From positions 1 to 45,580 of the forward strand of contig CAMCFN010000034.1 in NCBI GenBank assembly GCA_945874145.1: 45,580 nucleotides of DNA, read 5' to 3'. The notes beneath the pieces were generated by a model, which saw only the letters and a list, made by a program, of their open reading frames with translations, was not told where the DNA came from and did no database searches. Position numbers and translations under genes: made by a program. The stretch's first letter is position 1. Every line of letters starts with the position of its first letter. Below are positions 1 to 45,580 of this stretch, piece after piece. Source of the DNA: Akkermansia muciniphila (lineage in GTDB: Bacteria; Verrucomicrobiota; Verrucomicrobiia; Limisphaerales; SXTU01).

Positions 1-24
1 TCGACCAGTTTTGCGCGTGCGGAG

Positions 25-106
25 CAGCTTCACCCCTTTGGGGTTCGGCTGCGCTCGGCTCGCTACGCTCGCCTTCGCTCCGCCTCACCCCAAAGGGGTG
101 AAGCTG
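25..106. repeat. 20-bp perfect inverted repeat with 42-nt spacer
   Basis: The arms 25-44 and 87-106 are exact reverse complements. Each arm also contains a small palindrome (acccc ttt ggggt). The 42-nt spacer is made of repeated gctcg/cgctc-like units. It lies just beyond the premature end of the short ORF that follows tnsB. It could be a strong transcription terminator, a REP-like dispersed repeat, or part of a later insertion into the tnsC region. Nothing in the window distinguishes these. Confidence 0.75.
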
Positions 107-137
107 GAGGGAAGAAAGACAAATTACAGAAGCAGGT

Positions 138-197
138 TTACACCGGCAACTTTTCGAGAGGGTCCTGTTCGTCGGCGTTCTGTTTTGGTTGGTTCAT
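138..197 (-). pseudogene. tnsC: truncated tnsC start (19 codons)
   Basis: An ATG at 197-195 overlaps the tnsB stop codon by 4 bp (ATGA), the same coupling seen between tnsA and tnsB, so translation of a third tns gene is expected here. The frame runs only 19 codons and ends at TAA (138-140). Its last residues, DPLEKLPV, resemble the short proline-leucine motif near the N-terminus of TnsC proteins (NPxxxLP type, recalled from the family). No AAA+ Walker motif follows before the window edge. I infer that tnsC was cut off by deletion, insertion or frameshift just after its start. Alternatively this is an unrelated short peptide. Only 137 bp remain before the window edge, so the remainder of the gene cannot be examined. 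Confidence 0.55.
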
Positions 198-2386
198 GGC
201 TTCAGTTGTTTGTTCAGCATGGCCCACTTGCTGGCCACCTTACTGGTGCCAGTTGAATTTGAATTCGGTGCCGTAGCCACAGCGGGGCTCGGCGCGGGCG
301 GCACACCCACGATCGCTTGGGTTGTAGCGGCCTGCGCCTGAAGTTCCAGCAGCCGTTCAGCCGTCTTGGCTTCCTCCATCCTCTTCGTGCTGGGCGCACC
401 ACCACCTGTGGCTGCCTTGGTGAGCTTCGTGGCCTGCTTGATCGCCGCCTGCGTGCTCGCGTTGGCCGTCACCCGCAACTGCACGTCTTCGTTCTTGGCG
501 GCCCGGTCACTCTCCCGCTTCGCATCCAGGTAGGCAGTCAGTTCGGGCCAGGCCAAGCCCGTTGCCCACGAGTCAGCGGACGTCAAACCGCACACGTCCA
601 CTTGGTCCCCGAGCAGGTAGATTCGGTTCACCGCGCCGGGGTCGAAGCTGCATTGCACGGAGCGCACCGCATTGTGCCGGACCGTCGCAAACCATTCCTC
701 GCGCATGGCCCGCGCACAGGTGTAATGCACTCCCCGGAAACACAGGCCCTTGGGCTGGATGGTGCCCTTGTCGCTGGGCAGCAGTGCCAACCGCACCCAG
801 GCGGGGTCATGCGTGAGCATCGCCGCACGGGGCAGCCCCCAGGCCCATAACTTGTTCGGACGCGGCTCCACATGGTCGGCGATCATTTCCGTGGTGCGGA
901 GATACCCCGCCAAATAGGAGGCGTTGTAGGCCAGGATGGACTGGACCAACACCTTCTTGAACTCCGGCAGCGTGAAGACGGCATCCTTGCGGTAGTCTCG
1001 TTCCCCGCGTTCCTCACCATCGTAGCGGATGGCTCCAGGCAGCCAGTTGATCGTCATCTGGTTGAACGTGTGGAAGGCCCGCTCCACCAAGCCCTTCAGG
1101 TCCGGTCGGTACGCGGGCGCATTGTCCACCCGGACACCCAACTTGGATGGAAGCTGATCCGCCATGCCACTGAGCAGCTCACCCCGGTCCGCGTACAGGT
1201 TGAGCGGCAGGTCACGCGCCGGCCACTGGTCAGGCGTGATGGTGATGCCCAGTTCCGCGCAGAACTCCACCTTGTCGCTGAATGCGTTCCACACCGCCAT
1301 GGTTGCAGCGTTGTAGCCAGTGTTGTCAGACGTCACATGCACGCCGGTAATCAGCCGGCTATACACATCAACCACGTAGTAGATCATGGGACGGCCCACC
1401 ACCAGGGAGCGGTCCAGGCTGCTCACTATGTGCAGGTCCGCCGTCGTCGCATCAATCATGGCATACTCGCCCACCGCAAGGGCGCTCTTGGACTGGTCAC
1501 CCAGCACCGCCCGATGGTTGCGAGCCACGTACGCCGCGCCCTTGCGCTCCCTCAGGGACGAGAGTTTCGTGTGTTTCTGCTGGTAGTGGCGCATGAACTG
1601 CGCGAAGGACGGCCGCTGCTCGGCGGGCTTCAAGATCGGCGTCAACTCGCCGTCCTTCTCCACAAATCCGGAATTGTAATGGTCCCCCAGCATCCGTTCG
1701 TAAGTCAGGCTGAGCGGGAGCTTGTCCTCCTTCAGGTAATAGCGGTCTATGGCATCCTCGAAGTGGACGCGCATCACCTCGGTCACATTGATACCCACCT
1801 GGCCCTTGCCCGTCACGGGACGCCCCAGTTTCACCGCGCCGGGCTGGTGCGGCTTGCCGAACCCACCGCACTTGTTGAACATCGGCTGCAGGGCTTCCCG
1901 CATCTGTCCGCGTTGCCAATAACGGCGCAGGCGCTTGTAGAGCGTGGACACGTTCACTTCATGCCGGGCGGCCGCCGCCTTGACCAAGGGGCCGCTCTCG
2001 TCTGGCCAGAGGATTCGCTGGTCCGGTGCCTCCACCAAGTCGCGGATCGACGCCCACGCCTGATCCCGTAGTTCCCGCTGTTTGGGGGTCAGGGCTTCCT
2101 CCCGGCGCAGTTGCGTCATCAGATGGTCACGTTCCAGCACCTGAAGGTCGCCAGCCGCCATCGCCTTTGCCAAGTCGGCCAGCGGATACTCCACCGGCCA
2201 GCCCACATTGGGGCTGTCCACGGAAATGAGAAACCACGACGCGCCGCCGGAAGCACCGGCGGCCCGGCAGGCCAGCAGTCGATACAGCCGCCGTTGCCCG
2301 GCATCCATCCATTGGAGCAGGGCGTTGCGCCGCAACGTGGGCGTGGCGGGCGTAGCAGGCGTGAGATGGGTTGCGGTGTCGCTCAT
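194..2386 (-). CDS. tnsB: Tn7-like transposase subunit TnsB (DDE integrase)
   Basis: A 730-residue protein of the TnsB/Mu-transposase class of RNase H-fold recombinases, which bind the transposon ends and carry out 3' strand cutting and joining. The catalytic triad is visible: D312 (in AMIDATTAD), D400 (in LYADRGE) and E435 (in KGLVERAF), with 34 residues between the second Asp and the Glu. The N-terminal 200 residues look helical and include an HTH-like stretch (VNVSTLYKRLRRYWQRG, about 145-160). The C-terminal about 100 residues are Ala/Thr/Lys-rich, as expected for the tail that contacts TnsC. The start codon overlaps the tnsA stop by 4 bp and the stop overlaps the next ATG, so these genes are translationally coupled. 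The length is close to Tn7 TnsB (about 700). The triad is intact, so the enzyme could be active if a TnsC partner exists. Confidence 0.93.
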   Translation of the reverse strand: MSDTATHLTPATPATPTLRRNALLQWMDAGQRRLYRLLACRAAGASGGASWFLISVDSPNVGWPVEYPLADLAKAMAAGDLQVLERDHLMTQLRREEALTPKQRELRDQAWASIRDLVEAPDQRILWPDESGPLVKAAAARHEVNVSTLYKRLRRYWQRGQMREALQPMFNKCGGFGKPHQPGAVKLGRPVTGKGQVGINVTEVMRVHFEDAIDRYYLKEDKLPLSLTYERMLGDHYNSGFVEKDGELTPILKPAEQRPSFAQFMRHYQQKHTKLSSLRERKGAAYVARNHRAVLGDQSKSALAVGEYAMIDATTADLHIVSSLDRSLVVGRPMIYYVVDVYSRLITGVHVTSDNTGYNAATMAVWNAFSDKVEFCAELGITITPDQWPARDLPLNLYADRGELLSGMADQLPSKLGVRVDNAPAYRPDLKGLVERAFHTFNQMTINWLPGAIRYDGEERGERDYRKDAVFTLPEFKKVLVQSILAYNASYLAGYLRTTEMIADHVEPRPNKLWAWGLPRAAMLTHDPAWVRLALLPSDKGTIQPKGLCFRGVHYTCARAMREEWFATVRHNAVRSVQCSFDPGAVNRIYLLGDQVDVCGLTSADSWATGLAWPELTAYLDAKRESDRAAKNEDVQLRVTANASTQAAIKQATKLTKAATGGGAPSTKRMEEAKTAERLLELQAQAATTQAIVGVPPAPSPAVATAPNSNSTGTSKVASKWAMLNKQLKP

Positions 2387-3171
2387 AGGGTCAGCAGTCG
2401 CAGGGGTTGGTCAACATTCAGGGGCACGCTGAAATCCACGGGCCAGCGGCGATGGGTAAGCAGGTGGTACACCAACTTGAGGGTGGCCCCGGCTTTGAGC
2501 TTCAGGGCCTGATCGGATTCGATGAAGAGCGCCAACAGGGGCACACCCGTCGTCAAACGCGGTGTCAGGTAGTCGTAAACGGCCTCCACCGCGTTTGCAT
2601 GCGGGTGTAGCGTGTCCACGTGGAAGAACGGGTGTATCCGCCGGACGTTGCGGACCAGCACCGGGTCCAACTCCCGCTCCGTCACCAGCTTCCACGGCAC
2701 CCCACGCACCTTCCAGTACGCGGCCTCGATCTGCAGTTTCTCCACGGTCCGTGGGTTTTTCAGCACGGCGAAGGGCTTGACCTGATAGGCCGTCTGCTTG
2801 CCGTCGGCCCACGTCACCACCACGTCCGAACTCATCACCTTGGGCCGACCCTTCACCAGCGGATGCCGGAACCCAAGCCCCGCCGCAATCTGTTGCGTCT
2901 CGTCCAGCTCCAGGTTGTATTGCTCGCGGATGTCCGCCACGTGCGGGTTCCATTCCAGCGTGTACACCCAGGCCAGCTCCAGCCAGCTCAGGGTGCTCAC
3001 CACGCGGTTCTTCGACCGCCAGCCCCGCCCCCGGCTGGAATTACCCAGCGAGGGCACGTCCCGGGGCTGGTGCCACGGGCGGTAATCCTCCTGGTGGCCC
3101 TGCCCACGGCCCTCTTTGAGGAGGCGGCGCACCGTGTTCGGATTCGATTGGTCAACGCGTGATTTGCTCAT
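2383..3171 (-). CDS. tnsA: Tn7-like transposase endonuclease subunit TnsA
   Basis: A 262-residue protein matching TnsA, the restriction-endonuclease-like subunit that cuts the 5' strands at the transposon ends so the element moves by cut-and-paste. The catalytic residues appear at E65 (LELAWVYTLEW), D116 (KVMSSDVVV) and K132 (AYQVKPF). This agrees closely with E63, D114 and K132 of Tn7 TnsA. The C-terminal region (about 165-262) is the expected helical part that contacts TnsC. It is the first gene of a leftward tnsA-tnsB-(tnsC) operon. The ATG at 3171 is preceded by 65-bp repeats that resemble the sites at the transposon end, so autoregulation by TnsB, as in Tn7, is plausible but unproven. 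Confidence 0.93.
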   Translation of the reverse strand: MSKSRVDQSNPNTVRRLLKEGRGQGHQEDYRPWHQPRDVPSLGNSSRGRGWRSKNRVVSTLSWLELAWVYTLEWNPHVADIREQYNLELDETQQIAAGLGFRHPLVKGRPKVMSSDVVVTWADGKQTAYQVKPFAVLKNPRTVEKLQIEAAYWKVRGVPWKLVTERELDPVLVRNVRRIHPFFHVDTLHPHANAVEAVYDYLTPRLTTGVPLLALFIESDQALKLKAGATLKLVYHLLTHRRWPVDFSVPLNVDQPLRLLTL

Positions 3172-3172
3172 C

Positions 3173-3555
3173 TACCCTTTATATGCTGAGTCAACGGCAC
3201 GTTAATTTGTAATAAAGTGGCGCGAGGCTCACTTTTCTTTGTAGTCACCCGTCGCCGGGCGGTCGATTCACGGCACAACGCCGCGTTCGTACCTGTCTAG
3301 TGCTACCCAGGCCGCCATTTCGTTTGCTCGCACGCCGCACTTTGTACACGGGATGCGCCGGGCTTACCAAATCGCCCAGCCAAGGGCAACCCGGGAACCG
3401 AGGGCCACCACGGCCCCCACCCATGATTAAGTCAGTCAACCGCCCGTTAATTTGTCGAAACGTGGCGCGGGGCCGCTTTTCCGCGTGCCCCCACCTTAAT
3501 AAGTTGAGTCGACGGCACTTTATTTTGAAGGAATCGGCGATTTCTGACGATTTTC
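3173..3555. repeat. three degenerate 65-bp direct repeats upstream of tnsA (related to TnsB-site repeats)
   Basis: Copies lie at 3173-3237, 3417-3481 and 3491-3555. The first two match at 40 of 49 aligned positions from their common agtcaac. All three end in ttttc. Each contains a core (acggcacgttaattt, accgcccgttaattt, acggcactttatttt) similar to the tggcgactttatta repeats at the right end. The first copy also contains an opposed copy (gtaataaagtggcgc). The otherwise gene-free stretch 3172-3703 holds these repeats; the overlapping small ORFs there show no recognisable protein. They may be TnsB-binding sites that regulate tnsA, or remnants of ends from earlier insertions at the same attTn7 site. 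Confidence 0.65.
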
Positions 3556-3703
3556 CCGTGCGAGGGCTGCATGCCCGCACAGGCCCTCATGTACAAGAGC
3601 TAGTCAGAAGGGCGACCAGGCGAAGATTTCTGCGGAAATCTTTGGGTGTAAGCGGCGAGGGGCGGATTGCGACGGTTGTGGGGACGGACTAACGCAACCA
3701 TTT

Positions 3704-4477
3704 ATGGAACTCAAACCAAAACACCGCGGGAAATGCTACTTGTGCGGGGTCAGCGTTGATTCCACAAAGGACCGCGACCACGTCCCACCCAAGAACCTAT
3801 TTCTGCCGCCACGCCCGAATAATTTAATCACAGTGCCCTGCTGTGCGCCCTGTAATCGCAACTTCAGCAAGTTGGATGAACGTTTTAGAGTTTTTGTTAG
3901 CCTAGCAGCAAACGTCTCTGAAGCAGGACGTCGTATCAGGAAAGACAAGGTATTTGGCAGCACATTCCAAAGATCGCCATTTTTGAGGCAGCAAACGGCT
4001 CAAAACCTTGCCGACGTCGTCATTCTGACACGGAATGGTCCGGAGATTTGGTCGACTCATCAAGCACCCGCTGCCGAATGCAAGGAATTCCTCATACGAC
4101 TGACCAAGGGCATGCTGACTCACTATTACCCGGGCTTTGATTACTCCAAACTCACATTTGAGGTAAAGCCACCCGCCCAATTTATCGAAGACCTCCCATC
4201 ACGCATAGCATTGCCTGGAGTGCACAAAGACCATCGTGGCACCGGTGTTTTCCGTTTGTGGCGTGAACTTGCTCCTGACAACCAGGAATACGGGTTTTGG
4301 GTTTATCAGTTCTACGAAGCGGTGACGTTTATGGTTGTGCACAGTCCATCACGCGAAACGCCTCCGAACGTGAAGGCGTGCTCGACCAACAAGGGGAACC
4401 CGCCAACGGCAGAATCTGCTGGCAACGACACGGGGACTACCTCTACCGCGCCCTCTGGCCCGCCGCCCGTCGCGTAG
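3704..4477 (+). CDS. HNH-type nuclease-like protein (transposon cargo)
   Basis: A 257-residue protein. The N-terminus has a compact HNH/zinc-finger layout: C11-x2-C14 (CYLC), D25-H26 (DRDHVPPKNLF), then C47-x2-C50-N (CAPCNRNFSKLDE). This is the pattern of HNH endonucleases in which a CxxC pair holds zinc and the DH pair lies at the active site. Residues 60-215 are not recognised; they hold a YPGFDY segment and a WVYQFYEA-like hydrophobic stretch. The last 40 or so residues are Pro/Thr/Ser-rich and overlap the next gene in another frame, so the true end of the conserved domain is probably near residue 215. Base composition is visibly lower in GC than the chromosome to the right, supporting acquisition by transfer. 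It may be a DNA-targeting effector or simply a homing-type nuclease; no substrate can be inferred. Confidence 0.72.
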   Translation: MELKPKHRGKCYLCGVSVDSTKDRDHVPPKNLFLPPRPNNLITVPCCAPCNRNFSKLDERFRVFVSLAANVSEAGRRIRKDKVFGSTFQRSPFLRQQTAQNLADVVILTRNGPEIWSTHQAPAAECKEFLIRLTKGMLTHYYPGFDYSKLTFEVKPPAQFIEDLPSRIALPGVHKDHRGTGVFRLWRELAPDNQEYGFWVYQFYEAVTFMVVHSPSRETPPNVKACSTNKGNPPTAESAGNDTGTTSTAPSGPPPVA

Positions 4478-4980
4478 CCGCCAACCGACTCCAACGCCAG
4501 CTCCCCGGTGAAATCGACGACATCGCCAGCCAGGGCATCACGGTGGCCTACTTCTACCGGCCACGCATCCGCACCCTGGAACGCCTCCAACGATTCACCA
4601 CCGGCACGGTGGACAAGCTGGCCATCAGCCGGCTCCGGGCGCACCTCGCCGACAAACGGGGCCACTTGGTGACCGGCAGCCTCGACGCCCTACCCGAAGC
4701 CACCCAAGCCGTCAGTGCAACGAATGGGGCCGGCCAGCGCACGGTACAGGAAACCGCCGACCTACGGCGCGTGCTGGCGGACCTACAGACGGGATTGCAC
4801 CCCACGATCCGGCTGGTGCTGGCGGAGCACTACGGCGCGGACCTCACCCAGGCCGAAATCGCCCGCCGGCATCGGCTGCCGTTGGGGACCGTGGCGGGTT
4901 ACCTCAAGCGCGGGGTGGAGCGGCTACGGAAAGCGGTCCAAACCAACCAATTGGAACCACGGCTGCGCGAGTTCCTGTAA
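4378..4980 (+). CDS. ECF-type sigma factor-like protein (transposon cargo)
   Basis: A 200-residue protein if begun at GTG 4378; the open frame extends back to an ATG at 4297, so the start is uncertain and it overlaps the preceding gene in a different frame. Residues 20-95 resemble sigma region 2 (YLYRALWPAARRVAANRLQRQL, then a helical Arg-rich stretch). Residues 125-188 resemble region 4, with a clear HTH: LHPTIRLVLAEHYGADLTQAEIARR followed by LPLGTVAGYLKRGVERLRKAV. No anti-sigma factor is recognised next to it, though the following membrane protein could play such a part. I infer that it activates transcription of element genes. It could instead be a DNA-binding protein that only shares the region 4 fold. 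Confidence 0.7.
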   Translation: MLDQQGEPANGRICWQRHGDYLYRALWPAARRVAANRLQRQLPGEIDDIASQGITVAYFYRPRIRTLERLQRFTTGTVDKLAISRLRAHLADKRGHLVTGSLDALPEATQAVSATNGAGQRTVQETADLRRVLADLQTGLHPTIRLVLAEHYGADLTQAEIARRHRLPLGTVAGYLKRGVERLRKAVQTNQLEPRLREFL

Positions 4981-5015
4981 GCGATTCAGCACCGATTCCG
5001 ACTGTTTCTAGGGCT

Positions 5016-6323
5016 ATGCCACTACCACTTCTTATCGCCGTGATCGCCATTGCGACGATTCTCTGCGGATGTGTGGCTTGGCTGCTGGTGCGGGAGATCA
5101 TCGGTAGCTTTCGTGCATCGACGCCAAGACCATTGAGGCCGAGTCCCACGCCGGCACCCGCGAGCCACACCAAGGCGTTCATCATTTTCCTCCTAGCGCT
5201 CGGCATCGGCATCCCACTCGCGCCGCTCTTGCGGATGGGGGCAGCTAAAGTGTGGCGGGAAAGCCCAGCGTTAAGGCGTGCCGTCCTCCTGCACTGCTTG
5301 CCGGCTAAAGTCCTGCCTCCCATGCCATACGCCGAGGAAGTCGAGGATTTCACAAAGAAATGGACTACTCGTCATCACCAACTGACAGAAGAACTTCGTC
5401 AGGTGGGCGAACGGAAAGTAGAAATGAACGTGCAACGCCAACGCCTAGAGGCCGAGGTAGCTCAAGAACTAAACCGTCGGGAAGAACTGCTCCGTAAAGA
5501 GATGGCCGAGATGGCGGACGCCTGGGGCCGCTATCTCATTTCCGAGCGGTATTCCCGGTTCGATTTACAAGACCCGGTCAATGCAGAAATGAGACGGCAG
5601 TTCATACACGAAGTGCGGCAGCTTCCTAAATACGCCAACTTTACGTTTGAAGATCGCCCTGTCGAAAACCTCAGCCACTTCTGGCGGAGATGGGGTTCTA
5701 ACCCGGAAACTATCAATACCTCCATAACGAGCTGGCTACGCTACGAGCGTGACGTTCGCCAGCTGTGCAGATTGGGAACCGTAGAGGAGACATTCATGGT
5801 GCGGCATATGCTCCCCGCCACCGTCCCCCCAGACCCAACCCTGCGGGAACTGATGCAAGCCGTAGCCGCCGAGGGGCCAGCATTTACGGATAGAGAATTC
5901 TGGAATCAGAGCCTCATTGGTTTCCTGATCCACAGCCTCATTGCAATCGTCGCAACGCGGATATTCTGGTTCGCCAGCGGCAGCCTCAACCCCCTGCACA
6001 AACTCGCACTCACAGGCATCCCCGTAAGCCTCTACGGAGTGGCTACCTTCTCGCTGGCCGCCGTCGGATGGCTCATCTTGGGAACGATCGGTCTCGTCGT
6101 CTACTGCCTCCCCTCTTTCATTGCCTTCCATCGACAACACACCTACCGGTTCCCACTCCTCGCCATCAACCTCCTGCTCGGCTGGACGCTCCTGGGCTAC
6201 ATCGCCGCCATGGTCTGGGCATGCTGGCCGAAAACGTCCGGCCCCAGTCTGCACCTCCAAGTCACGCTGGACCGCAAGAAGACCGAACCGAAGGACGAGT
6301 CCGGTCAAAACCCACCGCCGTGA
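5016..6323 (+). CDS. membrane protein with superinfection-immunity-like C-terminal domain (transposon cargo)
   Basis: A 435-residue membrane protein. Predicted segments: TM1 about 4-26, TM2 about 54-74, a charged coiled-coil-like region about 108-165, a soluble middle to about 295, then several C-terminal segments (about 299-320, 331-352, 352-372, 381-403). The end (GWLILGTIGLVVYCLPSFIAF, then RFPLLAINLLLGWTLLGYIAAMVWACW) strongly resembles the superinfection immunity (T4 Imm-like) family, whose small two-helix members block phage DNA entry. Here the domain is the tail of a much larger protein, which is unusual. The gene begins 35 bp after the sigma-like gene and stops 18 bp before the transposon end repeats. 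An anti-phage role for the cargo block is an inference from this domain and its location in a Tn7-like element. Confidence 0.7.
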   Translation: MPLPLLIAVIAIATILCGCVAWLLVREIIGSFRASTPRPLRPSPTPAPASHTKAFIIFLLALGIGIPLAPLLRMGAAKVWRESPALRRAVLLHCLPAKVLPPMPYAEEVEDFTKKWTTRHHQLTEELRQVGERKVEMNVQRQRLEAEVAQELNRREELLRKEMAEMADAWGRYLISERYSRFDLQDPVNAEMRRQFIHEVRQLPKYANFTFEDRPVENLSHFWRRWGSNPETINTSITSWLRYERDVRQLCRLGTVEETFMVRHMLPATVPPDPTLRELMQAVAAEGPAFTDREFWNQSLIGFLIHSLIAIVATRIFWFASGSLNPLHKLALTGIPVSLYGVATFSLAAVGWLILGTIGLVVYCLPSFIAFHRQHTYRFPLLAINLLLGWTLLGYIAAMVWACWPKTSGPSLHLQVTLDRKKTEPKDESGQNPPP

Positions 6324-6341
6324 GCGGATGCTCAAGTCCAG

Positions 6342-6406
6342 TGGCGACTTTATTAACCGTTGGCGACTTTATTATCTGTTGGCGACTTTATTAAGGGGGG
6401 ACAACA
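6342..6406. repeat. Tn7-like right end: three 15-bp TnsB-type sites at 19-bp period and terminus
   Basis: The sites tggcgactttattaa (6342-6356), tggcgactttattat (6361-6375) and tggcgactttattaa (6380-6394) are spaced exactly 19 bp apart. They are followed by ggggggacaaca, giving a TGTTGT terminus when read inward. Tandem short TnsB sites ending in TGT/ACA are the standard design of Tn7-family ends. The terminus is set at 6406, though 6403 (ACA) is an alternative. Confidence 0.85.
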
Positions 6407-6465
6407 ACCCGACACTCGCCGTGGCGCGCTATTCCACGGTCACGCTCTTGGCGAGGTTGCGGGGC
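6407..6465 (-). other. attTn7 site (glmS 3' end and insertion point)
   Basis: The last glmS codons (PRNLAKSVTVE and TAG stop at 6429-6431) are the conserved stretch that TnsD binds in Tn7. The transposon terminus at 6406 is 22 bp downstream of the last base of the stop codon, matching the known insertion distance of about two helical turns. The 5 bp acccg (6407-6411) is the likely target duplication. Confidence 0.82.
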
Positions 6466-8303
6466 TTGTCCACGTCGCAGCCGCGGGCCACGGCGATGTA
6501 ATAGCTGAGGAGCTGTAGCGGGATGACGGCGAGGAGCGGATGCAGCGGCTCCCAAGTCGCCGGGAGATAAATGACATCCTCGACCTTCTCCTTGATGCGC
6601 TCGTTGCCCTCGGTGGCCAAGGCGATGATCGGGCCCTTGCGCGCCTTAATTTCCTCCAGGTTGCTGAAGGTCTTCTCGTAGAGCGCGTCGGTGGGGCAAA
6701 GGATGACGGTGGGGGTCTTCTCGTCGATCATCGCGATGGGACCATGCTTCATCTCGGCGGCGGGGTAGCCTTCCGCGTGGATGTAGGAAATCTCCTTGAG
6801 CTTGAGCGCGCCTTCGAGGGCGACAGGGAAGTTGTATTGCCGCCCGAGGAAGAAGAAGTCCTCGGCTTGGGCATACTTGAGGGCGATGCGCTTGATCTCC
6901 TCGCTCTGATCGAGGATACGCTGAATCTGATCAGGGATGGCTTCGAGGGCCTTGATGATCTGGCTGCCGCGCCGGTTCGAGAGCATCCGGATGCGGCCCA
7001 TCATCAACGCAAACATCGTCAACACGCTGACCTGGCTGACGAAGGCCTTGGTGGACGCGACGCCAATCTCCGGCCCGGCGTGGAGATAGATGCCGCCGTC
7101 GGCCTCGCGGGCGATGGTGCTGCCCACGACGTTGCAGATGGAGAGGACTTTGTGGCCGCGCCGACGGGATTCGCGCAGGCCGGCCAGCGTGTCCGCCGTC
7201 TCACCGGACTGGGTGATGACGAGGCAGAGAGTGTTCTTCTCGATGGGGGCGTTGCGGTAGCGGAACTCGGAGGCGTATTCGACCTCGACCGGGATGTGCG
7301 CGAATTCCTCGATGAGATACTCGCCCACGAGCGCCGCGTGCCAACTCGTGCCGCAGGCGGTGATGACGATCTGATCAACGTCCCGCAACTCGGCAGTGGT
7401 CATGTTCAACCCGCCGAATTTCGCGGTGCCGTCCTCCGCATCCAGACGGCCACGGATGGCGTTTTGCACGGTCTTGGGTTGCTCGAAGATTTCCTTGAGC
7501 ATGTAGTGCGCGAACGTCCCGCGCTCGGCGGCATCGGCGGCAAATTCGATTTGCGAGAGCTGGAAGGACGCCACCTCGTTGCCGAGGGAATCCATCTTGA
7601 ACTTGTCGGGGAACAGCGTGACGACGTCGTAGTCCTTCAAGTAAATGACCGTGCGTGTATGGCTGACGATGGCGCTGGCGTCGCTGGCGAGAAAGTGCTC
7701 GCCCTCGCCGACGCCAACGATGAGCGGGCTGCCACGCCGCGCGCCAACCATGACACCGGGGTGATCCGTGCAGATAACGCCAATGCCGTAGGTGCCGATG
7801 ACTTCGCGGAGCGCGTTCATGACGGCTTGGGCCAGAGGGTGAACGCCCTCGCCCGTCCAGGCTCCCTTGCCAGAGTCAACCAGCGCGGCGTAGTGGTGGC
7901 CGATAAGGTGAGCGAGCACTTCGGTATCCGTCGCGGACTTGAAGGTGTCACCCGCCTTGAGGAATCGGTCCTTCAAAGTGTCGAAATTCTCGATGACGCC
8001 ATTGTGGACGACGGCGATTTTTCCGGACTCGTCCAAGTGCGGGTGGGAGTTCTCATCGGTGGGCGGCCCATGCGTGGCCCAACGCGTGTGCCCCATGCCT
8101 ACTTGCCCGTAGATGGGGTTGGACTGAACGAGCTTGGCGAGCCCCTCATCGATTTTGCCCTTCTTCTTGCGCGTGGTGAGCTCCCGGTTTTGCAGCACCG
8201 CGACGCCGGCAGAATCGTAACCGCGGTATTCGAGGCGACGGAGACCCTCGATGAGAATCGGCGTGGCCTGCTGTTTTCCGATGTAACCAATGATGCCGCA
8301 CAT
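6429..8303 (-). CDS. glmS: glutamine-fructose-6-phosphate aminotransferase
   Basis: A 624-residue, full-length GlmS. It transfers the amide nitrogen of glutamine to fructose 6-phosphate to give glucosamine 6-phosphate, the entry step to UDP-GlcNAc, peptidoglycan and LPS. The N-terminal glutaminase begins with the catalytic Cys2 (MCGIIGYIG) and has EYRGYDSAG and HTRWATHG motifs; two SIS domains fill the second half (VITACGTSWHAALVGEY, then QSGETADTLAGLRESRRRGHK). The C-terminus LAKSVTVE is the conserved end. The leader between glmS and the divergent glgC is only 97 bp, with no room for a glmS ribozyme of normal size. Bases just before the ATG read cacctcctt, so no Shine-Dalgarno sequence precedes the start. 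The gene carries the transposon attachment site at its 3' end. Confidence 0.97.
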   Translation of the reverse strand: MCGIIGYIGKQQATPILIEGLRRLEYRGYDSAGVAVLQNRELTTRKKKGKIDEGLAKLVQSNPIYGQVGMGHTRWATHGPPTDENSHPHLDESGKIAVVHNGVIENFDTLKDRFLKAGDTFKSATDTEVLAHLIGHHYAALVDSGKGAWTGEGVHPLAQAVMNALREVIGTYGIGVICTDHPGVMVGARRGSPLIVGVGEGEHFLASDASAIVSHTRTVIYLKDYDVVTLFPDKFKMDSLGNEVASFQLSQIEFAADAAERGTFAHYMLKEIFEQPKTVQNAIRGRLDAEDGTAKFGGLNMTTAELRDVDQIVITACGTSWHAALVGEYLIEEFAHIPVEVEYASEFRYRNAPIEKNTLCLVITQSGETADTLAGLRESRRRGHKVLSICNVVGSTIAREADGGIYLHAGPEIGVASTKAFVSQVSVLTMFALMMGRIRMLSNRRGSQIIKALEAIPDQIQRILDQSEEIKRIALKYAQAEDFFFLGRQYNFPVALEGALKLKEISYIHAEGYPAAEMKHGPIAMIDEKTPTVILCPTDALYEKTFSNLEEIKARKGPIIALATEGNERIKEKVEDVIYLPATWEPLHPLLAVIPLQLLSYYIAVARGCDVDKPRNLAKSVTVE

Positions 8304-8400
8304 AAGGAGGTGGGAGCCGGGGAGTTAGGTTGATGCTTGCGCTTGCGCTGGAAAAAAGGTTAAAGGAGCCCACAACTTAACCGCAAGAAAGGATTTGATT

Positions 8401-9708
8401 ATGGCTGCACCACGCCGCATGGCCCCCCACGTTCCGAATGTTCTCGCTGTCGTCATGGGCGGCGGGCAAGGCACGCGCCTCTGGCCGCTCACGCAGGACC
8501 GCTCCAAGCCGGCGGTGCCGCTCGCGGGCAAATACCGCATCGTGGACATCCCCATCTCGAACTGCATCAACTCCGGTTACCGCCGAGTGTATCTGCTCAC
8601 GCAGTTCAACACCGCCTCGCTCCACCGCCACATCAGCCAGAGCTACAAGTTCGACCATTTCAGCGGCGGCTTCGTGGAACTGCTCGCCGCCGAGCAGACC
8701 ATGCATAGCACTTCCTGGTATCAAGGCACTGCCGACGCCGTGCGCAAGAACCTCGCCCACCTCCTGAACCACGACTGGGAATACTGCCTCATTCTCAGCG
8801 GCGACCAACTCTACCGGATGGACTTCCGCCGCATCATCGCCCAGCACGCGGAATCGCAGGCGGACTTGACCATCGCCACCATTCCCGTCCCCCGCGAGAG
8901 TGCGCAAGCGCTCGGCATTCTCCAGATCAACAACGATCGCCGCATCGTGCGTTTCGTGGAGAAGCCCAAGGACCCCGGCGTGCTCGACTCCCTCCGCATC
9001 CCCCGCGAGTCCTACGAAAACCTCGACATCGAGGGCGACGAGGACTTCTACCTTGCCTCGATGGGCATCTATGTTTTCAACCGCTCCGTCATGGTGAAGC
9101 TGCTCGACAACGACTTCACCGACTTCGGCAAGCACATCATCCCCGGAGCCATCACCACCCACCGTGTCTTCAGCTACGTATATCAGGGCTACTGGGAGGA
9201 CATCGGCACCATCAAGAGCTTCTTCGAGGCGAACCTCGATGGTGCGGAGGAACTGCCAAAGTTCAACTTCTTCGACATGAGTTCGCCGATCTACACCCGC
9301 CCGCGCTTCCTGCCCGGCAGCAAGATCAACGGCGCGAGCATTGACCACGGCATCGTCTCCGACGGCTGCATCATCAGCCATGCGCACATCAGCCACTCAG
9401 TCATCGGCATCCGCAGCTTCGTGGGCTTGGGCACCAACCTCCACCGCGTCATCATGATGGGCGCGGACTACTACGAGTCCCAGGCCAGCATGCTGGAAAA
9501 CCTCAACGCCGGCCGCCCCCGCATGGGCATCGGCCAGCACTGCCGCATCGAGAACACCATCTTGGACAAGAACGCGCGCATCGGGGACAACTGCGTCATC
9601 TCCCCCGCCGGCAAGCCGGAGAACTTCGACGGTCCGAACTACGTCATCCGCGACGGCATCGTCATCATTCCCAAGAACGGCATCATCCCCCACGGCACGG
9701 TGATTTGA
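8401..9708 (+). CDS. glgC: glucose-1-phosphate adenylyltransferase
   Basis: A 435-residue GlgC, which makes ADP-glucose from ATP and glucose 1-phosphate, the committed step of bacterial glycogen synthesis. The nucleotidyltransferase loop GGGQGTRLWPLTQDRSKPAVPLAGKYRIVDIPISNCINSG is near the N-terminus. YQGTADAVRKN, LSGDQLYRMD, FVEKPKD and GYWEDIGTI motifs follow, and the C-terminal third is the left-handed beta-helix (repeated I/V-x-hexapeptides such as RIENTILDKNARIGDNCVI). The ATG at 8401 is chosen because aagaaagga lies 8 bp upstream; a TTG two codons earlier is possible. It diverges from glmS. No other glg gene is in the window. Confidence 0.95.
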   Translation: MAAPRRMAPHVPNVLAVVMGGGQGTRLWPLTQDRSKPAVPLAGKYRIVDIPISNCINSGYRRVYLLTQFNTASLHRHISQSYKFDHFSGGFVELLAAEQTMHSTSWYQGTADAVRKNLAHLLNHDWEYCLILSGDQLYRMDFRRIIAQHAESQADLTIATIPVPRESAQALGILQINNDRRIVRFVEKPKDPGVLDSLRIPRESYENLDIEGDEDFYLASMGIYVFNRSVMVKLLDNDFTDFGKHIIPGAITTHRVFSYVYQGYWEDIGTIKSFFEANLDGAEELPKFNFFDMSSPIYTRPRFLPGSKINGASIDHGIVSDGCIISHAHISHSVIGIRSFVGLGTNLHRVIMMGADYYESQASMLENLNAGRPRMGIGQHCRIENTILDKNARIGDNCVISPAGKPENFDGPNYVIRDGIVIIPKNGIIPHGTVI

Positions 9709-9871
9709 TTCCGTCCGTGCAGGAGAGGACAAGAGGAGTCTCTGACTTTGATCGCGATATTGCGCGGGCCGGTGTCGTCGGAGTTCGAAGCCGTTCTTCC
9801 TCACGCTGACCTCCCCCGCTGGGAGAAAGCGTAACCCCTCCCCTTGCGTTCCCGTCCGCGGACGCACTGCT

Positions 9872-10522
9872 ATGAAACTCTCCGCACTCCTGCTCCTCCC
9901 CGCCACCCTGCTCGTCGCGTTCAGCTCTCCCGCCGCCGAACTCGAACCCAAGCTGGGCAAGCGGGGGCTCCTGCTCTTGGAAGAGAAGTTCGACGGCAAA
10001 GAGCTGCCCAAGAGTTGGAGCCGCAACACCGGCAAGCTCACGATTGCCGACGGTGTTCTCAAGGCCAGCGAAGTGGCCGCCGACATGCACGCTGCCGCCT
10101 TCCGTCGTCTGCTGCCGTTGCAGGACGCCGCCGTCCTCGTGAAGTTCCGATTCGAGGGTGCGAAGATTTTCCACCTAGGCTTCGATCCCGCGCCCGGCGA
10201 GCTGAAGAAGAGGGGGCACCTTTTTTCCGTTATCGTCACACCCACTGGTTGGAGCATCACCGAGCACAACGACAAGGCCGACCCCAAGTCCACCAACAAG
10301 ACGCTCGCCAAGGCCGCGACCACTTTTGAAAAGGGCCGCTGGTATGAACTCCTGCTCGAAGTGAAGGGCGACGACGCGCTCGCGCAGATTGCCGGGATGG
10401 AGCCGCTGCATGCCACCAGCAAGGACTTCCACGTAAAGAAACCCGGCCTCGTCTTCCGCACCGGCGGCAAGGACGCGGATGAAGTGCACGTGGATGAAGT
10501 CCGCGTGTGGGAGCTGAAGTAA
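9872..10522 (+). CDS. secreted DUF1080/concanavalin-like (3-keto-glycoside hydrolase type) protein
   Basis: A 216-residue protein with a signal peptide (MKLSALLLLPATLLVAFSSPAAA-like, cleavage near residue 22). The rest has the layout of small DUF1080/LamG-like jelly-roll proteins that are very common in PVC bacteria: LLLEEKFDGKELPKSW.RNTGKLTIADGVLKASE near the start and a strand-rich region ending EVHVDEVRVWELK. Members with this fold include 3-keto-disaccharide hydrolases, but no catalytic residue can be assigned here. Likely periplasmic or outer-surface and involved with carbohydrates. It follows glgC by 163 bp in the same direction and converges on terC. Confidence 0.7.
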   Translation: MKLSALLLLPATLLVAFSSPAAELEPKLGKRGLLLLEEKFDGKELPKSWSRNTGKLTIADGVLKASEVAADMHAAAFRRLLPLQDAAVLVKFRFEGAKIFHLGFDPAPGELKKRGHLFSVIVTPTGWSITEHNDKADPKSTNKTLAKAATTFEKGRWYELLLEVKGDDALAQIAGMEPLHATSKDFHVKKPGLVFRTGGKDADEVHVDEVRVWELK

Positions 10523-10608
10523 GGCCAGTCAGCTTCGGGGGGAGGTAGCAGTCGAAACCGTTTGCCTTTGTGGTGCGGGCTTTACCTCAGTCCGCGAGGA
10601 GCACTCGC

Positions 10609-11580
10609 TCAAAGCGGAGGCTCGGCTGGGTTGGCGTCCGTCGGCACAGCGGGCGCATGGCGGGCTGCCCAGATGGAGGCCGCCATGGAGACCAGGATGA
10701 GCGTCACGACGACCGCCAGCGACACGCCAGTGCGGATTTGAACGTCCCAGATGCCCAGCAGCATCTTCGCGCCGATGAAGGCGAGCACGATGGCCAACCC
10801 CACCTTCAGATAGCGGAAATAGCCAATCGCCCCGGCCAGCAGGAAGTAAAGCGACCGCAGCCCAAGGATGGCAAAGACGTTCGAGGTGAAGACGATGAAG
10901 GTGTTTTGCGTGACGGCGAAGATGGCCGGGATGGAGTCCACGGCGAAGATGAGGTCGGTGGTCTCCACCATCACGAGCACCAGCGCCAGCGGGGTTAGCG
11001 CGCGGCGGCCGTTAAGCTGCGTCACGAAGCGCTGGCCGTCGAAATCATGGCTGACGGGGAAGAGCTTCTTGGCGAGCCGGATGAAGAGATTCTTTTCGGG
11101 ATGCACGCCGTCGTCGTCCACGAAAAGCATCTTGATGCCGGTGAACACGAGGAAGCCGCCCATCACGTAGAGGGTCCAGTGGAACTGCCGGATGAGGGCC
11201 GCCCCCAGGCCGATCATCGCGCCGCGCATGAACAGCGCGCCGAGGATGCCCCAGAACAGCACCCGGTGCTGCTGCTCCTTGGGGACGCGGAAGTAGGCGA
11301 GGATCAGCGCGATGACAAAGACGTTGTCCATCGAGAGGCTCAGCTCGATGAGGTAGCCGGTGACAAATTCGATGGCCTCGCCCTTGGGCCGGGTCGCCTT
11401 GATGAGTCCGGCAAAAGCCATCGCCAAGGAGAACCACAGGAAGCTCCAGCCCATCGCCTCGCGAAAACGGACTACGCGCGCATCCCGATGGAAGACGCCG
11501 AGATCCAAGGCGAGGAAGAAGATCACGCAGGCGATGAACCCCGCCCAATGCCACGGTGTGATTTCGACGATGATGAGCAT
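10609..11580 (-). CDS. TerC/Alx family integral membrane protein
   Basis: A 323-residue protein with about eight to nine hydrophobic segments. The TerC signature is clear: YLIELSLSMDNVFVIALILAYFRVP (about 76-100) and TTDLIFAVDSIPAIFAVTQNTFIVFTSNVFAILGLRSLYFLL (about 205-245), each with the conserved acidic/Asn residues in membrane segments. The family includes tellurite-resistance TerC and the manganese exporter Alx; recent work ties it to Mn2+ export, including loading of exported metalloenzymes. It lies 91 bp after secDF in the same direction, which is compatible with a role in protein export quality, but co-transcription is not certain. No yybP-ykoY-like Mn riboswitch can be recognised in the short upstream gap. 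Confidence 0.9.
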   Translation of the reverse strand: MLIIVEITPWHWAGFIACVIFFLALDLGVFHRDARVVRFREAMGWSFLWFSLAMAFAGLIKATRPKGEAIEFVTGYLIELSLSMDNVFVIALILAYFRVPKEQQHRVLFWGILGALFMRGAMIGLGAALIRQFHWTLYVMGGFLVFTGIKMLFVDDDGVHPEKNLFIRLAKKLFPVSHDFDGQRFVTQLNGRRALTPLALVLVMVETTDLIFAVDSIPAIFAVTQNTFIVFTSNVFAILGLRSLYFLLAGAIGYFRYLKVGLAIVLAFIGAKMLLGIWDVQIRTGVSLAVVVTLILVSMAASIWAARHAPAVPTDANPAEPPL

Positions 11581-11671
11581 GAACGGTGGTTGCTTAGTGC
11601 CCCGCCAAGCAGCGCACCTTTAGCAGACGGGAGTCAGCAGCGGTCCGTTCACCGCAACGGGACTGGACGAA

Positions 11672-14248
11672 TCAGGCCGTGCCGGGCTTGGCCGTGGGCG
11701 GGAGCACCTCCACCGACACGCTGGAGGTGGCCTCGATGTTCGGGCGCTGGCCCTTGTGCCACCACACCACCAGTGCGCTGGCGATGTAGATGGAGGAGTA
11801 GGTGCCGGTGATGATGCCCACGAGGAACATGAAGGCAAAGTCGTTGATGACGCCGCCGCCGAAGATGTAAAGCGCCAGCGTGGCAAGGAAGACAGTGCCG
11901 CTGGTGATGATAGTGCGGCTCAGGGTCTGGTTCAGCGCGCGGTTCACGAGGTCGGTGAAAGATCCGCGAATGCCGAGCTTCAGGTCTTCGCGGATGCGGT
12001 CAAAGATGACGATGGTGTCGTTGATCGAGAAGCCGACGATGGTGAGGATGGCCGCCACGGTGGTGGCATTGAACTGCCGGCCTTCACCCCATAGCTCGGT
12101 CAGGCAGTAGATGCCCACGGTCATGAGCACGTCGTGCATCACGGCCACCACCGCGCCGACGGCGAAGCTGAACTCGTAGCGGAAGGCCACGTAAACGAGG
12201 ATGCCGAAGAGGGACAAACCCAAGGCCAGCAGCGCGCTGCGGAGAATCTCCTGGCCGATGACCGCACCGACCTGCCGGGATTGGTCGAGTTTGAACTTGG
12301 CGTCGGGGAAGCTCTTGAACAGGGCCTCCTTCACGGCTTCGCCAGCTCCGGCCGGCACCGTCACCCGGAGATTTTCCGTGCCTTGCCCGATGTTGCGCTG
12401 ATAGGCCACCAGTGGATCACCCACCTTGCGGTTGTGGGCTCCCGCTTGGCTGGCTCCTTCCACCCGCTCGCGATACTCGACGCCGCTGATGAGCTTCCGG
12501 AGCTGGTCGGTCTCGACGCGCTTGGCGAAGGAGAAGGTCAGCGCATCACCGCCCACGAAGTCAACGCTCAGGGTCTGCTGGCCGCGGACAAAAAAGCCGT
12601 AGCCGAGGCCAAGGATGATCACGACCCATGATAGGGCGAAGGCCGGCTTGGCCCAGCTCATGAAGTCGATGTTGCTGCCCTTGATGAGGTGCAGCATCGA
12701 GAGGTTCGGGAGGAGGTTCTTGGCCAGCAGCCAGTCGAAGATGACGCGGGTGCCCACTAGCGCGGTGAACATGCTCACCGTGATGCCGATGGTCAGCGTG
12801 ACGCCGAAGCCCTTCACCGGGCCGGTGCCGAGATAGATCAGCAGGACGGAGGCAATGAGCGTGGTGAGGTTAGAGTCGAAGATGGTGCCAAAGGCCTTGT
12901 CGTAGCCGGCATTCAAAGCACCACGCAGGGACTTGCCAGTGGCCAGCTCCTCGCGAATACGCTCGAAGATCAGCACGTTGGCATCCACCGCCATGCCGAT
13001 GGTCAGCACCACGCCCGCAATGCCGGGCAGGGTGAGCGTCGTGCCAACCGAGCACATCACACCGAGCAGGATGATAATGTTCAATAGAAGCGCCACAATC
13101 GCGACCGCACCGGACATCATGTAATAGACCAGCATGAACACGGCGACGGCCACGGTGCCGATGACGGCGGAGCGGATGCCGCTTTGGATGGAGTCCTTGC
13201 CGAGCGACGGATCAACTTCTTCGGTGTCGAGGAGGCGGACGGGGGTTTCCAGCGGGTTTTCCAGCACGTTGGCCAGCTCCCAAGCTTCCTTCAGGTCGAA
13301 GTCACCGTTAATGACGCCGCTGCCGCCGAGGATGGGTTCGTTGATGACCGGGGCGGAATACAGCTCGCCGTCCAGCACGATGGCGAGGCGGTTGCGGACA
13401 TGCTCGCGGGTGATGTCGCCAAAAGTCTTGGCCCCTTCACTGTTGAACTTGAACGTGATCTGCGGGCGGTTGGAAACCGGGTCGCGGATGACGCCAGCCC
13501 GCTCGATGTATTTGCCGGTGAGCCCTCGTTCGGCCTTGGCCTTGACCAGCACGCGTTCCAGCGTCTCGCGCCCTTCGGCGGAACGGCGTTTTTGCGTGAG
13601 CACCTCGTGGCCCGGAGCCATCAGCCCCTGATCCATCATGCGGTCGCTCTCAGGATGCACAATGCGGAATTCGAGGAAGGCAGGGCGCGTCAGGGTGTCC
13701 CGCACAGCATCGCGCTCAATCTGGCTCAATCCGGGCATCTGCACGATGATGCGGTCTTCACCCTCCGCCACGATTATGGGCTCCGCCACGCCGAACTTGT
13801 CCACGCGCTTTCGGATGACTTCGATGGCCTGGCCAATGAGGGCCTTCTTGTCCACGGTCTGCGCGAGCTTGTTGGTGTCGATGCCGACGAGGAAGGAAGT
13901 GCCGCCGCGCAGGTCCAGGCCGAGCTTGATCTTGCCAGCGGACTCACGCTGCAACCGGCCGAGAATGGCGCGGTTAGGGTCTTTGGCCCCCGCTGTGGAG
14001 TAGCTGAAGAAGTTGGTGAGGGCGTTGGTGCCCACGGCATCGCGCAGGTTGGCGTAGTTGCGCTCCGGAAATTGTTTGTCCAACTCGCGGGCCCTGGCGA
14101 CGAGGGCTGTGAAGTTGGTGCCCTTCGCGCTCGCGCGTTCCTCAAAGGTGTCGATGAGGTTGCGGGCGGCCGGCGGGTAGATTTCGTAAAACGCCCAAGC
14201 CGTGATGAAGAGGATGATCAGGGCGCGCCAAGTATTATTGCGTTGCAT
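11672..14248 (-). CDS. secDF: protein translocase subunit SecDF (fused SecD-SecF)
   Basis: An 858-residue fusion of SecD and SecF, the inner-membrane proton-driven motor that helps pull proteins through SecYEG. The SecD part (about 1-500) has TM1 near the N-terminus, then the P1 periplasmic domain containing LGLDLRGGTSFLVGID, and a block of five TM helices with VVLTIGMAVDANVLIFERIREE. The SecF part (about 515-830) has its own TM1, FVGGDALTFSF, and the second motif VGFSINDTIVIFDRIREDL. Fusion into one polypeptide occurs in several phyla, including PVC bacteria. yajC lies 24 bp upstream, the usual partner, so these two are almost surely one operon. The tail after residue 835 is a short non-conserved cytosolic extension. 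Confidence 0.96.
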   Translation of the reverse strand: MQRNNTWRALIILFITAWAFYEIYPPAARNLIDTFEERASAKGTNFTALVARARELDKQFPERNYANLRDAVGTNALTNFFSYSTAGAKDPNRAILGRLQRESAGKIKLGLDLRGGTSFLVGIDTNKLAQTVDKKALIGQAIEVIRKRVDKFGVAEPIIVAEGEDRIIVQMPGLSQIERDAVRDTLTRPAFLEFRIVHPESDRMMDQGLMAPGHEVLTQKRRSAEGRETLERVLVKAKAERGLTGKYIERAGVIRDPVSNRPQITFKFNSEGAKTFGDITREHVRNRLAIVLDGELYSAPVINEPILGGSGVINGDFDLKEAWELANVLENPLETPVRLLDTEEVDPSLGKDSIQSGIRSAVIGTVAVAVFMLVYYMMSGAVAIVALLLNIIILLGVMCSVGTTLTLPGIAGVVLTIGMAVDANVLIFERIREELATGKSLRGALNAGYDKAFGTIFDSNLTTLIASVLLIYLGTGPVKGFGVTLTIGITVSMFTALVGTRVIFDWLLAKNLLPNLSMLHLIKGSNIDFMSWAKPAFALSWVVIILGLGYGFFVRGQQTLSVDFVGGDALTFSFAKRVETDQLRKLISGVEYRERVEGASQAGAHNRKVGDPLVAYQRNIGQGTENLRVTVPAGAGEAVKEALFKSFPDAKFKLDQSRQVGAVIGQEILRSALLALGLSLFGILVYVAFRYEFSFAVGAVVAVMHDVLMTVGIYCLTELWGEGRQFNATTVAAILTIVGFSINDTIVIFDRIREDLKLGIRGSFTDLVNRALNQTLSRTIITSGTVFLATLALYIFGGGVINDFAFMFLVGIITGTYSSIYIASALVVWWHKGQRPNIEATSSVSVEVLPPTAKPGTA

Positions 14249-14272
14249 GGACGGGAAAAAGAAGGGACGGGA

Positions 14273-14650
14273 CTAGTTGTTAGCAGCAGGGGCGGGAGCC
14301 GTGGGTTCGGCCTTGTCGAAGCTCTCCACCACCTGCCCCACGGCGGACTTGAGAATCTCCAGCTTGGTTTCCTCGGAGCGGATGCTGACACTTCGGTCCT
14401 TGACGGCAATCACCGTGGCGAGAATGCCGCTCGAAGTGACGATTTTATCGCCCTTCTTGAGCGCCTTGATCATCTCCTCCTGCTTCTTCCGCTGCTGGCT
14501 TTGGGGGCGGATGAGGATGAAGTAGAACGTGACCAGCATGATGACCATCATGCCGACCGTCTGCATCATCTGCGCCTTGGGATTGGCTTCGGTGCCGCCT
14601 ACGGGGGCGGCCTGGGCGATAAACATCTCAGCGAGGGCGAACAACTTCAT
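14273..14650 (-). CDS. yajC: preprotein translocase subunit YajC
   Basis: A 125-residue protein starting at ATG 14650; the open frame extends further upstream but that part has no YajC similarity. It carries a single transmembrane helix (about 28-47, VGMMVIMLVTFYFILIRPQSQQ) followed by the conserved cytosolic segment RPQSQQRKKQEEMIKALKKGDKIVTSSGILATVIAVKD. The C-terminus is a Pro/Ala tail. YajC associates with SecDF and SecYEG during export. The gene is directly upstream of secDF. The start is supported by the family length of about 110 residues. Confidence 0.95.
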   Translation of the reverse strand: MKLFALAEMFIAQAAPVGGTEANPKAQMMQTVGMMVIMLVTFYFILIRPQSQQRKKQEEMIKALKKGDKIVTSSGILATVIAVKDRSVSIRSEETKLEILKSAVGQVVESFDKAEPTAPAPAANN

Positions 14651-14909
14651 AGGCACAAGAGCGGCCAAATCTAGGGAGGAGCCGCGCTTTGGCAAGCATA
14701 ACCTCCGCCCAACCAAAGCGCTCAACGCACGAAGCATGGTTGCCGCCGAATGCAAGCAGGCGGCCGTTTCGCGAGAGGAACACGCTTGTCCCCCAGTTCG
14801 CCGAAGCCCCACCCCTGCGGCGCGGCGGGATGGCGGCCTCCGCCCCATGTCTGCTTCGCAGGATGAACCGGCAGCGGCGCGCTCGGCCTACCATCGCAGC
14901 CAAAGATGA

Positions 14910-17900
14910 TTACTTGCCGCCGGCCGCCAAGCTTTCGAGAAAGTCCACGAGCGAGGCGAGGTCGGTCACGCTAATGCCGGCAGCGAGGCCGTCGGGCATC
15001 AATGACTTCTCCAGCTTCGTGCGCTTGGCGATGTCGGCGGGCTTGAGGGTGATTTCTTGCGCGGTGACGAGGCGGGCGATGATTTTGTCAGCGGCTTCGC
15101 TGATGACGAAGCCTTCGTATTCGGTCTCGCCGTCCTTCATCACGAAGCGGTTTGCCGCAAAGCCCTGCGCGATGCTCTTGCTCGGAATGAGGATGGCCTC
15201 GGCCAGATCGCGACGTTTGTAGATGGTCGCAACCTGCGATAGGATGGGGCCGCGCGCCGGTTCGCTGGGGCTGACGGTGTGGCAGTTCGCGCAGCCGAGC
15301 TGGGCGTAAACGTCCTTGCCGCGCGCGACGGTGCCCTTGGTGGTCAACACGGTGGCGAGCACGTCCTCGACTTTCAACGTGCCGATGAGCGGGCCGGTGG
15401 CGGGGCCGGTCTCCAACTTCAGCCGGTCAATGGCCTTCTTCGCGGCGGTGGCGACGGCTTTGTCGGTGTCGCTGACGGCGGCAAGAATCTTGGGCGCGAG
15501 CGTCTTCTTGTTCGCGCTGATGCTGGCTTCAATCAACTGCGCGCGGCGCTTCGGCTCGGCCCAGCCTGCGTCGAAGGCGGCGGCGATTTCGGCTTTGCCC
15601 TTTTGCTTGTCCTTCAAGCGGTCGTGAATGCGGAGGAGCGCGGTGTCCGCCCAGAGGCTCGTATCGCTGGCGGCCTTCGCGGCTTCGGCGAGGAGCGTGA
15701 CACTTTGTTTCTCCACGAACGTGGAGTTCAGGAACGCCTCGGTCGCGGCGTCCACCACCGGGCCGTCGCCCTTGCTCTGCTTGAGTTTCGCGACGCCCGT
15801 GAGCAAGGCGCGCGTGGTGTCGGCGTTCAGGTCGGACTTCGCAAGCGCGGTGATGGCGGCGGCGCGCACAGTGGGCTGGCTGGCCTCGGCGGTGGCGTTG
15901 CGCGCGAGCAATGCATGCGCGCCCGGCGGCACGGTCTGCGCGCGCGCGAGCTGCTGCACGAGCACCGGCTCGACGCTGGGGTCCTGCTGCGCGAGGGCGA
16001 GGAGTTTGTCGAGGGACGCGCCGCCTTCGAGGCGGTGGCGGTTGAGCTCGCCGGCAAGGAAGACGGCCTCCTTCGCGTCGGCCTTGGCCATCACGGCGGT
16101 GAGGGTGTCGGCAATCTTCTTGGACTCGCTCCATTCCTCGGGCTGGAAGTAAGGCCCGCGCGTGTCGGGCCGCGTGCCCCACGAAGTGCCGGTCCATTTG
16201 CCTTCGAGGAAGTGCAGGCGCGCCAGCGCGGTGAGCAGGCCTTGGCGGCGGGTGAAGTCCGTCTCCTTCGCGAGGCGCGCGAGGAGAGCGTCCACGACGG
16301 CGGGCTCGTGCAAGAGGCGGAGGACGCGGAGGGCGGCGTCGCGCAGGCTGGGAGAATCGGTGCGGTCCACGGCGGCGAGGCAGGCGGCGCTGGCGCGGAG
16401 GGCGATGAGCGCGCGCATCGCGGTGTGGGCGATGGTGGGGTCGGCGTCGGTCAACAGGGGGAGAAGGGCAGAGGAATTAGGGGCAAAGGATTTTGAGCCG
16501 AGACGGGCGGCGGCGACGAGGGCTTCCTTGCGCGTGCGGGCGTCGGGGGATTTCAGCGAGGCCAAGACGGTGGGCGCGGTGACGCTGGCGTTGAGCGTGC
16601 GCTCATCGTCGGTCAGCGCGCGCAAGGCCCAGGCGGCGAGGGTGGGGTCGGCGGTGAGTTTGGCGACGGAGTCGTGGGCTTTTGCGCCGAGGGATTGCGT
16701 CAGCGCGAAGAGCGCGGCGATGCGGGTGGGCAGGGGCTTGGATTTGTCGGCGGCGACGGCGGTCAACGCCTTGGTCGCCTCCTCCTTCGCTCCGCGCCGG
16801 ATGAGCGTCCGCTGCGCTTCGAGGCGCGTGCGGTGGCTCGGGCTTTCGAGCAGCTTCACCAGCTCAACGTCATTGGCCTTAGTGAAGTCGGGCAAAGCGG
16901 GGGCTCGGAAATTTTTCGGCGTCACGCGGACGATGTAGCCCACGTCCATGCCGGCCCAGTTGAAGGTCGCGCCCTTCCAGCTCGCGGCATACACGCGGCT
17001 GGAGGCGTCCACGTCGAGGTCCGTGGGGCGCGTGAACTTGAGGAACTCGGCGGGCTTCTCGGTCTCGGCGAAGGTCGCGCCCTTCGGCGTCACGGCGTGG
17101 CGATAGATGACGCCGCGGCCCCAGTCGGCGGTGAACGGCGCATTCGCCCACGCGGCGGGGAAGCCCGGCTCGGCAATCCACGCGGCCCCGCAACCGGAGC
17201 CGCCGCCGTAGTCGGCGAGCGGCGCGATGAGTTCGTCGGCGAAGTTTTTGTAGAGCGAGGGATAGCCGTGTTCCTCCAGCCCGCTGAAGTGGTGGAAGCG
17301 CACGTCCCAGCCGCCGCCGTCGTTGGTGTTGTCGCGCGCGAAGCTGTCCAACTCGGGGCTGACGGCGGCTTCGAGGATGTTCCGCGTGCCGCGCGCGAAG
17401 AGGTGCAGGCCCGTGCCGTCGGGACGGAAGCGCACGATGCCGCCGGCGCGGAGCTGAAGTTTCCGCCCGTCCGTGCCTTCGGCTTCCATGAAACCGAAGT
17501 CGCCGATGGCCGCGTAAATCCAGCCGTCCGCGCCCAGCTCAATGCCGTTGCTCGTGTGGTCGGCCGGGCGGTCCTTGAAGCCGAAGGCAATGTTCTTGAT
17601 GAGCACCTTCGACTCGTCCGCGTGGCCGTCGCCGTCGCGGTCTATGAACGCGGTGACGTGCGGCGGGTGGAGGCAGATGACGCGGTCGTGGTCCCAAAGC
17701 AGGCCGCGCGGGGAGTCCACGTTGGCGACTAACACCTTCACCTCGTCGGCCTCGCCGTCGCCGTTGGTGTCGCGCACGCGGAGGATGCGGCCGAGGTTCG
17801 GCAGACGCCCGAGCGAACCGTTGCCATCGCTGGAAACGTAGAGCGTGCCGTCCGGCGCGGCGGCGACGAAGACCGGGTAATTCACAGCGGGCGGCGTCGC

Positions 17901-19439
17901 GAAGACCTTCACGTCGAAGCCTTCGGCGGCTTTCACTTCGGCGAGGATGCCGGCGACTTTCTCGGCGTTGACGGGCTTCATCTTCTCGACCTCGGCAACG
18001 GACGGGAGCACGGGCGGTTCCTTGTCGGCGGCCTTGGCTTGTTTGCCTTTCTTGCCAGCAACGGGCGCGGCGGGCGCGGGTTGCGGCGCGCCCTTCTCAC
18101 CGAGCACGGCGAACTCCCAGAAGCTGCCCCAGCCGCCTTGCGTGGAGCCGAGGAAGGTGACGCGCACGTGGCGGGCGCTGGTGGCGGCGAAGTCGTTTTG
18201 CGTCGCGCCGGCCTTGGTGTTCTTCGCGGCGTCGGCGAGCGGCTGCCACTGCTGGCCGTCGGCGGAGGCTTCGAGACGGTAGTGGTAAGTGTTGTTCTGC
18301 GACTCCCAGCGGATGTGAACGCCGGTGATTTTCTGCTCCTTGCCGAGGTCCACTTGGAACGTGTGGCCGGGACCGCCGCCCGCCGCGCACCAACGTGTGT
18401 CGGGGTCGCCGTCAATGGCGTTGCCTGCGTAGTTGCCCTTGCCGGATTCCTCACTCGAAGCCTTCGGGGTGCCGGCGACGGCGAGATTCGGTCGGCCATC
18501 AATCGGCGCGATGACGATGGGCTTGGCTGGCGCGTCGGGCTTCGGCGCGGGCGGCGGCGGCGTGAGCAACTTTGCCTTGGCCGCCGCGCTGGCGACTTGC
18601 TGCGCGGTGGTCGTGGCGGGCGCGGGCTTGAGGTAAGTGGGGTTGAGCTTGTCGCACGACCAGAGCAGGCCGCGCGTGACGAGGTCGAGATAGCGCGGGT
18701 CGGCGACGGTGTCGTTGTTGTGGCCGACGGTGCTGCTGAAGACGCGGGTCTTTCCGCCGGTGCCGTATTGATTAACCCAGGTGACGACCGACTCGACGGC
18801 GCGCTCACTGCCGTCCTTCTGCTTGATGACCTGCTTGCCGCGCATGAGCGGCGTGGCGGTGGGGAAGATTTTGATGTTATTGTAAAGCTCCTCCTTGATG
18901 GTGGTCCACTCGGGCAGGCCGGCCATGATGGGATGGTCCTTCGCGACGGTCGTGAGCTGGATCGGTTCCTGCGGGCCGTGACCGGTGGATTGGAGGCCGA
19001 GGAGGTCGAACCACAGCGCGTCGGGCGAGCCGGGCACGACAGGCTGGCTGATGTTGCCGACGCGGTAGCTGTGCATCGCGCAGTGGAGATTCACGGCGGG
19101 GATGCCGGCGCGGTGCGCGGCGAGGATGTTGTTAACGTAGGCGACGTCTTTCACGTCGGCGGAGCACTCGTCGTGGACGATGACATCGTAGCCCTTGGCC
19201 CAATCGGGCTTCTCGTAAGGCGCGAAGGTCGCGCGCGTGCTGCGGTCGAAGGAATGAATCGCGTCCACCTCCACGTGCGCGCGGGCTTCGAGGCCCTCCT
19301 TGAGAATGAGATGCTGCACCGCGTAGTCGTGGCAGCAGCCGCCGGCGAAGAGCAGCACGCGCAGCGGCTTGGGCGCGGCGGCGAGTGATGTGAGGGCGAA
19401 GCCGGTGAGGAGCGCGGCGAAGAACAGTTTGATTTTCAT
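14910..19439 (-). CDS. secreted ThuA / discoidin / PVC dehydrogenase / HEAT / haem-binding fusion protein
   Basis: A 1509-residue multi-domain exported protein (signal peptide 1-21, MKIKLFFAALLTGFALTSLAAA). Order: ThuA-like glutamine-amidotransferase-fold domain (about 25-265, LLFAGGCCHDY, VHDECSAD, SSTVGHNNDT); an Ala/Pro linker; an F5/8 type C-like carbohydrate-binding domain (about 320-450, NAIDGDPDTRWCA); a PVC-type membrane-bound dehydrogenase propeller (about 505-860, with DTNGDGEAD and DRDGDGHAD calcium-loop-like repeats); HEAT-like helical repeats (about 880-1340); and a C-terminal haem domain with CANCH (about residue 1398). Known relatives are annotated in planctomycetes and Verrucomicrobia as sugar dehydrogenase/cytochromes. 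I infer oxidation of a carbohydrate in the periplasm with electrons passed to the attached c-type haem. The ATG at 19439 is chosen over a TTG two codons upstream. Confidence 0.88.
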   Translation of the reverse strand: MKIKLFFAALLTGFALTSLAAAPKPLRVLLFAGGCCHDYAVQHLILKEGLEARAHVEVDAIHSFDRSTRATFAPYEKPDWAKGYDVIVHDECSADVKDVAYVNNILAAHRAGIPAVNLHCAMHSYRVGNISQPVVPGSPDALWFDLLGLQSTGHGPQEPIQLTTVAKDHPIMAGLPEWTTIKEELYNNIKIFPTATPLMRGKQVIKQKDGSERAVESVVTWVNQYGTGGKTRVFSSTVGHNNDTVADPRYLDLVTRGLLWSCDKLNPTYLKPAPATTTAQQVASAAAKAKLLTPPPPAPKPDAPAKPIVIAPIDGRPNLAVAGTPKASSEESGKGNYAGNAIDGDPDTRWCAAGGGPGHTFQVDLGKEQKITGVHIRWESQNNTYHYRLEASADGQQWQPLADAAKNTKAGATQNDFAATSARHVRVTFLGSTQGGWGSFWEFAVLGEKGAPQPAPAAPVAGKKGKQAKAADKEPPVLPSVAEVEKMKPVNAEKVAGILAEVKAAEGFDVKVFATPPAVNYPVFVAAAPDGTLYVSSDGNGSLGRLPNLGRILRVRDTNGDGEADEVKVLVANVDSPRGLLWDHDRVICLHPPHVTAFIDRDGDGHADESKVLIKNIAFGFKDRPADHTSNGIELGADGWIYAAIGDFGFMEAEGTDGRKLQLRAGGIVRFRPDGTGLHLFARGTRNILEAAVSPELDSFARDNTNDGGGWDVRFHHFSGLEEHGYPSLYKNFADELIAPLADYGGGSGCGAAWIAEPGFPAAWANAPFTADWGRGVIYRHAVTPKGATFAETEKPAEFLKFTRPTDLDVDASSRVYAASWKGATFNWAGMDVGYIVRVTPKNFRAPALPDFTKANDVELVKLLESPSHRTRLEAQRTLIRRGAKEEATKALTAVAADKSKPLPTRIAALFALTQSLGAKAHDSVAKLTADPTLAAWALRALTDDERTLNASVTAPTVLASLKSPDARTRKEALVAAARLGSKSFAPNSSALLPLLTDADPTIAHTAMRALIALRASAACLAAVDRTDSPSLRDAALRVLRLLHEPAVVDALLARLAKETDFTRRQGLLTALARLHFLEGKWTGTSWGTRPDTRGPYFQPEEWSESKKIADTLTAVMAKADAKEAVFLAGELNRHRLEGGASLDKLLALAQQDPSVEPVLVQQLARAQTVPPGAHALLARNATAEASQPTVRAAAITALAKSDLNADTTRALLTGVAKLKQSKGDGPVVDAATEAFLNSTFVEKQSVTLLAEAAKAASDTSLWADTALLRIHDRLKDKQKGKAEIAAAFDAGWAEPKRRAQLIEASISANKKTLAPKILAAVSDTDKAVATAAKKAIDRLKLETGPATGPLIGTLKVEDVLATVLTTKGTVARGKDVYAQLGCANCHTVSPSEPARGPILSQVATIYKRRDLAEAILIPSKSIAQGFAANRFVMKDGETEYEGFVISEAADKIIARLVTAQEITLKPADIAKRTKLEKSLMPDGLAAGISVTDLASLVDFLESLAAGGK

Positions 19440-19523
19440 GGGCAAAGCAACAAGGGCGAGAGTGAAGCGGAGCGGGAAACTGAGGTCAACGTGGGAGACG
19501 GGAGCGTCGGCAAGCTAACGACC

Positions 19524-20375
19524 TCACCGCGCGCTCGCATCGTGCTTGGTATCACGCGGCAACGGCGGCTGCGTGGCCGGCGGCGATGGAGCGGGGCGGA
19601 ACGGCAGCTTCATCAAGCCCCAGAACGTGTGCTCGACCGGCTGCGCGATGCCGAAGTTGCCCGGCTTGCGGTCGCGGGGCAGGTAGTGCGTGCCGAACAC
19701 GATGTCCCACAGCGGGAGGAAGCTGGCGAAGTTCTTGTCCACCGCAGCCGGGTCTTTGGAGTGGTGCCAACGATGATAGACCGGCGACGTCATGACATGC
19801 CGCAGCGGACCCCAATCCCAGTCCACGTCCGCATGGCCGAGCAACGCGAAGACGCCCAGCGCGGGTCCCGCCCCCGCCGCCGCACCCGGACCGAAGCCCA
19901 GCAGCAGGAACGGAAAGAAGAGCAGCGCGTTGGCGACGATGTCGTTCACCGGATGCCCGCGCGCGCTGGCCAACCAGTCCAGCCGCTCTGAGCTGTGATG
20001 CACGGCGTGGAACCGCCACAGCTTGCCGCCGTGAAAGGCGCGGTGAATCCAGTAGAGCAGGAAGTCACCGAGCAGAAAGGCCAGCAGGAATTGTCCCCAG
20101 CCCGGCAGCCGCGCAATCGGACCGAAGCCCTGGTATTGCCCAGCCTTCAGCGCCTCCCACGAGATGACGCCCAGCGGCACGAGGAAGAGCACGGCGACGA
20201 CGCTGATGAAAACGAGGTTGATGGGCTTGGTCACCAGCGCATCGAACGCGTAGAGCAGCGCGTCGGTGAGCATCTGTGGGCGTCGCCAGGGCTGCCCGCG
20301 CTTGTTGCCGCAGAGGTGCTCAACCAGCCAGAACAGGCCGACGAGAAACGCCAAGGAGAAGAGGAGTTGACTCAT
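19524..20375 (-). CDS. sterol desaturase/fatty acid hydroxylase family membrane protein
   Basis: A 283-residue integral membrane protein with about four to five hydrophobic segments. The eight-histidine di-iron signature of the family is visible: HRAFHGG (about residue 112), HAVHHSSERLDW (about 125-136) and HRWHHSKDP (about 205-213). Members use O2 to hydroxylate or desaturate lipids such as sterols, hopanoids, carotenoids or fatty acids; the substrate cannot be told here. The start at MSQLLFSLAFL is chosen because it opens directly into a transmembrane segment; the open frame runs 12 codons further upstream. It lies between two genes of the leftward oxidoreductase cluster, 84 bp after the stop of neither overlapping gene, so operon membership is possible but not shown. 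C-terminal Pro-rich tail. Confidence 0.88.
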   Translation of the reverse strand: MSQLLFSLAFLVGLFWLVEHLCGNKRGQPWRRPQMLTDALLYAFDALVTKPINLVFISVVAVLFLVPLGVISWEALKAGQYQGFGPIARLPGWGQFLLAFLLGDFLLYWIHRAFHGGKLWRFHAVHHSSERLDWLASARGHPVNDIVANALLFFPFLLLGFGPGAAAGAGPALGVFALLGHADVDWDWGPLRHVMTSPVYHRWHHSKDPAAVDKNFASFLPLWDIVFGTHYLPRDRKPGNFGIAQPVEHTFWGLMKLPFRPAPSPPATQPPLPRDTKHDASAR

Positions 20376-20426
20376 GGGCGAGCCGGGGCAAACCGGCTGC
20401 GGCGATTGCAAGTCACCGGCACGGCA

Positions 20427-21806
20427 TCACGCCAATGTCGGCGGCGCGAAGCCCTCGCGATACGTGCGCGAGAGGATTTCCTGGTTCGCCTGGTCGTGGT
20501 TGGTGAAGCGGAAGTTCACGGCGTCCCAGCGGAGTTCTTGGCCGGGGAAACGCGTGGCTTTCGCGGCGAGGAGCGCGGGCTCGGTGATGCGCCAGCCGAT
20601 GGTCAACGGCGTCCAGAGCGGCTTTTTCGCGCCGAGGCAGTTGTCCGCCCAGTCCTTCCAGTGGTGGCGCGGCTCGACGGTCGGGAGCGGCTCGTTGGCG
20701 ACGACCTGGCCCTTGCGGAAGACGGTGATTTTCCCGTCGGCCTGGAGCAGCAACGTGCCCTCGGTGCAGACGACCATCGTATGGTTCGCGCCGACTTTGA
20801 GCGGCGGCAGGTTCAGCGCGGCGAAGGACGGTTGCAGCGCGTCGTCGTTGTAGCGCACGACGAACTTCTCCCGTGCGAATTTCCCGCCGCCCGCGTAGGT
20901 GATGGTGCTTTGGTTGTGCGACGTGTGACTGTTGTTCGAGGCCTTGGGCGTGTGCGTGATGACGGCCTCGGGCGACGGCAGGTCATAGGCGAAGTAGAGC
21001 AGGTCGAGCAGGTGGCAGCCCCAGTCAGCAAGCTGGCCGCCGCCAGTTTCCCAGAACGAACGCCAGCGGCGCGGGGCGAGGTCGTCACTGTAGGGAAGCT
21101 GTTTGGCGAGCGGGCCATTCCAGAGAATCCAGTCGAGATAATCGGGCACGGGCTTGGCGGGCGTGTAGTCGCCCCACGGGTCGCCGAAGTAAGTGCCGCG
21201 CGCGACGCTGCCGGTCCAGACGTAGGCCTCGACGGCTTTGCCGAGCTGGTTCCTGCGGAGGATTTCCACGGCCTGCATACGGCCGGTGTTGCAAGAGCGC
21301 TGGTTGCCCATCTGAGTGATGGAGCCGGGCCGGGCGGCGAGGGCATCGCGCATCAGGCGCAGCTCGTCGAGTTGATGCACGAGCGGCTTCTGGCCGTAGA
21401 GATGCTTCTTGTGCTTGAGCGCCGTGATCATCATCGGCGCGTGATGGAAGTCCGGCGTGGCGACGTTCACGGCATCGAAGTCACCGGCCCGGTTGGCGAA
21501 CACCTCTCTGTAATCCTTCACGCTCCAGGCCTTGGGGAACTCCTTCTTCATCTTGTCCAGCTCGCGCTGGTCCACGTCGCTGAAGCCTGCCCACTCGACT
21601 TGCGGATGGCTCTTCAACGCGTTGCGATCCGCCCCGCCCATGCCGCCGACGCCGATTTGGTAGATGCGCAGTTTACTGTTGAGGTTCGTCTGCGCCCGCG
21701 CGAGCGGCGAGAGCGCGGCGAGGCCGGTGGTGAGCACCGCGCCGGTGCGGAAAAACGTGCGGCGGGTGATGGGGGAGACGGGAGTGGAAGGTTGTTTAGC
21801 GGTCAT
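20427..21806 (-). CDS. Tat-exported Gfo/Idh/MocA family oxidoreductase
   Basis: A 459-residue NAD(P)-dependent oxidoreductase of the Gfo/Idh/MocA family with a twin-arginine signal (SPITRRTFFRTGAVLTTGLAALSPLARA, about 13-40). The Rossmann domain follows (LRIYQIGVGGMGGADRNALKSHPQVEWAGFSDVD, with glycines of the cofactor loop, and the family AVNVATPDFHHAPM and GKKLYGQKPLVHQLDE-like motifs near 115-145; the usual EKP lysine motif reads QKPL). The C-terminal alpha/beta domain binds the sugar. Such Tat-exported members are abundant in PVC bacteria and probably carry bound cofactor into the periplasm, where they act on carbohydrates. It lies in the leftward cluster downstream of the PQQ-like gene (72 bp gap). 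The change from EKP to QKP is common in secreted members. Confidence 0.9.
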   Translation of the reverse strand: MTAKQPSTPVSPITRRTFFRTGAVLTTGLAALSPLARAQTNLNSKLRIYQIGVGGMGGADRNALKSHPQVEWAGFSDVDQRELDKMKKEFPKAWSVKDYREVFANRAGDFDAVNVATPDFHHAPMMITALKHKKHLYGQKPLVHQLDELRLMRDALAARPGSITQMGNQRSCNTGRMQAVEILRRNQLGKAVEAYVWTGSVARGTYFGDPWGDYTPAKPVPDYLDWILWNGPLAKQLPYSDDLAPRRWRSFWETGGGQLADWGCHLLDLLYFAYDLPSPEAVITHTPKASNNSHTSHNQSTITYAGGGKFAREKFVVRYNDDALQPSFAALNLPPLKVGANHTMVVCTEGTLLLQADGKITVFRKGQVVANEPLPTVEPRHHWKDWADNCLGAKKPLWTPLTIGWRITEPALLAAKATRFPGQELRWDAVNFRFTNHDQANQEILSRTYREGFAPPTLA

Positions 21807-21878
21807 GATGTGGGTTGGATACTAAGTCGAAGCGCCGTCTCCTCAAGCAAACTCTCACCACAAGCCGACGGGCGCGAA

Positions 21879-23138
21879 CTACTTCGCCCCGATGCAATAC
21901 AGCGCACGGTTGGAGCGGAGGAGCAGGCGGCTGCCGTCGAAGGCGGGCGTCGAGTTGAAGTAGCCGCGCCGGTTCTCCAGAGAGTTCTCCGCAAGCACCT
22001 GGAACTTCGGCGAGGCCGCGAGCACGACCGCCAGGCCCGTGCGACCGAAGTAGTAGAGCTTGCCGTCGGCGAGGACGGGCGAGGAGTAAATGCCTTGGAG
22101 GCTTTGGTTCAGGCGTTCCTCATAGACCATCTCGCCGGTCTTGGCGTTGACGCAGTAGGCCACCGCGAGCGAATCGCTGGCGAAGTAAAGGTGGCCGTCG
22201 TGGAGCACCGGCGAGGGGACGTTGGAGCCTTTGCCGATTTTCCAAAGCACATGGCTGCCGCTGACTTCGCCGCGACCGCCGGCTTTAATGGCGAGACCGT
22301 TCTGCGGGTTGCGCCCGCCGATGGCGTAGATGATGCCTTCCTTGGCGATGGGCGTGGGGCACATATACCAGCCGATGCCGGTCTGGCAGGTCCAGAGCGG
22401 CGCGCCGGTGTCGGCGTCGAAGCCGAACACCTGCTTGATGCACGCGGCGACGACCTCGGACTTGCCGCCGGGCAGGGCCACGACGAGCGGCGCGTGCCAC
22501 GACTCCGTGATGTCGCGCGCGCGCCACTTCTCCGCGCCGGTTTTCTTATCGAGCGCTACGAGCGCACTACTCTCGACGCTGGCGTTCACGAGCACGAGGT
22601 CCTTGTGCAGCACCGGCGACGTGGCGGAACCCCAGCCGTTCAACTTGTCCCCGACCTTGGTGTTCCACAGTTTCTTGCCCGCGTGGTCGAAGGCGAACAC
22701 GCCAGATTTGCCCCAGAAGACATACACGCGCTCGGCATCGGCCACGGGCGTGCTGGTCGCGTAGCCGTGGTCCTCGCGGATGCCGGACTGCTCGGGCAGA
22801 TCGGCAGGGACGGGCGTGTTCCAGAGCAGCTTGCCGGTGGCGCGGTCGAGGCAGAGCAGGTGGCGCTTCAGGTCATCCAGGCTCGCACCGCGTCCGGGCG
22901 GCACGCCGGTGTAGCAGGTGAGGAAGATTTTGTTGCCGAAGACAACCGGGCTGGAGGTGCCGGGGCCGGGCAGGTCGGTTTTCCACGCCAGGCCATCGGT
23001 GTCGCTCCACTTGAGCGGCGTGCCCTTGGCGTCGCTGACGCCGTTGCCGCCGGGGCCGCGAAACTGCGACCAGTCGGCGGCGACGACGGGGAGGGAAACA
23101 AGGGTGAGGAAAATGGCAAAGTATGACAGCAGGCGCAT
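21879..23138 (-). CDS. secreted PQQ-like beta-propeller protein
   Basis: A 419-residue protein. ATG 23138 opens a signal peptide (MRLLSYFAIFLTLVSLPVVAADW, cleavage after about residue 21); the frame continues upstream without signal-peptide character. The mature part starts WSQFRGPGGNGVSDAKGTPLKWSDTDGLAWKTDLPGPGTSSPVV, the typical opening of PVC outer-membrane-assembly BamB-like/PQQ_2 propellers. Repeats with W-motifs follow (LCLDRATGKLLWNTPV, FAFDHAGKKLWNTKV, VALDKKTGAEKWRARD, FGFDADTGAPLWTCQT, YCVNAKTGEMVYEE), giving an 8-blade propeller. It may be a structural or sugar-binding protein; no PQQ dehydrogenase catalytic residues can be named. It is the most upstream gene of the cluster and diverges from the AraC regulator. 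Confidence 0.87.
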   Translation of the reverse strand: MRLLSYFAIFLTLVSLPVVAADWSQFRGPGGNGVSDAKGTPLKWSDTDGLAWKTDLPGPGTSSPVVFGNKIFLTCYTGVPPGRGASLDDLKRHLLCLDRATGKLLWNTPVPADLPEQSGIREDHGYATSTPVADAERVYVFWGKSGVFAFDHAGKKLWNTKVGDKLNGWGSATSPVLHKDLVLVNASVESSALVALDKKTGAEKWRARDITESWHAPLVVALPGGKSEVVAACIKQVFGFDADTGAPLWTCQTGIGWYMCPTPIAKEGIIYAIGGRNPQNGLAIKAGGRGEVSGSHVLWKIGKGSNVPSPVLHDGHLYFASDSLAVAYCVNAKTGEMVYEERLNQSLQGIYSSPVLADGKLYYFGRTGLAVVLAASPKFQVLAENSLENRRGYFNSTPAFDGSRLLLRSNRALYCIGAK

Positions 23139-23186
23139 GGGCTTGATTTCGCCGGACTCGGCGTTGGAGGCAAGGCCAATTCGCCT

Positions 23187-23220
23187 GCCGTCAAGCGACA
23201 ACCTTCCCCCGCTTGACGGC
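23187..23220. promoter_or_regulatory. 11-bp inverted repeat between divergent PQQ-like and araC-type genes
   Basis: Arms gccgtcaagcg (23187-23197) and cgcttgacggc (23210-23220) are perfect reverse complements separated by 12 nt. They lie centrally in the 99-bp divergent intergenic region, and each arm carries TTGAC facing outward, as a -35 box would. It could be an operator for the adjacent AraC-type regulator, two back-to-back promoters, or a hairpin. Spacing to any -10 box is unclear. Confidence 0.45.
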
Positions 23221-23237
23221 TGGGCTACAGTCCGGGT

Positions 23238-24191
23238 GTGCGCAGCCGCGTCAGCGAACCCTTCACCGAACGCCCCTTCTGGCAGGCGTGGCCCGGCGCG
23301 TGGCATCCGCTGTGCGGCAGTTTCAGCGGCATGGGCTGGAGCTTTGAGTGGCACGACTTCGAGCCGGTGACGCGCGTTGATTGGGGCAAGAGCTTTCATC
23401 CGCAAGGGCTGGAAGTCTGCCTAAACTTGTCGGGGGCGGGGCGCATCGCGACCAGGAAGGACGAGCTGGATGTGCGTCCGGCATCGGCGGTGCTTTATCT
23501 CAGCGGCGACACGCCATTGACCGCGTGGCGCGAGGCCGGGCAGAGGCACCAATTTCTCACGGCGGAGTTCAGCGTGGATTTTCTCCGGCGCAATTTGCCG
23601 CGCGGCCTCGGCCAGGTGCGGCCTTTTGTGCAGCGCGTTCTCGGCGCGAAGAAGCTCACGACTGCCTTGGACACAGGCCAGCCGCTCACGCCGCGGCTGC
23701 GACTGCTTGTGGCGGCGCTGCGCTCACCGCCGGTGAGCGGCGCGGCGCGGACGATGTGGTTCACCGCGAAAGTGTATGAGGTCGCGGCGGAGCTGTTCTT
23801 CGACCATGCGGCGGAGGAGTCATTGTTCTGCACGCGACAGACGCATGTGGCGCAGGAGCGCGTGGAGAAGGCGGCGGCGCTGGTGCGGGCGAATCTCGCC
23901 GAGCCACTGACCTTGGAGGAACTCGGCCAGCGCGTGGGGTGCAGCCCGTTCTACCTGAGCCGCACTTTCACCGAACAGATGGGCATGACCATTTCACAAT
24001 TCCTCCGGCAAGTGCGACTGGAGCGCGCGTCGGAATTGCTGCGCTCAGGCAAGTTCAACGTCACGCAGGCCGCGCTGGAGGTCGGCTACTCTAGTGTCGG
24101 TCATTTTAGCACGGCGTTTCACGAGACGTTCGGCTGCTGTCCAGGGCTGTATCCGCTTCAAATGCCATCGCAGCAGGCAGACAAGGAATGA
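23238..24191 (+). CDS. AraC family transcriptional regulator
   Basis: A 317-residue regulator. The C-terminal 100 residues hold the two-HTH AraC DNA-binding domain: RVEKAAALVRANLAEPLTLEELGQRVGCSPFYLSRTFTEQMGMTISQFLRQVRLERASELLRSGKFNVTQAALEVGYSSVGHFSTAFHETFGCCPGLYP, with the family's GYSSVGHFSTAFHETFG signature at the second HTH. The N-terminal 200 residues are an AraC-type sensor that is not closely recognised (contains SFEWHDFEPVTRVDWGKSFHPQGLEVCLNLSGAG). It is transcribed away from the PQQ-like/Gfo-Idh/ThuA cluster, so it probably controls that cluster in response to a sugar; this is inferred from position only. The start is a GTG at 23238; the next in-frame ATG is 31 codons in and would remove sensor-domain sequence. 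Confidence 0.9.
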   Translation: MRSRVSEPFTERPFWQAWPGAWHPLCGSFSGMGWSFEWHDFEPVTRVDWGKSFHPQGLEVCLNLSGAGRIATRKDELDVRPASAVLYLSGDTPLTAWREAGQRHQFLTAEFSVDFLRRNLPRGLGQVRPFVQRVLGAKKLTTALDTGQPLTPRLRLLVAALRSPPVSGAARTMWFTAKVYEVAAELFFDHAAEESLFCTRQTHVAQERVEKAAALVRANLAEPLTLEELGQRVGCSPFYLSRTFTEQMGMTISQFLRQVRLERASELLRSGKFNVTQAALEVGYSSVGHFSTAFHETFGCCPGLYPLQMPSQQADKE

Positions 24192-24287
24192 GGTCTCCGT
24201 GTGGCAGCAGGAGGCCGAAATCCGCTTTTGCGGAAAAACGTCATTGCAATTCACCGCCCTGCTCGGCATTTTGCGTGCCCTTTGGTT

Positions 24288-24364
24288 CGGGGCGTAGCGT
24301 AGCTTGGTAGCGCGCTTGGTTCGGGTCCAAGAGGTCGTGAGTTCAAATCTCACCGCCCCGACCA
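24288..24364 (+). tRNA. tRNA-Pro (anticodon CGG), CCA encoded
   Basis: The acceptor stem pairs cggggcg (24288-24294) with cgccccg (24354-24360), with discriminator A and encoded CCA at 24362-24364. The anticodon stem cttgg/ccaag encloses the loop ttcgggt, giving anticodon CGG (reads CCG, proline). D-arm (gcttggtagcgc) and T-arm (gtgagttcaaatctcac) are complete. The permease-like gene begins 25 bp downstream, so no large insertion sits at this tRNA's 3' end. Confidence 0.96.
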
Positions 24365-24389
24365 TTTCAAAAAGGACTCGATCGGTTGC

Positions 24390-26147
24390 TTGTCCGCATG
24401 GCTTTCCCGCGTGTCTAATGGTGTTTCCAACCCCGTGGTGTCGCCGCTGGCGCTCTTGCTCCAGGTGAGCCTGCGGCAATCTTGGCGGCGGCTGTGCTCG
24501 GTGCGCGATCAGTCGCACCTGCTGACCGCCATCATCGTCCTCTTCATCGGCGGCTACATCGTGCTGGCCTTCGGATTGTTCCATCGCGGGCTGCGGTTCA
24601 TCGGGGTGTTTCCCGGCATCGGGGAGCTGCTGATCGAACGGTTGCTGTTCCTGCTGTTCGCTTTTCTGTTCATCCTGCTGTTGTTCAGCAACCTCGTCAT
24701 CGGATACTCCAATTTCTTTCGGAACCGCGAGACGGCGTTTCTCCTCACGCTGCCGGTGCCGGCACAGACGGTGTTCCGCTGGAAGTTCGTGGAGTCCGCT
24801 GTGCTCGCGTCCTGGGCCTTCCTGTTCCTGATCGCGCCGCTGCTGGGAGCGTATGGCATGTGGCGCAATGTTCCGTGGCACTTCTACGCGCTCACCGTCG
24901 TGCTGGTCGCCTTGTTTATCATGCTGCCGGCGATTTTTGGCACTTGGGCGGCCGTGAACCTCGCCCGGTTTCTGGACCGCCGGGCATTCCAGACCGCCGC
25001 CATGATCGTGGCTGTGGGACTGTTCTTTGCGGTCAAATACTATCTGCGACCGGAACAGGTGGATGAAGAATCCCTCGAAACACGTGTGCTGGCCGTGCTG
25101 GATCGCCTGCTCGCCAAGACGCGCTTCGCGCAATTCCCCTTCCTGCCCAGCTACTGGCTGTCGGCCAGCGTCCAGAACTGGGCCGAGGGCGCGCGCGACG
25201 CGGCGGGCTTCTTCCTGCTCGTGCTGTTGAGCCACGTGATGTTCTTTGGGGCGCTGGCCTTCACGCGCATGGGAAACTTGTTCTATGATGCCACATCGGT
25301 GGTGCACAGCCGGGCCAGCGCTTTTGGCCAGTGGGAATGGTTTCGCAACTGGCAGCAGCGCCGCCGGCAGTTCAGCTATCCCACCGGCTTCATGGAACTC
25401 GCGTTCCGCCTTCTGCCGCTCCCAGCGGACGTGCGCGCGTTGATGGTGAAGGACGTCCGCATGTTCTGGCGCGACACCACGCAATGGGGTCAGTCGCTCA
25501 TGCTGTTCGGCCTGCTGGGCGTTTACATCCTGAACCTGCGCCATTTCACGTCGCAAATCAGCAGCCCTTTCTGGCTCCACCTAATTTCCTACCTCAACCT
25601 AGCCGCCTGCTCACTCAACCTCGCCACGCTCACCACGCGCTTCGTCTTTCCGCAGTTCTCTCTCGAAGGCAAACGCCTCTGGATCGTGGGCCGCGCTCCG
25701 CTGGGCCTGCCGCGCGTGGTGCAGACCAAGTATCTGCTCGTCACCGGGGCCTCACTCGTCGTCACTCTCGGCATGATTGCGCTCTCCTGTCACATGCTGC
25801 AAATGCCCTGGGAACGCACCGCCTACTTCGCCGGGGCCATCACCGTGATGACCCTCACCCTCAACGCGCTCGCGCTAGGGCTTGGCGTGCTCTACCCCAA
25901 CCTCCGCGAGGACAACCCCAGCAAGATCGTCAGCGGCTTCGGCGGCACGCTGGCACTGGTGTTGAGCTTTCTTTACATCGTCGCCAGCGTGCTCCTGCTG
26001 GCCTGGGGTTCGCCGTGGCGGTGGAACAACAACTTGGGCAACCCACCGGTGTTTTTGTGCTTCGGAGGGTTTGTCACCCTCTCCCTTGCGCTGGGCTATG
26101 CTCCGCTGCAATTCGCCCTGCGGAAACTGCGGAACTACGAGCATTGA
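24390..26147 (+). CDS. putative ABC exporter permease-like membrane protein
   Basis: A 585-residue integral membrane protein with about 12 hydrophobic segments. It resembles the putative ABC exporter family, with the conserved FFRNRETAFLLTLPVPAQTVFRWKFVESAVLASWAF cytosolic-loop region (about 110-145), an amphipathic central part (SVVHSRASAFGQWEWFRNWQQRRRQFSYPTGFMELAFRLLPLPADVRALMVKDVRMFWRDTTQWGQ) and a C-terminal half resembling the first. No ATP-binding subunit is in the window, so its partner must be elsewhere or missing. The start is uncertain: TTG at 24390, GTG at 24411 or GTG codons a little further on. Substrate unknown. Confidence 0.72.
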   Translation: MSAWLSRVSNGVSNPVVSPLALLLQVSLRQSWRRLCSVRDQSHLLTAIIVLFIGGYIVLAFGLFHRGLRFIGVFPGIGELLIERLLFLLFAFLFILLLFSNLVIGYSNFFRNRETAFLLTLPVPAQTVFRWKFVESAVLASWAFLFLIAPLLGAYGMWRNVPWHFYALTVVLVALFIMLPAIFGTWAAVNLARFLDRRAFQTAAMIVAVGLFFAVKYYLRPEQVDEESLETRVLAVLDRLLAKTRFAQFPFLPSYWLSASVQNWAEGARDAAGFFLLVLLSHVMFFGALAFTRMGNLFYDATSVVHSRASAFGQWEWFRNWQQRRRQFSYPTGFMELAFRLLPLPADVRALMVKDVRMFWRDTTQWGQSLMLFGLLGVYILNLRHFTSQISSPFWLHLISYLNLAACSLNLATLTTRFVFPQFSLEGKRLWIVGRAPLGLPRVVQTKYLLVTGASLVVTLGMIALSCHMLQMPWERTAYFAGAITVMTLTLNALALGLGVLYPNLREDNPSKIVSGFGGTLALVLSFLYIVASVLLLAWGSPWRWNNNLGNPPVFLCFGGFVTLSLALGYAPLQFALRKLRNYEH

Positions 26148-26300
26148 GCGTCGCTCGGGAGCCCACCGGCCGCCGGCGTTGAAGTTCAGCCGCTGGTCAT
26201 CAACCTTGGTTTGCATCAACCACGTAGAGGGTCGAAGTGAAAATCATGCCGCCCTTTCAATTTTCCCTTTCCACCCCGCCTGTCCCGACTACAGTTCGCC

Positions 26301-26978
26301 ATGCCTTCGGACTTTGACCAATCCGAGTTCGTGGACAGCGATGTCCTCACCACCGTGCGGCCCCTTGCCCGCCCCGCCCCCATGAGCGCCCCCAGCCCCG
26401 CCAGCCGCCCGCCCAGCCGAGAGGAACTTGACCTCAAGGTGTCCGACGCCCAGCAGCAGCTCGCGGAGCTGAAGCGCAAGCAGGAGGAACTGGAGCGTGA
26501 GCGCGCCACGCTGGAAGACTCCCGCCGCCGCCGCGTCGAGCTTCAGACCGGCCACGAGGAAATGCTCCACCACCTCACGCGTGGACTCGTGTTGCTCGAA
26601 GACGCCGAGCTCAAGTCCCGCCGGGACGCCGAGCAGATGGCCAAGTCCCTCGCCGATCTCCGCCTTGCCCTCGACAAGGTTCGCGCGATCAACCAGGAAG
26701 GCTGGTCCGCCGAGTCCTACAACGTCGAACTCACCCGCGCCCTCACCGCCATCGAGAACGCCCGCATGGAATGGAATGCCGCCCGGCTCAAGTGGCCCCT
26801 GCTTGATGGCGCAGTTGATGCCGCCCCTTCGACCGCTGCCGGTCCCGCCAAGATTCAGGGCCACTTCCTTGGCGCGCAGAGCTTTCCCGAGCTGTGCCGG
26901 CTGGGCTTTGCCCTCACCTGGCCGGTGGCCGCCGCAGTGCTGCTCGGCTCCGTCCTGCTCCTGCTCTTCCGCCGCTGA
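26301..26978 (+). CDS. coiled-coil protein with C-terminal membrane anchor (function unknown)
   Basis: A 225-residue protein not assigned to a family. The N-terminal 45 residues are Pro/Ser/Ala-rich and look disordered. Residues 47-150 form a highly charged coiled coil (SREELDLKVSDAQQQLAELKRKQEELERERATLEDSRRRRVELQTGHEEMLHHLTRGL). A single hydrophobic helix at the C-terminus (AVAAAVLLGSVLLLLFRR) would anchor it in the inner membrane facing the cytoplasm. The next gene starts 11 bp downstream and has the same design, and ogt follows 3 bp after that, so the three form a likely operon. A scaffold or division/envelope role is possible but not shown. Confidence 0.65.
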   Translation: MPSDFDQSEFVDSDVLTTVRPLARPAPMSAPSPASRPPSREELDLKVSDAQQQLAELKRKQEELERERATLEDSRRRRVELQTGHEEMLHHLTRGLVLLEDAELKSRRDAEQMAKSLADLRLALDKVRAINQEGWSAESYNVELTRALTAIENARMEWNAARLKWPLLDGAVDAAPSTAAGPAKIQGHFLGAQSFPELCRLGFALTWPVAAAVLLGSVLLLLFRR

Positions 26979-26989
26979 CGGCTCCCGCC

Positions 26990-27496
26990 ATGGGTTGGTT
27001 CCGGAAAAAACACGACCCGCTTTCCGAACGCGCCCGTGCCTTGGAGGCCGAAATCGCGGCACTTCAGGACCAAATCAAACAGGCCGAGGGCGGCACGCCG
27101 TCCCCTCCCTCGCCGCGTCTTCGCTCCACCACCTTGCCCGGGGGCGCGCGGACTGAGGCGGTGCCCTCGCCCACAGCCGAACCCGTCTTTGAATCCGTGA
27201 ATCAGGAGCGGCTCAAAACCGCCTCCCTTCCGACCTCGCCGGCTTCCCTGCCCCATCCCGACTTGGGCCTGCGCCAACCGGGCTTCGCAGCAGGCATGCA
27301 GCGTCTCAAACGGCGGTTTGGCCTTACGCCCTCCAGCAATCCCAAGCTCGTAAAGCTGCTCAACTCCGGGCAAATACAGGGCCTGCGCCCGCTCCGCTAC
27401 GAGAAGCGCATCGCCCGCAACCGCTTCATACTTCTTTCCCTGGTGCTGCTCGCCGTGCTCTTCGGCCTCTTCTCCGCCCTCCTGCGGAATCGGTGA
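26990..27496 (+). CDS. small coiled-coil tail-anchored protein (function unknown)
   Basis: A 168-residue protein not recognised beyond its architecture. It begins MGWFRKKHDPLSERARALEAEIAALQDQIKQAEGG, a short amphipathic coiled coil, then a long Pro/Ser-rich linker (about 36-100), then LKRRFGLTPSSNPKLVKLLNSGQIQGLRPLRYEKRIARNR and a C-terminal transmembrane helix (about 146-165). The ATG at 26990 is chosen because it gives a clear start 11 bp after the preceding stop; the frame is open further upstream. Its partner with similar layout is directly upstream and ogt is directly downstream. Confidence 0.65.
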   Translation: MGWFRKKHDPLSERARALEAEIAALQDQIKQAEGGTPSPPSPRLRSTTLPGGARTEAVPSPTAEPVFESVNQERLKTASLPTSPASLPHPDLGLRQPGFAAGMQRLKRRFGLTPSSNPKLVKLLNSGQIQGLRPLRYEKRIARNRFILLSLVLLAVLFGLFSALLRNR

Positions 27497-27499
27497 ACC

Positions 27500-28018
27500 A
27501 TGCCGCGCGCGCCCGCCATCCTGCACCGCGCCGCCCTCCCGACTCCGCTCGGCGATTTCCTCGCCCACTTCTCAGCGGAAGGCTTGGCTCGATTGGACTT
27601 CCCGGCCCCACACAACCGCCGATCCGCTGACCCCGCCGCTCCGCTGTCCGCGCCGTTCCGCACTTGGGTAGCCCAAAGCCAAGCCGCCCTGCACGCCGCC
27701 CTCGCTGGCAAAAGCCCATCCCCGCCCCCACCGCTGCCCCCGCTGGATCTCTCCGGCGGCACCAAGTTCCGCCTGCGCGTCTGGGCGGAATTAGGTCGCC
27801 TCGCGCGCGGCGAAACGCGCAGCTACGGCGAAATCGCGGAGGAACTCGGCAAGCGCAAGGCCGCTCGCGCCGTCGGCGGAGCGTGCGGTGCGAATCCGAT
27901 TCCCGTGCTCATCCCCTGTCACCGCGTCCTCGCCGCCAACGGCAGCCTCGGCGGCTTCTCTGGTGGGCTGGAATGGAAACGGCGGCTGCTGGCGATTGAG
28001 GGCGTGCTGCTGACTTGA
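27500..28018 (+). CDS. ogt: methylated-DNA-protein-cysteine methyltransferase
   Basis: A 172-residue O6-alkylguanine-DNA alkyltransferase. It removes methyl groups from O6-methylguanine and O4-methylthymine by transfer to its own cysteine. The active-site motif IPCHRV is at about residues 138-143, preceded by GETRSYGEIAEELGKRKAARAVGGACGANPIPVLI (the HTH and Asn-hinge region) and followed by GSLGGFSGGLEWKRRLLAIEG. The N-terminal half is short and poorly conserved with a Pro-rich linker (about 70-85), as in Ogt rather than Ada. It starts 3 bp after the preceding small membrane protein gene, so it is probably co-transcribed with it. Confidence 0.93.
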   Translation: MPRAPAILHRAALPTPLGDFLAHFSAEGLARLDFPAPHNRRSADPAAPLSAPFRTWVAQSQAALHAALAGKSPSPPPPLPPLDLSGGTKFRLRVWAELGRLARGETRSYGEIAEELGKRKAARAVGGACGANPIPVLIPCHRVLAANGSLGGFSGGLEWKRRLLAIEGVLLT

Positions 28019-28036
28019 CGGAGAGTGTTCAGTATC

Positions 28037-28090
28037 CAGTGTTCAGTTGGGCCTCAGATTGCCTGTCACCTGACTGAAAACTGAACACTG
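28037..28090. terminator. 12-bp inverted repeat between ogt and the dehydrogenase gene
   Basis: Arms cagtgttcagtt (28037-28048) and aactgaacactg (28079-28090) are exact reverse complements with a 30-nt loop. It lies in the 96-bp gap between two converging genes, so it could serve as a bidirectional terminator. There is no long T-run. The repeated gtgttcagt units look like a dispersed intergenic element; a copy number check would decide. Confidence 0.45.
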
Positions 28091-28114
28091 ATTAATGAAA
28101 ACTTCCTCGCCCGC

Positions 28115-31100
28115 TCACTTCGACGCCTTGAGGAACGCCAGCAGGTCCGCCAATTCCTGCCGCGTCAGCGCCTGTTCCAGACCGTCGGGCATCAGCGAGA
28201 CTTTGCCGGGGCGCATCTCCACCACGTCCGCACGGGCGATGCGAGCCTCGGTCTCGGGACCGTTCGCGAGGACCACTTCATCCAGCGCGTCTTTGCGCAC
28301 GATGCCGGTGACATCCTCGCCGCCTTTGACCGCGACGGTGAACGGCTCGTAACTCCGCACGAAGCTCGCGCTCGGGTAAACGATGCTCTCCAGCAAATCC
28401 ATCTCCGTGCGCACCTGCCCGATGCGCGTGAGGTCCGGCCCCAGCTTACCGCCGAGGTAGCCGATAGCGTGGCACGTCGCGCACGCGGACTTCTGGCTCT
28501 TGAAGAGCGCGTGCCCGCGCCGAACGTCCCCGTCTTTGAGCATGGGGAGCAGCACCTCCAAATGAGCGCGCTGCTTGCCCGCGTCCGCATTGAGCAGCGT
28601 GAGCAGCTCCGCGCCGGCGTCCTGCACGGACTTCGGATACTTTGCCAGCAGCGGCTTGATCAAATCCACGCGCAACCCGCGCAGCCCGGTGGAATCCTTG
28701 AGCGACGCGACGAGCTTCAAACCCAGCACCTCGCTCGGCGACTTCTCGAACGCCGGCAGCAGCTTCGGCGCATCCAGCGGGGAAACGGACTTCATCGTGT
28801 CCGCCAGCGTGAGCTGTTGCTCGCTGGTCAACTTAGCCTTAGCCAAGACACCTGCCGCCGCGCTGCGCGTGAGCACGGGCTGGCTGAGGCTGACGGCGCT
28901 CAGGAGGAAACCGAAGAGCTTCGCATCCGCGCCGGCGAGGCCGCTGGGAATTGCCGCGAGCGCGACAAGGCGGATGTCGGCGGGTAGGCTGGCATCGCCT
29001 CCGACACCTTGCAGGCTCTGGCGGAACTCTTCGGCCAACTGCTTCGGTGGAGTCAGAGCGCGGGCCAACGCCGCTTCCAGACGTCGATCCTCCTCGCTGT
29101 CCCGGGAGCTCATTAGCTTACCCACCAGCATGTCGGCCCAGTTTGGTGGCGTCTCCTTCAACCCGGCGCTGGCCATTGCTCGAAGCGCAAGGTGCCGGGA
29201 TTCCTTGGGAACATTGGCCACCGTGGCCAACTGCCTTAACACCTCTTGAATATCCGGTGACTTGGCCAGCAGCGTCAGTTGAGCTTGCGCTTCTGACAGT
29301 TCGGGTTCCGCCAGTGAGCGTTGGGACAGCACTTCAAAAAAATGCCGGGCCATTGGCTTGCCCCATTCGGGACGTTGGCTGGCGATCCACATCGCGGTCT
29401 GCTTCACAACCGGGTCGCGCGAGCGGAGCAGCGGAATGATGGTTTCGGGCTTCAGGCTCGCGCCGCCGCTGTGAGCGAGGGCGATAAGCGTCGCCGCCGT
29501 CGGCCCGCGCCCGATGAGTTGCATGCCGACGGCTTCGCCCGCCGCCAACTCAATGATGGCGTAGGTGAGCGAGTGCCAGAGGACACGCTGGGCGTCCGAC
29601 ATGGTCGCGGCGTTTGCGCGGGAGTGATCGGCCGCAGTGAGCAAGTTGGCAACGGAGTTGGTCGCGCTTATTCTTCCGAGGGCTTCCGCCGCGACGCGGG
29701 CGAGTGCTGGTGAAGCTGATTCAAGGACGGTTTCCACGCGCCCCGCCGCGCTCGTGTCGCGCCACACGCTTACCACATGCAGTGCTGCGTGGCGCACCGA
29801 GGCATCCGTGTCGTTCAGCGCGGTGCGGACGGCCTCGCGCGCGGCGGGGCCGGCGACGCGCGAGATCGCCCACACGGCATCACGGCGAGCATCCACCCCG
29901 TAGGTGACGACGTGAGGAGTCTCTAATTTCTTCCCCGTCTTCTGCGCGCCGCCTTCCGGTTTTGAAGTGAGACTCCTTACGTCGTCTCCAACGAGAAGCT
30001 GGCGCAGCGCGGGCACGGCGGATTCACCGCGCTTGCCCAGTTCGTGGATGGCGCGCTGGCGAACGTAGAGCCGTTCATCGGAGAGGAGTTTGGCGAGGTC
30101 AGCGGGCTTCAGGGCGGGCCAGTTCAGTTTGAGGCCGCGCGGGTCGGCGGGCTTGGGCATTCCCACTTGGCGCAGCCGGTAGATTCCGCCGAGCACGTCG
30201 GGCTTGGCGAGCTGCGAGGTGGGGCAACAGATTTTATACCAGCCGCCGGTGTCCACGATGAGGATGGTGCCGTCGGCGTCCTCCAGAACGTCGGTCGGGT
30301 GGAAGTCCACATGGTCGCTGGCGAGCAGGTCGGTGTCCTTGGTCTTGAACGTCGCGCCATCGGGGATGAGTTCGTGGCGCACGACCTTGCGGAGGTTGAA
30401 GTAGCACGCGAGCAGGTTGTCCGCCCAGTCCGCGCCAAAGACCCGCGAGCGATACGTGGTCAGCCCGCACGGCGCGGCGGCGCCCATGTGCGTCATCACG
30501 GGCATGAGGTCGCCGGTGCGCGGGTGGCCGTCGAGCGCGGCCTGCTCCTTGCCGTAAACACCGCCGTAGATGGCGTGCAGCAGGCCGTCGCGTTTGCCAC
30601 CGCCGGGCTGGACGAACGTGCAGCTCAGGAAGCGCTCGCCCGTCGAGTGGAACGCCACGCCTACGGGATTGTCCATGCCGCCGGTGAGCACGGGTTCAAT
30701 ACCCGTGCCATCAGGCCGCGCGCGGAAGATGTGCGAGGCGCGGGTGACGAAGGGCTTGCCGGTCGGGAGCGTGTAGCGCTGTTCGGCGAACGCGCCCTTC
30801 GTCCAGTAAATCCAGCCGTCCGGGCCGAGGTAGGGGCCGTGCAGGTCGTTGGCACAACCGGTGAGCGTCTTGCCGTCGTGCCAGACTTCGCGCTTGTCCG
30901 CGACGCCGTCGCCGTCGGTGTCGGTGAGCTTCCAGATTTGCGGCGGCGCGGCGACGTAGAGCGAGCCTTCGTAAAACATCGCGCCCTCGGGGAACATAAT
31001 CTTGTCCGCGAACACCACGGGCTTGTCGAAGCGCCCGTCGCCGTCGGTGTCCTCCAGTCGCACGATGCGGTGGTCCTTGCGTTCGTATTGCGTCGGGCCT

Positions 31101-31318
31101 TTGTCGCTGGAGCCGGAGGAATCGGTCGCGTAGAGGCGGCCGCGCTCATCGAACGCGATGGAAATGGGGCGGTTCACCAGCGGCGCGCGGGCGACTAACT
31201 CGACGGTGAAACCGTCGGGCAGGGTGAAGGTGTGGTCGTTAAGGTTGGTCGTTGAGGCTTGTGCAGCCGTGTTGGAAACGAGGGCTGCGAGCAAAGCGGC
31301 GCGAAGGAAAGCGTTCAT
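28115..31318 (-). CDS. secreted PVC-type dehydrogenase / HEAT / haem-binding protein
   Basis: A 1067-residue exported protein, start ATG 31318, signal peptide about 1-21. Residues 30-400 form the membrane-bound dehydrogenase propeller typical of PVC bacteria (TVELVARAPLVNRPISIAFDERGRLYATDSSGSSDKG, LEDTDGDGRFDKPVVFADKI, TDTDGDGVADKREVW). The middle (about 430-870) has HEAT-like repeats. The C-terminus holds a haem-binding domain with SACATCHAIGYLGGKLGPDLTRIG (the CxxCH motif at about residue 955) and ends SLMPDGLEQALTRQELADLLAFLKASK, as the larger paralogue at 14910-19439 does. It lacks the ThuA and discoidin-like domains of that paralogue. It is translationally coupled to the GH16 gene (4-bp overlap). 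I infer periplasmic oxidation of a sugar released by the glucanase. Confidence 0.88.
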   Translation of the reverse strand: MNAFLRAALLAALVSNTAAQASTTNLNDHTFTLPDGFTVELVARAPLVNRPISIAFDERGRLYATDSSGSSDKGPTQYERKDHRIVRLEDTDGDGRFDKPVVFADKIMFPEGAMFYEGSLYVAAPPQIWKLTDTDGDGVADKREVWHDGKTLTGCANDLHGPYLGPDGWIYWTKGAFAEQRYTLPTGKPFVTRASHIFRARPDGTGIEPVLTGGMDNPVGVAFHSTGERFLSCTFVQPGGGKRDGLLHAIYGGVYGKEQAALDGHPRTGDLMPVMTHMGAAAPCGLTTYRSRVFGADWADNLLACYFNLRKVVRHELIPDGATFKTKDTDLLASDHVDFHPTDVLEDADGTILIVDTGGWYKICCPTSQLAKPDVLGGIYRLRQVGMPKPADPRGLKLNWPALKPADLAKLLSDERLYVRQRAIHELGKRGESAVPALRQLLVGDDVRSLTSKPEGGAQKTGKKLETPHVVTYGVDARRDAVWAISRVAGPAAREAVRTALNDTDASVRHAALHVVSVWRDTSAAGRVETVLESASPALARVAAEALGRISATNSVANLLTAADHSRANAATMSDAQRVLWHSLTYAIIELAAGEAVGMQLIGRGPTAATLIALAHSGGASLKPETIIPLLRSRDPVVKQTAMWIASQRPEWGKPMARHFFEVLSQRSLAEPELSEAQAQLTLLAKSPDIQEVLRQLATVANVPKESRHLALRAMASAGLKETPPNWADMLVGKLMSSRDSEEDRRLEAALARALTPPKQLAEEFRQSLQGVGGDASLPADIRLVALAAIPSGLAGADAKLFGFLLSAVSLSQPVLTRSAAAGVLAKAKLTSEQQLTLADTMKSVSPLDAPKLLPAFEKSPSEVLGLKLVASLKDSTGLRGLRVDLIKPLLAKYPKSVQDAGAELLTLLNADAGKQRAHLEVLLPMLKDGDVRRGHALFKSQKSACATCHAIGYLGGKLGPDLTRIGQVRTEMDLLESIVYPSASFVRSYEPFTVAVKGGEDVTGIVRKDALDEVVLANGPETEARIARADVVEMRPGKVSLMPDGLEQALTRQELADLLAFLKASK

Positions 31319-32130
31319 GGTGTCCGTTGATAGACGCGCACGTAGTCCACCAGCATTCGTTGCGGGAAGACGGTTTGCGCATCGGGCGGCCCGGGCCAGT
31401 TGCCGCCGACGGACAGGTTGATCAGGAGGTAGAACGGCTGGTTGAAGGGGGCAGGAAACGGCCCGCCCTCGCTGCGCCAGTTGGTTTGTGCCGAGAATAT
31501 CTGGCCGTCCAGATACCAGCGGATGACCCCGGGTTCCCATTCCAACGCGAAGATGTGAAAATCGTCCGCGAAGGTGCCTTGCCGCAGGGCGAAGGGTTTC
31601 CCGGCGGACTGCTGGCGCGGCCACTTGCCACCAAAGTGAATCGTGCCGTGGACCTGGTGCGGCTCGTGGCCGACGACCTCCGCGATGTCGATCTCACCAC
31701 TCGCCGCCCAGCTGCCGTATTTGTCCGCCGTGGGCAGCATCCAGATGGCGGGCCAGATGCCGCGCCCACGCGGCAGTTTCGCGCGCACCTCGACGCGGCA
31801 ATACGTCCAGTCCGCGCGATGCTTGGTGCGCAGGCGGCCCGAGGTGAACGCCCGCGTCTGCCCGGCCTGAGTGAACAGCTCCTTCCGCGCCTCGACCACC
31901 AGCAGCCCGTTCTCCAGGCGCACGTTCTCCGGCCGGTCCACAAACCATTGCAGTTCGTTGTTGCCGCCGCCGTGGCCGTTTTCCTCCACGGCCCACTTGG
32001 TGAAGTCCAGTTTCGGCCCGTCGAATTCATCCGCCCAGACCAGCTTCCACGGCAAGGGCGCGGCGGCGAAGGCATTCAGGCCGAGGGCAAGCGCGAGGAG
32101 GGCAAGGACGCGGAAAATCACGCCCGGCAT
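31315..32130 (-). CDS. glycoside hydrolase family 16 (beta-glucanase/laminarinase type)
   Basis: A 271-residue secreted enzyme, start ATG 32130, signal peptide about 1-22. The GH16 active-site motif E-x-D-x-x-E appears as GEIDIAEVVG with E146 as nucleophile, D148 and E151 as acid/base. Other hallmarks are LVWADEFDGPKLDFTKW near the N-terminus, GRGIWPAIWMLP before the motif and GTIHFGGKW after. Most such compact bacterial members cut beta-1,3 or mixed beta-1,3-1,4 glucans (laminarin type); agarases and carrageenases also belong to the family, so the exact glycan is uncertain. The stop codon overlaps the start of the dehydrogenase gene by 4 bp, tying depolymerisation to sugar oxidation. Confidence 0.92.
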   Translation of the reverse strand: MPGVIFRVLALLALALGLNAFAAAPLPWKLVWADEFDGPKLDFTKWAVEENGHGGGNNELQWFVDRPENVRLENGLLVVEARKELFTQAGQTRAFTSGRLRTKHRADWTYCRVEVRAKLPRGRGIWPAIWMLPTADKYGSWAASGEIDIAEVVGHEPHQVHGTIHFGGKWPRQQSAGKPFALRQGTFADDFHIFALEWEPGVIRWYLDGQIFSAQTNWRSEGGPFPAPFNQPFYLLINLSVGGNWPGPPDAQTVFPQRMLVDYVRVYQRTP

Positions 32131-32275
32131 CGTAGCTTTCGGCCCCTGCTTGGCAAGGTCGCCGCCATGCACAAAAAACCGCTGACAAGCGCCGCGAGAT
32201 TGCGTTCACTCACCGAGCTTTTGCGGAGCGAGGTTGCACTCAGCCGTCGCCCACTGCGAGCGATTTGATTTAGCC

Positions 32276-33781
<1,506 letters not shown>

Positions 33782-33786
33782 AACTA

Positions 33787-34902
33787 TTGCTTAACTGCAT
33801 AGGTTAACGATAGTATTCCGCAACTGTGATCCTTTCACCTCGCGCTTGCGCCATTTGAAGGGTTTGGCCTTCGGATTGTAGGCGGCGATGAACGCCTCGA
33901 TGGCCTGGCGTAACTCGGTGACATTCTTGAAGCTGGCCCCGCGCAGCGCCTTGCGCGTCAGGATGCCGAACCAGATTTCAACTTGGTTCAGCCAACTGGC
34001 CGAGGTCGGGGTGAAATGAAAATGGACCTGGGGATGCGCGGCCAGCCAGGCGTCGCACTTCTTGTGGGTGCAGTAATTGTCCAGAATCACATGCAACTGC
34101 CGCCCGGCGGGCGTATCCGCAACGATCTGATCCATGAAGCGCAGGAACTCCTCCCGTCGTTTCAGGACGGTGGTAGCGGTCTGGATCAGTCCGGTGCTCA
34201 CTTGCAGGGCCGCAAATAGATTCAGGGTTCCATGCCGCTTGTAGGTGCGCTTGCAGCCGCGCACAATCTTGCCGTTGTCGGTTTCCACATAGCCGGTGGC
34301 CCGCTCCAAGGCCTGAATGCTTGGCTTTTCATCCACACTGATGACCAGGGCATTTTCCGGGGGATTGAGATACAGCCCGACAATGTCGGCCGCTTTGGCG
34401 GCAAACTCCTTGTCCGTGCTGACACACCACGAACGTTGCCGCTGCAAGCAGATCCCCTCTTTGCGCAACACGCGCCAAACGGCGTGCACGGAGCCGTTGA
34501 GATGGGCGGCCACCGCCGGCCCGTCCCAGGCGGCTTGTCCCGCAGGCGGCGGCAGTTCCAAAACCGCCAGCACCCGATGGCGGAATTCCTCGCCATAAAT
34601 CGGCTTGGCTCCAGGCCTGGGCGCATCACTCAGTCCGGGCAGACCGCCTTGCACAAAGCGCTGCCGCCACTTGATGACGGTATTGGGACGCGTGTGGCAT
34701 TGGCGGGCGATGTCTTGCACGCGTTGGCCGGCCAGACAGCCTAAAATAATGCGCGCCCGTTCCACGGCTTGTTTGGGTTCGGTTCGACTGGCGGCCAACC
34801 TTACCAACGCCTGCTGGTCTTGCGGATCACAGGTAATCTGCGGTGCTGCGCGTGCCATGCACCGCACAGTAAATATTATCTATTACCAATGCAAGTAAGC
34901 AC
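33787..34902 (-). mobile_element. IS630-family insertion sequence, 1116 bp, in a CTAG target
   Basis: The left end (ttgcttaactgcatagg from 33787) and right end (read inward, gtgcttacttgcattgg from 34902) form an imperfect terminal inverted repeat that stays recognisable for about 30 bp. TA dinucleotides lie on both sides (33785-33786 and 34903-34904). Removing the element and one TA rejoins the flanks as gaaacTAgttc, a CTAG target, which is the known preference of IS630. One complete transposase fills it. Confidence 0.85.
33791..34858 (-). CDS. IS630-family transposase
   Basis: A 355-residue DDE transposase from ATG 34858; a GTG three codons upstream is possible. The N-terminus has an HTH (GQRVQDIARQCHTRPNTVIKWRQRFVQGGLPGL, about 45-75) as in IS630/Tc1-mariner relatives. 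Catalytic residues appear as D176 (ISVDEKPS), D260 (VILDNYCTHK) and E294 (SWLNQVEIWFGIL), with the S-x-S-W-L-N-Q-V-E motif before the Glu that marks IS630. There is no frameshift or stop, so the element is likely functional. It is transcribed toward carB. Confidence 0.95.
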   Translation of the reverse strand: MARAAPQITCDPQDQQALVRLAASRTEPKQAVERARIILGCLAGQRVQDIARQCHTRPNTVIKWRQRFVQGGLPGLSDAPRPGAKPIYGEEFRHRVLAVLELPPPAGQAAWDGPAVAAHLNGSVHAVWRVLRKEGICLQRQRSWCVSTDKEFAAKAADIVGLYLNPPENALVISVDEKPSIQALERATGYVETDNGKIVRGCKRTYKRHGTLNLFAALQVSTGLIQTATTVLKRREEFLRFMDQIVADTPAGRQLHVILDNYCTHKKCDAWLAAHPQVHFHFTPTSASWLNQVEIWFGILTRKALRGASFKNVTELRQAIEAFIAAYNPKAKPFKWRKREVKGSQLRNTIVNLCS

Positions 34903-34952
34903 TAGTTCTCTGCTTTATCATCCTCCCGGCTCGCTAAATCACGGGGTCTCGG

Positions 34953-36365
34953 TCAAGGGGTGATGGCCCGATAGAAACGTAGCGGACTGTTCGGTGCGTC
35001 TGCGTTGGTTACGATAACGGGGGACGTGTAGGTGAAGTTCGTTATCGCGGTCCAGTTGATCAAAAGCAGGTTCGTCGAATACTGGATGCGGTATGGCTGG
35101 CCGACCGTGCCACCGGTGAATGAGAAACTCGCGCCCGTGCCGGCTGAATATTGCATCGACCCCAGTGTCCCCCCGCTTACCGGCGCGCCGATGGATGTGT
35201 AATAAATCGCCTGGGTCGCGTCGGTGAAGTTGACACCAAAGGCCAGTTCGCCGTTGGCATAACTGGCATTGCGAAAGTTGATGGTGGAAATCGTCTTGCC
35301 ACCAAGCGACGTTGTCTTGTCGAGGATCTTGGTCAGGGTGCCGTTGCGCAGCAGATAAATCCCGCTCTGCGCGCTAGCCCCTGAGCCGCCGAACACTAGG
35401 TCGCCGTTGTCATATTCGAACTCCGTAAAGCCCGTGAAATTACCCGTGCCGCCCGGGATGGCCATGGCCGTCGAGACCAGCGTCGTCAATCCGCTGCCGT
35501 CCAGATTTGCCGCAAAGATTCCATTGCCGGTCGCATAGGCGCCGTAGAACGCCACCTTCGTGCCGCTCACGTCTGGCGGCATGTTTTGCACATCGGTGAA
35601 CACACCGCCCACGCCGGGAACGGTCGTCACATTTTTTTCCGCCACCTTCGTCAACGTTCCCCCGCTCAATGTGAAGATGCCGTGCCGGGTGTTGTTACCG
35701 TCTTCAATCCCGACAAAGGCGATGTTGCCGTCATCCAGTCCAATCTGCGAACTGAGCGCAAACCTGCCCGTGCCGCCGGGATACCCCGTGCTGGGCACGA
35801 GTTTAGCGCTCATCACCCCGTTGCTGGAGAGAAAGATTCCCCGCGCGAAATTTGTCGTCTCCGCGATGAAACCCACCAATCCATCCTTCATGTTCGGCGC
35901 ATACAGAAAGGTGAATGGCGTCGCGCCGCCGGGTGCGGGGTTGGGCGCCGCCGTGTCTGCCAGTCGCGTGAGCGTCGCGCCGTCGTATTGATAGATGCCG
36001 TTCCCCGCGCTGCCGATGCCGCGGAACGACACCACGCCATTCTCCACATACACCGTGAACCCGGAAAAAAAAGTGAATTTACCGCTGCCATTCGGCGGCG
36101 TGGTGCTGAAATCCGCCGCCTTCTGCAAAATGCTGTTCGTCCAGCGGAACACGCCACCGTTTGTCGCCGAAGATCCGGCGAACGCCACTACGCCCGCGTG
36201 CACCACCGGCTCTTGGAACGAGGTGAACGTCGTCGCATTGCCCGGAAACGTGTTCGCGGTATCGACGACCTTCGTGAAAGTGTATTGGCAGAAAGCAGCC
36301 GAAGTCGTCAGCAACCAGAGGAGCCCCAGAGAACTAAGAATCGATAACTCCCTGAAACGCATCAT
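34953..36365 (-). CDS. secreted repeat protein, propeller-like (function unknown)
   Basis: A 470-residue exported protein of no assigned function, start ATG 36365 (or the adjacent ATG at 36362). The signal peptide is about 5-26 (LSILSSLGLLWLLTTSAAFCQ). The mature part consists of repeated short modules about 55-60 residues long, each with a G[ILV]F or [GN]GIY/F segment and a GTLTK[IV]/ATLTRL strand (for example NGIYQYDGATLTRLADT, HGIFTLSGGTLTKVAEK, SGIYLLRNGTLTKILDK), suggesting a beta-propeller. The C-terminal about 75 residues (FSFTGGTVGQPYRIQYSTNLLLINWTAITNFTYTSPVIVTNADAPNSPLRFYRA) match the short 'YRIQ.STNL..W' tail common on secreted Verrucomicrobial proteins. Likely cell surface. Gly/Thr/Ser-rich composition fits secretion. 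Confidence 0.65.
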   Translation of the reverse strand: MMRFRELSILSSLGLLWLLTTSAAFCQYTFTKVVDTANTFPGNATTFTSFQEPVVHAGVVAFAGSSATNGGVFRWTNSILQKAADFSTTPPNGSGKFTFFSGFTVYVENGVVSFRGIGSAGNGIYQYDGATLTRLADTAAPNPAPGGATPFTFLYAPNMKDGLVGFIAETTNFARGIFLSSNGVMSAKLVPSTGYPGGTGRFALSSQIGLDDGNIAFVGIEDGNNTRHGIFTLSGGTLTKVAEKNVTTVPGVGGVFTDVQNMPPDVSGTKVAFYGAYATGNGIFAANLDGSGLTTLVSTAMAIPGGTGNFTGFTEFEYDNGDLVFGGSGASAQSGIYLLRNGTLTKILDKTTSLGGKTISTINFRNASYANGELAFGVNFTDATQAIYYTSIGAPVSGGTLGSMQYSAGTGASFSFTGGTVGQPYRIQYSTNLLLINWTAITNFTYTSPVIVTNADAPNSPLRFYRAITP

Positions 36366-36480
36366 ACTCAAAAACTGCGGGGCCTCATTTTTTGTGTCAA
36401 ATACATTTGTCCTGCATTCTATGTCGCCAAGCTCCATGAGGAGCAAAACTATGTAGAATTCCACATCTCAAAATTTCCCG

Positions 36481-36567
36481 GCCCCGTCGGGGCGACCTAT
36501 TCCGCTCCTGACGGAGCTTGAATTCATTTCCAACGCGGATGCTACAAAGATGTCGCCCCACTGGGGC
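36481..36567. repeat. hairpin-rich intergenic repeat (three perfect small palindromes)
   Basis: Within 87 bp there are three short hairpins with 3-4 nt loops: gccccgtcggggc (36481-36493), gctcctgacggagc (36504-36517) and gccccactggggc (36555-36567). The pattern resembles dispersed intergenic repeats that I recall from PVC genomes, where they create spurious ORFs. It lies between a secreted-protein gene and the end of the AlbA_2-type gene, so terminator use is possible. Confidence 0.55.
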
Positions 36568-36579
36568 TGGCGCTCCCCG

Positions 36580-37896
36580 TCACACGCCCTGCTTCAAGTG
36601 ATACACCTTGCGCGGGTCCTGGGTGCTGCTGCCGATGGCGACGAGTTGGCCGAGTTCGACAAGGCGCTTGCGGCGCGTTTGCGTGGCGCGGGTGGTGCGC
36701 TTGATGGCCGCGGCAATCTGGCTGGTGGAGGCGCCGGGCTTGCGCCGCAGAAATTCCACCATGGCGGTGTCGAGCCGGTCGCGCTCGGGTTTCGCCACGC
36801 GCTCGCGGCGGAAAGTGACGCGGAAGCTGCTGCCGATTTCCTCCAACTCCGGTTCAGGTAATCCAGCGGCACGGCACGCGGCGGTCATGCGCTGGATGCC
36901 GCTGCCCCATTGCTCAATGAGTCCAAGCTCGTGAAAGACGCGCCCGATGACACGGTTGCGCAGTTTGGAAACACCGCGCCGGATGTCTTCGATGGTGAGG
37001 CGGGGCGGGAGGTTGCCGGGATTCTCGATTTCGATGCGGTCACGGAAGATGGCGAGGCGGAGGGGCGAGCCGCGTTGAGCGTAGTCGGCGTGGACGAAGG
37101 CGTTGGTAATCGCCTCGCGCAAGGCGAGGACTGGGAATTCCCAGACTTCGCGGTGATGCACGCGTTTCACTTCGAGTGCGCGCCGGGTGTTGCGTTGCAC
37201 AAAGCGGATGGCTTCCTCCACCGCGAGCACGGGATGGTTCGTGAGATTGGCGGAATCGAGGATGACGCTTTTGTCCGTGCCCTCGAAGCAATCGGCGCGC
37301 AGCCAGGCCTCGGGGAATTGCTTCAACCGATCGGCACCAAACAGCACGACTCCGCCGACGGTCGGCACTTCGCGTTTCTGGTGCAGGGCGAGAAGATGAG
37401 GCGTGCGCAGGTCTTTCTTCCGCAGCCGGCGAATGGGCGCGAAGCACTCGGAAGCAGCTCGGAAGTCGATGGCTTCAGAGTGCAATTCCGGCAGCGGCTC
37501 CTCGTCGTAGCAGCGACCGCGCACGACGCGCTGGAGTTCCGCCACCGCCGCCGCGTCCGCCTGGCGGTTCGTCGAGCCGACCCGGACAGAGACGCCGGCC
37601 GGGTAGCCGACGGCCTTCACGTAGTGCGGGCGGCTGGGGCTGGGAAAAACTTCGGCGGCCAGGACGTGGGTCTTGCGGAACGGGATGATGTGAATCTCCG
37701 GCACGAGCCGCGGCTCGATGCGGTCGGAAATGAAACTGGCCAGTTGCTCCTCGGTCTTGGCGATGTCCGGCACGCCGCCCGCGCCGTTGGCAAACGCCAC
37801 GAGGGTCCGCATCACGCGGTCCGGCGAGGAGAGGTCGCGCTTGAACTCCAGCGTCTTGCCCTCGTGCTGGCGAAGCAGTTCGGCAAGGTTAAACAT
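36580..37896 (-). CDS. AlbA_2/divergent AAA-type ATP-binding transcriptional regulator-like protein
   Basis: A 438-residue protein, start ATG 37896 opening MFNLAELLRQHEGKTLEFKRDLSSPDRVMRTLVAFANGAGG, the hallmark of the AlbA_2 (divergent AAA-4, Schlafen-like) N-terminal domain. A GHKL-like ATPase segment follows (about 190-330; FPVLALREAITNAFVHADYAQRGSPLRLAIFRDRIEIENPGNLPPRLTIEDIRRGVSKLRNRVIGRVFHELGLIEQWGSGIQRM). The end has a winged-helix-like part (TSQIAAAIKRTTRATQTRRKRLVELGQLVAIG). These proteins are mostly predicted regulators or defence-linked; the substrate is unknown. It stands alone leftward and diverges from rlmN. Confidence 0.82.
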   Translation of the reverse strand: MFNLAELLRQHEGKTLEFKRDLSSPDRVMRTLVAFANGAGGVPDIAKTEEQLASFISDRIEPRLVPEIHIIPFRKTHVLAAEVFPSPSRPHYVKAVGYPAGVSVRVGSTNRQADAAAVAELQRVVRGRCYDEEPLPELHSEAIDFRAASECFAPIRRLRKKDLRTPHLLALHQKREVPTVGGVVLFGADRLKQFPEAWLRADCFEGTDKSVILDSANLTNHPVLAVEEAIRFVQRNTRRALEVKRVHHREVWEFPVLALREAITNAFVHADYAQRGSPLRLAIFRDRIEIENPGNLPPRLTIEDIRRGVSKLRNRVIGRVFHELGLIEQWGSGIQRMTAACRAAGLPEPELEEIGSSFRVTFRRERVAKPERDRLDTAMVEFLRRKPGASTSQIAAAIKRTTRATQTRRKRLVELGQLVAIGSSTQDPRKVYHLKQGV

Positions 37897-38057
37897 GGTC
37901 AGAAAACCACTCGGAAGCGCCCAGAAGTGGCAAGGCTTCCGAGTAGAATGCATCCGCACGTCTTCGGTCGCCTTATGCCAACAAAAGCGGCGAAACCAGG
38001 ACGCGTTCTGATTTCAATGTCGCAGCGGGGATTCCAGACGCCACACTGGCTGGCGAC

Positions 38058-39164
38058 ATGACGACCGACGCTGCTGGCGCCACCGCGCCCCGTTCGCTCC
38101 TCGACCTCACGTTGGCGGAGCTGGAACGGGAGTTCGTCGTGGCAGGGTTGTCGCCGCTGCACGCGCGGGCGCTGTGGCGGGCGTTGCACCACGGGCTCAA
38201 GCAGGACTTTTCCGATGCGACGGACTTCCTGCCTCCATTGCGGCGCTGGGTGGCGCAGCAAGTAGGCGGGGAACGACGGTTCTTCATTGAGGCGCCAAAC
38301 CAGACTGCCGACATCGCCAGCACGGACAGACTGACACGGAAGTTTCTGCTTCGCCTGGCCGATGGGCAGACCATCGAGACGGTGGTGATGGGCTTCAAGG
38401 GACGCCATACCGCCTGCCTGAGCACGCAGGCCGGCTGCGCGATGGGCTGCGTCTTCTGCGCGACGGGGCAGATGGGCTTCGTGCGGCATCTGCGACCTGG
38501 TGAAATCGTCGCGCAGGTGCGTCATGCGCAGCTCGCGTTGCATGCCGCCGGCAGCGAAGGCTTGCGCAATCTGGTGCTCATGGGCATGGGCGAGCCGTTG
38601 CACAATTACGACTCGGTTATGACCGCGCTGGAAATCATCACCGACCGGCGCGGGCTGAACATCGGTCCGAGCCGCATCACGATCAGCACGGTGGGCGTGG
38701 TGCCGGGCATCCTGCGGCTGGCGATGGAGCGGCGTCCGTATCACCTCGCTGTGAGCCTGCACGGCGCGACGGAGGCGGAGCGCTCGGCGCTGGTGCCGGC
38801 AAGTCAGCGCTGGCCGCTGGCGGAACTGATGGCGGCGTGCCGCAGCTACTTTGCCCGAACTGGCCGGCGTATTTTCTTCGAGTGGACGCTGATTGCCGGA
38901 GCGAATGATTCCCCGGCGCAGGCCGAGCGGTTAGGCGTGTTGCTCACCGGGCTGGACGCCCATGTGAACCTGATTCCGCTTAATCCCACCGACGGCTTCA
39001 CCGGCACTGCCACGCCATCCGCCGTGGCGAAGGCGTTTCAGCAGGTGCTGCAAACGGCCGGCATCCCCAGCACCATCCGCCAACGCCGGGGCATTGATGT
39101 GGCGGCGGGTTGCGGTCAACTGCGGGCGGACAAGTTCCGCATGTCCCGTCCGGTCCTTGGTTGA
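38058..39164 (+). CDS. rlmN: dual-specificity RNA methyltransferase RlmN
   Basis: A 368-residue radical SAM enzyme that puts a methyl group on C2 of A2503 in 23S rRNA and of A37 in some tRNAs. The radical SAM cluster motif is AGCAMGCVFCATG with cysteines C127, C131 and C134. The N-terminal helical HhH-like segment (LTLAELEREFVVAGLSPLHARALWRALHHG), GMGEPLHNYDSVMTAL (S-adenosylmethionine binding) and the C-terminal cysteine in GIDVAAGCGQL that carries the methylene intermediate are present. It is followed 91 bp later by engB in the same direction. Confidence 0.95.
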   Translation: MTTDAAGATAPRSLLDLTLAELEREFVVAGLSPLHARALWRALHHGLKQDFSDATDFLPPLRRWVAQQVGGERRFFIEAPNQTADIASTDRLTRKFLLRLADGQTIETVVMGFKGRHTACLSTQAGCAMGCVFCATGQMGFVRHLRPGEIVAQVRHAQLALHAAGSEGLRNLVLMGMGEPLHNYDSVMTALEIITDRRGLNIGPSRITISTVGVVPGILRLAMERRPYHLAVSLHGATEAERSALVPASQRWPLAELMAACRSYFARTGRRIFFEWTLIAGANDSPAQAERLGVLLTGLDAHVNLIPLNPTDGFTGTATPSAVAKAFQQVLQTAGIPSTIRQRRGIDVAAGCGQLRADKFRMSRPVLG

Positions 39165-39255
39165 TTGGCGGACCCAGGAGGGCAGGTTCACGCTGACGGA
39201 ATAGATGTTCCTGTGAGGCGAGTTTGCTGCGATAGTCGGCGAGTTATTTCTGATC

Positions 39256-39984
39256 GTGAACATTTCATCCGCCATCTTTCATTGTAGCGCGCCGGACCTG
39301 GCCGCCTGTCCGGACGAGTCGCTGCCCGAATTCGCCTTCATCGGCCGGTCCAACGTGGGCAAGTCGTCGCTGCTGAATTTGCTGTCCGGCAAGCCGGATC
39401 TCGCGCGGGTTTCCAAAACCCCCGGGTTCACCAAAATGATCAACGTCTTCACGATGAACAAGACGTGGCGGTTGGTGGATTTGCCGGGTTACGGCTTTGC
39501 GCAAGTCGCGCGCAAGGACCGCTCCAAGTTCAACCAGGCGGTGGCCGATTACTTGCAGCATCGCCCGAATCTTTGCTGCGTTTTCGCGCTGATCGACTCC
39601 AAGCTGCCACCGCAGAATATTGACCTAGAGTTCGTGGAGTGGCTGATCAATAGCGCGATTCCGTTCGTGCTCGTTTTCACCAAGACCGATGCCGCGAAGC
39701 CGGCGCTGGTGCAGGCGAACATGGCCGCCTTCAAGGAACGCATCTCGGAGTGGTGTGAAAGCCTGCCGGAGAGCTACACCTGTTCCGCAACGGCGCGGCA
39801 TGGGCGGAGTGAGCTGCTCAAGGTGATCGAGGCGGCCATTCCTGAGTTCAAGCCGCAGCCGTGGTCGGCTCCAGCCCAAGTCCCGGAGGCGTCCGAGCCG
39901 CCGTCGGACGCGCTGCCAGCCAGCAGCGAAGTGCGGCCGCGAAGTGCGAGCGGCAAGCATTCCAAGCTCACGCGGGTTTGGTGA
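39256..39984 (+). CDS. engB: ribosome biogenesis GTP-binding protein EngB/YsxC
   Basis: A 242-residue TRAFAC GTPase needed for large ribosomal subunit assembly. GTP motifs: G1 GRSNVGKSS (about 31-39), G2/G3 region TPGFTKMINVF and VDLPGYGFAQV, G4 TKTD (VLVFTKTDAAKP), and G5 SATARHG. It starts at GTG 39256, directly before the family's N-terminal strand. The last 45 residues (PQPWSAPAQVPEASEPPSDALPASSEVRPRS) are a Pro/Ser-rich tail longer than in E. coli and probably disordered. It follows rlmN and converges on the molybdopterin oxidoreductase. Confidence 0.94.
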   Translation: MNISSAIFHCSAPDLAACPDESLPEFAFIGRSNVGKSSLLNLLSGKPDLARVSKTPGFTKMINVFTMNKTWRLVDLPGYGFAQVARKDRSKFNQAVADYLQHRPNLCCVFALIDSKLPPQNIDLEFVEWLINSAIPFVLVFTKTDAAKPALVQANMAAFKERISEWCESLPESYTCSATARHGRSELLKVIEAAIPEFKPQPWSAPAQVPEASEPPSDALPASSEVRPRSASGKHSKLTRVW

Positions 39985-40005
39985 GGGGGGGACGCAGTTG
40001 GGCGG

Positions 40006-41256
40006 CTACACCACCTCGAACTCGCGCACTTCGAGGGCATTCCGGCCCGCCTTCTGGACCGGGCGCGGCTCGGGCTGGGCAAAGCCATTCAAGTCCACGG
40101 CGCGGGCACGCAACGCGTATTTTCCGGGAGCCAAACGCGCGAGGGTGGCGGACCACGAGATCATGCTGTAGCGCAACGGCCAGGTGGCGGGCTGGCCGGT
40201 CTGAGGATTGAAGCCGAGGAGTTGCCGCGCGAAGACCCCTGCCGGCAGCACCGTCCGCCAGTCGGCGGGCGGGGCTTCCAATTGCGCTTCGGTCCATTGC
40301 TCGGCGGCGTCCTTGGCGTCCGATCGGCTCAACGAATACTCGACCCGTTTCAACCCTGACAAACCGGAGATGACGAGGCCGGTGGCGAACACCGGCTGGC
40401 CGGCGGGGACTTTCGCCGGGAGGTTGTCGAGGTAGGCGGCGGTCTTGAGCGGGGCTTCGGGATCGTTGTTCTGCTCGGCGTAAGTGTCGTTGGCCTTGTA
40501 GTCGTTGGTGACGACGATGCGCTGGAGCCACTTGATGGATTTGAACCCGTGCGCCCACGGGATGACCATGCGCACGGGGCCGCCGCGAACGAGCGGAATC
40601 GGTTCGCCGTTAAGGCGGTATGCGAGGAAGGCGGGCAGCTCGCCCGGCGGCGTCTCCATGGCTTGCGAGTAGGTCAGCGAGGCTTGGAAGAGCTGCTTCG
40701 GGTCGTGGTTGTGGAAGCCCCAGTAGTAGATGCGGCGCACGTTGCGCAACTGGCCGCAGAGACGCAGCACCTCGCGCAACGGCACGCCTTCCCACAGGCC
40801 CTGGCCGAGAGGCGCGGGGATGTTGAGGCATTGCATGGCCTTGAGGAACTTCACTTCATGCTGCTGGCCAAGCTTCAGCAGTGCGGGCAAGTCGAGCGCG
40901 GTGCCATCGGCCAGTGTAAGCGGTTGAGTGAGGCCAGCTTGATCTTTGATGGCTGGGTTTGGCGTGGCGTCGGCGGCGATCTCCAATCGCCAAGTTTCGG
41001 GGGTGAGTCGGGCTTGCAGCAAAGCTTCGCCTTTGAGCGTGTGCGGCACGGGCTTGCCGCGAGACACATCCCTGAACTTGTCGGCGGGCGTGAGCAGCGG
41101 GCGAGGTGGCGAAGCGGCGACGGGGTTGGCGGTGACGGGCGCGTCGGCCGCACGTCCCGAATTAGCCGCGCTGGCCACCGCGGTCGCCGCCAGCACGGAG
41201 CCCGTGCGCACAAAATCCCGACGGGTGAGGCGGGGGAAAGGGGTGGAAGGCTTCAT
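40006..41256 (-). CDS. Tat-exported sulfite-oxidase-type molybdopterin oxidoreductase
   Basis: A 416-residue protein, start ATG 41256. A twin-arginine signal is clear (RLTRRDFVRTGSVLAATAVASAANSGRAA, about 9-37). The molybdopterin domain has the sulfite oxidase pattern: C143 in FLKAMQCLNIPAPLGQGLWEGVPLREVLRL would be the Mo ligand, and RGGPVRMVIPWAHGFKSIKWLQRIVVTNDY follows. The C-terminal region (about 285-416) is the Mo-co dimerisation-like domain (SGLSGLKRVEYSLSRSDAK, DWRTVLPAGV, RYSMISWSATLARLAPGKYALRARAVDLNG). No cytochrome partner gene adjoins it. The substrate (sulfite or a related compound) cannot be read from sequence. It diverges from the DNA methyltransferase. Confidence 0.87.
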   Translation of the reverse strand: MKPSTPFPRLTRRDFVRTGSVLAATAVASAANSGRAADAPVTANPVAASPPRPLLTPADKFRDVSRGKPVPHTLKGEALLQARLTPETWRLEIAADATPNPAIKDQAGLTQPLTLADGTALDLPALLKLGQQHEVKFLKAMQCLNIPAPLGQGLWEGVPLREVLRLCGQLRNVRRIYYWGFHNHDPKQLFQASLTYSQAMETPPGELPAFLAYRLNGEPIPLVRGGPVRMVIPWAHGFKSIKWLQRIVVTNDYKANDTYAEQNNDPEAPLKTAAYLDNLPAKVPAGQPVFATGLVISGLSGLKRVEYSLSRSDAKDAAEQWTEAQLEAPPADWRTVLPAGVFARQLLGFNPQTGQPATWPLRYSMISWSATLARLAPGKYALRARAVDLNGFAQPEPRPVQKAGRNALEVREFEVV

Positions 41257-41367
41257 GGATCTGGGAGAACCTCGCAGGCTGAAACTATCAGGGCAAGCCC
41301 GGTGGCGGTGGGGGTGGCACGGGGGTTCGGCATCCGGCCGGCACACACAAGATTTGCGCGGAGAGCC

Positions 41368-42252
41368 ATGGTTGGTCCATCGTCCTTGCCCGTGCCGACG
41401 AAGAAGCCAGATCAACCGAACCACTTGCCCGACTCGACCCCGCCGCGCCTCTTGCACGCGGATGCAGCCCGCGCGCTCTCGTTGTATCAGGGAAATTGCC
41501 TCGACCTACTGGACAGCATCGCCGCTGAACATCCCGAGGGGCGGTTCGACTGCATCTTCGCCGATCCGCCTTACTTTCTTTCCAACGGCGGCATCACCTG
41601 CCAGGCCGGCAAGATGGTGAAGGTGGACAAGGGCGATTGGGACAAATCGCGCGGCCCGGACTTGAACCACGAATTCAACCTGGAGTGGCTGCGACGCTGC
41701 CAGCGGGTGCTCAAGCCCAACGGCACGCTCTGGGTCACCGGCACACACCACGCGATCTTCAGCATCGGGTTCGCGATGCAGCAACTGGGCTTCAAAATCC
41801 TCAACGACATCGCTTGGGAGAAGCCCAATCCGCCGCCGAATCTTTCCTGCCGCTACTTCACGCACAGCACCGAGACCGTGCTGTGGGCGGCGAAGAACGA
41901 GCGCAGCAAGCATGTGTTCAACTATCAGGCGATGCGCGCGGCCAACGGTGGCAAGCAGATGAAGACGGTTTGGAAGATGACTGCCCCGGGCAAGGCGGAG
42001 AAAGGCCTCGGCAAGCACCCGACGCAGAAGCCACTGGCCTTGATTGAGCGGTGTCTGCTGGCCGCGACGAACGAAGGCGACCTGGTGCTGGACCCGTTCC
42101 TCGGAGCCGGCAGCACGGTAATCGCTGCGCTGCACACCAAGCGCGGTTGCGTGGGCATCGAACTGGACGAGGTGCACGCGAAGCTGTCCGTCAAGCGGCT
42201 GCGGAAGGAGCTAGATCGACTGGACAGCGAGTTGTTCCCAGCGCTGGCGTGA
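41368..42252 (+). CDS. orphan site-specific DNA methyltransferase (N4/N6, DPPY type)
   Basis: A 294-residue MTase, start ATG 41368; the open frame extends 820 bp further up but that portion overlaps the molybdopterin gene antisense and is not MTase. Motif IV is FADPPYFLSNGG (about 66-77), motif I at the C-terminal side is LDPFLGAGSTVIAALHTKRGCVGIELDEVH, and KHPTQKPLALIERCL precedes it. This order (DPPY then FxGxG) is the beta class, as in DpnA and CcrM-type enzymes. Target sequence and whether adenine or cytosine is modified are not visible. There is no restriction enzyme nearby, so it is an orphan regulator of gene expression or a lone survivor of an RM system. Confidence 0.9.
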   Translation: MVGPSSLPVPTKKPDQPNHLPDSTPPRLLHADAARALSLYQGNCLDLLDSIAAEHPEGRFDCIFADPPYFLSNGGITCQAGKMVKVDKGDWDKSRGPDLNHEFNLEWLRRCQRVLKPNGTLWVTGTHHAIFSIGFAMQQLGFKILNDIAWEKPNPPPNLSCRYFTHSTETVLWAAKNERSKHVFNYQAMRAANGGKQMKTVWKMTAPGKAEKGLGKHPTQKPLALIERCLLAATNEGDLVLDPFLGAGSTVIAALHTKRGCVGIELDEVHAKLSVKRLRKELDRLDSELFPALA

Positions 42253-42262
42253 GGCGCCCGAG

Positions 42263-42994
42263 CTACTTCAGCGCGGCCCAGACGCGATGGACGTCATCGT
42301 GGTCATCCAGTTCCTGAAGGAAGGCCCCAACCTCGGCCCGATGCGCCTCGGTGAGTTCAGGGAAGCTCTTCGGCACGTAACCCATTTCGCTCGTCACCAC
42401 GGTCCAGCCGTTTTTAGAAAGCCATTGGGACACGGCATGAATGGCGGTGCGGTCGGTGATGAAGCGCGCCCCGGTGGTGCCTTCGGGGATGTCGTCATTC
42501 TGCGGGGCGGCGAGCGGTTCCACTTCATTTGCGCCAGCCTCGATGGCGGCGGCTTCAATGTCGGCGCCGAGCGTGGGATGGTGCGCTTCCACGAGGCCGA
42601 CGTGGTCGAAAAGGAATTTGTTGCTGCCGGTGGTGCCGAGCTGGCCGGCCTTGAACAGCACGCGGACTTCCGGCGCGGTGCGGTTCACGTTGTCGGTCAT
42701 GACCTCGACGATGACGGGCACCTTGTGCGGGGCGTAACCCTCGAAGACGATGTGCTCCAGGATGAGCTTGTCGTCGCCGGTGCCGGAACCCTTCTTGATG
42801 GCGCGCTCAATGACGTCGCGGTTGACGCTGTCCTTCCGGGCCTTTTCGCAGGCGGTGAAGAGGCGGGCGTTGGCCGCTGGATCGGGTCCGCCGAGCTTGG
42901 CGGCGACCATGATTTCGCGGACGAGTTTGCCGGTCGTCTTGCCCTTCTTCAGGTTGTTGACGAGGCGTTTGGCATGTAACCATTGGCGACCCAT
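42263..42994 (-). CDS. YebC/PmpR family protein
   Basis: A 243-residue YebC/TACO1-family protein, beginning MGRQWLHAKRLVNNLKKGKTTGKLVREIMVAAKLGGPDPAANARL, with IERAIKKGSG and EGYAPHKVPVIVEVMTDNVNRTAPEVRVLFKAGQLGTTGSNKFLFDHVG motifs. The usual N-terminal MAGHSKW is replaced by MGRQWLHAK, a minor variant. Members act as translation factors for difficult polyproline sequences or as transcription regulators. It is not followed by ruvC here, unlike in many genomes. It converges 10 bp from the methyltransferase. Confidence 0.92.
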   Translation of the reverse strand: MGRQWLHAKRLVNNLKKGKTTGKLVREIMVAAKLGGPDPAANARLFTACEKARKDSVNRDVIERAIKKGSGTGDDKLILEHIVFEGYAPHKVPVIVEVMTDNVNRTAPEVRVLFKAGQLGTTGSNKFLFDHVGLVEAHHPTLGADIEAAAIEAGANEVEPLAAPQNDDIPEGTTGARFITDRTAIHAVSQWLSKNGWTVVTSEMGYVPKSFPELTEAHRAEVGAFLQELDDHDDVHRVWAALK

Positions 42995-43064
42995 GGCGAA
43001 AGAGTAACGGGGCTATGCCGGGGAGTTCAACCCATCCGTTCAGCGAGTTGCAGGACCCCGAATA

Positions 43065-43130
43065 GGAGCGCCGAGCATTGCTCGGCCAGAACGCCACTGT
43101 TCCCTCATGCCGAGCAATGCTCGGCGCTCC
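43065..43130. repeat. 21-bp perfect inverted repeat, 24-nt loop, with internal palindromes
   Basis: Arms 43065-43085 and 43110-43130 are exact reverse complements. Each arm itself contains a palindrome (ccgagca t tgctcgg). It sits in the 202-bp gap between the divergent yebC-type gene and the MFS gene. A dispersed repeat (REP/BIME-like) is the most likely identity. Confidence 0.7.
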
Positions 43131-43196
43131 AAACTGACGCATCACTCACGGCAGCGGAGGTTTGACTTCGCGGCTGTCGGGCGGTTTGCTCGCGCC

Positions 43197-44486
43197 ATGT
43201 CTCCCGTAAAACCCACCCAGGTGCGCCACACGATTGTGGCCGTCACGACGCTGACGGCGGTGTTGCTCTACCTGGATCGCGTGTGCATCGCGGAGATAGC
43301 CAAGCTCGACGAGTTCAAGCAGAGCATGGGGCTGACAGGCCAGCAGACGGGCTATGTGATCTCGTCGTTCTTCTTCGCCTACGCGCTCGGGCAGGTGCCG
43401 GCGGGCTGGCTGGCGGACAAGTTCGGGGCGCGCGGGATGATGACATTTTACATCGCGTTGTGGTCGCTCTGCACGGCGTTGACGGGGTTTGCCGGTGGGT
43501 TTGTCTCGCTCATCATTGCGCGGATGGGTTTCGGGCTGGCGCAGGCGGGCGCATATCCAGCGAGCAACGGTCTAGTGCGGCTGTGGACGCCGCTGGCGGC
43601 GCGGGGCAAGGCCAGCAGCATCGTGTCGCTCGGCGGGCGGCTCGGTGGGGCCATCGCCCCGGCGCTGACCGCATGGTTGCTCAAGGATCTGCTGGGCTGG
43701 CGCACGGTGCTGCTGCTGTATGGCGTCTCGGGACTGCTGGTGGCGGGCGTGTTCTGGTGGCTGTTCCGGAATTCGCCGGTGGAACATCCGATGTGCAATG
43801 AAGCGGAACGCCACTTGATTCTGGCCGGTTCGCCGCCCCCGGTCACCGCCGCTGCCGCGCCGCCATTTCCATGGCGGGCATTGTTGAGCAGTTGGAGCAT
43901 GTGGTTGATGTGCCTGCTCCAATGGGGCGTGAACATCGGCTGGGTGTTTCTCGTGTCGTGGCTGCCGACCTACCTGAAGGACGTGAAGGGCGTGGACCCG
44001 AGGACCGGCGGGCTGATGTCCACCATCGTGCTGCTGGCCGGCATGGTGGGAATGCTGGTGGGCGGGTGGCTGACGGACTGGCTGGTGCAACGGGTGGGCT
44101 TGCGCTGGGGCCGGGCGCTGCCGCTCATCGGCACGAAGTTCATCGCCGTGGGCGCGTATCTCTCCTGCCTTTGGCTGGAGTCGCCATGGGCCATCGTGGC
44201 GGCCTTGTCGCTGGTGGCGTTCACCACCGACCTCGGGGTGCCGGCGGTGTGGGCTTACATTCAAGATGTCGGCGGGCGCTATTCTTCGTCCATTTTTGGC
44301 TGGGCGAACATGTGGGGCAACTTCGGCGCGGCCCTGACGCCGGCGCTGATCCCGTGGGTGCTGAAGAATTACGACACGGACAAGAACTGGCATGAGGCGT
44401 TCCTGTTGTGTGCGGCGGGCTTTCTGGTGGCGGGGATTGCGGCCTTCGGCATCAATGCGGACAAGACCATCGGGACCAAGGAGTAA
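43197..44486 (+). CDS. MFS transporter, anion:cation symporter-like
   Basis: A 429-residue major facilitator superfamily protein with 12 hydrophobic segments, start ATG 43197; the open frame extends 30 codons upstream but overlaps the repeat. MFS signature: YALGQVPAGWLADKFGARGMM in the loop between TM2 and TM3, and a second-half counterpart (GMLVGGWLTDWLVQRVGLRWGR). The overall pattern (LLYLDRVCIAEIA at TM1, YPASNGLVRLWTPLAARGKASSIVSLGGRLGGAIAPALTAWLL) resembles hexuronate/glucarate-type ACS transporters. An uptake role for a sugar acid or similar anion fits the carbohydrate-rich window but is unproven. It converges on pyrR. Confidence 0.86.
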   Translation: MSPVKPTQVRHTIVAVTTLTAVLLYLDRVCIAEIAKLDEFKQSMGLTGQQTGYVISSFFFAYALGQVPAGWLADKFGARGMMTFYIALWSLCTALTGFAGGFVSLIIARMGFGLAQAGAYPASNGLVRLWTPLAARGKASSIVSLGGRLGGAIAPALTAWLLKDLLGWRTVLLLYGVSGLLVAGVFWWLFRNSPVEHPMCNEAERHLILAGSPPPVTAAAAPPFPWRALLSSWSMWLMCLLQWGVNIGWVFLVSWLPTYLKDVKGVDPRTGGLMSTIVLLAGMVGMLVGGWLTDWLVQRVGLRWGRALPLIGTKFIAVGAYLSCLWLESPWAIVAALSLVAFTTDLGVPAVWAYIQDVGGRYSSSIFGWANMWGNFGAALTPALIPWVLKNYDTDKNWHEAFLLCAAGFLVAGIAAFGINADKTIGTKE

Positions 44487-44540
44487 GAGAAATCCGCGCC
44501 GCCGAGACCGCAGTGAGGTTTTAGGAGCTTGGGCGCAGGA

Positions 44541-45083
44541 CTACGCCGAAGTTCCGTTCTTCACCAGCCAAACCCCGTCTTCCTTGTCAGTCTCTGTCAG
44601 CCGGACGCTGACGTGTTCATTGGCGCGGGTGGGCAGGTTCTTGCCCACGAAGTCAGCCTTGATGGGGAGCTCGCGATGGCCGCGATCGATGAGCACGGCC
44701 AGTTGCACGCGGCGGGGGCGGCCAAAGTCGTTCAAAGCATCCAGCGCAGCACGGGTGGTGCGACCGCTGAACAGCACGTCGTCCACCAGCACGACTGTCT
44801 TGCCAGTGATGTCGCCGGGCATCTGGGTGGCGTGGACAGCGGGGGCCAAGTGACTGGCCAGATCGTCACGGTGCATGCTCACGTCGAGAGTGCCACAGGG
44901 GACCGGATGGCTCCAAATCTCCCCGAGGGTCCGGGCCAGGCGGGCGGCGAGATGCACGCCGCCGGTTTGCACGCCTACGAACACTACGTCCCGGCCAGCT
45001 TCGTTGCGCTCGGCGATTTCGTGGGCAATGCGGACCAGCGCACGGGAAAGCGCGGCGGGATCGAGCAACAGGGCATCAGGCAT
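44541..45083 (-). CDS. pyrR: PyrR family uracil phosphoribosyltransferase/attenuation protein
   Basis: A 180-residue type I phosphoribosyltransferase, start ATG 45083; nine codons more are open upstream. The PRPP-binding motif is [30 protein letters not shown], which together with the N-terminal [35 protein letters not shown] matches PyrR. In other bacteria PyrR binds pyr mRNA to attenuate pyrimidine genes and can also make UMP from uracil. No pyr operon or attenuator is seen next to it. carB (half-length) is in the same window but 11 kb away and opposite. Confidence 0.9.
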
Positions 45084-45131
45084 GCTAGGAAGGCGGGAAG
45101 CACCGGGCACAGCGGCCCGGCGGGGTCAGGA

Positions 45132-45338
45132 CTAGGCGTGGCGGCCTTTGCGCCACTTGGCGCGATGTTTGACGATCCAGTCCGTGAGGGCGCGCTCGAA
45201 GCCGATGTCCTGCCGGGCCTTTTCAGACTCGATCCACTTATGTTTCATGATTTCTTCGCGCTCGGCGAGGAACTCACGATAGAGGGCGGAGTTTTTCATC
45301 CACTCGTCGTCGCCGGGTTGGCCTGCAGGAGTTGTCAT
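45132..45338 (-). CDS. small conserved-looking protein, function unknown
   Basis: A 68-residue protein from ATG 45338 (GTG three codons upstream also open). The body ALYREFLAEREEIMKHKWIESEKARQDIGFERALTDWIVKHRAKWRKGRHA is strongly charged and helical, with the pattern KHKW.ESEK..DIG...AL.DW...HR..W that I have seen in small proteins of PVC and proteobacterial genomes, but I cannot name the family. It is 48 bp upstream of the pyrR start in the same direction, so it may be co-transcribed. Confidence 0.6.
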   Translation of the reverse strand: MTTPAGQPGDDEWMKNSALYREFLAEREEIMKHKWIESEKARQDIGFERALTDWIVKHRAKWRKGRHA

Positions 45339-45521
45339 AGCTGCCACGTCTGCCGCTTCAATGGGGCGGAGCCTAGCAGCGGGCCACGGCGTGACAATCC
45401 GTTTCTAGGGTCAGGAATTCTCGGATGCCCCACGGCCACCGGAGAAATGTGAACAGCCTGTGAGTATGTCGGCACAATTTGACCGTGCCAGAAGCCGGGT
45501 TTTGCCTTCTCCTCACCTCTC

Positions 45522-45580
45522 GTGAGTGACTCGCTTGAACTGTCCGCTGAACCCGCGCCGCCTGACTTGAAGCGCACCCG
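45522..45580 (+). CDS. possible start of a rightward gene, cut by the window end
   Basis: A GTG at 45522 opens a frame of 19 codons to the window edge (SDSLELSAEPAPPDLKRT...), with the Ser/Pro/Glu-rich composition of a real N-terminus. There is no clear ribosome binding site. It is listed only as a possibility; an opposite-strand open frame overlaps it and looks like a shadow. Confidence 0.3.
   Translation, partial: MSDSLELSAEPAPPDLKRT

Follow-up and report, generated by a model that had tools for sequence, protein, structure and literature searches.

A Tn7-like transposon at glmS carries a probable mosaic of passenger genes, one of them with a T4-Imm-type domain

The three rightward genes at 3704–6323 belong to the cargo of a Tn7-like transposon that lies downstream of glmS, and they probably form a mosaic of unrelated passenger genes rather than a joint antiviral system. 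We favor this patchwork reading because no linkage among the genes was found in the genomes searched, the usual partner of the sigma factor gene is missing, and the codon signature breaks near position 4360. From these observations we infer that the three genes arrived separately by recombination. An earlier note on this DNA had instead combined them into a single defense module composed of an HNH-like nuclease, a sigma-like factor and a membrane protein with a superinfection-immunity tail. As it stands, the locus is another case of changeable Tn7-like cargo, and it is also a caution that treating three neighboring genes as one system can mislead.

The window, i.e., the whole stretch of 45,580 nucleotides analyzed here, is the complete contig C34 of a source genome of 4.58 Mb in 157 contigs that is 82% complete. 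The features on which the argument depends are the following.

194–2386, minus strand: tnsB-like transposase gene, near the left edge of the contig and overlapping the end of tnsA
2383–3171, minus strand: tnsA endonuclease gene (Tn7_TnsA-like_N, 2.4e-18; TnsA_C, 1.1e-4)
3174–3228 and 3419–3473, strand not applicable: two 55-nt direct repeats, 75% alike, upstream of tnsA
3577–3646, plus strand: repeat of ~70 bp, found at three places in the source genome (window, C123 and C127)
3704–4363, plus strand: conserved two-domain part (residues 1–220) of the HNH-type protein, from the alignment of relatives and an AlphaFold2 model
4364–4477, plus strand: probable read-through tail of the HNH open reading frame (ORF) into the sigma gene, from the codon-position GC switch and the tail length
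4378–4980, plus strand: ECF-type sigma factor gene with its likely start at GTG 4378 (Sigma70_r4, TIGR02937)
5016–6323, plus strand: gene for a 435-residue membrane protein (ORF call, hydrophobic stretches)
6072–6281, plus strand: T4-Imm-type domain, residues 353–422 of the membrane protein (PF14373, phrog_1039, BLASTP)
6338–6403, minus strand: Tn7-like right end, three 19-bp sites and the tip GGGGGGACA
6404–6408, strand not applicable: ACAAC pentamer, candidate 5-bp target duplication, directly after the right-end tip
6429–8303, minus strand: glmS, the insertion landmark (ORF call)

The HNH-type and sigma factor genes

The first gene (ORF 3704–4477, plus strand, 257 residues) likely encodes a protein of the HNH type, although this label is less firm than those of its two neighbors. 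The earlier HNH claim is supported by a match to phrog_2118 'HNH endonuclease' at 3.9e-6 (a profile with no curated cut-off), by a conserved Cys/His core and by a confident structural model, whereas Pfam HNH_5 reaches 16.9 bits and stays below its cut-off of 27.5. In an alignment of 19 HNH sequences, C11, C14, H26, P28, P29, C47 and D58 are identical in all rows; C50 and N51 of the core are present in the window copy and variable across the alignment. The AlphaFold2 model of residues 1–220 has a pLDDT of 91.3, and its last strand spans residues 207–215. Because the model matched no solved (PDB) or viral structure at E ≤ 0.001, the second domain of the protein may be undescribed. RnlA, the top PDB row, is not a meaningful match (TM 0.19, rmsd 18.5).

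Relatives of the HNH protein occur in 7 of the 195 other genomes of the order and in 19 of the 386 other genomes of the phylum (196 and 387 genomes with that of the window included; the two sets overlap slightly), and also in records titled Verrucomicrobiaceae, Deltaproteobacteria, Planctomycetia, Chloroflexi and others. They are orphan, HNH_5-like proteins with the pattern CYLCG...RDHVPP...NLITVPCC..CN, the closest of which are 35–41% identical to the window copy over ~200 residues. The window copy differs from them in extending ~40 residues into the next gene.

The assignment of the middle gene as an ECF sigma factor, judged from profile matches, appears sound and agrees with the sigma-like label given to it earlier. 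From its first start codon the ORF covers 4297–4980 on the plus strand, and the coding signature starts near GTG 4378, which gives 200 residues. Sigma70_r4 matches above its cut-off (1.3e-7, 31.4 bits vs 24.1), and TIGR02937, a model of the whole ECF factor, falls one bit under its own (7.8e-11, 41.9 bits vs 42.9, positions 4–164); Pfam sigma region 2 gave no match in the protein. Relatives are found in 41 of the 196 order genomes, own included. Nineteen non-own loci were returned, and in 10 of the 11 whose neighborhoods were examined (the exception is L054) the gene directly downstream encodes a MNSMNDERFFDLAMK-type (MNSMNDERFF-type) protein of ~240 residues, with a single hydrophobic helix in most copies. 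Two copies scanned against Pfam matched no family above cut-off, and the protein is presumably an anti-sigma-like partner. The closest of these same-order sigma factors is 37% identical to that of the window, but the partner gene typical of them is absent from the window. The 435-residue membrane protein was considered as the missing partner and rejected, since the hhalign probability is 0.7% despite its equal place in the gene order.

We place the junction between the first two genes near 4360 because the codon-position GC shifts there. The values are 0.56/0.42/0.53 in the HNH core, 0.54/0.72/0.77 in the HNH tail and 0.74/0.48/0.81 in the sigma frame from 4378. Beyond residue 216 the window protein continues for 41 residues, compared with 0–37 in 18 relatives, among which two from phages come close, with tails of 34 and 37 residues. 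Over its final ~40 codons the HNH ORF probably reads through into the sigma gene, and the junction looks like a recombination scar. Against the patchwork reading, the HNH ORF stays open to its stop, and a natural overlap with the sigma gene is thus conceivable. The same base composition bears on the earlier description of the cargo as lower-GC DNA, which fails for the sigma gene: its GC3 is 0.81, compared with 0.53 in the HNH core and 0.67 in the membrane protein gene.

In the patchwork reading, a solitary HNH-family gene would have been truncated at its 3′ end by the joining of an ECF sigma gene that had been separated from its usual partner, and a separate membrane-protein gene would adjoin the pair. 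The HNH product would then be a stand-alone DNA-binding or nicking protein and the sigma factor a solitary regulator, perhaps a non-functional one.

The membrane protein and its Imm domain

The third gene encodes a protein with two N-terminal hydrophobic stretches, a coiled-coil-like region at residues ~113–170, a middle part and three C-terminal hydrophobic stretches. By homology it ends in a genuine Imm domain. Three comparisons agree with the earlier claim of a T4-Imm-type tail: PF14373 (Imm_superinfect; 4.6e-14, 52.5 bits vs a cut-off of 27.9, full positions 1–42), phrog_1039 'immunity to superinfection' (6.9e-16), and a BLASTP alignment of residues 353–422 with residues 13–82 (of 83) of T4 Imm (E 8e-10, 27% over 70 residues). 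T4 Imm itself belongs to PF14373, with 58.2 bits. The stretch measures about 70 residues instead of the ~50 first estimated. Unlike phage T4 Imm, the domain in the window is the C-terminal part of a host-encoded 435-residue protein with coiled-coil-like and other parts.

The residues before ~330 have no relative in the order, phylum, plasmid, viral and genome collections searched. Matches in 4 of the 195 other order genomes and 4 of the 386 other phylum genomes are all C-terminal, and those in four plasmid records are confined to residues 349–405. Pattern scans for the full protein, which detect close relatives only, gave no match in viral contigs and 17 matches in genome contigs, 0 of them confirmed. 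A single-sequence structure model (pLDDT 52.6) was too poor for use.

Under the patchwork reading, the Imm-like two-helix domain would anchor the protein in the inner membrane and the coiled coil would present the remainder. Alternatively, the membrane protein alone could be a host-encoded superinfection exclusion system, in which the coiled coil together with the middle part would sense or bind some component of the phage or the membrane, the Imm domain would block phage DNA entry as in T4 and the neighboring genes would be bystanders. We consider this possible but unlikely. Four observations argue for it: (i) Nearly the whole of T4 Imm aligns with residues 353–422. (ii) According to its annotation, T4 Imm leaves superinfecting DNA in the periplasm, and 803 phage records match residues 301–435 of the window protein at E ≤ 0.01. 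(iii) The glmS site of a same-genus genome, G175, holds Wadjet and BrxL. (iv) In another genome, G361, the gene for a coiled-coil/Imm protein has an ABC-3C system and a phage integrase gene in its vicinity. Single-gene defense is kept alive by the last two settings, and on the best reading the Imm-domain protein is the sole candidate for it among the three.

PF14373 proteins elsewhere give a mixed picture. The family is present above cut-off in 6 of the 196 order genomes (own included) and in 0 of 14 control genomes. The bacterial members among the phylum hits that were translated include short hairpins, zinc-ribbon-like fusions and coiled-coil fusions. Two of them (in G014 and G006) have a cysteine-rich, zinc-ribbon-like start before the hairpin, and two others (in G518, 276 residues, and G361, 215 residues) have a charged coiled-coil-like stretch there, as in the window. 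Such mixed architectures also fit a generic membrane hairpin or anchor, which weighs against exclusion by the window protein, as do its lack of a PADLOC match and of any full-length relative in the collections searched. The G518 and G361 proteins share with it a charged helical stretch followed by a C-terminal Imm-like hairpin, but they are shorter, have an N-terminal signal-like stretch and are matched at the hairpin region only.

The surroundings of these two genes differ. Two neighbors of the G518 gene were tested against PADLOC and neither rose above noise, a point against exclusion. The G361 gene (L150:4600-5247) lies ~2.3 kb downstream of the ABC-3C system, with the phage integrase gene (2.2e-17) between them. 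The parts of that system match CTD10 (6e-6, just under cut-off), MC6 (1.6e-13) and a DUF2326 ATPase (4.6e-37), and the locus includes the PADLOC candidate defense protein PDC-M68B (4.8e-100). To judge from these matches, it is a mobile, defense-like setting for the architecture nearest to that of the window protein. A search of the literature for 'superinfection immunity protein' paired with 'defense island' found none.

A more specific proposal is that the 435-residue protein is a single-gene DNA-entry blocker, a T4-Imm hairpin combined with a coiled-coil sensor and carried as cargo at the glmS site, with the G518 and G361 proteins as further members of an unrecognized exclusion family. We regard this proposal as quite doubtful. 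If the Imm fusion does block phage DNA entry, bacteria would have co-opted phage superinfection exclusion as a sensor-linked membrane defense.

The transposon end at glmS

Tn7-like elements insert at attTn7 beside glmS, and the window has a transposon end at that place. Three 19-bp repeats, each starting TGGCGACTTTATTA, occupy 6342–6398 and are followed by the tip, which ends (ACA) at 6403, 25 bases from the glmS stop codon. The earlier placement of three rightward genes, all on the plus strand, between tnsA and a transposon end holds. The window GlmS is 96% identical to those of G126, G581 and G077. With Tn7-like transposons the window shares TnsA, a TnsB-like gene, a right-end array of ~20-bp repeats, a glmS-adjacent tip, a candidate 5-bp duplication and variable cargo; tnsC and tnsD are absent from its contig. 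The PF06527 (TniQ) profile had no match in the source genome, where control searches were equally blank. The TnsB-like protein (730 residues, adjoining TnsA) gave weak integrase-core matches that are all below cut-off, including Mu-transpos_C at 0.0061 and an IS481 transposase model at 2.5e-5. In Tn7 itself, tnsA adjoins the right end; in the window, the cargo sits between the two. Right ends upstream of the transposase do occur among Tn7-like elements, as described by Benler et al. (2021, PMC8649781). An empty insertion site was sought in same-genus genomes and none was found, the sequence downstream of glmS being too variable.

On contig C123, ACAAC stands between a right-type tip and a TGT tip behind which related sites occur. 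This arrangement suggests that C123, which is not joined to C34, may carry the left end of the window's element. C123 also contains several end arrays of the right-end type within 400 bp, two of which are separated by a stretch of ~309 bp. A site profile built from the right-end sites of the window and the sites of C123 scores the window's own right-end sites at 27–32 bits. Outside the right end, its best match in the whole window, at 3209 beside tnsA, has 12.1 bits and the next 11.7; the match at 3209 is at chance level.

Another explanation, which we think rather improbable, is that the region from 3.5 to 6.4 kb represents a small non-autonomous Tn7-like element in its own right, which went in between glmS and an older tnsAB element, and that the cargo is foreign to tnsAB. 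The 55-nt repeats beside tnsA, which may be TnsB sites or the remnant of a decayed end, hint at another end nearby. The clustered arrays and the ~309-bp stretch in C123 point the same way, and adjacent Tn7-like insertions can produce multiple ends, according to Benler et al. (PMC8649781). However, inspection of 3172–3704 by eye gave no clear left tip or ACAAC duplication, and the site profile gives no strong site in this interval. The ~70-bp repeat at 3577–3646 could be assigned no identity. Its 21-bp core is absent from every other one of the 196 order genomes at ≤2 mismatches. Rfam at its gathering threshold found in the window, C123 and C127 a sole match, the tRNA at 24288–24361.

Judging from gene content, at least one relative does carry defense cargo beside glmS. 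In G175, a three-copy array with ~20-bp spacing starts 25 bases past the glmS stop codon, and two further, weaker copies lie ~200 bases beyond the first three. The cargo beyond the array comprises JetD, JetC, JetB and JetA (best E 2.2e-61, 3.9e-142, 2e-11 and 3.5e-16, respectively), i.e., Wadjet, then a DUF4011 helicase with matches to PDC-S37 and Hhe, and also BrxL (ATPase domain 4.5e-124). Wadjet and BREX are both known among Tn7-like cargo (Benler et al. 2021, PMC8649781). The Wadjet and BrxL genes raise the prior for the window cargo, a point against the patchwork reading, and are silent as to its function. Five more glmS regions of the genus were tested, and none has an array like that of G175. 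By eye, the glmS region of G077 shows a TGTCCCCC...TAAAG tip.

Linkage of the three genes

A search for the three-gene block in other genomes, which the earlier note had put forward as a test of its module, found HNH and Imm relatives together in none of the 195 other order genomes and none of the 386 other phylum genomes, an outcome that goes against the module. Both relatives are rare, and about 0.1–0.2 joint genomes per set would be expected by chance. Because this expectation is so low, the zero count means that no association was shown, not that the genes avoid each other or are strongly independent, and the low power of the comparison is a point against the patchwork reading. Sigma and Imm relatives occur together in G143 only, where the sigma hit is weak and the Imm gene is on another contig. 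The lists of plasmid records with Imm (4) and HNH (5) relatives have none in common. The HNH ORF was called in 21 of 23 loci given, which represent 20 distinct places, and none of these 21 neighborhoods contains anything resembling the window's other proteins. In PADLOC-DB, the HNH protein gets only PDC-M01B, at E 0.0019 or worse, and the sigma and membrane proteins get no match.

The three genes are nonetheless co-directional, closely spaced, operon-like and inside one transposon end, which also counts against the patchwork reading. The same features, one strand, short spacings and a joint place in a Tn7-like element, are what a genuine three-gene defense module would offer, with the sigma factor as the activator of both nuclease and membrane sensor, but the zero co-occurrence, the dissimilar HNH neighborhoods, the damaged-looking, scar-like HNH/sigma junction, the missing sigma partner and the PADLOC profiles at noise level make the module proposed earlier highly improbable. 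The readings considered here are not all mutually exclusive, and their probabilities need not total one.

Some HNH loci do share neighbors with each other, in pairs none of which matches the window proteins. L061/L107, L113/L116 and L103/L104 are near-identical or related records with common neighbors, and L105/L106 have a neighbor match of 31% over 277 residues. Weak pairs directly beside the HNH gene, which also weigh against the patchwork reading, are L061/L109 (48 residues at 46%) and L112/L114 (89 residues at 31%), and further weak pairs lie at a greater distance in L062/L108 and L107/L114.

Second domain of the HNH protein and the sigma factor gene pair

Window 3896-4351, forward strand: second domain (residues ~65-216) of the HNH protein, orphan HNH family
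L052, L053, L055-L060, L067, L068: loci with the ECF sigma and MNSMNDERFF membrane-protein gene pair

The second domain of the window HNH protein gave a confident structure model, for which no PDB match was obtained at E ≤ 0.001; the second domain of the family is possibly an undescribed domain. The ECF sigma gene and the gene for the MNSMNDERFF membrane protein form a pair that recurs across the order, and the two copies of this partner that were scanned matched no Pfam family above cut-off.

Repeats and Tn7-like ends in the window genome

Window 3577-3646: ~55-70-bp repeat
L006:688-742, contig C123: second copy
L007:2306-2374, contig C127: third copy
L006:899-1280, contig C123: multiple Tn7-like end arrays

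On C123, several end arrays are packed into 400 bp, and two outward-pointing tips bound a stretch of ~309 bp resembling a miniature non-autonomous insertion. The halves of the repeat are hairpin-like, and its 21-bp core was found only in its own genome among the 196 order genomes searched. The C127 copy lies near a gene that, by eye, seems to be a broken sulfatase gene.

Loci in other genomes

L141:1066-14000 and L147:1048-4061, same-genus genome G175, contig C63: Tn7-like end arrays and defence genes, 3' of glmS
L140:1336-4536, same-genus genome G105, contig C29: ORF set adjoining glmS (by eye)
L150:1-5247, genome G361, contig C4: ABC-3C system, phage integrase and coiled-coil/PF14373 protein

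Beyond the end arrays downstream of glmS, G175 carries the Wadjet genes JetD-C-B-A, then a DUF4011 helicase, BrxL and another ORF. This last ORF had no Pfam match; from reading its sequence by eye, it could be part of a PglZ. By eye, the G105 ORFs resemble a set made up of RNA ligase, HD, nucleotidyltransferase and HNH genes. In G361, ABC-3C (CTD10, MC6 and a DUF2326 ATPase), the integrase and the coiled-coil/PF14373 (Imm_superinfect) protein all lie inside ~5 kb.
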